Origin: an uncultured Clostridia bacterium
GTDB taxonomy: Bacteria; Bacillota; Clostridia; Oscillospirales; Acutalibacteraceae
DNA length: 50,204 bases
Direction of reading: 5' to 3'
NCBI GenBank assembly: GCA_947585965.1
Contig: CANPXK010000011.1
Coordinates: 1 to 50,204, forward strand
This document shows, one piece after another, positions 1 to 50,204 of this stretch; position 1 is the first letter of the stretch; each line of letters starts with the position of its first letter. A model generated the notes under the pieces. It saw nothing but the letters and a program-made list of their open reading frames with translations. It did not search any database and was not told the origin of the DNA. Made by a program: the position numbers and the translations under genes.

Positions 1-1541
1 CATATATCCTCGTAGGAAACAGTACCGAGCGAACCGTTATCTGCAAGAGAATTATTATTTACCATTTTAACATAATCCGAAGTAGAAATATAACCTAATT
101 GGCAAAGAGTTCTGCCGTCAATGCAGCCGCTTTTGTCTGTTATTATAACACATTCGTCCGCATTTTCTGGCCAGTCCCCATAAATAAGCTCATAACTGTT
201 TGTTGTTTTTTTGCTTATTGTTGAATCCATACCCCGTGGTAATTCCATAAAGGAGCTTGCCGTATATCCGTTTACTCCGTAATATTCGCCGTTAGGAGAA
301 ATTACATTTGAAGTGTTTACTATTTTTCCCTCTGTATTGCTCGTGTATGCAAAAAACCTTGTATCATATTCAAGAATGACCGAACCTGTTCCTATATATT
401 CATTAAGATGATTTTCCGGTTTTTCGAGAAATTCCTTGAAAGATGAAAGATCATTTTTCTTGATAGTAGGCTGATAGGATATATCCTCGTTTGATTCGTT
501 TATGACGGAAAATATTTTGTCGTCATAATTTTGAGAATTATCGGATTCGGTATAGCTGTCGGTTTCCTCATAATCGGTAACACTGTCATCATATACGTAT
601 TCCAAGGCATTTATGGTTATGGGATAGTTTTCCATTGTATCCCTTTGAAGCTGATGAATATAGATGTTGACACCGTTTGAAAGAGCAAGTATAAGTGCAA
701 TTCCTATTATTCCTATTGAACCGGCTATTGATGTTATCAGTGTACGCATCTTCTTTGTTTTAAGGTTATTAAAACTCAGTGACAAAGAAGTAAGGAAAGA
801 CATTTTAGACTTTCCATGTTTTTTATTGGGATTTTTACTGTCTTTTTCTTTTTCGGCATCAATAGTAAGCGGATCGGAATCGTCAACGATCTTACCGTCA
901 CGGAGTTTAACTATTCTTGTAGAATACTTATCGGCAAGTTCCGGGTTATGTGTTACCATAACGACCAGTCGTTTTTCCGCAACCTTTTTCAGTATTTCCA
1001 TAACCTGTATACCTGTTTCGGTGTCGAGTGCGCCTGTCGGTTCATCGGCAAGCAGGATTTTTGGGTCATTTACAAGCGCTCTTGCGATAGCGACTCTTTG
1101 CATTTGACCGCCGGAAAGTTGGTTTGGCTTTTTATGCATATGTTCTTCAAGACCGACTTCTATAAGAGCTTCTTCGGCTCTTTTTCTTTTTTCCTTACCT
1201 TTGATACCTCCGATAGTAAGTGCAAGTTCAACATTGGAAAGTACCGATTGATGGGGGATAAGGTTATAGCTCTGGAAAACAAAGCCTATTGTATGATTTC
1301 TGTATGTATCCCAATCCCGTGAATTATACTTTTTTGTAGAAATGCCGTCAATAACGAGATCACCGCTGTCATAGCTGTCAAGACCGCCTATAATATTTAG
1401 CAGCGTAGTCTTGCCGGAGCCGCTCGGACCGAGAACAGAGATAAATTCATTGTCCCTGAGATTAAGTGATAGATTATTGAGGGCAGTTTGTTCAAGCTCG
1501 CCCACACGATATTTTTTTGTAATGTTTTTAATTTGCAGCAT
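1..1541 (-). CDS. MacB-type ABC transporter, ATPase fused to permease (partial)
   Basis: The frame is open from an ATG at 1541 to the window edge, so only about 513 N-terminal residues are visible and the C-terminus lies outside. The start follows an AGGAGG-type site. Residues about 1-225 are an ABC ATPase of the MacB/LolD type, with Walker A GPSGSGKTT, signature LSGGQMQR and Walker B ILLADEPTGALD. A charged linker follows, then a hydrophobic segment at about residues 260-285 (reading TSIAGSIGIIGIALILAL) and a large soluble, probably extracellular, domain, as in MacB-like permeases. The ATPase-permease fusion is typical of clostridial exporters of peptides or lipoproteins. Substrate unknown. 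Confidence in the family is high. Confidence 0.9.
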   Translation of the reverse strand, partial: MLQIKNITKKYRVGELEQTALNNLSLNLRDNEFISVLGPSGSGKTTLLNIIGGLDSYDSGDLVIDGISTKKYNSRDWDTYRNHTIGFVFQSYNLIPHQSVLSNVELALTIGGIKGKEKRKRAEEALIEVGLEEHMHKKPNQLSGGQMQRVAIARALVNDPKILLADEPTGALDTETGIQVMEILKKVAEKRLVVMVTHNPELADKYSTRIVKLRDGKIVDDSDPLTIDAEKEKDSKNPNKKHGKSKMSFLTSLSLSFNNLKTKKMRTLITSIAGSIGIIGIALILALSNGVNIYIHQLQRDTMENYPITINALEYVYDDSVTDYEETDSYTESDNSQNYDDKIFSVINESNEDISYQPTIKKNDLSSFKEFLEKPENHLNEYIGTGSVILEYDTRFFAYTSNTEGKIVNTSNVISPNGEYYGVNGYTASSFMELPRGMDSTISKKTTNSYELIYGDWPENADECVIITDKSGCIDGRTLCQLGYISTSDYVKMVNNNSLADNGSLGTVSYEDI

Positions 1542-1730
1542 AGAATACCTCCTAAATATTATAATAAGCATAAAAACGCAAAATCAAAAATATCCGAGAC
1601 TGCAAAAGTTTACAGATATTTCTATTTCGCATCTTCATATAGAACATTATACCATATTATTATTATAAAATCCATTAATATTTACGGCATATTTATGTTG
1701 TCTGCTCCAATCGAGTAAGAACGAACAAAA

Positions 1731-1758
1731 AACCGGACGAAAAAAATAACGTCCGGTT
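1731..1758 (-). terminator. Intrinsic terminator (minus strand)
   Basis: A perfect 9-bp inverted repeat (AACCGGACG / CGTCCGGTT) with a 10-nt A-rich loop is followed on the minus strand by TTTTGTT. It would end transcription coming from the small membrane ORF at 1949-2230 before it reaches the ABC transporter gene. Confidence 0.7.
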
Positions 1759-1781
1759 GTATATGATTAATAGAGAAAATC

Positions 1782-1961
1782 CTAAACATTCTTAATATAG
1801 AGTATATTTATGACAATCTTAGGCATCTTGCCCGATAACATATTTTTAACGATTATTCTGAGAATCGCTCCAACAATTAATGTTATTAACGGGTAATAAA
1901 ATCCATAGCTCAGACCCCAAAAGGTGGGTATATAAAGTATTTCCGAAACTACCTTACATTC
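1782..1961 (-). pseudogene. Open stretch without start codon, possible frameshifted or decayed membrane ORF
   Basis: The interval 1542-1948 has no gene that passes ordinary rules. On the minus strand, however, a frame shifted by one from the 93-residue ORF is open from 1961 to a TAG at 1782-1784. It reads as a hydrophobic peptide (FWGLSYGFYYPLITLIVGA) and ends in a basic tail. It has no ATG, GTG or TTG early in the stretch and overlaps the end of the upstream ORF by 13 nt. It could be the original C-terminus of that ORF after a frameshift, a remnant, or chance. Low confidence. Confidence 0.2.
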
Positions 1962-2230
1962 TTATGCTTTATGTAAATTTGTCTTGATTTCCATATAATT
2001 CCGGCTATCATGAGTATATCTGTTGCAATGAATAACAAGGCAAGAGGTATATTACCTTCATTGACGGAAATAACAGTCGCTGCTATAAGCAGTATAACAA
2101 AAAATCCACATATACCCAAGAGAACTGCTATGAGTATATATCTGATTATTTTAGGTACTTTATTTGATGATATACTTTCAACGCTTCCTTCAATGATCAA
2201 GTCAAATAATAATTCCAATAAAAAGCCCAT
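1949..2230 (-). CDS. Small two-helix membrane protein, unknown function
   Basis: This 93-residue protein has two predicted membrane helices, at about residues 29-53 (YILIAVLLGICGFFVILLIA) and 60-78, and a basic C-terminal tail rich in K, R and H. The ATG at 2230 lies about 8 nt after AGGGGTG, an acceptable ribosome binding site. No family is recognised. The neighbour downstream is a terminator hairpin and upstream is the Arc/SPFH pair, with a gap of more than 100 bp, so it is probably its own unit. Its end may be frameshifted (see 1782-1961). Confidence 0.55.
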   Translation of the reverse strand: MGFLLELLFDLIIEGSVESISSNKVPKIIRYILIAVLLGICGFFVILLIAATVISVNEGNIPLALLFIATDILMIAGIIWKSRQIYIKHKNVR

Positions 2231-2354
2231 AAAATTACACCCCTGTTAATGAATAGAGTTTTTATATCAATTTTCTTGAGGATACCAAAATATTAAGTAT
2301 TGGCTGCAAGTAAAGTCCATATGATTTAAACGACAGATTATCACGGAAATTGAA

Positions 2355-2552
2355 CTATTTTATATCAATATCAAGCGGTTCATCAAGATGTTCGGATACA
2401 TATTTGCCGTTTTTCTTTCTTTGACGGACGCACTCGGTGAGTAGATATTCGATCTGACCGTTTAGAGAGCGGAAGTCGTCCTCCGCCCATGAGGAGAGAG
2501 CGTCATATAATTCTTTTTTAAGTCTGAGCGGAATTTGTTTTTTCTCGCTCAT
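2355..2552 (-). CDS. Arc-like ribbon-helix-helix DNA-binding protein
   Basis: A 65-residue protein starting [19 protein letters not shown]. The short strand QIPLRL followed by two helices and the pattern [14 protein letters not shown] match the Arc/MetJ ribbon-helix-helix fold, in which the N-terminal strand pairs in a dimer and contacts operator DNA. A GTG nine bases upstream (2561) is an alternative start, but it lies too close to AAAGGAT. It sits about 66 bp downstream of the SPFH gene on the same strand, separated by a strong hairpin. This SPFH/Arc-like pairing recurs in Clostridia. It may regulate its own unit, though no operator was identified. The C-terminal tail is acidic (DEPLDIDIK). 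Confidence 0.8.
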
Positions 2553-2579
2553 TTTCCTCACATCCTTTCTATAAGTCTG

Positions 2580-2610
2580 TTGGCAGCTCCTGATGAATAG
2601 GAGCTGCCAA
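2580..2610 (-). promoter_or_regulatory. Perfect intercistronic hairpin between SPFH and Arc genes
   Basis: An 11-bp perfect inverted repeat (TTGGCAGCTCC / GGAGCTGCCAA) with a 9-nt loop lies 8 nt after the SPFH stop codon and before the Arc-like gene. There is no T-run on the minus strand, so it is a poor terminator. It may limit readthrough or protect the upstream mRNA 3' end, giving unequal expression of the two genes. Confidence 0.6.
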
Positions 2611-2618
2611 TAAATAAT

Positions 2619-3665
2619 TTAATACAATGAACCTGAATTTACAACAGGCTGTGCATCGTGATTTCCGCAAAGTACTACAAGCAGATTTGAAACCATAGCG
2701 GCTTTTCTTTCATCGTCAAGGTCAACAATTTTATTTTCACTCAAGCTTTGGAGTGCCATTTCAACCATACCCACAGCACCGTCAACAATAAGCTTTCTTG
2801 CATCTACTACAGCCGAAGCCTGTTGTCTTTGCAGCATTGCCGCAGCGATTTCGGGAGCGTATGCAAGATATGTAATTCTTGCTTCAACGATTTCAAGACC
2901 TGCCTCACCGACTCTTTTTTGAATTTCTTCCTTAATTCTGCCGGCAACAATTTCACTTGAACCTCTGAGGCTGCCCTCGTCTGCTATACCATCGCCTGTT
3001 GTATCAACATTTGGGGCAACGTCATAGGGGTAAATTCTTACAATTTCTCTGAGCGCAGCATCACATTGGAGAGAAAGAAATTCCTTGTAGTTATCAACAT
3101 TGAAAACGGCTTTGGCGGTATCAACAACTCTCCATATAACAGCAATGCTTATTTCGATCGGATTTCCCAGACAGTCGTTGATTTTCTGTTTGTTATTGCT
3201 GAGAGTCATCATTTTGAGGGAGATTTTCTTACTTGCAACTGCTTCAGAATTATTTTGAGCAATGCCGTTTTTATCACGTCCAACATCATCGCTCTGTCTT
3301 AGTTTTGTTGAGGCTGCCGGGTTAAATGCGGAACAAAAGGGATTGACATAGTAAAAACCATCGTTTTTGAGAGTACCCTTATATTTACCGAAAAGTGTAA
3401 GTACAACTGCTTCATTCGGATTGACCAGTCTAAAACCTATGCAGAGTATGGTATCGACAATTATCATAGCTAAGCTTGCTATTGCCATAATGATATATAT
3501 GAGTTCAGGTTCCGCACCGCTTTCATCGGCTTTTACAAGATTTGCGATAGATACAATCAGACCGGCGATAGTGAGTCCCCAAAGTGCAAATACCAACAGC
3601 AGCATAGGAATACCAAGTCTTTTTTTGGTATAAATTTTTTCCGACATATTTTTTTCGTTTTTCAT
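2619..3665 (-). CDS. SPFH/band-7 domain membrane protein
   Basis: The 348-residue reading begins at ATG 3665, seven bases after GGAGG. The longer frame to 3713 lacks a ribosome site. Two N-terminal membrane helices (PMLLLVFALWGLTIAGLIV and YIIMAIASLAMIIVDTILC) are followed by a band-7 domain beginning NPNEAVVLTLFGKYKGT. It continues through the typical regions for assembly and a long helical part rich in A, E and Q (IAAAMLQRQQASAVVDARK). SPFH proteins oligomerise into membrane rings or microdomains and often scaffold proteases. The C-terminus includes DDERKAAMVSNLLVVLCGNHDAQPV, a tail seen in this subfamily. Followed by an Arc-like repressor gene. The function in this organism is unknown. Confidence 0.88.
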   Translation of the reverse strand: MKNEKNMSEKIYTKKRLGIPMLLLVFALWGLTIAGLIVSIANLVKADESGAEPELIYIIMAIASLAMIIVDTILCIGFRLVNPNEAVVLTLFGKYKGTLKNDGFYYVNPFCSAFNPAASTKLRQSDDVGRDKNGIAQNNSEAVASKKISLKMMTLSNNKQKINDCLGNPIEISIAVIWRVVDTAKAVFNVDNYKEFLSLQCDAALREIVRIYPYDVAPNVDTTGDGIADEGSLRGSSEIVAGRIKEEIQKRVGEAGLEIVEARITYLAYAPEIAAAMLQRQQASAVVDARKLIVDGAVGMVEMALQSLSENKIVDLDDERKAAMVSNLLVVLCGNHDAQPVVNSGSLY

Positions 3666-3769
3666 AATTTTTACCTCCAATTTTAAGAGTATGATTTTAT
3701 TATATAAATTCAAATCGGTTAATAATAGCCAATCTGAAATTTAAAACAATTTACTGTATACTTTGCGTA

Positions 3770-4921
3770 CTATTGAGGTATATATTTTCGGTCAGAGCCG
3801 GCTCCAAATCTGAAAATATTTATTACACCGGTTTTACAGTTGACGGCATATATATCAATAGCATATTCGTTGTATGTATTGTATTTTCTTACAGCCGTTG
3901 TTGGATTTCCAATTAAATTTGCATGATTTGCATCACCTGGTTTATAACACCAAGAGCATAACGTCGAAATGTCAACATAGCTGTCATTACTATCCCGAGG
4001 AGTGATGATATTATCACAATGAACATGACCGTGGATATATGCTAACACTGTTCCATTATTTTTAGAAAAATTATTTAAGATATCAGATACAAGTTCACCA
4101 TTTTCAGGCGTAGTAATAGAGTTTTCTGCTTTTGTACCCATATGACCTACAACAAGAACAGGTTTATTTGTATTTAGTGCAACATCTCTTAACCATTCAA
4201 TTTCTTTGTTAGAATATTTTGCGCCACTGTTATCTGTACAACAATCTAATGATATATACCTTACTGACGGATACGCCGGATTTTCAAAATCCACATAGTA
4301 GTAGGCACAATCTTCATCTGATGTATTATATACGATGTCCAGGTATCTTGTATGTCTTAATGAAGTCCCAATTATTTCTTGTTTCGTATTTCCGTCCTTG
4401 TTGAATTTAAACATTTCGTGATGACCTATTGTATATAAATAAGGAATATACGTATTGGAAATCAGCCTTGTAAACTCTGTAAAACGTTTTTTATTTTCAT
4501 AATGATTAAAATCGTTAGTTGATTCATCAGTAGTAGATGCTATGGTATCTCCAAGATTAGCGATAAAATCGACATCTGTTTTTTCAGCTAATTTAGTAAT
4601 AACATCAGCGAGCTGTCTATAATTGCTGTAACCTTTTGAACCGGTTAAACTTGTCCTGTCGGATGGTGTATATGTATTTGGGTAGTTAGTACCATGTACA
4701 TCTGTACAAAGAGCAAAAACTAAAGTATCTTTGTCTTTAATTTGTTGAACTTTTTCTATTAATTCGTCCTCTTTATCATGGTAATTGGTCGCGTATTCTT
4801 TATTGCTATTATCTGTACTTATAAAAGCATTAAAAACACAAGTTGCTATTGTGACGAGAATAAGCGTAAGGGAGAAAATAAAAAGCAATTGACTTTTATT
4901 TACTCGAATTTTATAATTCAT
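3770..4921 (-). CDS. Membrane-anchored calcineurin-like metallophosphoesterase
   Basis: A 383-residue protein with an N-terminal signal anchor at residues about 10-31 (LLFIFSLTLILVTIATCVF), so the enzyme domain probably faces outside. Metal-binding motifs appear in order: DVHG (D-x-H), LGD, GHHE in place of the usual GNH[D/E], VVGHMG, and HGHVH. The order and spacing fit the calcineurin-like fold. The Asn of GNHE, normally a metal and phosphate ligand, is His here. ATG 4921 follows AAAGGAGAT. The promoter carries palindromes in its spacer (4950-4978). The substrate is unknown; phosphodiesters or phosphomonoesters are possible. Confidence 0.85.
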   Translation of the reverse strand: MNYKIRVNKSQLLFIFSLTLILVTIATCVFNAFISTDNSNKEYATNYHDKEDELIEKVQQIKDKDTLVFALCTDVHGTNYPNTYTPSDRTSLTGSKGYSNYRQLADVITKLAEKTDVDFIANLGDTIASTTDESTNDFNHYENKKRFTEFTRLISNTYIPYLYTIGHHEMFKFNKDGNTKQEIIGTSLRHTRYLDIVYNTSDEDCAYYYVDFENPAYPSVRYISLDCCTDNSGAKYSNKEIEWLRDVALNTNKPVLVVGHMGTKAENSITTPENGELVSDILNNFSKNNGTVLAYIHGHVHCDNIITPRDSNDSYVDISTLCSWCYKPGDANHANLIGNPTTAVRKYNTYNEYAIDIYAVNCKTGVINIFRFGAGSDRKYIPQ

Positions 4922-4949
4922 AATAATCTCCTTTCAATTTGATACATAT

Positions 4950-4978
4950 ATGATATCATATTGATATCAAATTGTCAA
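4950..4978 (-). promoter_or_regulatory. Promoter with palindromic operator in the spacer
   Basis: On the minus strand TTGACA (4973-4978), a 17-bp spacer and TATCAT (4950-4955) form a good sigma-A promoter for the metallophosphoesterase. The spacer contains the perfect palindrome TTGATATCAA (4961-4970), and a second TGATATCA (4951-4958) covers the -10 box, with centres 11 bp apart on the same helix face. A dimeric repressor bound here would block RNA polymerase. The regulator is not identified. Confidence 0.65.
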
Positions 4979-5023
4979 TAGCTTTTTAAAAATTTTTGTC
5001 TGTTATCATAATTTTTTGAAAAT

Positions 5024-5069
5024 AAAAAAGGACTGTAACATAAAGTTATAATAAACCTGTGTTAAGTCC
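5024..5069 (-). terminator. Intrinsic terminator of the iscS-iscU transcript
   Basis: On the minus strand GGACTTAACA pairs with TGTTACAGTCC (one bulged base) across a 19-nt loop and is followed by TTTTTTATTTT. Nothing is encoded between iscU (ends 5413) and this site except the structured repeat, so the repeat is inferred to be transcribed as the 3' UTR of iscSU. Confidence 0.7.
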
Positions 5070-5150
5070 CATGTTATTATGCTAATAGTTTTTTGTTGTA
5101 TTTTTATCGCAGACGTATATGGCTGTCTTACAAAAATATTTTGCGGAGCG

Positions 5151-5404
5151 GTGCCGTGCCGGCACTGTCAATTCGTAATTATTTTATTCAGGTAAGCTGC
5201 TCAATAGCTCGACCATAAATTTACTCGATGAACAAGAGATGAGTATGTCATTTGTAGTTGCGGAGCGGCTTGCAGAGCCGCTCACGATATTCTCTTACGC
5301 ACACCGTCAGGCAAACTACCTATCGCGGAAACGGACAACCCTTCACTATAAACAAAGCGAACACAGTGAGCGAAAACGCGAACCGGACAGCGGGGGCACC
5401 CCGC
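5151..5404. repeat. Dispersed structured repeat, copy A
   Basis: The gene-free stretch 4922-5412 holds the promoter and terminator listed here plus this element. It matches 45266-45556 in inverted orientation. Shared blocks include CTGTCAATTCGTAA near one end, ATAGCTCGACC, GAACAAG, GTATGTCATTT, CAGGCAAACTA, TATCGCGGAAAC and AAAGCGAAC-CAGTGAGCGA near the other. Ends are GC-rich hairpins: GTGCCG-TGC-CGGCAC (5151-5165) and GCGGGG-GCA-CCCCGC (5390-5404). An internal hairpin pairs GAGCGGCT (5263-5270) with AGCCGCTC (5276-5283). CTGTC near the left end and GACAG near the right form a short inverted terminal repeat. It ends 8 bp from the iscU stop. No ORF within it looks like a protein. The family is not recognised. 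Confidence 0.85.
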
Positions 5405-5412
5405 CACGCCGC

Positions 5413-5841
5413 TTATTCTATGGGGCATTCTTCGCAGTCGTGTAATTCGCCGACAATGGGGGTCGGGTCAATTCCTTTGCGGGTGTAATAGTCACTAACA
5501 GCAGCCTTGATGGCTTGCTCGGCAAGTACGGAACAATGTACTTTTACGGGCGGAAGTCCGTCAAGTGCCTCCATGACAGCCTTGTTTGTAAGCTTGAGTG
5601 CATCATCAATCGAATGTCCTTTGACAAGCTCGGTTGCCATTGAACTTGTGGCAATAGCGGCACCGCAGCCGAATGTCTTGAAGCTTACATCGGTGATAAC
5701 ATCATTATCAACCTTGATGTACATTTTCATAATATCTCCGCACTTGGGATTGCCTACCTCGCCGATACCGTCAGCATCCTCCATTTCGCCGACATTTCTC
5801 GGGTTTGCAAAATGATCCATAACCTTTTCACTGTATGCCAT
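5413..5841 (-). CDS. iscU: Iron-sulfur cluster scaffold protein IscU/NifU
   Basis: A 142-residue U-type scaffold on which [2Fe-2S] and [4Fe-4S] clusters are built from sulfur supplied by the desulfurase. The three cluster cysteines are present: C34 in GNPKCGD, C59 in FGCGAAIATSS and C103 in VHCSVLAEQAI, together with the conserved Asp after C34. ATG 5841 is six bases after AAAGGTG; the in-frame GTG at 5850 overlaps that site and is unlikely. The gene begins 28 bp after iscS stops, on the same strand, so they form one operon. The short Cys-containing tail (HDCEECPIE) is typical of clostridial NifU-like scaffolds. Confidence 0.95.
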   Translation of the reverse strand: MAYSEKVMDHFANPRNVGEMEDADGIGEVGNPKCGDIMKMYIKVDNDVITDVSFKTFGCGAAIATSSMATELVKGHSIDDALKLTNKAVMEALDGLPPVKVHCSVLAEQAIKAAVSDYYTRKGIDPTPIVGELHDCEECPIE

Positions 5842-5869
5842 GATAATCACCTTTCTATAATAATATTAA

Positions 5870-7051
5870 TTATTTGTCGTTCTTGATAATCTTTTCCCAC
5901 AAAGGCGACATAGACCTAAGCCTGTCAACGATAGGGGGAAGCTCTGCGAGAATATAATCTATATCCTCCTCGGTATTTTCCGTGCTGAAAGTCAGTCTGA
6001 TTGAGCCGTGGGCAACCTCATGCGGCAGACCGATTGAAAGAAGTACATGGCTTGGATCAAGTGAACCTGACGTACAGGCAGATCCCGATGATGCTGCAAC
6101 ACCTTTCAGATCAAGACTTAACAAAAGCGATTCGCCTTCTATACCTTGAAAACACATATTGACATTTCCGGGAAGTCTGTGTACTCTGTCGCCGTTTATT
6201 CTTGAACGGTCAATCTTCAGCAGATTATCAATAAGTCTGTCACGCATTTTTTCAAGACGTTTGTTTCTCTCGTCCATTACCTCAACGGATTCCTTGAGAG
6301 CTTCAGCCATCCCGACAACTCCGGCAAGGTTTTCCGTTCCTGCTCTCAGACCTCTTTCCTGTGCGCCGCCGTGTACAAGGTTCGGAAGCCTTATGCCTTT
6401 GCGTACATATAAAGCACCTACACCCTTAGGACCGTGAAATTTATGTGATGAAAGCGAAAGCATATCAACTCCGAGTTCCTTTACATCAACCGGAATAGTG
6501 CCGACAGCCTGAACCGCATCTGTATGGAAAATTATACCATGCTTTTTAGCAATAGCAGCAAGCTCCTTTATCGGTTGAATAGTACCGATTTCATTATTTG
6601 CGTACATAACGGTAATAAGAGCCGTGTCCTCCCTTATAGCAGCTTCAAGCTCCTCGGGACGTACAAGACCGTCCTCGTGTACATCAAGAAGAGTTACCTC
6701 GAAACCGTGCTTTTCAAGATATTCAAGCGTATGCAGAACAGCATGATGTTCAAATCTGCTTGAAATTATGTGTTTCTTGCCCTTTCTTTCACCAAGCTCG
6801 GCGGCCCCCTTTATTGCCCAGTTATCAGCCTCACTTCCGCCCGAAAGAAAGAAAATCTCATTCGGTTGAGCATTAAGACATTGTGCGATATCTTCTCTTG
6901 CTTTATCAACTGCCTTTCTTGCCTCAACACCTTCTGTATACAGACTTGACGGATTGCCGTAAATTTCCGTAAGATACGGTTTCATTGCCTCAAATGCCCT
7001 TTCACTGAGTCTTGTTGTGGCGGCATTATCGGCATATACTCTTTTTATCAA
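5870..7051 (-). CDS. iscS: Cysteine desulfurase (NifS/IscS family)
   Basis: A 393-residue PLP enzyme that takes sulfur from L-cysteine as a persulfide and passes it to IscU. Visible features are YADNAATT at the N-terminus, HTDAVQA, the PLP lysine K204 in [10 protein letters not shown] and the catalytic cysteine C326 in [17 protein letters not shown], at nearly the E. coli IscS positions. Translation starts at TTG 7051, eight bases after GAGG; no ATG is better placed. It leads the iscS-iscU pair. No iscR, hscAB or fdx is adjacent, which fits the reduced clostridial arrangement. Confidence 0.96.
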
Positions 7052-7247
7052 AAAAATCGACCTCGATTCTGTATATTATTTCGGGAAATTAAGTAAACAG
7101 GATTGTAATATTATTTTTGCTTGATTTTCCCAACACATACATAATACCGCAAAAATTTTAATAAATCAATAGTTTTTCGTCAATTCATAGTAAATTAGTA
7201 TGATATATTTTTCGACATTCAATAATTTGTTAGGATTGCACAAAAAA

Positions 7248-7694
7248 TCATATATGTTTTTTATATTTTTCTGCCGCCGCAACTGCAAGTTTGTCGCAGC
7301 GTTCATTTTCGGGATGACCGTTGTGACCTCTTACCCATATTATTTTTACACTGTGCTTTTTTATAAGACTGAGAAGTTCTTCCCACAATTCGGGGTTTTT
7401 AGCCATAGTCTTATCGGCTTTTATCCAGTTGTTTTTTTGCCACTTTTCAGCCCATCCCTTTGTTATACCATTGCAGACATACTGTGAATCACTTGTAAGA
7501 GTGACCTCACACGGTTCCTTGAGTGCCTTTAGTCCCTCTATCACGGCAATAAGCTCCATACGATTATTTGTAGTGTCGGACTCGCCGCCGGAAAGTTCCT
7601 TTTCATGTCCCTTATATCTGAGAATTGTTCCCCAACCCCCGGGACCGGGATTACCGCTGCAGGCACCATCTGTAAATAATTCAACTTTTTTCAA
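7248..7694 (-). CDS. rnhA: Ribonuclease HI
   Basis: A 148-residue enzyme that cuts the RNA strand of RNA-DNA hybrids (R-loops, primers). It begins [24 protein letters not shown]. The acidic catalytic set is visible: Asp in FTDGACSG, Glu in [13 protein letters not shown], Asp in TSDSQYV and Asp in NERCDKLA, with the usual His in [11 protein letters not shown]. The TTG at 7694 lies about seven bases after GGAGG; the longer frame to 7757 has no supporting site and adds a non-conserved hydrophobic stretch. It is a single gene, divergent from the rnj cluster. No terminator was seen in 7052-7247. Confidence 0.95.
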
Positions 7695-7820
7695 AACAAT
7701 CCCTCCGAAATATGTGTGTAGTATGTTAATTATATCCAAAATACCGATAACAATCAATACCGCTATGCGATAAATTTAACTTTCTTTAATTAAATTGTGC
7801 CCTGTATGGTTAAAATACTA

Positions 7821-7849
7821 TTGACAGATTTAATGAGTAAGAGTAAAAT
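7821..7849 (+). promoter_or_regulatory. Sigma-A promoter of the rnj cluster
   Basis: TTGACA (7821-7826), a 17-bp spacer and TAAAAT (7844-7849) lie about 90 bp before the rnj start. It is the only good promoter seen ahead of the seven-gene run. Confidence 0.65.
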
Positions 7850-7937
7850 AGACTATAACGGTTTTTGTTCGGAAATTTTTTAAAAGCAAAAAAGCTGAAT
7901 AAGTATTACGGAAAAAAATAATAATGGAGGTAATTAA

Positions 7938-9908
7938 GTGGTATCGGAATTTAACAGAAAGAGTGCATCAAGGAACGGAAGGGGAAGAAATGTTTCAAAG
8001 ATGAATTATTCCGGAAACAGACAGGTACGCAGGAATAACCCTATACCGGAAAAAAGATCCAATTTGTTTGACAGGATAATGACAAAGCCGAAGCTTTCGG
8101 ACCAGCAGATAGGGGGAAACGAAGTTTCATTGAACGGTATGATAAACAAGCCGCTCCGTCAGACTCAAAAAGGTGAAAAGGTCTTTCAGCCGACCTATAA
8201 TTCAAGAAAAAGTGAGTATCAACCAAGGAATATGAAATATTCAAAAGGTGAGTCAAGCGTAAAAATCACCTTTCTGGGCGGTCTTAACGAAATAGGAAAA
8301 AATATAACACTTTTTGAATGTGAGGACGATATGTTCCTTCTTGACTGCGGCATGGCGTTTCCGGACGGGGATATGCTCGGTGTTGATCTTGTAATTCCTG
8401 ATTTTACATATCTTGAAAGAAATAAGGATAAAATCAGGGGTGTTGTGCTGACACACGGACACGAGGATCATATAGGAGCATTGCCGTATCTTCTCAAAAA
8501 AATGAATCTGCCCGTTTTCGGAACGTCACTTACGCTCGGACTTGTAGGAAGCAAGCTTAAGGAGCATAATCTTCAGAGCAAAGCAAAGCTTAATGTTGTA
8601 AAGGCAGGTCAAAGGATAAAGCTCGGAAAGTTTTCGATTGAGTTTATTCATGTAAACCATTCAATCCCGGATTCTGTAGGACTTGCAATTCATACAAGTG
8701 CGGGTACTATTGTTCATACGGGGGATTTTAAGATCGACTGCACACCCACAACAGGTGAGATGATAGATCTTTCAAGATTTGCGGAACTCGGAAAGCAGGG
8801 AGTGCTTGCACTTATGGCTGATTCCACAAACGCAGAGCGTCCCGGTTATACATCAACCGAGCAGAAAATCGGTCATACCTTCGATATGCTTTTTAAGGAA
8901 GCTGAAAACTGCAGAATCATTATAGCGACCTTTGCATCAAATCTCGGCAGAATACGTCAGATACTTGATGTTGCGCAGAAATACGGAAGAAAGGTTGCTT
9001 TCTCCGGAAGAAGTATGATAAATAATATGACAATAGCATCAGAACTCGGGTATATAGATGTACCGGACGGTCTTGTTATTGATATAGATATGCTCGGACA
9101 ATATACAAAAGATCAGATTGTGCTGATAACGACCGGAAGTCAGGGTGAGCCGATGTCCGCTCTTTCGAGAATGGCTTATTCGGATCACAGAAAGGTTGAG
9201 GTAGGACCGGAGGATTATATTATAATTTCCGCCAATCCAATACCGGGAAATGAAAAAATGGTAAGTACGGTTGTAAACGAGCTTATGAAGCACGGCTGTA
9301 AGATTGCATCGGAGTCGATGTATGAGGTTCATGTATCGGGTCATGCGTGTCAGGAGGAGCTTAAGATAATTCAGGGTCTTACAAAGCCGAAATACTTTAT
9401 TCCTGTCCATGGTGAGCAGAAGCACCTTGTAAAGCACGCTAACCTTGCAATGGAAATGGGGATTCCGAGGGAAAACATATTTATAGGTGATATAGGTAAT
9501 GTAATAGAGCTGAGCAAAAGTTCTATGAAGCAGCTTCCGAGTGTTCCTTCGGGAAAGGTACTTGTTGATGGTCTTGGTGTGGGCGATGTAGGAAGTATAG
9601 TTCTTCGTGACAGAAAGCATCTCGGACAGGACGGACTGATTGTGGTTGTTGTAACTCTTGACAGTGCAACAGGACAGGTGTCGGCTGGTCCCGATATAGT
9701 ATCAAGGGGGTTTGTATATGTCCGTGAAAGCGAACCGCTCATGGAGGATGCAAGAACAGCGGTTCTGAATGCCCTTGATGACTGTGACCGTCAGGGTATT
9801 CATGAGTGGAGCGTCATAAAGAACACCATAAAAGACGAGCTTTCAAAGGTATTGTATGATAAAACACGCAGAAGTCCTATGATTTTGCCAATCATTATGG
9901 AGGTATGA
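7938..9908 (+). CDS. rnj: Ribonuclease J
   Basis: A 656-residue metallo-beta-lactamase/beta-CASP nuclease with 5'-3' exonuclease and endonuclease activity in mRNA decay and rRNA processing. After a basic, low-complexity extension of about 100 residues (rich in R, N and K), the catalytic core begins VKITFLGGLNEIGKN. The zinc motif HGHEDHIGA is at about residues 173-181. LMADSTNAERPG, the beta-CASP region with FASNLGRIRQI, and GHACQEELK follow; the C-terminal part is RNase J-specific. GTG 7938 follows GGAGG. The N-terminal extension is longer than in B. subtilis RNase J1. The next gene begins 29 bp downstream. Confidence 0.95.
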   Translation: MVSEFNRKSASRNGRGRNVSKMNYSGNRQVRRNNPIPEKRSNLFDRIMTKPKLSDQQIGGNEVSLNGMINKPLRQTQKGEKVFQPTYNSRKSEYQPRNMKYSKGESSVKITFLGGLNEIGKNITLFECEDDMFLLDCGMAFPDGDMLGVDLVIPDFTYLERNKDKIRGVVLTHGHEDHIGALPYLLKKMNLPVFGTSLTLGLVGSKLKEHNLQSKAKLNVVKAGQRIKLGKFSIEFIHVNHSIPDSVGLAIHTSAGTIVHTGDFKIDCTPTTGEMIDLSRFAELGKQGVLALMADSTNAERPGYTSTEQKIGHTFDMLFKEAENCRIIIATFASNLGRIRQILDVAQKYGRKVAFSGRSMINNMTIASELGYIDVPDGLVIDIDMLGQYTKDQIVLITTGSQGEPMSALSRMAYSDHRKVEVGPEDYIIISANPIPGNEKMVSTVVNELMKHGCKIASESMYEVHVSGHACQEELKIIQGLTKPKYFIPVHGEQKHLVKHANLAMEMGIPRENIFIGDIGNVIELSKSSMKQLPSVPSGKVLVDGLGVGDVGSIVLRDRKHLGQDGLIVVVVTLDSATGQVSAGPDIVSRGFVYVRESEPLMEDARTAVLNALDDCDRQGIHEWSVIKNTIKDELSKVLYDKTRRSPMILPIIMEV

Positions 9909-9937
9909 ATACAGCGGATAAAAAGTAGGTGTATAAA

Positions 9938-11926
9938 TTGAAAAAAGTAAAAGGAAACAGGCAAAGTTATATAACGCCCCTGTTTTTGATACTTTCGGTT
10001 GCCATGATAATAATGGCGGTTTGTTCCATATGGTGGAATGTATATATATTTATTGCCGAAGCTTCGATTGCGGTCGCAGCTCTGGCAGCTGTTGTTATCG
10101 GAATTGTCAGGCTGAGGAAATATATATGTCATGTTATTGCCGAGGCGGCTTCAAGCTTAGGCAGTGCGGGAAAGGAAAGAATAAATCAGCTTTCTGTTCC
10201 GGCGGCGATAATCGGCAGGAACAACGAGATAGTGCTCGTAAATGATCTTTTCAGAAAAAAAGTATCCGGTGAAAAAAATCCGCTCGGTGATATGATAGAG
10301 GATTATCTGACAAATAAAAATCCCGATACAATGTATGAGGATAACGGAACCGATACTTTTGTCAATAATAAATGGTTTATCGTTTTTGCCGTCAGGGCAG
10401 GGGAGAGTTCTGTAGTATATTTTGTTGATGACAACACATATAAAATAAATTCCGATGAATATCTTCTTTCACGTCCTGCTGTAGCAATAATCGCATTTGA
10501 CAATAAGGAAGAGCTTGAACGTGAAGTAGAGGAAGGCGAAGCGAGCCGTATAACCGTTCTCGTTGAAAAAGTCATTTCCCGGTGGGTATCAACAACAACG
10601 GGCTTCTATAAAAAAATAAGCGGGGGAAGATATCTTTTTATGTTAGAAGAAAGATATCTGAAGCAGTTTATAGATGAAAAATTTAAAATACTCGAAGAAA
10701 TACGTTCCATACAGATAAATGACAGGATGAATGCCACCATTTCCGTAGGTGTGGGCAGAGGCGGAGCAACAGTCAAGGAATGTGAGTTGTGGTCAAGACA
10801 GGCACTTGATATGGCACTCGGAAGAGGCGGAGATCAGGTTGCGGTAAAAAAGAACGAATCATACCAGTTTTTCGGAGGCTTGTCAAAGGGAATTGAAAAG
10901 CGTGATAAAGTACGCACAAGAGTAATTGCCGCCACGCTTACAAATCATGTTAATAACAGCAGCAATGTTGTTATAATGGGGCACAGATATTCAGATCTTG
11001 ACAGCGTTGGCGCCTGCATTGGAATGTGGAGTGCTGTTGTCAAGGGTCTTCATAGAAATGCATATATAGTCATAGACCGTCAGCAAACTCTTGCAAAGCC
11101 GCTTGTAACAAGCTTTGAAAAGGCGGGTTTTGAAAGCATATTCAAATCCGAGGCGGAGGTGCTTAACCTGATAGACGATCATACTCTGCTTATCATAGTT
11201 GATACACATTCGCCTAATTTTCTCGAATCTAAGGAGATATATGATCGCTGCGGCAGGGTGGTTGTAATAGATCACCATAGAATGATGGTAAATCATATAG
11301 ACAATGCCCTTGTATTTTACCATGAGCCTTATGCATCGTCGGCAAGTGAAATGACAGCGGAGCTTGTGCAGTATCTCGGAGATTATTCTCTGAGCAGACT
11401 TGAGAGTGAGGCACTTCTTTCGGGAATTATGCTTGATACAAAGAACTTTGTCCTGCGTACCGGTGTAAGAACATTTGAAGCAGCAGCCTTTCTCAGAAGC
11501 AATGGAGCCGATACGGTTGAAGTTAAGAGGCTTTTCTCCAATTCCATTGATACATATAAGGTAAAATATAAGCTTGTCAGTGAGGCTGAAATATTCAATT
11601 ACTGTGCTATAGCGTGTGCTGACAGCAATACTCCCGATATACGCATAGTATCGGCTCAGGCGGCTGATGAACTTCTGGGAATAGAAAACGTAAAGGCATC
11701 ATTTGTAATGTATAAGACGGGCAAGACGGTAAGTATTTCCGCAAGATCACTGGGAGATCTTAATGTTCAGGTAATTATGGAGGCTCTCGGAGGAGGCGGA
11801 CATCAGACAATGGCTGCCTGCCAGATTGATAACATAAGTATAGCGGAAGCAAGAGAAAGACTTCTTTCTATATTAAATGAGCTTGAAATAAACAAAAAAG
11901 CCGAGGCACAAATCAATAAGGCATGA
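9938..11926 (+). CDS. gdpP: GdpP-type cyclic-di-AMP phosphodiesterase
   Basis: About 662 residues. Two N-terminal membrane helices ([19 protein letters not shown] and [20 protein letters not shown]) precede a PAS-like region. A degenerate GGDEF domain (around [16 protein letters not shown], no GGDEF signature), a DHH domain and a DHHA1 domain follow. Catalytic motifs are [13 protein letters not shown] at about residue 349, [14 protein letters not shown] at about 445 and [13 protein letters not shown] at about 617. GdpP hydrolyses c-di-AMP, linking cell-wall stress, K+ homeostasis and DNA integrity. The preferred start is TTG 9938 after AGGTG; a GTG at 9929 is possible. The gdpP-rplI-dnaB order is the well-known Firmicute arrangement. 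Confidence 0.93.
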
Positions 11927-11978
11927 GATATGTCTTTTGTGCCTGTGCAATAAAGAAAACAGGAAAGGAAGGCAGACG

Positions 11979-12431
11979 ATGAAAGTAATTTTGTTGCAGG
12001 ATGTAAAGGGGTCCGGAAAAAAAGGTGAGCTTGTAAATGTATCGGACGGATACGGAAGGAATTATCTGTTGCCGCATAAGCTTGCGATTGAGGCTGATGC
12101 TAAAGCAATCAATGAGATGAAGAATGCCGAACAGTCCAAGCAGTATAGGATTGAGCAGGAAAAGGCGAAGGCCGAAAGTAATGCCGCTAAGCTCAACAAT
12201 CAGACATTGACAATAATAGGAAAAGCGGGAAAGGGCGGCAAGCTTTTCGGTTCGGTGACGAGCAAGGAGATAGCCGCTGAGCTTGGAAAAAAATTCGGTA
12301 TTGATATTGACAAGAGAAAAGTAGTCCTTGAAAGTGATATAAAGACCTTTGGTACTTATAGCTGTGAGGTAAAGCTTTATACAGGTATTTCCGCAAAGCT
12401 TAAGATTATGGTTACAGAGCCTGAGCAGTAA
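11979..12431 (+). CDS. rplI: 50S ribosomal protein L9
   Basis: A 150-residue ribosomal protein with the N-terminal rRNA-binding domain ([31 protein letters not shown]), the long connecting helix rich in A, K and E, and the C-terminal domain ([25 protein letters not shown]). ATG 11979 follows AGGAAAGGAAGG; the upstream frame to 11937 overlaps this site. It lies 52 bp after gdpP in the same transcription unit. Confidence 0.97.
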
Positions 12432-12466
12432 AAAGAAGCCGTTTAGTTATCTTTTCTTAAAATTTT

Positions 12467-12483
12467 CGCCGCCTGAGGCGGCG
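12467..12483 (+). promoter_or_regulatory. GC-rich hairpin between rplI and dnaB
   Basis: CGCCGCC-TGA-GGCGGCG is a perfect 7-bp stem 35 bp after the rplI stop, followed by acagttttc rather than a clean T-run. It may be a weak terminator that lowers dnaB expression relative to rplI, or an mRNA-protecting structure. Confidence 0.45.
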
Positions 12484-12516
12484 ACAGTTTTCTGATATAG
12501 GGGAGCGGGTGATATA

Positions 12517-13902
12517 ATGAGTGATGAAAGGCTGCCTGTAGTGTCTATGGACGGTTTTAATTTACCGTACAGTACAGAAGCTGAACAGGCAATATTGGGT
12601 TCGGTTCTGCTTGATTCGGATACACTGAATGAAATAATGGCAATGATACCGTCGGCAGATTATTTTTATCTGTCAAATCATAAAATGATTTACACAACAA
12701 TGCTTGAATTGTTTACATTGGGAAAATCCGTTGATTTCATTACAATATACGAAAAACTGCAGGGAAGTAAAAATATTGATGAGGGAACACTGAAAAGCTA
12801 TCTTGTACAGCTTGCGGAAATTGTGCCATCCACATCAAGAATAAAGGATTACTGCGACATAGTAAAGGAAAAGTATCTGCTGAGGAATCTCATAATTTCC
12901 TCCCGTGAAATAATAGAGGATGCGGTATCTCCGGATAATGATGATGCAATGAGCATTATTGAATCCGCAGAGCAAAGAATACTTGATATTCGTGATGATA
13001 AAAGTGTAGACGGTCTTGAACGTATCGACACAGTAATATACAGGACATTTGTAAATCTTGATAATCTTAACTCACCGGATAATGAGGAATTCAGAGGCTT
13101 ACCGACTGGAATTTCGGCGCTTGATAATACAATAACCGGACTTAACCGTTCGGATCTTATTCTGCTTGCCGCACGTCCCGGTATGGGTAAAACGAGCTTT
13201 GCACTGAATATAGCACGTCATGTTGCAATAAAAGCAAAAAAAAGAGTTGCATTTTTCTCGCTTGAAATGCCGAAAGAACAGCTTGCCTCACGTCTGCTGT
13301 CCACGGAAGGACTTGTGTCCGGAACAAAATTCCGCACAGGAAAGCTTGACAACGACGAATGGACACGACTTATAGAAGCGGGGGATATACTGAGTAAAAC
13401 CAATATATATCTTGACGATACATCAGATATAACAGTACCGGCGATAAAGGCGAAAATCAGACGCCTGAAGGGTGGAATAGACCTGATAATAATTGATTAT
13501 CTCCAGCTTATGTCGTCACCGAGGCGAATTGACAACCGTGTTCAGGAAATTTCGGAAATAACCAGAAGTCTGAAGATTATGGCAAAGGAATTTAATGTAC
13601 CTGTAATAACACTTTCTCAGCTTTCACGTGCAAGTGAAAAGCGTACGGAGCATGAGCCGCAGCTGTCGGATTTGCGTGATTCGGGTTCTATAGAGCAGGA
13701 TGCGGATATTGTTCTTTTTCTGTACAGAGAGGGATATTACCAGAGTACGAAAGCAAGCGGTGCAAATGCGGATAATGCCGATTTGAACAGCGGTCAGTGT
13801 ATTGTGGCAAAAAACCGACATGGTGAAACACGTTCCGTGCCGCTGCATTGGCAGGGAGAATTCATGCGTTTCACATCACAGGAGCTTAGTCGTGGAGAAT
13901 AA
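12517..13902 (+). CDS. dnaB: Replicative DNA helicase DnaB
   Basis: A 461-residue hexameric helicase unwinding DNA at the fork. The N-terminal primase-interacting domain begins LPYSTEAEQAILGSVLLD. The RecA-like motor has Walker A ARPGMGKT at about residues 218-225, FFSLEMPKEQLASRLLS, Walker B LIIIDYLQLM, and the arginine finger region LSQLSRASEKR. ATG 12517 follows GGAGCGGGTGAT. No intein. The last 11 bases overlap the start of tilS. Confidence 0.97.
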   Translation: MSDERLPVVSMDGFNLPYSTEAEQAILGSVLLDSDTLNEIMAMIPSADYFYLSNHKMIYTTMLELFTLGKSVDFITIYEKLQGSKNIDEGTLKSYLVQLAEIVPSTSRIKDYCDIVKEKYLLRNLIISSREIIEDAVSPDNDDAMSIIESAEQRILDIRDDKSVDGLERIDTVIYRTFVNLDNLNSPDNEEFRGLPTGISALDNTITGLNRSDLILLAARPGMGKTSFALNIARHVAIKAKKRVAFFSLEMPKEQLASRLLSTEGLVSGTKFRTGKLDNDEWTRLIEAGDILSKTNIYLDDTSDITVPAIKAKIRRLKGGIDLIIIDYLQLMSSPRRIDNRVQEISEITRSLKIMAKEFNVPVITLSQLSRASEKRTEHEPQLSDLRDSGSIEQDADIVLFLYREGYYQSTKASGANADNADLNSGQCIVAKNRHGETRSVPLHWQGEFMRFTSQELSRGE

Positions 13903-15268
13903 AACATTAAAAACGGTTGAAAAATATAATATGCTCAGTCCCGGTGATACTGTGATAATAGGCTTATCCGGCGGTGCCGATTCCTGTGCATTGTTTTATT
14001 TTTTACTTTCATTAAGAAAAAAGCTTAATCTGAATATTATAGCCTGTCATGTCAATCATATGCTAAGAGGTGAGGAGTCGGACAGGGATGAGGCTTTTGT
14101 TAGAAAGCTCTGTGAGGATAATTCAGTTGAATTCAGACTTCTCAGAGCAGATGTAGCCGAAAGAGCAAAGGAGCTTAAGGAGAGTACCGAAAAATGCGGA
14201 CGTGATATCCGATATGCGTTTTTTGAAAAAACAGCAGAGGAATTTAACGGAAAAACAGCGACGGCACATACTGCCTCGGACAATGCGGAAACGGTGCTTT
14301 TCAATATGACAAGAGGCTGCGGAATAAGAGGATTATGCGGTATTCCTCCGGTCAGAGGGAATATAATACGACCGCTTATTGAGGTAACGAGATCCGAGAT
14401 TGAGGAATATTGCAGTGAGCATGGGTATAAGTATATAACCGACAGCAGCAATCTGACAAGGGAATATACAAGAAATAAGCTGCGGCTTGATGTTGTGCCT
14501 GTATTAAAGGAAATAAATCCGTCATTTGAGGAAAATATTATAAAACTTACGCAAAGAATGAAGTGTAATGCAGATTACCTTTACACAGTGGCGAAGAGAA
14601 TACTTGATATTGCATATACAGATAAAGGGTATAAAGCTAAAGTGCTTTACGATAGTGACGATGCCGTATTTGCGGAAATTATAGCAATACTGACAAAGAA
14701 ATTTGATATTATACCCGAAGAAAAACATATAAGTCTTATAAGAAAAATATGCGGGAGTTCGGGAGCCGTGGAAATAAAAAGTAAAATTTATGCAGTTTCA
14801 AATCAGGGATTTCTGAGAATAATAAAAAAGTCGGATGATATTTTGTGGGAAGAGGTTCCTTATACCGGTCAGAGTATGATTGTAATTAACAATAAAAAAT
14901 TCAAACTTTCGGTATTAAATATAGATGAATTTAACAAGTGTCGGAAAAATAACAAATTTTTATTTAATTATTGCCTTGATTATGATACAATAACTATGTC
15001 GGAAATATTTCGGTTCAGAAAAAGCGGAGATACTTTCAGGCTTCCGAAAAGAAATATAACCAAATCGCTGAAAAGACTTTTTAGTGAGCTTAAGATACCG
15101 AGAGATAAGCGGGATGAAATTCTTGTCCTTGCTGACGGAAGCGAGGTTCTCTGGATAGAGGGGATAGGAGCATCGGAGCGCTGTGCCGTAAAGACAGGTT
15201 CGGAGAGGGTGCTCATGATACAGCCGGATGATTTTGACTTTTCGGAAAGGACTTTGAGTTATGTATGA
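13892..15268 (+). CDS. tilS: tRNA(Ile)-lysidine synthetase
   Basis: A 458-residue enzyme that attaches lysine to C34 of tRNA-Ile(CAU) so that it reads AUA, using ATP. The N-terminal PP-loop motif GLSGGADSCALF is at about residues 24-35, followed by CHVNHMLRGEESDRDE and TAHTASDNAETVLFNMTRG, all standard TilS motifs. The C-terminal part has the TilS C domain (DTFRLPKRNITKSLKRLFSELKIP). GTG 13892 is seven bases after AGGAG and overlaps dnaB by 11 bp. The longer frame to 13802 would lie inside dnaB. It overlaps hpt by 8 bp. Confidence 0.95.
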   Translation: MENKTLKTVEKYNMLSPGDTVIIGLSGGADSCALFYFLLSLRKKLNLNIIACHVNHMLRGEESDRDEAFVRKLCEDNSVEFRLLRADVAERAKELKESTEKCGRDIRYAFFEKTAEEFNGKTATAHTASDNAETVLFNMTRGCGIRGLCGIPPVRGNIIRPLIEVTRSEIEEYCSEHGYKYITDSSNLTREYTRNKLRLDVVPVLKEINPSFEENIIKLTQRMKCNADYLYTVAKRILDIAYTDKGYKAKVLYDSDDAVFAEIIAILTKKFDIIPEEKHISLIRKICGSSGAVEIKSKIYAVSNQGFLRIIKKSDDILWEEVPYTGQSMIVINNKKFKLSVLNIDEFNKCRKNNKFLFNYCLDYDTITMSEIFRFRKSGDTFRLPKRNITKSLKRLFSELKIPRDKRDEILVLADGSEVLWIEGIGASERCAVKTGSERVLMIQPDDFDFSERTLSYV

Positions 15269-15797
15269 GGATATAGAGGAAATTCTTTTCAATGAGGAAG
15301 AAATATCCCGGGCAGCGGATGAAATAGCTTTCCGGATAAACCGTGATTATGAGGGAAAGCATCCTGTTATCATAGGTGTGCTGAAGGGGAGCTTTATATT
15401 TCTTGCAGACCTTGTACGGAGATTGGATATTGACTTTACCGTTGATTTTATCAAAGCCTCAAGCTACGGAGATAAAACCCGCTCATCGGGCAATGTGGAT
15501 ATAACGTATCATATTTCCGCTGATATCCGGAACAGGGATGTCATTGTTGTTGAGGATATACTCGACACGGGATATACACTCTCGTACATAACCGAATATC
15601 TTAGAGGTTTTTCTCCTCATTCAATAAGAATATGCACATTATTTGATAAACCGGGCAGAAGGGTCGTCCCGATAAAGCCTGATTATACGGGCTTTGTCAC
15701 AGATGATTTGTTTATAGTCGGCTACGGTCTTGATTATAATGAAAAATACAGAGGTATGCCCTGTGTGGGTGTCCCGAAAACGCAATCAAAAAAATAA
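15261..15797 (+). CDS. hpt: Hypoxanthine phosphoribosyltransferase
   Basis: A 178-residue purine-salvage enzyme that converts hypoxanthine or guanine with PRPP to IMP or GMP. The PRPP-binding motif VIVVEDILDTGYT and the upstream GVLKGSFIFLADL and KASSYGDKTRSSG segments are clear. Its ATG overlaps the tilS end, indicating translational coupling. The order tilS-hpt-ftsH is one of the most conserved in Firmicutes. Confidence 0.96.
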   Translation: MYEDIEEILFNEEEISRAADEIAFRINRDYEGKHPVIIGVLKGSFIFLADLVRRLDIDFTVDFIKASSYGDKTRSSGNVDITYHISADIRNRDVIVVEDILDTGYTLSYITEYLRGFSPHSIRICTLFDKPGRRVVPIKPDYTGFVTDDLFIVGYGLDYNEKYRGMPCVGVPKTQSKK

Positions 15798-15812
15798 AGG
15801 AGTGACAATTCA

Positions 15813-17699
15813 TTGGACAACAAGAAAACGATCAGAAACCTGTTGATTTACCTCGGAATACCGATAATACTTATCATTATTTTTTCTGTGTTCTTTTCAA
15901 TGCAGAAGCCTGATGACAGAAGTACATCGGAGATTATTTATCTTTTCAAGGATAATAAGGTCAAGGAGTATTCACTTGACTTCGGAACGGGCAGTCTTGA
16001 GATAGTCAAAACAGACGGCAAAAAAATAGAGACCTCCGTTGCGAGTGTAGCACTTTTCCTTGATGCGGTTGATCCGTATGTAGAAGCCTACAATGAGAAA
16101 AATGCGGATAGTCCCATGAAATTTACATGGAAGCCGGCTGCGGATAATTCGTTCTGGATAAATATACTACCCAACATCATACTGATGGTCTTGTTTATAG
16201 TCGTATGGCTGTTTTTCATGCGGCGACTGTCAAACGGTATGGGAGATGCGGGTAAGTCCTTCACTTTCGGCAAAGCAAAGATAAAAAGTGTAAATGATGA
16301 AAAGAGAAAAACAACTTTTGCGGACGTTGCAGGTGCGGACGAGGAAAAGGAAGAACTCAGAGAGATTGTTGAATTTCTCAAGGATCCGAAAAAATATAAC
16401 GAGCTTGGTGCGAGAATACCCAAGGGTGTATTGCTTGTAGGTCCTCCGGGCACAGGTAAAACGCTTCTTGCGAGAGCTGTTGCAGGTGAAGCAGGAGTAC
16501 AATTTTTCTCGATTTCCGGTTCCGACTTTGTGGAAATGTTTGTCGGTGTCGGTGCATCAAGAGTAAGGGATCTTTTCGAGCAGGCACATAAGAGCTCACC
16601 GTGTATTATATTCATTGATGAGATTGATGCTGTCGGCAGACAGAGAGGTGCCGGTCTCGGCGGCGGACATGATGAGCGTGAGCAGACGCTTAACCAGCTT
16701 CTTGTTGAAATGGACGGCTTCGGGGCAAACGAGGGCGTAATAATGATTGCGGCAACAAACCGTCCCGATATACTTGATCCGGCACTTATGCGTCCGGGAA
16801 GATTTGACAGACAGGTTATAGTAGGCAGACCCGATATCAAGGGAAGAGAAGAAATTCTTAAGGTTCATGCAAAGGGTAAGCCGCTTGCCCCGGATGTAAA
16901 CCTGAGAACGATTGCAAAATCCACGGCAGGCTTTACGGGTGCGGATCTTGAAAATCTTCTCAATGAGGCCGCACTGCTTGCGGCAAGAAGAAATCTTAAG
17001 GCTATAACAATGACCGAGGTTGAGGAAGCAACGATAAAAGTAGTTGTCGGTGCGGAGAAAAAGTCGAGGGTTATGTCCGATAAGGAGAAAAAACTTACTG
17101 CTTACCATGAAGCGGGTCATGCTATTGCGACATATTTCTGCACAACTCAGGATCCCGTTCATCAGATATCAATCATTCCGAGAGGTATGGCGGGCGGCTT
17201 TACAATGTCACTTCCGTCTGAGGACAGGAGTTATCGTTCCAAAAATGAGATGCTCGAGGAGATAGTTGTGCTTCTCGGCGGTCGTGTTGCCGAAGCTTTG
17301 ATACTCGGAGATATATCGACAGGTGCATCGAACGATATTGAAAGAGCAACGAACATTGTATTCTCAATGATTACAAAATACGGTATGAGTGAAAAGCTCG
17401 GACCTATAACCTTTGGTTCATCCGATGGTGAGGTGTTCCTCGGCAAGGAATTCGGTCATAATAAGACTTATTCCGAGGAAACAGCAGCTAAGATAGACGA
17501 GGAAATCAACAGATATATTACCGATGGTTACAATAAGACAGAGGAAATTCTGAAGGAGCATACTCCCGAGCTTCATAGGGTTGCACAGTTCCTGTTTGAG
17601 CATGAGAAGATGACAGGAGAACAGTTTATATGTGCAATGGAGGGTAAGGAAATTCCTGTTGAGGAAACTGACGATGGAGCTGAACCTTTAAACAAATAA
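15813..17699 (+). CDS. ftsH: ATP-dependent zinc metalloprotease FtsH
   Basis: A 628-residue membrane AAA+ protease degrading damaged membrane proteins and regulators. Membrane helix 1 is at about residues 8-29, with an external domain to about 115, and helix 2 is at about 117-137. Walker A GPPGTGKT is at 210-217, Walker B IIFIDE at 265-270, the SRH has [20 protein letters not shown], and the zinc site HEAGH is at 432-436. TTG 15813 follows AAAGGAGTGA. It ends the tilS-hpt-ftsH run. SPFH proteins can modulate FtsH in other bacteria, but no link to the SPFH gene at 2.6 kb is shown here. Confidence 0.97.
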
Positions 17700-17724
17700 A
17701 TAAAATAATAATATTTAAAACTGT

Positions 17725-17751
17725 ATAAGGAGTGCGAATGGCACTCCTTAT
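17725..17751 (+). terminator. Hairpin after ftsH
   Basis: A perfect 11-bp stem ATAAGGAGTGC / GCACTCCTTAT with a 5-nt loop lies 26 bp past the ftsH stop. The 3' tail (tgttcatt) is only weakly T-rich, so termination may be partial, allowing readthrough into uvrA 60 bp further on. Confidence 0.55.
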
Positions 17752-17810
17752 GTTCATTAAGTGTGAGAAATTTAAAAATGATGTTGATTGAATTTTCGGA
17801 GGAAAATATA

Positions 17811-20633
17811 ATGCCATTCAAAAAAATTGCTGTAAAAGGTGCCAGAGAGCATAACCTTAAAAATATAAATGTAGATATTCCCCGTGACGAACTTGTTGTA
17901 CTTACGGGACTTTCAGGTTCGGGAAAATCATCACTTGCCTTTGATACGCTTTATGCAGAGGGTCAGAGGAGATATGTGGAATCCCTTTCGTCATATGCAA
18001 GAATGTTTCTCGGACAAATGGATAAGCCGGATGTTGACAGCATAGACGGACTTTCTCCGGCAATTTCAATAGACCAGAAAACAACGTCCAAAAATCCACG
18101 CTCAACGGTAGGAACGGTTACGGAAATATATGATTATCTCCGACTCATGTATGCAAGAATAGGAATACCGCACTGTCCGGTATGCGGCAGGGAGATAAAA
18201 CAGCAGACAATAGACCAGATTGTCGATAAGGTAATGGAGCTGCCGGAGGGGACAAAAATTCAGGTCATGGCTCCTGTTGTAAAAGCTAAAAAAGGTCAGC
18301 ACCAAAAGGAGCTTGAATCCGCCGCAAAAAGCGGTTTTGTACGTGTGAGAATAGACGGAATTATCTATGACCTTGCGGAAAAAATAAGTCTTGAAAAAAA
18401 CAAGAAGCATAATATAGATATAGTTGTAGACAGACTTGTCATAAAGAATGAGATACGCTCACGACTCACAGATTCCATTGAAACGGCATCCAAGCTCGCC
18501 GGGGGACTTACTGTGGTTGTGGTAAATGGAGGGGAGGATATATTATTCTCCCAGAATTATGCCTGCCCCGAGCACGGAGTTAGTATAGATGAGCTTAGTC
18601 CGAGGATGTTTTCTTTCAATAACCCATACGGTGCCTGCAAAAAATGTACAGGTCTCGGTGTATTTATGAAAATAGATATAGACAGGATAATCCCCGATAT
18701 GACAAAATCCGTACGACAGGGAGGAATAAAGGGAAGCGGTTGGGCAATGGAGGGAAGCACTATTGCGGCAATGTATTTTGAGGCTTTGGCGAAGAAATAT
18801 AATTTTTCACTTGATGCACCGCTGAATACTCTTTCCGGGGAAATAATAGATATCCTTTTATACGGAACAAGAGGGGAGAAGATTACTGTATATCGGAAAA
18901 ACGAATACGGAAGCGGAACGTATCAGACGGAATTCGAGGGTATCATAAATAATCTTGAAAGACGGTTCAGAGAAACACAAAGTGCATGGATAAAAGCAGA
19001 AATTGAAAGCTATATGGCTGCGGTTCCCTGTGATGCCTGTAAAGGCAAAAGGCTTTCTCCGGAAAGTCTTGCTGTAACTGTAGGCGGATTGAACATAAGT
19101 GAGTTTTGTGATATGTCAGTAGAAAGGGCATTGGAGTTTGTTAAGGAATCACGCCTTACAGACAGAGAAAAGCTCATTGCAAAGGCAATTACGAAGGAGA
19201 TAGACAGCAGGCTCAATTTTCTTAACAGTGTTGGTCTTTCATATCTTACACTTTCACGCTCGGCAGGAACACTGTCAGGAGGCGAAAGTCAGAGGATAAG
19301 GCTTGCAACACAGATCGGCTCGTCACTTTCGGGTGTTTTGTATATACTTGACGAACCAAGTATAGGTCTTCACCAGCGTGATAATGATAAGCTTATCGGA
19401 ACACTTAAGAACCTGCGTGATCTCGGAAATACGGTTATAGTGGTAGAGCATGATGAGGATACGATGTATGCCGCCGACCATATTATAGATATAGGACCGG
19501 GAGCCGGTATTCACGGCGGGGAGCTTGTATGTGCGGGAACGGTTGAAGAAATAAAAAAATGCGAAAAATCCGTTACAGGACAATATCTCAGCGGCAAAAA
19601 ATTTATACCCGTTCCAAAGGAAAGAAGAAAGGGTAACGGACATAAGCTTAAAGTAATAGGAGCTTATCAGAATAACCTGAAAAAGATAGATGTGGAATTT
19701 CCGCTCGGGAAGTTTATATGTGTGACCGGTGTTTCGGGTTCGGGAAAATCCTCGCTTGTAAATGAAATATTATACAGACAGCTTGCATCGGATCTGAATA
19801 AAGCACGACCCGTACCGGTATGCTGTAAAAAAATAACGGGAGCGGAGAATCTCGATAAGGTGATAGATATAAACCAGTCCCCCATAGGCAGGACACCGCG
19901 CTCGAATCCGGCTACCTATACGGGGGTATTTACCGATATACGGGAGCTTTTCGCACAAACCAATGAGGCTAAAATGAGGGGATTTACATCGAGCAGATTT
20001 TCCTTCAATGTCAAGGGCGGAAGATGTGAGGCGTGCCAGGGAGATGGTATAATCAAGATAGAAATGCACTTTCTGCCCGATGTATATGTACCATGTGAGG
20101 TTTGCGGAGGAAAACGCTACAGCAGAGAAACTCTTGAAGTAAAATATAAGGGTAAATCAATATACGATGTCCTTGAAATGACAGTTGAGGAAGGTTGTAT
20201 ATTTTTTGAAAATATACCGCGCATATATAACAAACTCAAGACACTTAAGGATGTAGGACTAGGTTATATAAAGATAGGTCAGCCTTCAACAACACTTTCG
20301 GGAGGTGAGGCACAGAGAATAAAGCTTGCCTCGGAACTTTCAAAACGCTCTACGGGAAAGACAATATATATACTTGACGAGCCCACAACCGGACTTCATA
20401 TTGCGGATGTGCATAAGCTTATAGAGGTTTTACAAAAATTCGTAGACGGAGGAAATACCGTTGTTGTTATAGAACATAATCTTGATCTTATAAAAACAGC
20501 AGATTATATAATAGATCTCGGTCCGGAAGGCGGAGATGGAGGAGGCACCGTGATTGCCTGCGGAACCCCGGAGGAAATAGCAAATTGTCCGGAGTCATAC
20601 ACCGGGATTTATCTGAAAAAGTATCTTCATTAA
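17811..20633 (+). CDS. uvrA: Excinuclease ABC subunit A
   Basis: A 940-residue damage-recognition ATPase of nucleotide excision repair. The first ABC half has [31 protein letters not shown] and [15 protein letters not shown]. The second has [32 protein letters not shown] and [12 protein letters not shown]. Zinc modules are visible ([43 protein letters not shown]). The start ATG 17811 ([18 protein letters not shown]) lies eight bases after GGAGG; the frame extends upstream to 17763 but without a site. uvrB is not in the window. Confidence 0.97.
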
Positions 20634-20685
20634 ATCCGTCGGAATTAAACCTCTGTGGTCAGCAGACTTGTAACGGGGTGGTAGG

Positions 20686-21570
20686 TTGTTCGGATATTTA
20701 CAGGTAAACAGGGATGAATTAAAAATAAAGGATTACAGACTGTATAAAAGTGTTTATTGCGGTTTGTGTAAACAAATGGGAAAGGATTACGGCATAGGGG
20801 CAAGGATGACACTCAGCTATGACTGTACTGTACTCGCCTTGCTTTATATGTCGCTTAATTCCGAAAGCTGTACGGTAGTCAGGAAGAGATGTATTGTCAA
20901 TCCGCTGAAAAAATGCGAATTTTGCAATTGCGAGGGTGAAGCACTGAGATTTGCCGGTGCCGTATCGGTGATAATGAGCTATAATAAGATTGAGGATACA
21001 ATAAAAGACAGTAAGGCATGGAAGAAGCTTGCGGCTCGAGCAGTGAAAATGTTTTTCGGAAGGAATTACCGTAAGGCGGCGAGGGCATATCCGAAGGCGG
21101 CGGCACTTACAGAACGGATGATGAGAAAACAGACCGCCGCAGAGAATGACCGTTCGGATATTGACACGGCGGCAGAGCCGACTGCCGGGCTTATATCGGA
21201 GCTTTGTACAATGCTTTATCCGAAAGGATATAATACTCATGTTGCCGGGATTTTCGGTTATTATGTCGGAAGATGGATTTATCTTATGGATGCCGCCGAT
21301 GATTTGGAAAAGGATATTAAATCAGGCGCATTTAATCCATTTAAAGCACATTATAACGGAAATATGAACGAAACCATGAGATATTGTAATGAGGTTTTGA
21401 ATATGACGGCGGCACAAATAACAATGGCTTATGATCTTCTTGATGTCGGCTCATATAAGAGTATACTTGATAATATAATATATGACGGAATTCCGGAAAG
21501 GCAGAGGAATTGCCTTTTTGATAAACATAATAAAAGGACTGCCGAAGCCCGTGAGAATGGCAGTATATAA
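20686..21570 (+). CDS. DUF5685-like protein
   Basis: A 294-residue protein starting at a TTG (MFGYLQVNRDELKIKDYRLYKSVYCGLCKQMGKDYG), 4-5 nt after GGGGTGG. The opening and the cysteine pairs (YCGLCK; CEFCNCEG) resemble the family named DUF5685, common in Ruminococcaceae. The rest is helical, with aromatic/Asp motifs DAADDLEKDIKSGAFNPF and SYNKIEDTIKDSK that recall prenyl-metabolism or all-helical folds. Function unknown. Its neighbour 38 bp downstream is a J-domain gene, probably co-transcribed. It is expected to be cytosolic; no signal peptide is seen. Confidence 0.75.
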   Translation: MFGYLQVNRDELKIKDYRLYKSVYCGLCKQMGKDYGIGARMTLSYDCTVLALLYMSLNSESCTVVRKRCIVNPLKKCEFCNCEGEALRFAGAVSVIMSYNKIEDTIKDSKAWKKLAARAVKMFFGRNYRKAARAYPKAAALTERMMRKQTAAENDRSDIDTAAEPTAGLISELCTMLYPKGYNTHVAGIFGYYVGRWIYLMDAADDLEKDIKSGAFNPFKAHYNGNMNETMRYCNEVLNMTAAQITMAYDLLDVGSYKSILDNIIYDGIPERQRNCLFDKHNKRTAEARENGSI

Positions 21571-21608
21571 TCTGCCGGGGATTTTACTATCGGGAGTGAA
21601 GATAATAA

Positions 21609-22190
21609 ATGAATGACCCATATAGGACAATCGGCGTTTCAAGGAATGCGGATGAAGATGAAATAAAGAGGACTTACAGAAAACTTGTAAAAAAGTATCA
21701 TCCTGACAGGTATCAGAACAGTTCACTCGCTAATGAAGCAACGGAAAAGATGAAAGAGATAAACCGTGCTTATGATGCGATAATGAAAGAAAAGCATGAA
21801 CAAGCCACATATATAAGGGATGATTACGTATATGATAAAAGAAGTGAAGACAGCAAGGATGAGAATACATATGAAGATGGCGAAGTCTCCGTATATCAGC
21901 AGGTCAGGCTTCTGATAAAGAAATTTGCTTTTACGGAAGCAGAGAATATTCTCGGCAAAATACCTCCGACAGAGCGTTTAGCGGAATGGTACTATCTTAT
22001 GGGCTTGATTTCATATAATAGAGGCAGACTTGAGGATGCGAATAATTATATAGAAACTGCATATTCAATGGATTCCTCAAATGCGGAGTATTACAGTACC
22101 TACACATCAATAAAGAACCAGCGCAGCGGAACAGGAAAACATACTTCGGGATACGGATGCGGTGATTGCTGCGGATTCTGCGGTTGTTAG
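21609..22190 (+). CDS. J-domain protein with Cys-rich C-terminus
   Basis: A 193-residue protein. The J domain occupies residues 4-66 (DPYRTIGVSRNADEDEIKR, with HPD at 31-33), so it should stimulate an Hsp70 ATPase. A variable charged linker is followed by helical repeats resembling TPRs (FAFTEAENILGKI, AEWYYLMGLISYNRGRLEDA). The last residues are GYGCGDCCGFCGC, five Cys within 13 residues, suggestive of metal binding or a membrane-proximal role. It lacks the zinc and substrate domains of true DnaJ. It follows the DUF5685-like gene directly. Confidence 0.85.
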   Translation: MNDPYRTIGVSRNADEDEIKRTYRKLVKKYHPDRYQNSSLANEATEKMKEINRAYDAIMKEKHEQATYIRDDYVYDKRSEDSKDENTYEDGEVSVYQQVRLLIKKFAFTEAENILGKIPPTERLAEWYYLMGLISYNRGRLEDANNYIETAYSMDSSNAEYYSTYTSIKNQRSGTGKHTSGYGCGDCCGFCGC

Positions 22191-22353
22191 CATGGGTGTT
22201 GTGACGATGTATCCGATTGTATGAGATATCGGAGGTAATTTTTTTAATTCATTAATTAATAATTAACAGCTTGATATTTTTATAATAATATATTTATTTT
22301 TCCTTTTATGGATATCTTATAATTTTAGGTTGTATTTTTATATAATTTATTTA

Positions 22354-22382
22354 TTGAAAAATGGTTAAAAATAGGTTATAAT
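22354..22382 (+). promoter_or_regulatory. Promoter of the lysozyme gene
   Basis: TTGAAA (22354-22359), a 17-bp spacer and TATAAT (22377-22382), in an AT-rich gap (22191-22469) after the J-domain gene. The predicted transcript start, at about 22390, falls in the left arm of the hairpin listed next. Confidence 0.65.
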
Positions 22383-22383
22383 T

Positions 22384-22446
22384 GTTACAAAATATAAAAT
22401 AAGGGTGCTGTGTGCTGTACACCCCGAAAAATAACAATTTTGTAAC
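22384..22446 (+). promoter_or_regulatory. Nested inverted repeat in the lysozyme leader
   Basis: GTTACAAAAT (22384-22393) and ATTTTGTAAC (22437-22446) are perfect 10-bp arms. They enclose an inner stem GGGTG (22403-22407) / CACCC (22420-22424). The structure sits between the -10 box and the start codon, 23 nt before TTG 22470. It may be a DNA operator (outer arms flanking the start of transcription) or a leader RNA fold. It does not match the c-di-AMP riboswitch known in front of cell-wall hydrolases. Confidence 0.5.
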
Positions 22447-22469
22447 ATTAATGAAAGGTTGTGTAATAA

Positions 22470-25400
22470 TTGGGCGTCAATAGGCAAATTTCCAAACATT
22501 CTTTTGTTGACATCATAAAAAATACACCGGTAAAGATGAAAAAAATATTGGCTGTTGCGTGTGCGGTTACCGTTGCGGGTGGTATGATACCGTTTGCATC
22601 TCTGTCCACTCAGGGTGCGCAGACACCGATTTATGCGGTGACAACGGACAGACTTAATATCAGAAAGGGTGCCGGAACGAAGTATGGTGTTATAGATACC
22701 GTTGATGAGGACGTTACGGTTACCGTGCTCGGAAGAACAAATTCAAACTGGCTTAAGGTGAAGCTTCCGGATGGTACGACAGGCTATTGCTCGGGTGATT
22801 ATCTTGATATTGTAACGGATGCAAGGGTTTCGGTTGATCTTAATCTCAGGAAAGGAGCAGGAACTCAGTATTCCGTTATAAAGACACTGAGACCCGGTGT
22901 CAAACTGGACATCATAAAGTTCTGTAATAAATCATGGGCACAGGTTGAGCTTACCACAGGAGCAAAGGGGTATGTATGTACGGATGGCAATTATGTGACA
23001 TACATAGCTGACAGCAATGTCAATGTAAGTGAAACTGCCGCTCCGGTGAAGGTTTCCATTTCCAATACTTCGGCATCACTGAATATAGGAAAAACTTTAA
23101 CACTGAAAGCAACAACGAATTCGGGCGGGAAATTTACATGGTCAAGTTCAAACAGTAAGGTTGCGACAGTTACATCCGCCGGTGTGGTTAAGGGTGTATC
23201 CGCGGGTACTGCGACAATAACTGCTAAGGACAGCAAGTCGAAAAAAACAGTGAAGTGTACCGTTAAGGTAAAAAAGGTTGTTCTGACATCAATAAAACTT
23301 CCGGAAACCTCGAAAACTCTTACCGTCGGCTCATCGTACACAATTAAGCCTGCAATAACCCCGTCGAACGGTGCGGTGAAGTACTCTACATCAAATAAAT
23401 CCGTTGCTTCCGTTACGTCTGCGGGTGTCGTCAAGGCTGCTAAAGCCGGAACGGCAAAAATAACCGTGGCTGATGCAAACGGAAGTAAAAAGGCCGTGCT
23501 GACCATAAAAGTAAAGGATAAGCTTACCATATCCGCAGCATCGGCAAATCTCGATGTCGGAAAAACGGTTACACTCAAGGCGACAACGACCTCGGGCGGA
23601 AAGTTTAATTGGTCGAGTTCGGACAGCAAGGTCGCTACGGTTACCTCGGGCGGTGTTGTCAAGGGTATTGCAGACGGTAAAGCTACGATAACGGCAAAGG
23701 ACAGTAAATCAGGCAGTTCTGTAAAATGCACCGTTAAGGTAAGTAATGTCGTTATTACTTCCATAAAGCTTCAGGAGGTGTCAAAATCACTTGCAGTCGG
23801 CTCCTCCTTTGAAATCAATCCGACAATTTCCCCTTCAAACGGAAAGGTAAGCTATTCTACATCCAATAAGTCCGTTGCTACCGTAACATCCGCCGGTATT
23901 GTCAAGGCGGTTAAGGTCGGAACCGCAAAGATTACCGTTGCAGATACGAACGGAAGTAAAAATGCCGCGATGACAGTAAATGTAACTAAGGACACGGCTC
24001 CTCTGAAAAATAACTCCAAGGTTTCATCAACGAATATAGCGCTTGGAGCTTCCGTAAAGATAACGGGCTCTGCAGCGGGAGGTACTTCGCCTTATACATA
24101 TTCTTACTATTACAAAAAATCTTCCGATAAAGATTGGGTAGTGAAAAAGCTGAATACTACAGATAATTCAATACAATTCAACCCGGAAACGGTTTCATTG
24201 TACAATATAAGAGTAGTTGCAAAAGACAGCAGAGGTGCCGTATCGGAAAAAATCATTAATGTAAATGTCAAAGATAAGCTTACGATTTCAAGAATATCGG
24301 CAAGCATTGGTATCGGAGAAAGTCTTACCCTTAAGGCAACGACAACCTCAGGCGGAAATTTTAAATGGTCAAGTTCAAACAATAAGGTTGCAACAGTGAG
24401 TTCAAAAGGTGTTGTAAAGGGCATTTCTGAAGGCAGTGCAGCAATTACGGCAAGAGATGATAGATCCGGAGAAAGTGTAAGATGTACCGTAAAGGTCAAG
24501 AAGGTTGTGCTTACATCCGTAAAGCTTCCTGATTCTTCAGTAACTATTGTAAAGGGCGAAAGCTATACAATAAAGCCGATAATTACACCCGCATACGGAG
24601 AGGTGAAATATTCGACATCGGATAAGACCGTTGCAACGGTATCATCAAACGGTGTTGTCAAAGCCGTAAAGGTCGGCACTGCAAATATAACGGTTTCGGA
24701 TCCCAACGGAAGCAAGAAGGCGGTGCTTAAGGTCAGTGTTGAAAAAGCACCTGCAATTGAGATTTCCAAATCATCGGCAAGTATTGAAGTAGGAGCAAAT
24801 GTATCGCTTAAGGCAACTTTGTCAAACGGAGAAAGCGTCAAGTGGTCAACTTCAAATTCAAATGTCGCAGCGGTTCGTAACGGTGTTGTAAGCGGTCTTA
24901 AAAGCGGAACGGCAACGATAACGGCAGCTGATAAGACGGGAAATGCAAAAGCAAGCTGTAAGATTACAGTAAAGTCAGTATCCTCATCCGGTGTGAGCCT
25001 TTCGAGATATACGGCAGGTACGACCGCAGGAAAGACAATATATATAAAGGGTTATTCTACATACAGTGCTTCGTGGGGTTCCAGTGATACAAATATAGCG
25101 ACTGTAAAGGATGGATTTATAAAAACAAAAAATACAGGTAAGGCTGCGATAACCTATACGGACAAAAAGGGCAGAAGGGCAGTATGCATTGTTACCGTGA
25201 GCAGTGCAGACCCGATAAAATTCACATATTCTTCTCCGAATTCCGCTGTTCGTAATTCTAAGGTCAAGCTTATAGCAATAACGGATAAAACTCGTACAAA
25301 GGTTAAATTTGTCATAGATGTAAACGGAAAGAATGTTACAGTCAATGCAGCCGACAAAAAGGCTGACGGTGATACTTATGTATGGACGGCTGAGTACAAA

Positions 25401-26312
25401 GCGACTGTAGCGGGGACGCTCGACTATAAAGCTTATTCATACAAGAATGAAAAATGGTCAACAAGCTCGGACGGTAAGGCAGATATATATGTAACCACTA
25501 AAACCGATGTAAAAACCACAACCACGGACAGACTCCGTGCGAGTGATGGCCTGATTGAGTTTATAGGTGAAAAAGAGGGATTTGTTTCCCAGATTACCTA
25601 TGATACACTTGCAAATAATATACCTACGCTCGGTTACGGCTATGTTGTATGGGAGGGTTGGACTTTCTATGATAATCTGACCAGAAATGAAGCTTATGCT
25701 TTGCTTGTCAAGGCTGTAAATCAGGAGGTTTATGCAAGCAGAGTGAACGATATGCTTGTTGAAAACAAGATAAAGTTCAATCAGCAGCAGTTTGATGCGC
25801 TTGTATCGTTCTCGTACAATTTAGGTACGGGATGGACATATTCTTCGGATCTTCTGGATATACTGCGTAATTCCTATGGACCTTCCACATCGAGCGGTAC
25901 GGTAACAGCTACAGTGGATGCTTATGGAGGACTTTACCTCAGAAAGAGTTATACGACCTCCTCCGATGCAATCACTCTTATGCCTGACGGCTCAAAGGTA
26001 ACTCTTGTCAGTACAAAAGTGTATAACGGTGTATGGTACAAAGTAAAGACGTCGGACGGAAAGGTCGGATATTGCAGCGGAACGTATCTTGATCTGCATT
26101 ACTCAAATTCATCCGTCAGGGATCTTAATTACGTGAATAAAAATTCACTTATCAAGGAAATGCTTGCTTATCATCATGCAGGCGGTGTGTGCTACTACGG
26201 ACTGCTTTACAGACGTGCGGATGAGTTGGAGATGTTCCTTTATGGGGATTATGCTTCGGACGGACGAAATAATAAACACAATTTCCCGAATCCTTATTGT
26301 ATTTCATGGTAA
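22470..26312 (+). CDS. Secreted GH24 lysozyme with SH3 and Big2 repeats
   Basis: A 1280-residue secreted cell-wall hydrolase. The signal peptide ends near residue 47 (MKKILAVACAVTVAGGMIPF core); the TTG start gives a basic N-region, and ATG 22533 is an alternative. Two SH3 domains are at about 52-176. Six Big2 Ig-like repeats in three alternating pairs follow, interrupted by an unrelated beta domain (about 510-600), then two more divergent Big2 repeats and another beta domain (about 905-1010). The GH24 domain begins at about 1020 (FIGEKEGF, IPTLGYGYV, FDALVSFSYNLG). After DILRNSYG a third SH3 (about 1143-1209) intervenes. The rest of GH24 then resumes with the conserved GLLYRRADELEMFLYGDY to the C-terminus. 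It probably cleaves peptidoglycan in growth, division or competition. No sortase motif or anchor is seen. Confidence 0.9.
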   Translation: MGVNRQISKHSFVDIIKNTPVKMKKILAVACAVTVAGGMIPFASLSTQGAQTPIYAVTTDRLNIRKGAGTKYGVIDTVDEDVTVTVLGRTNSNWLKVKLPDGTTGYCSGDYLDIVTDARVSVDLNLRKGAGTQYSVIKTLRPGVKLDIIKFCNKSWAQVELTTGAKGYVCTDGNYVTYIADSNVNVSETAAPVKVSISNTSASLNIGKTLTLKATTNSGGKFTWSSSNSKVATVTSAGVVKGVSAGTATITAKDSKSKKTVKCTVKVKKVVLTSIKLPETSKTLTVGSSYTIKPAITPSNGAVKYSTSNKSVASVTSAGVVKAAKAGTAKITVADANGSKKAVLTIKVKDKLTISAASANLDVGKTVTLKATTTSGGKFNWSSSDSKVATVTSGGVVKGIADGKATITAKDSKSGSSVKCTVKVSNVVITSIKLQEVSKSLAVGSSFEINPTISPSNGKVSYSTSNKSVATVTSAGIVKAVKVGTAKITVADTNGSKNAAMTVNVTKDTAPLKNNSKVSSTNIALGASVKITGSAAGGTSPYTYSYYYKKSSDKDWVVKKLNTTDNSIQFNPETVSLYNIRVVAKDSRGAVSEKIINVNVKDKLTISRISASIGIGESLTLKATTTSGGNFKWSSSNNKVATVSSKGVVKGISEGSAAITARDDRSGESVRCTVKVKKVVLTSVKLPDSSVTIVKGESYTIKPIITPAYGEVKYSTSDKTVATVSSNGVVKAVKVGTANITVSDPNGSKKAVLKVSVEKAPAIEISKSSASIEVGANVSLKATLSNGESVKWSTSNSNVAAVRNGVVSGLKSGTATITAADKTGNAKASCKITVKSVSSSGVSLSRYTAGTTAGKTIYIKGYSTYSASWGSSDTNIATVKDGFIKTKNTGKAAITYTDKKGRRAVCIVTVSSADPIKFTYSSPNSAVRNSKVKLIAITDKTRTKVKFVIDVNGKNVTVNAADKKADGDTYVWTAEYKATVAGTLDYKAYSYKNEKWSTSSDGKADIYVTTKTDVKTTTTDRLRASDGLIEFIGEKEGFVSQITYDTLANNIPTLGYGYVVWEGWTFYDNLTRNEAYALLVKAVNQEVYASRVNDMLVENKIKFNQQQFDALVSFSYNLGTGWTYSSDLLDILRNSYGPSTSSGTVTATVDAYGGLYLRKSYTTSSDAITLMPDGSKVTLVSTKVYNGVWYKVKTSDGKVGYCSGTYLDLHYSNSSVRDLNYVNKNSLIKEMLAYHHAGGVCYYGLLYRRADELEMFLYGDYASDGRNNKHNFPNPYCISW

Positions 26313-26396
26313 ACGGGACGGTCGGTTATGACTGTATTACGCATCAGAAAAAGCTGTATCGGAACGTAAGGCTTCCGAGTCTCGGCACGGGTCAAT

Positions 26397-26451
26397 GAAA
26401 AACAGTCCCGACTGTTTTTCGGCAGGACCACCTTGCAGGGTGGTTCTGTTG
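26397..26451 (+). terminator. Tandem hairpins after the lysozyme gene
   Basis: The first hairpin is AAAAACAG-TCCCGA-CTGTTTTT within 26397-26420, an A-run/T-run stem typical of a bidirectional intrinsic terminator. The second (26423-26450) pairs CAGGACCACC with GGGTGGTTCTG around TTGCA. Together they fill the 246-bp gap before proC. Confidence 0.65.
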
Positions 26452-26558
26452 CTTGTCTGCATTGCTATGTAAATATTGTCTGAATTTGCAGCATTGTTAC
26501 GGGTGAAAGAATTAATGCGGCGGTTCGTTAATATATTTTGTTATGAGGTGTTAAAATT

Positions 26559-27362
26559 ATGAATAAGAAAATAGGTTTTATCGGAGCAGGTAATATGGCA
26601 ACCGCCATTATCGGGGGTTTGCTCGGGAATAAGCTTAAATCGGCAGAAGAAATACTTGTGTTTGATTTAGATGAAAGCAAGCTTTCCGCAATGGCTGAAA
26701 AGGGGATAGCTTCAACTGCAACGGGGGCAGAGCTTGTTGATAAAACGGATATTATAGTTCTTGCGGTAAAGCCGCAGAATTATGACGAGGTTTTGTCGGA
26801 AATTAAAGCCGCTGTGAATGAAAATAAAATTTTTGTAACAATAGCTGCCGGAATTTCAATAGAATATGTCCGCAGGGGTATCGGGAAGAATTGTCCTGCC
26901 GTGCGTGTTATGCCGAACACTCCTCTTTTACTCGGAAAGGGAGCTACTGCAATGTGTCGTTCGGGAAATATAAGTGATGAGGATTTTGATGAAGTGTATA
27001 ATATGTTTGCACTTTCGGGCGAGGTTGCAATACTTCCGGAGGAACAGATGAACGCCGTTATAGCGGTAAATGGCAGCAGTCCGGCGTATGTGTATCTTTT
27101 TGCAAAGTCTATGGTTGATTATGCCGTTTCTGTCGGAATAGACAGGGATACTGCACTAAGGCTTGTATGCAAGACATTTGAGGGAAGTGCAGAAATGCTT
27201 CGGAGCGGAAATGATACACCGGAGGAACTGATCAAAAAGGTATGCTCAAAGGGCGGCACAACTATAGAGGCTATGAATGTGTTGTATGAAAGAGATGTAC
27301 CCCGTGCTATAAATGATGCTATGGCGGCTTGCACAAAAAGAGCCGGGGAACTTAGTAAATAA
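26559..27362 (+). CDS. proC: Pyrroline-5-carboxylate reductase
   Basis: A 267-residue enzyme catalysing the last step of proline synthesis, NAD(P)H-dependent reduction of P5C. The N-terminal Rossmann motif IGFIGAGNMATAIIGGLL is clear. VLAVKPQNYDEVL, RVMPNTPLLLGKGATAM, NGSSPAYVYLFAKSMVDYA and the C-terminal VCSKGGTTIEAMNVL are family signatures. ATG 26559 follows TGAGGTG. It stands alone: no proA or proB is adjacent. Confidence 0.96.
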   Translation: MNKKIGFIGAGNMATAIIGGLLGNKLKSAEEILVFDLDESKLSAMAEKGIASTATGAELVDKTDIIVLAVKPQNYDEVLSEIKAAVNENKIFVTIAAGISIEYVRRGIGKNCPAVRVMPNTPLLLGKGATAMCRSGNISDEDFDEVYNMFALSGEVAILPEEQMNAVIAVNGSSPAYVYLFAKSMVDYAVSVGIDRDTALRLVCKTFEGSAEMLRSGNDTPEELIKKVCSKGGTTIEAMNVLYERDVPRAINDAMAACTKRAGELSK

Positions 27363-27445
27363 GCGACAAATAAAATACATTAGCCTTTAAAAAATTGTTA
27401 AAATATAAGGAAATCTCATTTTAAATATAAATTTTTTGTAAATTC

Positions 27446-27474
27446 TTGACTTGAATGTCATTTAGTTGTATAAT
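27446..27474 (+). promoter_or_regulatory. Promoter of the zinc-ribbon membrane protein
   Basis: TTGACT (27446-27451), a 17-bp spacer and TATAAT (27469-27474), 47 bp upstream of the ATG, followed by an AGGAGG site. A strong sigma-A consensus. Confidence 0.7.
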
Positions 27475-27521
27475 TGCACTTGGCGGTTGCTTTTATTTTA
27501 TTTTGGTAGGAGGTAAAAAAT

Positions 27522-29225
27522 ATGTATTGTAAATCATGCGGTGCATATATGGAAGATTCTTTCAATATATGTCAGAATTGTGGCACGAAGAAAGGATTGG
27601 GTGCGTCTTTTTGCGACAAATGCGGTGCCGTAAGGCAGATAGGTATGGCTTTTTGCCAGAACTGCGGGAATAATCTCGGTGAACAGCAGAATATTGCTCA
27701 GAGCAGTACACCTTATGCTCAGCAGACAACAGCTCAGCAGATTCAGAGTGTGGCTCAGATGGATAATTCGCAGTATTTGCCGCCGAAAAAATATTGCAGA
27801 AACTGCGGTTCACAGGTAATGAGTAATCAGGCTATCTGCACGAAATGCGGCGTTAAAGTGGGTCAGGGAACAGCATACTGTCCTCATTGTGCCGCTCCTG
27901 TAGCAAATCCGCAGGCTGTAGCTTGTGTGAATTGCGGTATGAGTCTGCGTGCTACGTTTGATGCTTCAGGCTATTTTAATAAGTTTTTATCTAACTTCGC
28001 ATCAGCCCTTAACTTTTCCGATCCCGCCGCTACTATCATGAAGTATGGAACATATCTTCTTTCACTTATTGTGTTCATTTTATCCTTTGTACCGATTTTG
28101 TCAGCAAATACTTTTTCATTGAGTTCGAGCAATGCTTTAGTAGGCAGATCGACTTCGATTCCGTTCTCCCTTTTTTCTTCTGAGGTTGGTCTTCTTTCAA
28201 GTACAGGGTCAGGGTTAGGCGGAGGTTTCATTTTCTGTGGTGTTTTACTAATCTTTGCCTTCATTTTCTCAATATTGAGATTTGAACCCCATATTTATGA
28301 TATTATTGAAAACAAACCCAAGGGACGTTTCCTTGATCTTGTTGTTCCGATAGTTGAAGTGGTTGCAATACTTTCGACCTTGATAGAGATTTGGAACATG
28401 AATTCTATTATAGGTATGTCAAGCTCGTATTACTCAAGCTCTCGCTCGGTTGGACTTTCGGTATGGGGTTGGTTCCTGCTGGTATTTATTTTGATTTCGG
28501 TTGTACTTTCAGTTGCTTCGTTTGCAAAGTTTGTTAAAACACTGGAGTTGCCGAGCTTTTCTAAAATTGTATTGAGCTATTTTCCCTATGTTGCTACGAT
28601 AGTTGTCTTCTATATTTCGACGTTTCCCTGTATATTTTTCAATTCGGAACCAATCAAAAGTGTGAATAGTACAAGCGTGAGTCCTGTACTTAATGTAAAT
28701 TATTTTCTTACCGATGTGCTGGGGGGCTACTTCAGTCAGTATGGAGGGGCTTCATTAGGAGGAGTTTCATTTGCGCGTGTTGTGTTTATAATTGCGCTTA
28801 TTGTTGCAATTATTCTGTGTATTCCTCCTGTAAAGAAATTCGTGGATTCACAGCCGTTTGCTCCCTTTGTAGTTTTCGTATGTCCCGCACTTTTAGTGAT
28901 TGCAGTTATTTCTACGTTTATAGGTTTTGGTTCACTTAATTCGGTAGTCAGAACAGCATTTGCATCCGGATACACGTCAGGAAGCACAGCTTATACTTTA
29001 AGTGATATGGTTGGCTATAATTTCTGGGGTATTTTGCTTATAATTGTTTGCGTTGCTGCTTTGGTTGTTGCAATTTACTCGTTTGTTAAGAACAATAATA
29101 TTAACGGCGGATTCCGTAATCAGGGTATGAATCAGTTCAATAATCAGTTCAACAACCAGTTCAATAATCAGTATAATAATCAAAATGTTAATCAGTCAAA
29201 TGGTCAAAACTTTAACCAATTTTAA
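27522..29225 (+). CDS. Membrane protein with four zinc ribbons and Asn/Gln-rich tail
   Basis: A 567-residue protein. Four CxxC...CxxC zinc ribbons fill the first 145 residues: CKSCG/CQNCG, CDKCG/CQNCG, CRNCG/CTKCG and CPHCA/CVNCG. A Gln/Ser-rich linker lies between the second and third. About eight membrane helices follow (for example YLLSLIVFILSFVPIL, FIFCGVLLIFAFIFSIL, ILLIIVCVAALVVAIYSFV). The last 37 residues are repeats of the type NQFNN, rich in Asn and Gln. The ribbons are probably cytosolic and may bind protein or nucleic acid. Function unknown; zinc-ribbon/membrane proteins are widespread in Clostridia. ATG follows GGAGG. Confidence 0.8.
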   Translation: MYCKSCGAYMEDSFNICQNCGTKKGLGASFCDKCGAVRQIGMAFCQNCGNNLGEQQNIAQSSTPYAQQTTAQQIQSVAQMDNSQYLPPKKYCRNCGSQVMSNQAICTKCGVKVGQGTAYCPHCAAPVANPQAVACVNCGMSLRATFDASGYFNKFLSNFASALNFSDPAATIMKYGTYLLSLIVFILSFVPILSANTFSLSSSNALVGRSTSIPFSLFSSEVGLLSSTGSGLGGGFIFCGVLLIFAFIFSILRFEPHIYDIIENKPKGRFLDLVVPIVEVVAILSTLIEIWNMNSIIGMSSSYYSSSRSVGLSVWGWFLLVFILISVVLSVASFAKFVKTLELPSFSKIVLSYFPYVATIVVFYISTFPCIFFNSEPIKSVNSTSVSPVLNVNYFLTDVLGGYFSQYGGASLGGVSFARVVFIIALIVAIILCIPPVKKFVDSQPFAPFVVFVCPALLVIAVISTFIGFGSLNSVVRTAFASGYTSGSTAYTLSDMVGYNFWGILLIIVCVAALVVAIYSFVKNNNINGGFRNQGMNQFNNQFNNQFNNQYNNQNVNQSNGQNFNQF

Positions 29226-29290
29226 CAGTTTTTGTATTGTGAGTTTTTGACCGGTAAGGTAAATTATTACCGATAGAAAATTGAGTTTAT

Positions 29291-29354
29291 TTTCCTGTGT
29301 GTTGTGTATCGTGAACGCAAAGACCGGTACACTGAACACACAGGAAATTTTTAT
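29291..29354 (+). terminator. Long bulged hairpin terminator
   Basis: A perfect 13-bp stem TTTCCTGTGTGTT / AACACACAGGAAA (29291-29303, 29335-29347) encloses an inner GTGTA/TACAC pair and is followed by TTTTTATA. It ends the zinc-ribbon gene. Apart from this and the promoter at 29492, nothing else is seen in the 29226-29579 gap. Confidence 0.75.
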
Positions 29355-29491
29355 ATCACAAACACACCGCTCCGGTATTTGTGTATTTACCAAAATAAAG
29401 ATTAATGTACATATTTCAGATTAATATTATCTTTATAATTATACATATGGATGATTTTGCGGAAGTCTGATTAATTGGATGGGAATACCTG

Positions 29492-29520
29492 TTGACATTA
29501 AATATTTATGGGTGTTATAC
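29492..29520 (+). promoter_or_regulatory. Promoter of the sugar transferase gene
   Basis: TTGACA (29492-29497), then TTATAC (29515-29520) at 17 bp or TATACT at 18 bp. Located 60 bp before the ATG. Confidence 0.6.
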
Positions 29521-29579
29521 TTATGTCATGAAATAAATATATTTATATGTCCGCATATTTTCCCAAAGGAGTGTTTATT

Positions 29580-30272
29580 ATGGATACCCGTGGTGTTGTC
29601 CTTAAAGGCTCAGACATAACCTGCAGCTATAAAAAAAATCAGAATTTTGTCTATGAGAAAAAAACGGTATATTCTATTATAAAAAGATTATTTGATATAT
29701 TTTGTTCACTCTTAGCGATGGTGATTTTAAGTCCTCTTTTTTTGGTTGTAGCCTTTTTGATTTCAGTATGGGACGGGAAAGGAAATCCAATTTTCGTACA
29801 GAACAGATGTGGTAAGAACGGCAGGATTTTCAGGCTTTATAAATTCAGAACCATGTGTGTCGATGCAGAGGAGATGAAGGGAAGTCTCCTGAAACAGAAC
29901 GAAATGGACGGTCCTGTATTCAAGATAAAGAATGATCCACGTATTACAAAGATTGGTAAGTTTCTCAGGGCAACAAACATAGATGAGCTTCCGCAGCTTT
30001 TTAATATACTTAAGGGTGATATGTCGATTGTAGGTCCTCGTCCGCCGCTGCCGGATGAGGTTAAACAATATGACAGTACGGACAGGCTCCGCTTACTTGT
30101 GACTCCCGGTCTTACTTGCTATTGGCAGGCAAGCCCTGACAGAAATGATATGTCTTTCAAGGATTGGATGGAGCTTGACAGAAAATACATTACGGAAAGA
30201 AGTATTGCGGTTGATATAAAGTTGATTGTCAAAACAGCATATTCTGTTATTTGCCACCATGATGGAAGATAA
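29580..30272 (+). CDS. Polyprenyl-phosphate sugar-phosphate transferase
   Basis: A 230-residue bacterial sugar transferase (WcaJ/EpsL-like, initiating glycosyl-1-phosphate transferase). After about 37 N-terminal residues a membrane segment follows (IFCSLLAMVILSPLFLVVAF). Then come the cytosolic catalytic motifs NRCGKNGRIFRLYKFRTM, RATNIDELPQLFNILKGDM, SIVGPRPPLPDEV and TPGLTCYWQAS. It would load a sugar phosphate on undecaprenyl phosphate to start a capsule, exopolysaccharide or glycan. ATG 29580 follows AAAGGAG; the ORF start at 29547 lacks a site. No other glycosyltransferase lies nearby, so it is an isolated copy. Confidence 0.9.
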   Translation: MDTRGVVLKGSDITCSYKKNQNFVYEKKTVYSIIKRLFDIFCSLLAMVILSPLFLVVAFLISVWDGKGNPIFVQNRCGKNGRIFRLYKFRTMCVDAEEMKGSLLKQNEMDGPVFKIKNDPRITKIGKFLRATNIDELPQLFNILKGDMSIVGPRPPLPDEVKQYDSTDRLRLLVTPGLTCYWQASPDRNDMSFKDWMELDRKYITERSIAVDIKLIVKTAYSVICHHDGR

Positions 30273-30276
30273 TTTT

Positions 30277-30298
30277 TTCCCGGCCTTTCGGTCGGGAA
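30277..30298 (+). terminator. Terminator of the sugar transferase gene
   Basis: A stem TTCCCGGCC / GGTCGGGAA with a TTTC loop, directly after the stop codon at 30272. The 3' tail is only moderately T-rich; an upstream T-run would serve the opposite strand. Confidence 0.6.
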
Positions 30299-30395
30299 TT
30301 GTGTTTATTGAAAAATTTAACATAACATAATTATAATAAGGTACATACAAAAAAATAAAAAAAATATAAAATTTTATAAAACTGCCAAATAATAC

Positions 30396-30424
30396 TTGAT
30401 TTTTTTCCAAAAAGAGGTTACAAT
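30396..30424 (+). promoter_or_regulatory. groESL promoter
   Basis: TTGATT (30396-30401), a 17-bp spacer and TACAAT (30419-30424), immediately upstream of and abutting the CIRCE operator. This is the standard position for HrcA repression. Confidence 0.75.
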
Positions 30425-30428
30425 ATAA

Positions 30429-30455
30429 TTAGCACTCGGGGGTTGAGAGTGCTAA
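30429..30455 (+). promoter_or_regulatory. CIRCE operator (HrcA binding site)
   Basis: A perfect TTAGCACTC-N9-GAGTGCTAA inverted repeat. The heat-shock repressor HrcA binds this element in Firmicutes. It lies 45 bp before groES and implies an hrcA gene elsewhere in the genome. Confidence 0.97.
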
Positions 30456-30499
30456 TTATATTTTTTAAATTATGAATTTGCTGTAAGGAGGCAATAATT

Positions 30500-30784
30500 A
30501 TGACAATCAAACCATTACTTGACAGAGTTGTTGTAAAGGCTGAGGAAGCTGAGGAAACAACAAAGAGCGGTATTGTGCTTACCGCGGCTTCACAGGAAAA
30601 GCCTCAGTTTGCTACCGTTGTGGCTGTAGGACCGGGAGGACTGGTTGACGGCAACGAAGTAACGATGTATGTAAATGTAGGCGATAAGGTTATAACGAGC
30701 AAGTATTCCGGAACAGAAGTCAAGCTTGACGATCAGGAATATACAATAGTTCGTCAGTCAGATATTCTTGCAGTTGTAGAATAA
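30500..30784 (+). CDS. groES: Co-chaperonin GroES
   Basis: A 94-residue lid of the GroEL chamber. MTIKPLLDRVVVKAEEAEETTKSGIVL, the mobile-loop region and VGDKVITSKYSGTEVKLD are all typical. AAGGAGG precedes the ATG. First gene of the HrcA/CIRCE-controlled operon; groEL begins 31 bp downstream. Confidence 0.98.
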   Translation: MTIKPLLDRVVVKAEEAEETTKSGIVLTAASQEKPQFATVVAVGPGGLVDGNEVTMYVNVGDKVITSKYSGTEVKLDDQEYTIVRQSDILAVVE

Positions 30785-30809
30785 TTCAAAGAAAGGATTA
30801 TGGAGGTAA

Positions 30810-32444
<1,635 letters not shown>

Positions 32445-32488
32445 TAACATAAATAATTATCATTCCTTCTTTCAAATATATTTTAGTA

Positions 32489-32521
32489 AATCCGCAGAAC
32501 GTTATGCTCTGCGGATTTTTT
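32489..32521 (+). terminator. groESL terminator
   Basis: AATCCGCAGA / TCTGCGGATT, a perfect 10-bp stem with a 9-nt loop, followed by TTTTT. A textbook intrinsic terminator 45 bp after groEL. Confidence 0.9.
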
Positions 32522-32555
32522 GGTATCCCTCGTATTATGTTCCAATAATTATTCT

Positions 32556-32975
32556 CTATTTCAGAAGCATATCAATGTAATTCAATATAGACTCACGATT
32601 CTTCTTTTCTCCGAAGTAAATCCATATCAATATAGGAAGATAAAATATACAAGAGTATAAAAACTCGTTAAAACCAAGAAAAATTCCCTCGAATAACAAA
32701 GCTAAAAAAATAAAACTCTGAATAATCGGTCCGCTTATTATTATGCCTGTCATTGTTGTAACATCTTTATCGGTTTTATAATATCCTAAAAAATATGATT
32801 TTAACAATTGCGGTATACCCCGGCTTTCCGTCTCACCACTCTCATAATACAGCACGATTTTATTATTCCTATTATATATCCAGTTAATACCATATTTGTC
32901 AACGGAATATGTCTGAGATGTAATTTTTTTGGTAAATTGCGATATGGTATTGTCAACAGATTTTCTGATTATCAT
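32556..32975 (-). CDS. Small membrane protein, unknown function
   Basis: A 139-residue protein. The N-terminal 70 residues form a soluble beta-rich part (YSVDKYGINWIYNRNNKIVLYY) resembling short PH-like folds, but without a clear match. Two membrane helices follow, at about residues 80-100 and 105-122. ATG 32975 lies seven bases after AGGAG. It is convergent with groEL, across the groESL terminator. No family is recognised. Confidence 0.65.
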   Translation of the reverse strand: MIIRKSVDNTISQFTKKITSQTYSVDKYGINWIYNRNNKIVLYYESGETESRGIPQLLKSYFLGYYKTDKDVTTMTGIIISGPIIQSFIFLALLFEGIFLGFNEFLYSCIFYLPILIWIYFGEKKNRESILNYIDMLLK

Positions 32976-33234
32976 AAAAAAACTCCTATTTTATTGCTCA
33001 ACTTAATGTTCAATTTGTATATATTATAGCACGGAAATAAATAATATGGAATAATTTAATTTGCCTTTTTTGAAGTAAATGATATGCTTTCACAGTAACC
33101 CTAAAAAAGAGGAAAGTATTATAGGATGTTGAAATAATAACCATAAGAATTTGTAGGGAGCATTTCGGAAATATAAAAACTCCGAATGGAAATATTAATA
33201 ATATATCTATAATGAGAAGAAGGCGATAGGGAAT

Positions 33235-33447
33235 ATGTACTCATACCACAACACAATAAAAAAGCGGATAAAAAACGGCGAGTTAATAGGTTTTGATTAT
33301 ATTGAAAATTACAAAAATGTCGGCAGGTGTCTTTTGCTGTATTTTTGCACACCTCCCTTTGAACGCCCGATAAGACCGCATAAATATTATATATATCAGG
33401 AGATACTTGATAATTGGAGTAAAAATGGGGGAAAATTCGGGTACTGA
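33235..33447 (+). CDS. Small conserved-looking protein
   Basis: A 70-residue protein, MYSYHNTIKKRIKNGELIG and then a central LLLYFCTPPFERPIRPHKYY. The composition is basic and aromatic. From memory it resembles small clostridial proteins sometimes labelled delta-VPH hemolysin-like, a label that may be unreliable and that I could not check. The start follows a purine-rich AGAAGGCGATAGGG. It stands alone between the small membrane gene and the dockerin gene. An antisense frame over it (33119-33481) looks worse, so this strand is preferred. Confidence 0.55.
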   Translation: MYSYHNTIKKRIKNGELIGFDYIENYKNVGRCLLLYFCTPPFERPIRPHKYYIYQEILDNWSKNGGKFGY

Positions 33448-33483
33448 AATAATAAATATATAGTGCTGTGCAATTTATCATCT

Positions 33484-34878
33484 TCAGCAGCTTTTATAGA
33501 TTTTATACAGATCTATTAAACTGATAACACCGTCCTCGTCCGTATCGGCGGCATAAAGAAAAGGGGGAGAGAGTCCGGTATCGTTGATCAGATAATCGGA
33601 TAAACTCTTAATATCACGGCTGTTTACATTTCCCTCACCTGTTATATCCCCCGGCAGTACCGTACAGAAGGTTTTTTCGGTTTTCCCCGAAAACGTAATC
33701 TGCCAGTTACTTCCGACATTACCGCTTGTTACAGCCTTTCCGTTATGATTTTTCACAATAAGTTCATTGTCATTGTACTTTATTGATTTTTTAAGCTCCG
33801 CAAGCGTCATTGTATGCTCCAGGAAAATAAATCCGTTTGATATTTCAAGATAATCACTGCTGATACCATAATTTTTATCAGCTTCAACATCGCTTTTACT
33901 TATTTCGTGTGTACTCTCTTCAGCAGGCTGGGAAACAACCGGTTCACTGACAGGAGAGATACTTGACTCGTCTGTTTTCTGAATTTCCTTCATATCAGAA
34001 GTTTTGATTATGGTAATTTTGTTATTGAAAATATATGCCAAATTTTTTTTACTTGACAGCAATCTTTCGGGTTTTACACTAAGATTGATATACGATATTT
34101 TATCGCCATTATTATCAAGACGGTACACTGTCCTCTCAACGACCCCGTAGACGGATTCGTTTGTCGGACACAACATATCATAATCCAGGTCGAGTATTTT
34201 ATTAAAACCGGCGAGTGGGTCAAATTCAAAAACATTTCCCGCTGAATCCGTGCATAATCTTTCATTTATGATAAATTCCCCGTCCGGAACAACCGAGCTG
34301 ATTTTAATGAACCCCGCCGTGATGTTGAACACTCCATTGTTGCTGACGGCGAATACATCGTTTGAGCTTTTATCGTGGAACAGCATGATTATATTTCCAA
34401 AGGCATTATATTTATTCATATCATATCCGTCAGAATCAAAAACTCTTACATATTTCGGGTGATTTTTGTCAACGGCATAGATTATTCCCATATCATCTGC
34501 AACAAAACAATTTTTCTTTACACTTATACCGTCTAAAAAGGCAGATCTCATGATGCCTCCTCTTATTCTTCCTACCAATGTGTTACCTGTGGTATTCGTT
34601 ACAATATATGTAGTATTATTCGTTCGGTATACATAATCAGCTTTAAGTGCGTCTTCATATACCACTGTTGTTCTTCCGTTACTGCTCATAATATACACAC
34701 GACTCAGTGAGCCGTTTTCTCCTGTATACAGAAAGTTACCTTTGTCGTCAGAATAAAAAGTCACATCGTCACCTGTTTCTATGCTTTTTACGACACTGCT
34801 CATTTGTACACTTTCCAACAACACTGAAAACGTTATAAAAAATATCAGTATTTTTTTGAATAAATACCTATCCTTCAT
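33484..34878 (-). CDS. Secreted dockerin-domain protein with beta-propeller-like region
   Basis: About 464 residues from ATG 34878 (MKDRYLFKKILIFFITFSVLL is a signal sequence). The central part has repeated GNFLY/YVYRTNN-type strands suggesting a beta-propeller or PQQ-like fold, but this is weak. A Ser/Glu-rich linker (about 310-345) follows. A small beta domain (NDNELIVKNHNGKAVTSG) stands before a type I dockerin-like pair: GDITGEGNVNSRDIKSLSDY and ADTDEDGVISLIDLYKIY. These match two calcium-binding loops at the C-terminus. Dockerins dock onto cohesins of a scaffoldin, which implies cohesin-bearing partners elsewhere. No enzyme domain is visible. Confidence 0.75.
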   Translation of the reverse strand: MKDRYLFKKILIFFITFSVLLESVQMSSVVKSIETGDDVTFYSDDKGNFLYTGENGSLSRVYIMSSNGRTTVVYEDALKADYVYRTNNTTYIVTNTTGNTLVGRIRGGIMRSAFLDGISVKKNCFVADDMGIIYAVDKNHPKYVRVFDSDGYDMNKYNAFGNIIMLFHDKSSNDVFAVSNNGVFNITAGFIKISSVVPDGEFIINERLCTDSAGNVFEFDPLAGFNKILDLDYDMLCPTNESVYGVVERTVYRLDNNGDKISYINLSVKPERLLSSKKNLAYIFNNKITIIKTSDMKEIQKTDESSISPVSEPVVSQPAEESTHEISKSDVEADKNYGISSDYLEISNGFIFLEHTMTLAELKKSIKYNDNELIVKNHNGKAVTSGNVGSNWQITFSGKTEKTFCTVLPGDITGEGNVNSRDIKSLSDYLINDTGLSPPFLYAADTDEDGVISLIDLYKIYKSC

Positions 34879-35298
34879 AATTGAGCCGTCCTTGCTATGT
34901 ATATCTGTATATATTTTATTACAAAATGCGATAAAAAACAGCAATTTTTGGATATTTATTCGTTTTTAAATGTAAAAATTTCCGTTACTGATTTGTTCAT
35001 TTTAACGAACACTGTGGTAACGTTTTTCTGTTTTTACTGTTAAAACCCTGTCGGACAGGCACAAGAGAATTTATCAATGCTCAAACCTGAATGAACCGAA
35101 AAAATTGTCGGATGAGGAAAATAATCATAGTTTGGTTCCGTATATTCCTACATAATAATTGACTTATAAAATCGGAAAATTTAATATACAGCTAAGAGTC
35201 CGGACATGACAGCTGCATAATCTGAAACAAAAACAGGATTGAAAACAATATGATTATTTGACCCATCTCCGGACACAAAATCAAATATATCAAAAAAA
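34879..35298. other. Gene-free interval
   Basis: This 420-bp AT-rich stretch between the dockerin gene and the sigG terminator contains no convincing ORF, tRNA or riboswitch. A small palindrome CCTGTCGGACAGG lies near 35047. TCCGGACA occurs twice as a direct repeat, near 35201 and 35272. Its presumed role is the promoter region of the dockerin gene. Confidence 0.5.
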
Positions 35299-35330
35299 GC
35301 CGTTTTACTCCCGGACAGGAATAAAACGGC
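35299..35330 (-). terminator. Terminator of sigG (bidirectional shape)
   Basis: GCCGTTTTA (35299-35307) pairs with TAAAACGGC (35322-35330), flanked by an A-run on the left and a T-run on the right, so it works on either strand. It lies 15 bp past the sigG stop on the minus strand. Confidence 0.8.
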
Positions 35331-35344
35331 ATTTTTTGAATATA

Positions 35345-36127
35345 TTACAATTCCTTCTTAATTTTACTTAAAGCAGTTTTTTCAAGTCTTGATACCTGTG
35401 CCTGACTTATACCTATTTCCTCCGCAATCTCCATTTGTGTTTTACCTTTTATATATCTCATGGTAAGAATTTTTCTTTCACGTTCACCCAAAGATTTTAC
35501 AGCTTCCTTGATTGCAATATGCTCCAGCCAACGATTGTCGTCATTGTCATCACCGAGAGTGTCCATGATATAGACGGTATCAGCACCATCAGAATATACA
35601 GGTTCATATATTGATACAGGTTCAACAATAGCTTCAAGGGCAAGAACAACATTTTCGCTCGGTATATCAAGTTCTCTTGCGATTTCGTCAACAGTCGGTT
35701 CTCTTCCGGTTTCGGCTGTAATTCTTTCCTTTGCCTGCATGGCCTTATATGCAGTATCCTTTATTGAGCGGCTCACTCTGACCGAATTATAATCACGCAG
35801 ATACCTTCGTATTTCTCCGATAATCATGGGAACACCGTATGTGGAAAATCTCACCTCTTTATCACAATTAAAATTATCTATTGCCTTTATCAGACCAATA
35901 CATCCCACCTGAAACAGGTCGTCAGGATTTTCACCACGTCCTGCAAACCGCTGAATGACACTGAGTACAAGACGAAGATTTCCATTTATCATTTCATCCC
36001 TTGCGGCTTCCGCCTCTTCGGGAGTACCGTTTTTCATGATACCGAGAAGTTCCTGTTTTTTCTCCTCGGATATAACCTTAAGCTTCGCAGTGTTTACACC
36101 GCATATTTCAACCTTATTAAAAACCAC
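35345..36127 (-). CDS. sigG: Sporulation sigma factor SigG
   Basis: A 260-residue sigma-70 factor active in the forespore. MVFNKVEICGVNTAKLKVIS is the characteristic SigG N-terminus. Region 2 (NLRLVLSVIQRFAGRGENPD, DLFQVGCIGLIKAIDNF, FSTYGVPMIIGEIRRYLRD), region 3 and region 4 (GERERKILTMRYIKGKTQMEIAEEIGISQAQVSRLEKTAL) are complete. GTG 36127 lies seven bases after AAGGAGG. Its presence indicates a sporulating lineage. It is not preceded by spoIIGA/sigE in this window; the dividing neighbour is a ferredoxin. Confidence 0.96.
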   Translation of the reverse strand: MVFNKVEICGVNTAKLKVISEEKKQELLGIMKNGTPEEAEAARDEMINGNLRLVLSVIQRFAGRGENPDDLFQVGCIGLIKAIDNFNCDKEVRFSTYGVPMIIGEIRRYLRDYNSVRVSRSIKDTAYKAMQAKERITAETGREPTVDEIARELDIPSENVVLALEAIVEPVSIYEPVYSDGADTVYIMDTLGDDNDDNRWLEHIAIKEAVKSLGERERKILTMRYIKGKTQMEIAEEIGISQAQVSRLEKTALSKIKKEL

Positions 36128-36191
36128 GATAATACCTCCTTGATTTTATAGAAGTATTGCCGTGGTTTACATAAATTATTCAAAAGTAAAA

Positions 36192-36217
36192 GCAGTCAAT
36201 GCAAACGCACTGACTGC
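36192..36217 (-). terminator. Ferredoxin gene terminator
   Basis: On the minus strand GCAGTCAGTGC-GTTT-GCATTGACTGC is followed by TTTTACTTTTG. An 11-bp stem with one G-T pair, 23 bp after the ferredoxin stop. Confidence 0.85.
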
Positions 36218-36239
36218 CTGAGTAAACAATTTTAATAAA

Positions 36240-36422
<183 letters not shown>

Positions 36423-36443
36423 TCATTATTTTTTCTTATAACC

Positions 36444-36471
36444 ATTATAACACTTTTTCTAAAAAAAGCAA
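36444..36471 (-). promoter_or_regulatory. Ferredoxin promoter
   Basis: On the minus strand TTGCTT (36466-36471), a 16-bp spacer and TATAAT (36444-36449), about 34 bp before the ATG. Confidence 0.6.
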
Positions 36472-36514
36472 TAGCTTTATAAAAATTAATGCTGTAAAAT
36501 AAAGCCATAACCTA

Positions 36515-36776
36515 TCACATATACTGCGAATTGAGGGAAGAAGAGTTTAAGGCTTTTCTCAAGGAAGAAGGTGAAGAGAAAAGCAGGATATTGGGGGTTT
36601 AAGTATGCTAAGGCAGGCTGTTGCACTTAGGCTCCGGAGGCATCAATGAAGCAGTCAGAAAGGAAGATTTGAGCATATTTATGTATTTGATACATAAACG
36701 GCCGACTACCGCAGATATCCGGAGTACGGATTGTTTCATATTTTAAGACGGCTTTACAAAACAGTACATGAGCAGC
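36515..36776 (+). pseudogene. Possible degenerate coding remnant
   Basis: A gene-free interval between the ferredoxin promoter and the carboxypeptidase stop. Short protein-like runs appear in different frames, for example an acidic-basic helix ELREEEFKAFLKEEGEEKS near 36530-36590 and LFHILRRLYKTVHEQL near 36730-36776. They are broken by stops. It may be a decayed gene, but no parent is recognised. Confidence 0.2.
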
Positions 36777-39700
36777 TTACATTACCCTCATAGCTTCCGC
36801 AAATGTATATTTCGTATTAGCCCAATCAATTGCCTGTTCAAAGTATTTATTGTATCCGATATATGTATCTGACAGATAATATTGGCTGAAGGGTATCATT
36901 TCAATACAGAAACCGGGCTTGTTGTATGCATATCTGAACCAGTTTTCAAGTCCTCCCGCATATTCGGATTCAACTGTAGTATTTTCAAACAGCAGATATT
37001 TGCATTTTTTGGAAAGAGCGGAAGCAAGCTTACTGTCATTCGGTATTGTGCCGTTTGCCCGGTCACGCCAATAAATACCGCCGCCGAGAATATGCATACT
37101 CAGCATAAACCGGAAGTTGTTGTTGCTGCATAGCTTTATAATAGCTTTGGTTTCAGGCTCGGAGGCTGCCGACGGTCCTCTGTAATTGGTTTGGTTTTTA
37201 TCCGTCCCGTCAGTTGCACCTTCCCAATGGAACGGGTAGTTTCTGTTCAGATTCACGGCATTGGCATTCCCTTTGAAGCTGTCGTTTTCAAAAGAGCTCG
37301 GAACGTACAGAGGCTTATCCTTGGTATTTGCAATTTGTGTTCCGTCAGGATTGGACATAGGCACAATATAAAGAGTATATTTGTTAAGCAGGCTGCGGAT
37401 ATCATAACTGCCGTATTTCTGATTGTTCTTATATGCGTCAGCATATTCCTCGATAACCCGCATAACGTATGAAACAGTTATATGCTCTCTTGCATGGATT
37501 CCCCCGACAATGAGAGCCTTTTTGCTGCCGGTTCCAAGCTGAACGAGCTTTATATCACGGTTCTGTACACTTTTACCTATAGTGGATACTTTTATGATAT
37601 CGGGATAGGATTTTTTGAGATATGACAAATCATTATAAACCTGTTCGGGTGTATATGCCTTTTTATAGTCAACAACATATACTCTGACTTTGGTTTTTGC
37701 GGTTTTTCCATTTACTGTTTTTGCCGTTATAACAACATTGCCGGCTTTTTTAGCCGTAACCTTTCCGTTTTTAACAGTTGCCGTGTCATTGTCCGAGCTT
37801 GTCCATGTAACTGTGCTGATGACATTTTTGGACGGGGTCAAGGTTGCTTTAAGAGTGACAGATTTTCCCGCCTTAAGGCTGACAGAGCTTTTACTGAGTG
37901 TAATTTTCGTAGGAAGACCTTTTACGGTAACCTTGCACACTGCTGTTTTCCCGTTTGAAGTTTTTGCGGTTATAGTGGCAGTACCGATATTCTTTGCCGT
38001 AATCTTTCCGTTTTTGACAGTGGCAATATTTGAATCCGAGGTCGACCATGTGACATTTTTAAGAGTAGTATTGTTTGGTGAAATTGTAGCCTTAAGTGTT
38101 GCCGATTTTCCCTTTTGCAATGAAAGGGATGTCTTGTTAAGCTTGATTGATGTCGGATAAATTTGTACTGTGACCTTACATGATATTGTTTTTTCGTTAG
38201 AGGTTTTAGCGGTTATCTCGGCGGTGCCTACACCTTTAGCGGTAACGGTACCGTTTTTTACGGAAGCTACTTTTGTATCCGAGCTTGTCCATGTAACTTT
38301 TTTATTTGTAGCATTGTTTGGCGAAACCGTTGCCTTCAGGGTATAGGTCTTACCGTTTTGAATGGAAACAGCAGACTTGTTGAGCTTAATACTCGTTGGC
38401 AATATCTCTACTTTTACAACACATTTTGATGTTTTACCGTTGGATGTCCTGACCGTGACTGTTGCGGAACCAATTGACTTCGCAGTGATTTTACCGTTTG
38501 ATACGGTTAAAACTTTGGTATTTGAGCTTGACCATGTAACCTTTTTATCTGTAGCATCCTTCGGATATACGGTTGCCTTGAGTGTATAGTTTTTTCCTTT
38601 TCCAAGTGTTACAGAGGTTTTACTGAGTTTAACGCTTGTTGGTTTAGCAATAACATTAATTGTACATTTAGCGGTTTTGCCGTTTACCGTGGATGCGGTA
38701 ATTGTTGCCTTACCTGTACCTTTTGCGGTGATTTTACCCTTTGATACGGTGGCAACCTTACTGTTTGATGTTGTCCATGTAACATTTTTTTCTGTCGTAT
38801 TCCCGGGATTTATGGTTGCCTTAACTGTCTGAGATTTTCCCTTTTCAAGTGTTATGGAACTTTTGCTCAGCTTAATGCTTGTCGGCATTATGACAACCCG
38901 CACAGTATACGAAGCTGTCTTTCCGTTTACCGTCTTTGCCGTGATAATTGCCGTACCGGTTGATACAGCTTTTATTCTGCCGCCGTTTACGGTAACAATT
39001 TTATTGTCAGAGCTTGACCATATTACCGTTTTGTCGGTTGTATCCTGAGGATAAATTTTAGCCACAAGTGTAAAGGTTTCTCCTTTTTGCAGTGTGATGG
39101 ATGTCTGGCTGATCACAATGCTTTCGGCGGGAACGGTAACAGTTACCCTGCAAGAGGCGGTCAGTCCGTTTGCCGAGGTTGCTGTTATATCGGCGGTACC
39201 GCCTGAAATTGCTATGATTACACCATCCGATACAACCGCAACATTCTCATCGGAGCTTGACCACGTAATAGTTTTGTCCGATGAATCCTCAGGAAGTACT
39301 TTTGCCGTAATTACTTCGGTTTTTCCTTTTTCCATGGAGAGTGAGGTTTTGCTCAGCTTTATGCTCTTTTCGGGAACTGTAACAGTAACGTTACATACGG
39401 CGGTAATACCGTTTGAGGTTGAGGCGGTTATACTTGCCGTGCCTTTTGATACTGCCGTAAGTACTCCCTCTGCTACTGATACGACAGATTCATCGGAGCT
39501 TGTCCATGTTATGGTTTTATCCGCAGTATCTTCGGGAAGGACCTCTGCCGTCAAAACTTCCGTTTTGCCCTTCTCAATGGTGATATCCGTTTTGCTGAGT
39601 TTTATTTCCTGCGGTTCTGTTTCTTCGGCATCATTTAATGATATATCGTTTTTTTGGTTCCCGGCTGATCGGACAGTGTCGGGAGCCAACGTACTTTCGT

Positions 39701-39824
39701 TGATTTCCGCTGCATTTACGCTCATTGAATAATCTGTCACCTGTGGCAAAGCAAATGAAAAACCGCCTGCAAGTACAAGGGTTGACAGTAGAACAGAGAT
39801 GGATTTTTTGATAAACATTTTCAT
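36777..39824 (-). CDS. Secreted M14 zinc carboxypeptidase with eight Big2 repeats
   Basis: 1015 residues from ATG 39824 (AAGGAGG upstream); the 39995 extension has no site. The signal peptide is MKMFIKKSISVLLSTLVLAG. Eight tandem Big2 Ig-like repeats of about 81 residues fill roughly residues 75-720. The C-terminal domain (about 725-1015) is a peptidase M14. It has the zinc motif HARE in GGIHAREHITVSYV at about 776, the substrate region NPDGTQIANT and NLNRNYPFHW, the second zinc His in MLSMHILGGG at about 906 and the catalytic Glu in FCIEMIP at about 973. It resembles carboxypeptidase T or gamma-D-glutamyl-meso-DAP peptidases, so peptides or peptidoglycan stems are candidate substrates. No anchor is seen. 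Confidence 0.9.
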   Translation of the reverse strand: MKMFIKKSISVLLSTLVLAGGFSFALPQVTDYSMSVNAAEINESTLAPDTVRSAGNQKNDISLNDAEETEPQEIKLSKTDITIEKGKTEVLTAEVLPEDTADKTITWTSSDESVVSVAEGVLTAVSKGTASITASTSNGITAVCNVTVTVPEKSIKLSKTSLSMEKGKTEVITAKVLPEDSSDKTITWSSSDENVAVVSDGVIIAISGGTADITATSANGLTASCRVTVTVPAESIVISQTSITLQKGETFTLVAKIYPQDTTDKTVIWSSSDNKIVTVNGGRIKAVSTGTAIITAKTVNGKTASYTVRVVIMPTSIKLSKSSITLEKGKSQTVKATINPGNTTEKNVTWTTSNSKVATVSKGKITAKGTGKATITASTVNGKTAKCTINVIAKPTSVKLSKTSVTLGKGKNYTLKATVYPKDATDKKVTWSSSNTKVLTVSNGKITAKSIGSATVTVRTSNGKTSKCVVKVEILPTSIKLNKSAVSIQNGKTYTLKATVSPNNATNKKVTWTSSDTKVASVKNGTVTAKGVGTAEITAKTSNEKTISCKVTVQIYPTSIKLNKTSLSLQKGKSATLKATISPNNTTLKNVTWSTSDSNIATVKNGKITAKNIGTATITAKTSNGKTAVCKVTVKGLPTKITLSKSSVSLKAGKSVTLKATLTPSKNVISTVTWTSSDNDTATVKNGKVTAKKAGNVVITAKTVNGKTAKTKVRVYVVDYKKAYTPEQVYNDLSYLKKSYPDIIKVSTIGKSVQNRDIKLVQLGTGSKKALIVGGIHAREHITVSYVMRVIEEYADAYKNNQKYGSYDIRSLLNKYTLYIVPMSNPDGTQIANTKDKPLYVPSSFENDSFKGNANAVNLNRNYPFHWEGATDGTDKNQTNYRGPSAASEPETKAIIKLCSNNNFRFMLSMHILGGGIYWRDRANGTIPNDSKLASALSKKCKYLLFENTTVESEYAGGLENWFRYAYNKPGFCIEMIPFSQYYLSDTYIGYNKYFEQAIDWANTKYTFAEAMRVM

Positions 39825-39912
39825 ATTTTCCTCCTTGATCCGGTATAAATCAGACTTCTTATTAATTTTAAAAATATTGCGTCCGAGTGGTTCAGACGCA
39901 ATATAAAGAAAT

Positions 39913-41313
39913 TTATGATTTTTCCTTGATATATTTATCAATAGCCTTTGCGGCTGCCTTTCCGGCACCCATTGCGAGTATAACAGTTGCCGCACCCGTC
40001 ACGGCATCACCGCCTGCATAAACACCTTCTCTTGTTGTAAGACCGTCATCACCGTTCGTAACGATACAGCCATGCTTATTAGTTTCAAGTCCCGGTGTTG
40101 TACTTCTGATAAGCGGGTTGGGACTTGTACCGATAGACATTATCATCGTATCCACATCAAGTGTAAATTCGCTTCCTTCCTTTACTATGGGACGTCTTCT
40201 TCCGCTTGCATCAGGTTCACCAAGCTCCATCTCAACGCATTTCATACCGCACACATCGCCGTTTTCATCACCGAGGACTTCAACCGGATTTGTAAGAGTC
40301 TTGAATATGATACCTTCCTCTTCGGCGTGCTCAACTTCCTCCTTACGTGCCGGAAGCTCCTGCATACCACGTCTGTATACTATATAAACCTCTTCGGCAC
40401 CCATTCTCTTTGCAGACCTTGCCGCATCCATTGCAACATTTCCTCCGCCTACAACGGCAACCTTTTTACTGTGTTTTATGGGTGTTTTGCTGCCCTTTTG
40501 ATATGCCTTCATAAGGTTTATACGGGTAAGATATTCATTGGCAGAATAAACTCCCTTAAGACTTTCTCCGGGAATATTCATAAAACGGGGAAGACCCGCA
40601 CCGCTGCCGATATACACGGCTTCGTTACCCATTTCAAAAAGCTCGTCTATAGTAAGTACCTTTCCGATTACCATATTGGTTTCTATATCCACTCCAATGG
40701 CTTTAAGGTTATCAATTTCTTTCTGAACGATAATTTTCGGGAGTCTGAATTCGGGTATGCCATAGACAAGAACTCCTCCCGCAAGGTGGAGTGCCTCGTA
40801 TACAGTCACCTTATATCCGAGTTTTGCAAGATCTCCGGCGGCAGTAAGACCGCTCGGACCGGCACCGATAACTGCGACCTTATGACCATTCGGTGTGGGA
40901 ATTTCCGGTTTTTCCGTACAATGCTCACGATGATAATCTGCTACGAATCTTTCAAGCCTGCCTATTCCCACAGGCTCACCCTTGATACCTCTGACACATT
41001 TTGATTCACACTGTGTTTCCTGTGGGCAAACTCTGCCGCATACGGCGGGAAGCGAGCTGGACTGTGATATGATCTGATATGCTCCCTCCATATCCTCGTT
41101 TGCAACCTTTTCGATAAATGCGGGTATATCTATTTGTACCGGACAGGCAGAACGGCATGGTTTATTTTTGCAGTTAAGACAGCGTTTAGCCTCATTTACA
41201 GCCATATCATAGGTATATCCCAAAGCAACCTCATTAAAATTATTTCTTCGTATCTGAGGATCCTGAACGGGCATAGGGCATTTTTTCGGATCCATATTTT
41301 TCTGTATAGCCAT
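39913..41313 (-). CDS. nfnB: NADPH-binding subunit of NfnAB / glutamate synthase small-chain homologue
   Basis: About 466 residues. The N-terminal Cys-rich part (CLNCKNKPCRSACPVQ, CGRVCPQETQCESKC) holds Fe-S clusters. An FAD motif VAVIGAGPSGLTAAGDLAK and an NADP motif VAVVGGGNVAMDAARSAKRMG follow. Alone it resembles GltD/SudA. Directly upstream is an NfnA-type partner with a TGATG stop/start overlap, and no gltB is present, so the NADH-dependent reduced ferredoxin:NADP+ oxidoreductase is the better assignment. This electron-bifurcating enzyme balances NADH, NADPH and ferredoxin. A GTG at 41316 is an alternative start. Confidence 0.88.
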   Translation of the reverse strand: MAIQKNMDPKKCPMPVQDPQIRRNNFNEVALGYTYDMAVNEAKRCLNCKNKPCRSACPVQIDIPAFIEKVANEDMEGAYQIISQSSSLPAVCGRVCPQETQCESKCVRGIKGEPVGIGRLERFVADYHREHCTEKPEIPTPNGHKVAVIGAGPSGLTAAGDLAKLGYKVTVYEALHLAGGVLVYGIPEFRLPKIIVQKEIDNLKAIGVDIETNMVIGKVLTIDELFEMGNEAVYIGSGAGLPRFMNIPGESLKGVYSANEYLTRINLMKAYQKGSKTPIKHSKKVAVVGGGNVAMDAARSAKRMGAEEVYIVYRRGMQELPARKEEVEHAEEEGIIFKTLTNPVEVLGDENGDVCGMKCVEMELGEPDASGRRRPIVKEGSEFTLDVDTMIMSIGTSPNPLIRSTTPGLETNKHGCIVTNGDDGLTTREGVYAGGDAVTGAATVILAMGAGKAAAKAIDKYIKEKS

Positions 41314-42158
41314 CACTCTTTTACCTCCTGTTTGAGAAGATTGCAGTTTTCCTCACGTGCGCTTGCTTCAAATTCCTTATACATAGCTCCTCTTTTCATA
41401 GCCTCATCAAAATCAACAAGATGACCGTCAAAATCAGGACCGTCAACACAGGCAAATTTTGTTTCCCCTCCAACGGTCAGACGACAGCCTCCGCACATAC
41501 CTGTACCGTCTATCATAATGGGGTTCATGCTCACGACAGTCTTAATATCATACTTTTTGGTAAGTTGAGAAACGAATTTCATCATAATAACAGGACCTAT
41601 TGCGATAACCTCGTCATATTTGTTCCCTTCCTTGATAAGCTCCTCAAGTGCATTGGTAACAAGACCTTTTTCGCCGTAGCTTCCGTCATCGGTCATCATT
41701 TTAAGAACGGAGCTTACGTTTTTGAATTCATCTTCAAGAATAACCAGATCCTTATTTCTGAATCCGACTATGCTGTGAACTTCACAGCCGAGATTGTGGA
41801 GTTTTTTTGCTATAGGATAAGCTATTGCACAACCCACGCCGCCGCCTACTACAGCAACCTTCTTAAGTCCTTCTGTTTCGCTCGGTTTACCGAGGGGACC
41901 CACAAAATCATGCAGACAATCGCCTTCGTTCAGTGTATTAAGCTCCATTGTAGCTCCTCCCACAATCTGGAAGATAATGGTAACTGTACCCTTATCCCTG
42001 TCAAAGTCCGCAATAGTAAGGGGAACACGTTCGCTGTCCTCCTTTGCTCTGAAAATGATAAACTGTCCCGGTTCGGCCTTTCCCGCAATAAGCGGAGCCT
42101 CTATTTCCATAAGAGTAACCGTTGGATTAAGTTCCTTTTTGCTGACTATTTTAAACAT
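41313..42158 (-). CDS. nfnA: NfnA: ferredoxin-NADP+ reductase, FAD/[2Fe-2S] subunit
   Basis: A 281-residue protein starting MFKIVSKKELNPTVTLMEIEA (ATG 42158, AAAGG upstream; the frame to 42218 is extra). FAD-binding RVPLTIADFDRDKGTV, NAD-binding KVAVVGGGVGCAIAYPIAK, and the C-terminal cluster site GTGMCGGCRLTVGG with FACVDGPDFDGHLVDF are those of the dihydroorotate dehydrogenase electron-transfer (PyrK-like) family. With nfnB it should form the NfnAB complex. The two genes overlap by one base, so they are translationally coupled. Confidence 0.9.
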   Translation of the reverse strand: MFKIVSKKELNPTVTLMEIEAPLIAGKAEPGQFIIFRAKEDSERVPLTIADFDRDKGTVTIIFQIVGGATMELNTLNEGDCLHDFVGPLGKPSETEGLKKVAVVGGGVGCAIAYPIAKKLHNLGCEVHSIVGFRNKDLVILEDEFKNVSSVLKMMTDDGSYGEKGLVTNALEELIKEGNKYDEVIAIGPVIMMKFVSQLTKKYDIKTVVSMNPIMIDGTGMCGGCRLTVGGETKFACVDGPDFDGHLVDFDEAMKRGAMYKEFEASAREENCNLLKQEVKE

Positions 42159-42260
42159 ATGCCGCAATCCTTTCTTTAAGTTATAAAAAATATCTGAGTC
42201 AATTATAGGTATCATCATTTTATATCCGGCAGGACAAAATCTATGATATAAACCAAGATA

Positions 42261-42289
42261 ATTATAGCATATATACGTTAAATTTACAA
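42261..42289 (-). promoter_or_regulatory. nfnAB promoter
   Basis: On the minus strand TTGTAA (42284-42289), a 17-bp spacer and TATAAT (42261-42266). The transcript would have about 95 nt of leader before the ATG. Confidence 0.6.
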
Positions 42290-42306
42290 TACTTATAAAA
42301 AACCGA

Positions 42307-42337
42307 CAGAAATAAATTTATATAAAATTTATTTCTG
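42307..42337. promoter_or_regulatory. Perfect 13-bp inverted repeat between divergent genes
   Basis: CAGAAATAAATTT and AAATTTATTTCTG are separated by ATATA. It lies 18 bp upstream of the nfnAB -35 box and about 90 bp before the AraC-gene promoter. It is an operator candidate, or a cruciform-forming spacer. The sequence CCGACAG recurs nearby at about 42303 and 42480. Confidence 0.45.
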
Positions 42338-42424
42338 CAAATATTGCATACTCACATTTATAAATCCCGATTGAAAAAATGGAAGGTGTGAATAAATACG
42401 TATATAAAAATGATTTAATTATAC

Positions 42425-42453
42425 TTGATGAAATTGATTAATAGTAATATAAT
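42425..42453 (+). promoter_or_regulatory. Promoter of the AraC-family regulator
   Basis: TTGATG (42425-42430), a 17-bp spacer and TATAAT (42448-42453). The leader to the ATG is about 105 nt. An AAGGGGTGA ribosome site lies at 42549-42557. Confidence 0.55.
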
Positions 42454-42564
42454 ACTATTGTGTCAGTTTATATTAAAACCGACAGCTTTTACATATCTAC
42501 ATAATCATGAATATATTTCGATATATTCAAAGTAGAACAAAACAATTTTAAGGGGTGAACGATT

Positions 42565-43458
42565 ATGCAGTTTGATGAACTCGAGTACCTTAAGGAAACA
42601 GGACAAAAGGGCGATTTTTTAATGCCGTATACTGTCGTAAGGACGGTTATGCCTGACTTTTTTACGACTTATCCTATGCACTGGCACGAGGAAATGGAAA
42701 TTGTATATGTGGAAAGCGGGGAATTCAATGAATATATTGACCTTGAAAATTACCATGTGAGGGCAGGGGACATTATTCTTATAAATCCGTGTGTTCTCCA
42801 TTCATTCAAGAATTATGAAAATATCAGAACTAAGTTTACAACGATAATATTCAGCTTTAATATGATAACGGGAAATAATACCGACGGCTGTGCGATAAAG
42901 TATCTGACGCCTTATCTTGACGGAATGTATATCAATCCGGTTGTGATTTCAAAGGATGCACCACATTATGGGGAACTGGAGGCAAGTGTAAAGAGGCTTG
43001 TCGAATTGTTTGACAATAAGGAGGATTATTTTGAAATAGGAATAAAATCCGAACTGTATAAGATGTTTTTCGTTTTGTTCAAATATTTTTTCCGTCCTGA
43101 TATGCACCAGCCCGATATAAAGGATAATACAACAAGAAATATAAAAACAATTCTCGACTATATTGATGAAAACTATATGCACCCCATTACGATAGATGAG
43201 CTTGCGGAAACGGTTAATTTAAGTAAGCACTATTTTATGAGGTTCTTTAAGAAATACATGGGAATGACCTGTATAGAATACATAAATGATTACCGGCTTA
43301 ACATTGCCGCGAACCATCTTGTCAATACAGGAATGCAGATAACGGAAATTGCCGAAAAAATAGGGATAACAAATTTATCCTATTTTAACAGGATATTCAA
43401 AAAGAAATTTGATATGACACCGAAGGAATACAGATATAACGTTGATAAATCAAGATGA
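42565..43458 (+). CDS. AraC-family transcriptional regulator with N-terminal cupin
   Basis: A 297-residue regulator. The cupin-like sensor domain (about residues 20-110; MHWHEEMEIVYVESGEF, VRAGDIILINPCVLHSF) would bind a small ligand, often a sugar. The two C-terminal helix-turn-helix motifs are ITIDELAETVNLSKHYFMRF and ITEIAEKIGITNLSYFNRIF, ending with the conserved FKKKFDMTPKEYR. The LRR surface-protein gene begins 16 bp downstream on the same strand, so the two are likely co-transcribed. That suggests control of surface-protein expression or a shared signal. Confidence 0.93.
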   Translation: MQFDELEYLKETGQKGDFLMPYTVVRTVMPDFFTTYPMHWHEEMEIVYVESGEFNEYIDLENYHVRAGDIILINPCVLHSFKNYENIRTKFTTIIFSFNMITGNNTDGCAIKYLTPYLDGMYINPVVISKDAPHYGELEASVKRLVELFDNKEDYFEIGIKSELYKMFFVLFKYFFRPDMHQPDIKDNTTRNIKTILDYIDENYMHPITIDELAETVNLSKHYFMRFFKKYMGMTCIEYINDYRLNIAANHLVNTGMQITEIAEKIGITNLSYFNRIFKKKFDMTPKEYRYNVDKSR

Positions 43459-43474
43459 AACCGGAGAGAAAGTT

Positions 43475-45265
43475 ATGAAAAGAAAAGCAGTGAAAATTAT
43501 TTCAGCACTAACGGCAGCTGTTGTGACTGTATCTTTATGCGGCATATCAGATGTGTATGCGGCAAATTTTATTGATAACGGAGATTTCAGATATCTGATT
43601 TCGGAGGAGGACAAAACAGCTGAAATAATCAGCTATGAAGGTAAAAGTCTTTATGTATCCGTTCCGGACAATGTTGAGGGTTACACCGTGGTATCGGTCG
43701 GCGCAGCGGCATTCAGAGGAAGTGAAACAATAAAGGAACTTGAAATACCGGAAAGTATCAAAGAAATAAAGAACTGTGCATTTCAGAATTGCACGGCACT
43801 GAAAAAGGTACAGATACCGGCTTCTGTCACAAAGATAGGCGATTCCGCCTTTTCGGGTTGTGAGGCACTGACAGATATCAGTATTGATGACGGATTGACG
43901 GAATTAGGCAAATATGCATTTTCGGAATGTAAATCCCTTGAAACTCTGCATTTACCCAACAGCCTGGACAGTATAGGGGATTATGCATTCCTTAACTGTA
44001 CATCGCTGACCGAACCGGGTATACCCAAGGCATTGAGAAGTTTCGGAAAATATGCTCTTGAAAATACAAGATGGATAAAGGAGCAAAAAAATGAATTTGT
44101 TACCGTAGGTGACGGAATACTAATTAAGTATACAGGTGACAGCGAGGTCAAAAGTCTTCCGGATAAAGTAAAGGTTGTGGGAAGCTATTCTTTTGCAGGA
44201 AACAGGAAAATCAGGCAGGTTATGCTGCCAAGCTCTGTTAATTCAATAGATGTTTCGGCATTTGAAAATTGTACTGCACTTAACAATGTATATATTCCCT
44301 CATCGGTTGCACAGATAGGGGAAAGAGCGTTTTACGGTTGCACCTCATTAAAGACTGTTGATTTTCCTAACGGAATAAACACTATTGAAAAATCTGTGTT
44401 TCAGGATTCGGGACTTGAGAGCTTTGAAATTTCGCCGAATGTTTCAAATGTCGGTGAAAGTGCTTTTGAGGGTTGCACAAAATTAAAGGATGTAAAAATA
44501 GGTGATGGGGTCAAAAAAATAGGAGTAAATTCGTTTAAACACTGTAGCACCCTCAGCAGGGTTGTATTTCCCGAAACACTCAAAGAAATTGATGAAAATG
44601 CTTTTGACGGCTGTTCCGGACTGCTCAGAGCAGAGTTTAACGGAGGAACGACACTGAAATCAGGTGTTTTCAACGAATGTACAAATTTATTGGCTGTTGT
44701 TTTCTATAAAAACCCGCCCGAGATTGATGATAATGCTTTTTCTCTTACTCCGAGGGTTGTAATCTACAGTGATAATAATGTGTATCTGCAGGAATATGCT
44801 TCAAGGAACGGCAAACAGAGTGACAGTATCAGAAACCTGCCGGCATACGATGAGAATACGGAACTGATATCGGAGAATGTCGGAAAATTTGATTTTTCCG
44901 CAGGATACACGCTTGTAGGATTTTTAATAGTTGTTATAGATCTTGCTTTTGTCATACTCACAAGTGCCTACATATTGTTTATTGAGCCGAAGCAGAGGCT
45001 CAAACGCCGTGCCGCATCAAAATCAAAGAAAGCTGCCATAAAAAGAGATGACGAACCGGTTACTTATGTAAAAGCACCCAGTCGCAGGAAAATAAGGCAG
45101 GATTCTGAGGCCGCAAGGCGGCGGACAAGTCCTTCAAAGCACAGTTCTATTGACAGCTCATCAGCCAAAAGACCCGTGTCCAAGAAACAAAACAGCAATA
45201 AAACTCATGACAGAGACATAAAAAGTGGCAACACAAAGACATTTGAGCGTCCAACCAACCATTAA
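43475..45265 (+). CDS. BspA-type leucine-rich repeat surface protein with C-terminal membrane anchor
   Basis: About 596 residues from ATG 43475 (GGAGAGAAAG upstream). The signal peptide is MKRKAVKIISALTAAVVTVS. About a dozen BspA-type LRRs (pattern SIKEIKNCAFQNCTALKKVQIP) span about residues 65-445, with the recurring VGDGILIKY insertion. A linker precedes one transmembrane helix (FLIVVIDLAFVILTSAYILF) at about residues 480-505. A basic, Ser/Lys/Arg-rich tail of about 90 residues follows, predicted to be cytosolic. It is probably an adhesion or binding protein held in the membrane. Copy B of the structured repeat begins at the base after the stop codon. Confidence 0.88.
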   Translation: MKRKAVKIISALTAAVVTVSLCGISDVYAANFIDNGDFRYLISEEDKTAEIISYEGKSLYVSVPDNVEGYTVVSVGAAAFRGSETIKELEIPESIKEIKNCAFQNCTALKKVQIPASVTKIGDSAFSGCEALTDISIDDGLTELGKYAFSECKSLETLHLPNSLDSIGDYAFLNCTSLTEPGIPKALRSFGKYALENTRWIKEQKNEFVTVGDGILIKYTGDSEVKSLPDKVKVVGSYSFAGNRKIRQVMLPSSVNSIDVSAFENCTALNNVYIPSSVAQIGERAFYGCTSLKTVDFPNGINTIEKSVFQDSGLESFEISPNVSNVGESAFEGCTKLKDVKIGDGVKKIGVNSFKHCSTLSRVVFPETLKEIDENAFDGCSGLLRAEFNGGTTLKSGVFNECTNLLAVVFYKNPPEIDDNAFSLTPRVVIYSDNNVYLQEYASRNGKQSDSIRNLPAYDENTELISENVGKFDFSAGYTLVGFLIVVIDLAFVILTSAYILFIEPKQRLKRRAASKSKKAAIKRDDEPVTYVKAPSRRKIRQDSEAARRRTSPSKHSSIDSSSAKRPVSKKQNSNKTHDRDIKSGNTKTFERPTNH

Positions 45266-45556
45266 GCGGGGAGCCCCCGCAGGCAATTCGCGGCGGCGTG
45301 CCGCCGCTGTCATGTTCGCGGGGTCGCTCACTGCGTTCGCTTTGATTGTTGTGGATGGGTAGTCTGTTTCCGCGATAATTAGTTTGCCTGTCGGAACGCG
45401 GCAGAGAGTGTCGAGAAAGCCTCTAGCGAGGCTTTCCGCAAAACAGAAATGACATACTTATCGCTTGTTCATGGAGTAAATTGACGGTCGAGCTATAGAC
45501 TAATTTGCCTGAGTAAATTAGTTACGAATTGACAGCGGGGGCACCCCGCCCGATTT
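45266..45556. repeat. Dispersed structured repeat, copy B
   Basis: The inverted partner of 5151-5404, beginning directly after the LRR gene stop. Hairpins in forward coordinates are GCGGGG-AGC-CCCCGC (45266-45280), GCGGCG-TGC-CGCCGC (about 45291-45307), an internal GAAAGCCTC-tagc-GAGGCTTTC (45415-45436), and GCGGGG-GCA-CCCCGC (about 45535-45549). The internal stem occupies the place of GAGCGGCT/AGCCGCTC in copy A: sequence differs, pairing is kept. Other blocks are nearly identical to copy A. It lacks any transposase. The orientation relative to the upstream gene is the same as for iscU and copy A. Confidence 0.85.
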
Positions 45557-45595
45557 GTATATTATGTTTATAATAGGAAAAAATATAATATACAA
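45555..45595. promoter_or_regulatory. Inverted repeat in the leader of the lone ABC ATPase
   Basis: TTGTATATTAT (45555-45565) and ATAATATACAA (45585-45595) are perfect 11-bp arms with a 19-bp spacer, 21 bp before the ATG 45617. It could be an operator or an RNA hairpin. It begins at the outer edge of repeat copy B. Confidence 0.5.
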
Positions 45596-45616
45596 AAATA
45601 TAACGGGGAGTTGTAT

Positions 45617-46288
45617 ATGAAAAAGATTATTTCTCTTAAAAATCTGAGTAGGGATTATATAACAAGAGGAGGTGTCGTCCATGCACTTAATAAAATAAAT
45701 GTAGATATAGATGAGGGTGAGTTTATTGCAATTGTGGGACAATCAGGCTCGGGAAAATCCACATTAATGAACATTTTAGGCTGTCTCGACACACCGACGG
45801 ACGGAATTTACAGTCTTAACGGCATTGATATTTCAACACTTAACGAAAAGCAGCTTACCTATATACGCAGCAGAGTAATAGGCTTTATTTTTCAGAGCTT
45901 TAACCTTGTACCTGCACTCAGTGCACTTGAAAATACGGAACTGCCACTTTTGTATCGGGGAATAAGTAAGAGGCAGCGCAGATATGCTGCGGAATATGCC
46001 CTTGAAAGGGTAGGACTTTCGTCAAGAAAAAATCACCTCCCGCCGGAGCTTTCGGGAGGACAGCAGCAAAGAGTTGCAATCGCCCGTGCGATAGCTTCGG
46101 AACCCGAAATACTTCTTGCTGATGAACCCACAGGAAGCCTCGATAAAAAATCGGGAAAAGAGGTTATTGATATTATAAAATCCCTGAATGATGAGGGTGT
46201 GACGGTTGTAATGATAACACATGATGATTCGATAGCAGAAAGGGCAAAACGTCGTATAAAAATCAGTGACGGGAAAATAATATCATAA
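45617..46288 (+). CDS. MacB/LolD-type ABC transporter ATPase (no adjacent permease)
   Basis: A 223-residue ATPase with Walker A GQSGSGKS, Q-loop FIFQSFNLVPALSALENTEL, signature LSGGQQQR and Walker B ILLADEPTGSLD, followed by the H-loop MITHDDS. It is of the lipoprotein/antimicrobial-peptide export type. ATG 45617 lies six bases after GGGGAG. No permease gene is on either side; a partner must be encoded elsewhere, or the ATPase is a stray copy. A related fused ABC gene lies at the other end of the window. Confidence 0.9.
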   Translation: MKKIISLKNLSRDYITRGGVVHALNKINVDIDEGEFIAIVGQSGSGKSTLMNILGCLDTPTDGIYSLNGIDISTLNEKQLTYIRSRVIGFIFQSFNLVPALSALENTELPLLYRGISKRQRRYAAEYALERVGLSSRKNHLPPELSGGQQQRVAIARAIASEPEILLADEPTGSLDKKSGKEVIDIIKSLNDEGVTVVMITHDDSIAERAKRRIKISDGKIIS

Positions 46289-46378
46289 AAGTTATAAAAA
46301 TGCTGATATTGCATAAAAATCAACATGAATATTCTAACAAATTTAACAAAAAATTAATGTTTTTTTTAATGTAAGATA

Positions 46379-46406
46379 TTGACAAAAGAAACTGATGTGC
46401 TATAAT
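46379..46406 (+). promoter_or_regulatory. Strong promoter of the 84-residue gene
   Basis: TTGACA (46379-46384), a 16-bp spacer and TATAAT (46401-46406): both boxes are perfect consensus. It lies 50 bp before the ATG. Confidence 0.75.
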
Positions 46407-46456
46407 AATCTCAGCAGATAAAATTCTGTATATTATATTTTGAGGAGAGATTAACT

Positions 46457-46711
46457 ATGGCAACAATAGAATTACATGATGTAGAAGTACAGGAGTTTCT
46501 TTCGGAGATTGACAAATGCGAGGGCGATGTATTTCTCGTAACAGATGAGGGCGACCGTCTTAATCTTAAAAGTAAGCTTTGCCAGCTTATAGGTCTTACA
46601 AAGCTTATCGAAGGCGGCAAGATATCAAATGCACATATCGAGTGCCAGAAGCCCGAGGATGAATCTAAACTTTTCAGATTCAATATTTTTGGAAAGAAGA
46701 CAGAGGAATAA
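46457..46711 (+). CDS. Small soluble protein, unknown function
   Basis: An 84-residue acidic protein (MATIELHDVEVQEFLSEIDK; LCQLIGLTKLIEGGKISNAH; ending FNIFGKKTEE). No membrane helix or signal. It has its own consensus promoter, a GGAGAG ribosome site and a terminator, so it is probably a well-expressed single gene. It has the look of a conserved clostridial hypothetical. I do not recognise a function. Confidence 0.8.
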   Translation: MATIELHDVEVQEFLSEIDKCEGDVFLVTDEGDRLNLKSKLCQLIGLTKLIEGGKISNAHIECQKPEDESKLFRFNIFGKKTEE

Positions 46712-46721
46712 ATAAAATGGG

Positions 46722-46755
46722 AAACGGACAGCCGAGCGGTTGCCCGTTTTTATTT
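46722..46755 (+). terminator. Terminator of the 84-residue gene
   Basis: AAACGG / CCGTTT and CAGCC / GGTTG form one bulged stem with a short loop, followed by TTTTATTT. 11 bp past the stop. Confidence 0.75.
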
Positions 46756-46783
46756 CAGATTTAAAAATTTTTTGCCAACAAAA

Positions 46784-46821
46784 AACCTCTTCATGTAAAG
46801 CTCAATAAACATGAAGAGGTT
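46784..46821 (-). terminator. ilvE terminator
   Basis: A perfect 12-bp stem AACCTCTTCATG / CATGAAGAGGTT with a 14-nt loop; on the minus strand it is followed by TTTTTTGTT. Confidence 0.85.
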
Positions 46822-46884
46822 ATTGCTTGTGGGAAAATGTGTACAGAAAGATATGTAACAACAATCGGAAAATAGAGAATATGA

Positions 46885-47910
46885 TTATTCTATTACCTTT
46901 ATCCAACCCTCAGGAGCTTCAAGCTTGCCCATCTGAATACCCGTAAGAGTATCATACAGTTTTTTGGTAACAGGACCCATCTCATCCATACCGCTCGGGA
47001 AGCATATTTCTTTGCCGTGATCATTTATTTTTCCTACGGGTGATATAACGGCGGCAGTACCGCAAAGACCACATTCTACAAAATCGCCGAGTTCATCAAA
47101 GTAAACCTCACGTTCCTCAACCTCATAGCCGAGGTAATCCTTAGCGACTGTCATAAGAGAGCGTCTTGTGATGGAGGGGAGAATACTGTTTGACTTTGGA
47201 GTCACAATCTTATTGTCCTTTGTAACAAACAGGAAATTAGCCCCGCCTGTTTCCTCGACCTTTGTTCTTGTTTTGGGGTCGAGGTACATATTTTCCGCAA
47301 ACCCTTCATTGTGAGCCGTAACGATAGCATGAAGGCTCATTGCATAATTGAGTCCCGCCTTTATAAAGCCGGTACCGTTCGGAGCTGCTCTATCGAAATC
47401 ACTGACTTTAATAGTAAGAGGCTTTACGCCGCCCTTGAAATAAGGTCCTACCGGTGTTGTAAACACTCTGAACTGAAATTCATCAGCAGGCTTAACTCCG
47501 ATAACAGGATTAATTCCGAACATATAAGGACGGAGATAAAGTGTGGCACCTGTTCCGTAGGGAGGAACATATGCGGCATTTGCCTTGACGGTCTGAACGA
47601 CCGCATCAATAAATCTGTCCTTCGGAAAAACAGGCATTTCCATTCTCTTTGAGGAATTTGCGAGTCTTTCCGCATTAAGGTCTGGTCTGAATACAACTAT
47701 TTTGTTATCCTGTGTTGTATATGCCTTAAGTCCCTCAAAAATCGTCTGTGCATATTGCAGAACGCAGGCACATTCGCTCATGGTTATCATGTCATCCTCA
47801 ATAAGCGCACCTTCGTCCCATTCTCCGTTTTTATAGGTAGAAACATAACGCTTATCGGTTTTAATATAGTTGAAATCCAAATTTTCCCAATCTATATTTT
47901 TCTTTTCCAT
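46885..47910 (-). CDS. ilvE: Branched-chain amino acid aminotransferase
   Basis: A 341-residue PLP enzyme (fold type IV) that transaminates Leu, Ile and Val with 2-oxoglutarate. The PLP lysine is K184 in GTGFIKAGLNYAMSL. QTIFEGLKAY, YLRPYMFG and VEETGGANFLFV are family segments. ATG 47910 follows AAAGGAAG. It has its own promoter and terminator, and no T-box or leader peptide is present in the short leader. The neighbours are unrelated. Confidence 0.95.
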   Translation of the reverse strand: MEKKNIDWENLDFNYIKTDKRYVSTYKNGEWDEGALIEDDMITMSECACVLQYAQTIFEGLKAYTTQDNKIVVFRPDLNAERLANSSKRMEMPVFPKDRFIDAVVQTVKANAAYVPPYGTGATLYLRPYMFGINPVIGVKPADEFQFRVFTTPVGPYFKGGVKPLTIKVSDFDRAAPNGTGFIKAGLNYAMSLHAIVTAHNEGFAENMYLDPKTRTKVEETGGANFLFVTKDNKIVTPKSNSILPSITRRSLMTVAKDYLGYEVEEREVYFDELGDFVECGLCGTAAVISPVGKINDHGKEICFPSGMDEMGPVTKKLYDTLTGIQMGKLEAPEGWIKVIE

Positions 47911-47947
47911 TATAAGGACTTCCTTTCAAATAATTTAATACACGTAT

Positions 47948-47976
47948 ATTATATAACTGTTTGAAATATCTGTCAA
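47948..47976 (-). promoter_or_regulatory. ilvE promoter
   Basis: On the minus strand TTGACA (47971-47976), a 17-bp spacer and TATAAT (47948-47953); the leader is only about 30 nt. Confidence 0.75.
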
Positions 47977-48088
47977 TAATTTCAGGCTTTAATAATATAA
48001 ATTTTGCAAGTTTTATATACGAAAATTTCATATTCGTGTATATTATTACAAATTCGTTACTGTTTCGGGAAATATACAGAATTTATAT

Positions 48089-48131
48089 ACCCGACCATAT
48101 ATAATCAGCTGTGATTATATACAGGTCGGGT
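48089..48131 (-). terminator. Long hairpin after the S1-domain gene
   Basis: ACCCGACC / GGTCGGGT (outer, 8 bp) and ATATAATC / GATTATAT (inner, 8 bp) with a 6-nt loop; 18 bp after the stop of the S1 gene. The 3' tail on the minus strand is TATATAAATTC, so termination is likely but not classic. Confidence 0.6.
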
Positions 48132-48148
48132 AACTCCGCTAACGTGTA

Positions 48149-49108
48149 TTAAATTCCGAGGAGGACAGGTTCATAGCTTTGGAGTGCGGAAAAATCCGTT
48201 TCTATAATTTTGTCCGATGACGGGGGAGAATATCTGAATTTATCCATATGATTGCCTTGAAAGAAATACTCGGGTGTGCCGGGCTGATACTCATAATCGA
48301 AGGTATCAATAATAATCAGCTTTATTTTCATTCTTGAGGGAATTATATTCTTAATATATACGCTTGCCTGTTGACCGGCTTTGATATTATCCTTCATTTC
48401 CGCAAGACCCGCAAGATTGGGAGCAAGCTCAACAAATGCACCGTAATCCTCAACTGAACGTATTATACCGGCAACGGTCTCCCCGATTTCAAAACGGCTG
48501 ACATTTTCTTCCCATGTTCCGAGCAACTCTTTATGTGTAAGGCTTATTCTTCCGTTCTCAAAGGACTTTACAATTGCCTTTATTTCCATACCCACGCTAA
48601 AACGTTCCCTCGGATGGTCAATTCTTGATACGGAAATTGAATCAATGGGGAGCAGAGAAACAATACCGCAGCCGATATCGGCAAAAGCGCCAAAGGAATC
48701 GAGATGTGTTATCTTTGCATCTATAACGTCTCCGGGCACAAGATTTTCAACGTATTCATGCATACATCTTTCCTGGGCAAGCCTTCTTGAAAGAACCGCA
48801 ACGGTTTTTCCCGATTCGTTTTTGGTAAAATCTGTTATTACAAAGCATACCGGGCGGTTCACTCTTGATATAACGGCGATATCTCTGACAGTTCCTTCCC
48901 TGATACCGATAGCACCCTCCTCTCTGGGGATTATACCCTTCATTATTCCGAGGTCAACGATAAGATTATGCGCCGAATCGCATACAACAGCTCTGCCCTC
49001 AAGTATTTTGCCTTCATGATAAGCATCTGTCAATGAGGACATAGATTGCATTGCGGATATATTTTCCGCTGTGGTGATAAGTCTACCTTCAGGATAATAT
49101 CCTGTCAT
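48149..49108 (-). CDS. S1 RNA-binding domain protein
   Basis: A 319-residue protein. S1 domains cover about residues 34-105 (EGRAVVCDSAHNLIVDLG), about 123-190 (PGDVIDAKITHLDSFGAFAD) and about 206-265 (IGETVAGIIRSVEDYGAFVE). The second and third carry the standard GAF patch. It resembles ribosomal protein S1 / RpsA-like proteins of Firmicutes, which bind mRNA, but is shorter than E. coli S1. ATG 49108 follows AAAGGAATG. A divergent promoter region separates it from the 49277 gene. Confidence 0.88.
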   Translation of the reverse strand: MTGYYPEGRLITTAENISAMQSMSSLTDAYHEGKILEGRAVVCDSAHNLIVDLGIMKGIIPREEGAIGIREGTVRDIAVISRVNRPVCFVITDFTKNESGKTVAVLSRRLAQERCMHEYVENLVPGDVIDAKITHLDSFGAFADIGCGIVSLLPIDSISVSRIDHPRERFSVGMEIKAIVKSFENGRISLTHKELLGTWEENVSRFEIGETVAGIIRSVEDYGAFVELAPNLAGLAEMKDNIKAGQQASVYIKNIIPSRMKIKLIIIDTFDYEYQPGTPEYFFQGNHMDKFRYSPPSSDKIIETDFSALQSYEPVLLGI

Positions 49109-49212
49109 TTTGCTTCATTCCTTTCTTGAGGCTGTGCCTCGTTAGCTTTCTCAACATATATATGAAAAATATGTCTTTTATATTCTTTTACTGCTGTTCA
49201 TATAAATCCCAC

Positions 49213-49241
49213 TTGAATTTTTAAGTTCGATATTATAGAAT
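49213..49241 (+). promoter_or_regulatory. Promoter of the 125-residue membrane protein
   Basis: TTGAAT (49213-49218), a 17-bp spacer and TAGAAT (49236-49241), 35 bp before the ATG; AACGGAGG follows. Confidence 0.5.
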
Positions 49242-49276
49242 ATACTATATACTATACACAAGAACGGAGGTGCAAT

Positions 49277-49654
49277 ATGAACGAGAGTAACGGAAATATC
49301 AGATTTTTATCGGCAATTTCATATATAGGTGTTCTTTTTGTAATCGGACACTTTGCTGTCGAGAAGAACAATCCCGACCTTCGTTTTCATACGTTTCAGG
49401 GAGGGATTCTTTTTGCTTTTTTCGTATTGCTTTATTTTATTGATTTTCTTATTTATCTGTTTTTGTCCGTTGTTCCTGCTCTGCAGATTATAGTAGTTTT
49501 GCTTCTTTCCATAGGTATCAGTGTAGCTTATGTAATGCTTATGGTTATGGGGATAGTCAATGCGTTGAAATTCAAGCAGGGACTTCTTCCTTTTGTCGGC
49601 AAGGCTGCTGTTGCACTGAGAGTGGCAATTGATAACGGCTTCAAAAACAAATAA
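49277..49654 (+). CDS. Small membrane protein, DUF4870/Tic20-like
   Basis: A 125-residue protein with about four hydrophobic segments (FLSAISYIGVLFVIGHF, GILFAFFVLLYFIDFLIYLF, LQIIVVLLLSIGISVAYVML). The motif DLRFHTFQGGILF resembles the RFHAxQ motif of the DUF4870/Tic20-like family. Function unknown. ATG 49277 follows GGAGG. Confidence 0.7.
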   Translation: MNESNGNIRFLSAISYIGVLFVIGHFAVEKNNPDLRFHTFQGGILFAFFVLLYFIDFLIYLFLSVVPALQIIVVLLLSIGISVAYVMLMVMGIVNALKFKQGLLPFVGKAAVALRVAIDNGFKNK

Positions 49655-49692
49655 AACAAACCGTGTTTTTATGATATCATCTTTGTATGGCG

Positions 49693-49729
49693 AAAAATGC
49701 CGTATTTATAAGGATGGCAATTTTTTCCA
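49693..49729 (+). terminator. Terminator of the small membrane gene
   Basis: AAAAATGCC / GGCAATTTTT with one bulge and a 14-nt loop, then a T-run. It lies 39 bp past the stop. Confidence 0.65.
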
Positions 49730-49795
49730 TTCCATAAGGCTCAATACAAAGAACAGAACAACAACCGATATCAGAATATTTGGGAGGGATAAAAA

Positions 49796-50122
49796 ATGAA
49801 TGATTACATTATACAGATAGATTCATATGACTTTGAGGAAAGGCTGGAATCCGGTATGGCACTCGTATATTTTTGCGAATATATGAATACCGGAAGCAGA
49901 GCCATTGAAATTGTAATGGATGAGATTGCCGAAAAATACGCCGACCGCATAAGGGTCTATGCAGTAGATGCGGAGCAATCCCCTGATATACTTCTGCACT
50001 ACGGGGTGGAAAGCATTCCATGTGTTATATTCCTGAGGAACGGGGACCCTGTAGAGTCGGTAGAGGGAGCCAACCTGTCGGATATTTATGAGGAAATTAT
50101 TGAGGAGCTGTTATCCTGCTGA
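49796..50122 (+). CDS. Thioredoxin-fold protein lacking the CXXC motif
   Basis: A 108-residue protein. The secondary structure order and the cis-Pro segment GVESIPCVIFLRNG match thioredoxin. Where thioredoxin has WCGPC, this has M30-N31-T32-G33-S34 (FCEYMNTGSR), so both redox cysteines are missing. C27, one Cys before the cis-Pro loop end and one at the C-terminus remain. It is more likely a binding or chaperone protein than a reductase. ATG follows GGGAGG. The region 50123-50204 holds no further gene. Confidence 0.8.
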   Translation: MNDYIIQIDSYDFEERLESGMALVYFCEYMNTGSRAIEIVMDEIAEKYADRIRVYAVDAEQSPDILLHYGVESIPCVIFLRNGDPVESVEGANLSDIYEEIIEELLSC

Positions 50123-50204
50123 GATTATTATAACATAATTTTCTGCCTTTGAAAACTATTTTAAGAAAATTATCAAACGTTCGCTCAGCCGTCCGATGAC
50201 GCTT

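Follow-up and report, generated by a model that had tools for sequence, protein, structure and literature searches.

A hairpin-ended, modular and probably mobile repeat family in the genome of an uncultured Clostridia bacterium and in its genus

The window, a stretch of 50,204 nucleotides of DNA from an uncultured Clostridia bacterium, contains two similar sequences on opposite strands. Their hairpins differ in sequence and keep their pairing. What kind of element preserves its hairpins while their stems change? An earlier note, made from the letters of the window alone, described the pair as a two-copy repeat under selection for folding, either of RNA or of single-stranded DNA. It proposed a non-autonomous mobile element, a family of regulatory RNAs in 3'-untranslated regions or a noncoding RNA family. 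Our analysis points to the first of these possibilities: the family is probably a high-copy, modular, non-autonomous mobile DNA element, which would work like REPIN or BOX repeats.

The two copies in the window

Copy A is found at 5151-5404 of the plus strand and copy B at 45293-45549 of the minus strand. Their alignment spans about 255 bp, in agreement with the roughly 250 bp noted before, and has ungapped arms of 98 nt at 83% identity and 71 nt at 76%. No open reading frame of 90 or more amino acids overlaps either copy, as the earlier note had also stated. Both copies follow the same plan: a 15-nt palindrome P, with a 6-bp stem and the loop TGC, is followed by TGTCAATTCGTAA, which is identical in both copies; a hairpin H near the middle of the element, an inverted tag and an inverted P complete it. 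The sequence AAAGCGAAC.CAGTGAGCGA differs in one base between the copies.

The left terminal hairpin P of copy A (GTGCCG-TGC-CGGCAC) is at 5151-5165, followed by the left tag and inner inverted repeat TGTCAATTCG (5166-5175), whose TGTC pairs with the right tag in predicted folds. The conserved body includes modules A and B (5176-5262) and module C (5284-5384), whose end is GCGAACACAGTGAGCGAAAACGCGAACC. Between them is the internal hairpin H, formed by GAGCGGCT/AGCCGCTC within 5263-5283, with T.G as its ninth pair. The right tag GGACA, an inverted TGTCC, is at 5385-5389. All these features are read on the plus strand; the right terminal hairpin (GCGGGG-GCA-CCCCGC), an inverted P of the GCGGGG type, is at 5390-5404 on the minus strand. 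Copy A is flanked by two plus-strand remnants. The left one, GCGGAGCG (5143-5150), lies outside the copy and resembles the start of an older H hairpin, a type of junction also found in nested copies. The right one, CACGCCGC (5405-5412), resembles half of an older inverted P and extends from copy A to the stop codon of a NifU/IscU-like gene (5413-5850, minus strand; PF01592, 2.4e-51). This stop codon (5413-5415) adjoins the array with an offset of 0.

The entire element of copy B covers 45266-45549 and reads from left to right on the minus strand. Its left terminal hairpin P (GCGGGG-TGC-CCCCGC) is at 45535-45549 and its hairpin H, GAAAGCCTC/GAGGCTTTC, at 45415-45436, both on the minus strand; the stem sequence of H is unlike that of copy A. 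The right terminal hairpin (GCGGCG-GCA-CGCCGC), an inverted P of the GCGGCG type, is at 45293-45307 on the plus strand. A second right-end hairpin, GCGGGGGCTCCCCGC, is found at 45266-45280 on the minus strand. Copy B adjoins the stop codon TAA (45263-45265, plus strand) of a BspA-type LRR gene (43442-45265). In the extent of 45266-45556 given in the earlier note, the second right-end hairpin had been merged with the rest into one element. Its description of the hairpins stands: the H stems differ and are both fully Watson-Crick over the span that it considered, and the end hairpins differ while keeping the loop TGC, or its complement GCA, in both copies.

Elsewhere in the window, tandem repeats of 300 nt and shorter ones are found at 23049-24926, inside an open reading frame of 1280 amino acids (22470-26312). 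They probably correspond to repeated protein domains.

Copy number, arrays and distribution

The genome that holds the window (G000) has 2.87 Mb in 196 contigs and is 97.6% complete. A BLAST search of this genome with copy A gives at least 110 matches at E<=0.01, with 40 of the 76 candidate stretches scored. Copies A and B are therefore two among many full and partial copies, and the description as a two-copy repeat has to be abandoned; the search for further copies, which the earlier note had named as a check, finds them in abundance. The 15-nt pattern GYGSSGTGCCSSCRC has 163 matches in G000 and the reversed control pattern has none.

A complete unit consists of the 15-nt hairpin P, TGTCAATYCG, a body with the internal hairpin H, an inverted TGACA, and either an inverted P or another GC hairpin. 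We have found 42 such units by pattern in 60 fetched regions, 41 of them in G000 and one in G021, with a length to the right tag of 239-245 nt. The tag is practically constant: in a list of 138 P belonging to the three main types, with at least one entered twice (loci L048 and L084 overlap), NGTC follows in 136 and TATC in two. P with NGTC serves as left end, in the form NGTCAATYCGTAA or a close variant of it, and in inverted orientation as right end. There is a second kind of right end, a GC hairpin GCC(C/T)GCGGGGG-loop-CCCCCGC in place of TGACA-P', which ends many units. The GTAG-like TTTGTAG found upstream of H varies among units.

Many copies form tandem or truncated arrays, and nesting is present. 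Some units end early at the next P, some inverted P are joined to internal points of another copy, and P may be stacked; in L038 an older left P has apparently been split by a newer unit. A second type of element shares H, module C and the right end with the first and has other hairpins on its 5' side (L040, L045, L073, L086). These hairpins resemble CGCCGTCTGCGGACGGCG, AAAGGCTCTGCCTTTGG and AAGCCTTTTGAAAAAGGCTT (L040, L045, L073, L086, L090, L094, L211) and stand upstream of the common H-C-R part at most of these seven loci. This second type may be more widely spread than the first.

Several other features were noticed in or beside the arrays. The contigs C14, C17, C22, C36, C78 and C103 of G000 start or finish in or beside arrays, so the assembly was probably broken by them and the copy number is probably underestimated. 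Loci L058 and L064 (C62 and C96 of G000) have a near-identical left flank with different arrays behind it, which suggests either a duplicated host segment or a mixture of strains in the assembly. Small open reading frames ending in ..VYQIVKDHYNKK are repeated in or beside arrays (L045 at about 3830-4180, L054 at 1150-1300, L060) and look by eye like type I toxins or holins; array borders are found at TTGACA-like boxes near them. In L079 (G000, C3:65000-66900), at about 1400-1500 of the minus strand, a RelB/DinJ-like antitoxin frame, recognized by eye, is followed by a toxin-like frame, which seems, also by eye, to be interrupted by a P element after its first residues.

How far does the family extend? 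A covariance model built on the H-C-R part matches 44 of the 64 genomes of the genus, whose members are gut bacteria, at a threshold of E<=0.001. Strong matches, with E below 1e-36, are found in G000, G001, G021, G060 and G105. Diverged species such as G012, G020, G025, G026, G029 and G101 have at least 40 scored matches each (the best 48 per genome were scored). Outside G000, copies are known as matches or small samples. A DNA search with copy A finds the element in three of 60 genomes, its own included; these are three of 37 from the genus, and none of 23 from other families is matched. A DNA search with a partial copy, which covered 20 genomes (all but one accessed by way of their NifU loci) and was run without a positive control, gave no match, and none resembling the element was seen in the loci compared in G064. 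A weak class-wide model search of 391 genomes, in which the best seven candidates per genome were scored under strict filters, detected the own genome only. Distant blastn searches of phage and plasmid records with copy A gave no match, and two patterns gave none each against viral contigs.

Rfam has no match at gathering score for the window and seven further loci, and none at E<=1 for 5000-5500 of the window. The reclassification as a known RNA family, which the earlier note had tied to this check, does not apply. We found no description of a hairpin-repeat family in this bacterial group in a literature search that covered few subscription journals. A near-identical diverged short element, with a CCGGCG stem and a different right end, is present in L052 (about 797-1000) and L088 (G021:C55), perhaps at the same place in both species.

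Array borders and sites compared with related species

Many right ends abut stop codons precisely. Of the 53 right ends found, 16 were excluded on reading, since 15 continue into the element itself or a neighbouring element and one is a false match. In 19 of the 37 that face host DNA in G000, a convergent stop codon is found at an offset of -1 to +3 nt. A convergent open reading frame is present within 60 nt of 21 of these 37 ends, at -1 to +3 in 19 cases and at 23 and 26 nt in the other two. A binomial comparison of 19/21 with a rough uniform null gives 3e-19. These counts are based on hand-curated ends and on frames of at least 70 codons (50 if they run off the locus), with no use of annotation. 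Eight other right ends abut different borders, as judged by reading: six a TTGACA-like box (L231, L017, L235, and L045 with three), one a ribosome-binding site (L059) and one a tRNA (L016).

Left ends are looser. After setting aside 13 of the 50 as internal or stacked, 37 face host DNA. Nine of these have a frame of at least 100 codons reading into the element, three of them judged antisense or spurious (L016, L231 minus 10547, L234 minus 11361). The remaining six fuse in frame to a long open reading frame and the element supplies the stop codon; L017 is a seventh case. Other left ends are found 0 to 127 nt after a stop. Arrays in G000 often fill intergenic gaps right up to the stop codons.

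We have compared five sites with related genomes, and the arrays of G000 are absent there in the relatives. These relatives are other species, so that insertion and loss of flanking DNA are not separable in time. At the site of copy A, a different sequence, which includes a terminator-like hairpin, comes after the NifU stop codon in L127 (RGIG5109, genome G064), where the window has the element. A second site, C33:8221-8953, lies between genes which look by eye HU-like and S4-like. The gap measures 57 bp in G060 and 53 bp in G064, with a hairpin like those of intrinsic terminators; in G000 an array of about 740 bp begins within the HU stop codon and ends shortly before the following start codon. 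At this same site G021 has an element of the second type and G105 has other hairpins. At C33:13738-14698, G064 and G105 have terminator-like hairpins, neither of them present in G000, and the last codons of one gene are replaced in G000 by codons of the element. At C8:50238-51123, the TGA stop and AACATG are 41 bp apart in G021 and G060, whose surrounding sequence is 88-96% identical. In G000 an array of 886 bp follows TGA immediately and 10 bp remain ahead of AACATG, so that some 30 bp have been lost. At the fifth site, C8:45030, three relatives run on past the stop with other sequence, while in G000 the switch to the element falls within the stop codon (AAATA|G). The relatives also have terminator-like hairpins at this site, which is not syntenic on its far side.

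In the second, third and fourth of these sites the native flank has been lost and not merely displaced, and at the two C33 arrays the intrinsic-terminator-like hairpins of the relatives are cleanly gone.

Stem changes, possible explanations and known repeat families

The changes in the stems have been followed in 78 distinct H-C-R units from G000, G001 and G021. Cells of H are paired in 98.0% of cases, and changes on both sides are found at six of the nine pairs. The covariation score is 0.291, against a mean of 0.095 for shuffles, none of 500 reaching the observed value, and slid controls stay at or below 0.075. Seven perfect stem alleles are present; the two main ones account for 36 and 17 of the 78 units. 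A scan for N6-TGC-N6-NGTC in loci assigned to 21 genomes finds 179 fully paired P with nine distinct stems in 14 genomes, besides 15 with five pairs and nine with four. The scan with a control tag finds none fully paired, two with five pairs and 11 with four. These counts refer to copies and not to independent events, and the loop and the tag are fixed by the search itself. Three stems make up 124 of the 126 perfect P in G000, and chimeric P are also found, such as GCGGCG/CGGCAC. The covarying stems that the earlier note had foreseen are thus well documented, both in H and in P.

Does this covariation reflect selection on RNA? The cells of H that are not Watson-Crick include nine G.T, six A.C and eight others, and the 12 single mismatches in P include two G.T and three A.C or C.A. 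RNA wobble on one strand would favour either G.T or A.C; neither is favoured in these small counts, so selection on one RNA strand is unsupported. The discrete perfect alleles also fit DNA correction or module exchange, and we do not retain the earlier claim of selection on RNA folding. As compared with shuffles, copy A folds as RNA with z -2.69 on the plus strand and just -1.30, a slight effect, on the minus strand; for copy B, folded as single-stranded DNA, z is -4.76.

A regulatory 3'-untranslated or noncoding RNA family, whose transcribed hairpins would stabilise mRNA or regulate the neighbouring genes while selection keeps the RNA fold, would agree with the covarying stems and with the plus-strand folding of copy A. 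The location of right ends at stop codons also agrees with it, and since many of them are placed there, the elements are probably transcribed. Nevertheless, the mismatches lack any strand asymmetry, and the strand of copy A that is read from the abutting NifU gene is the minus strand, the one with the slight folding. Rfam is silent, and tandem, truncated and nested copies, absent from the compared sites in relatives, fit a mobile repeat better. We find an RNA family very doubtful for these reasons. A related proposal starts from three observations: right ends abut precisely on stop codons, some sites have lost their native terminators, and no Rho is detectable. How, then, is transcription of such genes brought to an end? 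The Rho model TIGR00767 has no match in G000, while it matches 12 of 14 control genomes and exceeds the cut-off in eight. In a genome without Rho, the arrays might have been co-opted to mark the ends of transcripts and preserved for this role. Their position at stop codons and the missing terminators at the two C33 arrays agree with this, as does one of four stretches scanned for terminator-like sites (4 vs 1.4 in shuffles, sd 1.1). However, the other three give 2 vs 1.1, 0 vs 0.6 and 0 vs 0.9, and by eye no conserved T-tract follows the element hairpins. Beyond copy A a T-rich, hairpin-like stretch is visible by eye, at which the terminator scan lists no site. The relatives at C8:45030 do have terminator-like hairpins, but next to a non-syntenic far side, and the absence of Rho is taken from a single assembly which is 97.6% complete. 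We consider such a takeover unlikely. Its fullest form would be that, in a lineage apparently without Rho, many genes had their own intrinsic terminators replaced by a hairpin repeat that propagates itself. This repeat would have trimmed the DNA between genes back to the very stop codon and taken over the formation of mRNA 3' ends without a T-tract; its ends would be read by shape, and its stem would be free to change during its spread through the genus. This we regard as improbable.

The paired changes might also be unselected, if they arise by template switching in a quasipalindrome, one arm being copied from the opposite one, or by exchange of hairpin modules. Quasipalindrome correction is the subject of published papers. 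The few discrete perfect alleles with few intermediates, both in H and in P, and the chimeric P are what such processes would leave, and they are compatible with a mobile element. On the other hand, correction alone leaves the spread of the family unexplained, and the persistence of the TGC loop, the 6-bp length and the GTC tag with nine stems in 14 genomes suggests some constraint on the hairpin, even if loop and tag were fixed by the search (the control tag gave none). We consider unselected changes quite possible, although we would not count on them. A classical MITE, with terminal inverted repeats, a target duplication and a DDE transposase as its mover, would account for the inner inverted repeat TGTCAATTCG / CGAATTGACA and the inverted P at both ends, and TA is found on both sides of two arrays (L043, L055). 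Nevertheless, the flanks read show no consistent target duplication, and a transposase that reads sequence could hardly tolerate end stems that vary. Recurring open reading frames near the copies of G000 are overlapping loci, frames inside arrays or, by position, three ordinary pairs of paralogues. A classical MITE is therefore rather improbable.

A mobile element that is non-autonomous, one of the options of the earlier note, is well supported by the many copies, by their nesting and tandem repetition, and by the orthologous sites without arrays in related species. Its enzyme would be supplied in trans and would recognise the shape of the hairpin and the GTC tag, which would leave the stem sequence free to change. 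We infer this reading of shape from stems that change while loop, length and tag are constant. Copies would insert preferentially into or beside existing palindromes, and homologous recombination between copies would produce the tandem arrays. Loss of flanking DNA with no function would bring the element up against a stop codon, a -35 box, a ribosome-binding site or a tRNA, and at such a border its GC hairpin may serve as the 3' end of the neighbouring mRNA.

Some simpler versions have been discarded. Nesting by insertion alone does not suit the C8 array, which has more truncated 5' pieces than 3' pieces, so recombination must also act. A TA target duplication was dropped as only the two arrays mentioned above fit. 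As for the mover, Y1 transposases (IS200/RAYT) are present in 17 of the 64 genomes of the genus and absent from G000. By a hand count, they are found in six of the 15 genomes with at least 20 model matches and in 11 of the other 49, with no clear link, and no element lies beside the six Y1 genes fetched.

The near constancy of loop, length and tag in hairpins whose stems change offers a natural test of shape reading by a mobilising enzyme. The family also brings hairpin-ended mosaic repeats, as a superfamily that extends through a large part of one genus, into a bacterial group for which the literature searched describes none. REP, BIME and REPIN repeats are described in PMC3733652 as GC hairpins that carry at one end an unpaired tetranucleotide of fixed sequence, present in inverted pairs and in many intergenic copies; they are found next to the 3' ends of convergent genes and sometimes supply a TAG stop. 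Our family is like the REPINs of the GTAG superfamily in having two inverted hairpins per unit, P-TGTC...GACA-P', although many of its units end in the second kind of hairpin. Unlike GTAG REPs, it has NGTC after the hairpin (136/138) as its tag and not GTAG, and unlike REPINs, its two hairpins are separated by a conserved body of about 210 nt with an internal hairpin. RAYT-associated REPs are different too, given the lack of Y1 in G000 and of elements beside the six genes fetched in the genus.

According to PMC3733652, the tag of the CGTC-tagged REPs is CGTC, often TGTC, they have no dedicated transposase, they are found downstream of genes, and they have stems of 8-9 bp, loops of 4-5 nt and a CCA tail; Firmicutes is not among the five phyla that its passages on them name. 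Our family shares a related-looking tag, the apparent lack of a dedicated transposase and the location downstream of genes, but its stem has 6 bp and its loop is TGC, of 3 nt. With dRS3 as the example for the side of the tag in CGTC REPs, the tag of our family seems to be on the other side of the hairpin.

Pneumococcal BOX elements are modular, with variable tandem modules, more than 100 copies and predicted stem-loops; they are regarded as non-autonomous, and target duplications have been reported for them (PMC3049150). Like BOX, and also RUP and SPRITE, our family is a modular, high-copy, stem-loop repeat, a resemblance in architecture only. It differs from BOX in its ends, which are GC hairpins with changing stems, and in that the flanks read define no target duplication. 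Features of MITEs are present in the terminal inverted repeats TGTCA...TGACA and the inverted P; no autonomous partner with the same ends was found near the fetched copies of G000, Y1 being the transposase family searched. Rickettsial palindromic elements, Correia/NEMIS and ERIC are small palindromic mobile repeats which are alike by kind. In summary, we place the family among the small palindromic mosaic repeats; it lacks the defining features of GTAG, RAYT and CGTC REPs that were tested, and it would work like REPIN and BOX elements.
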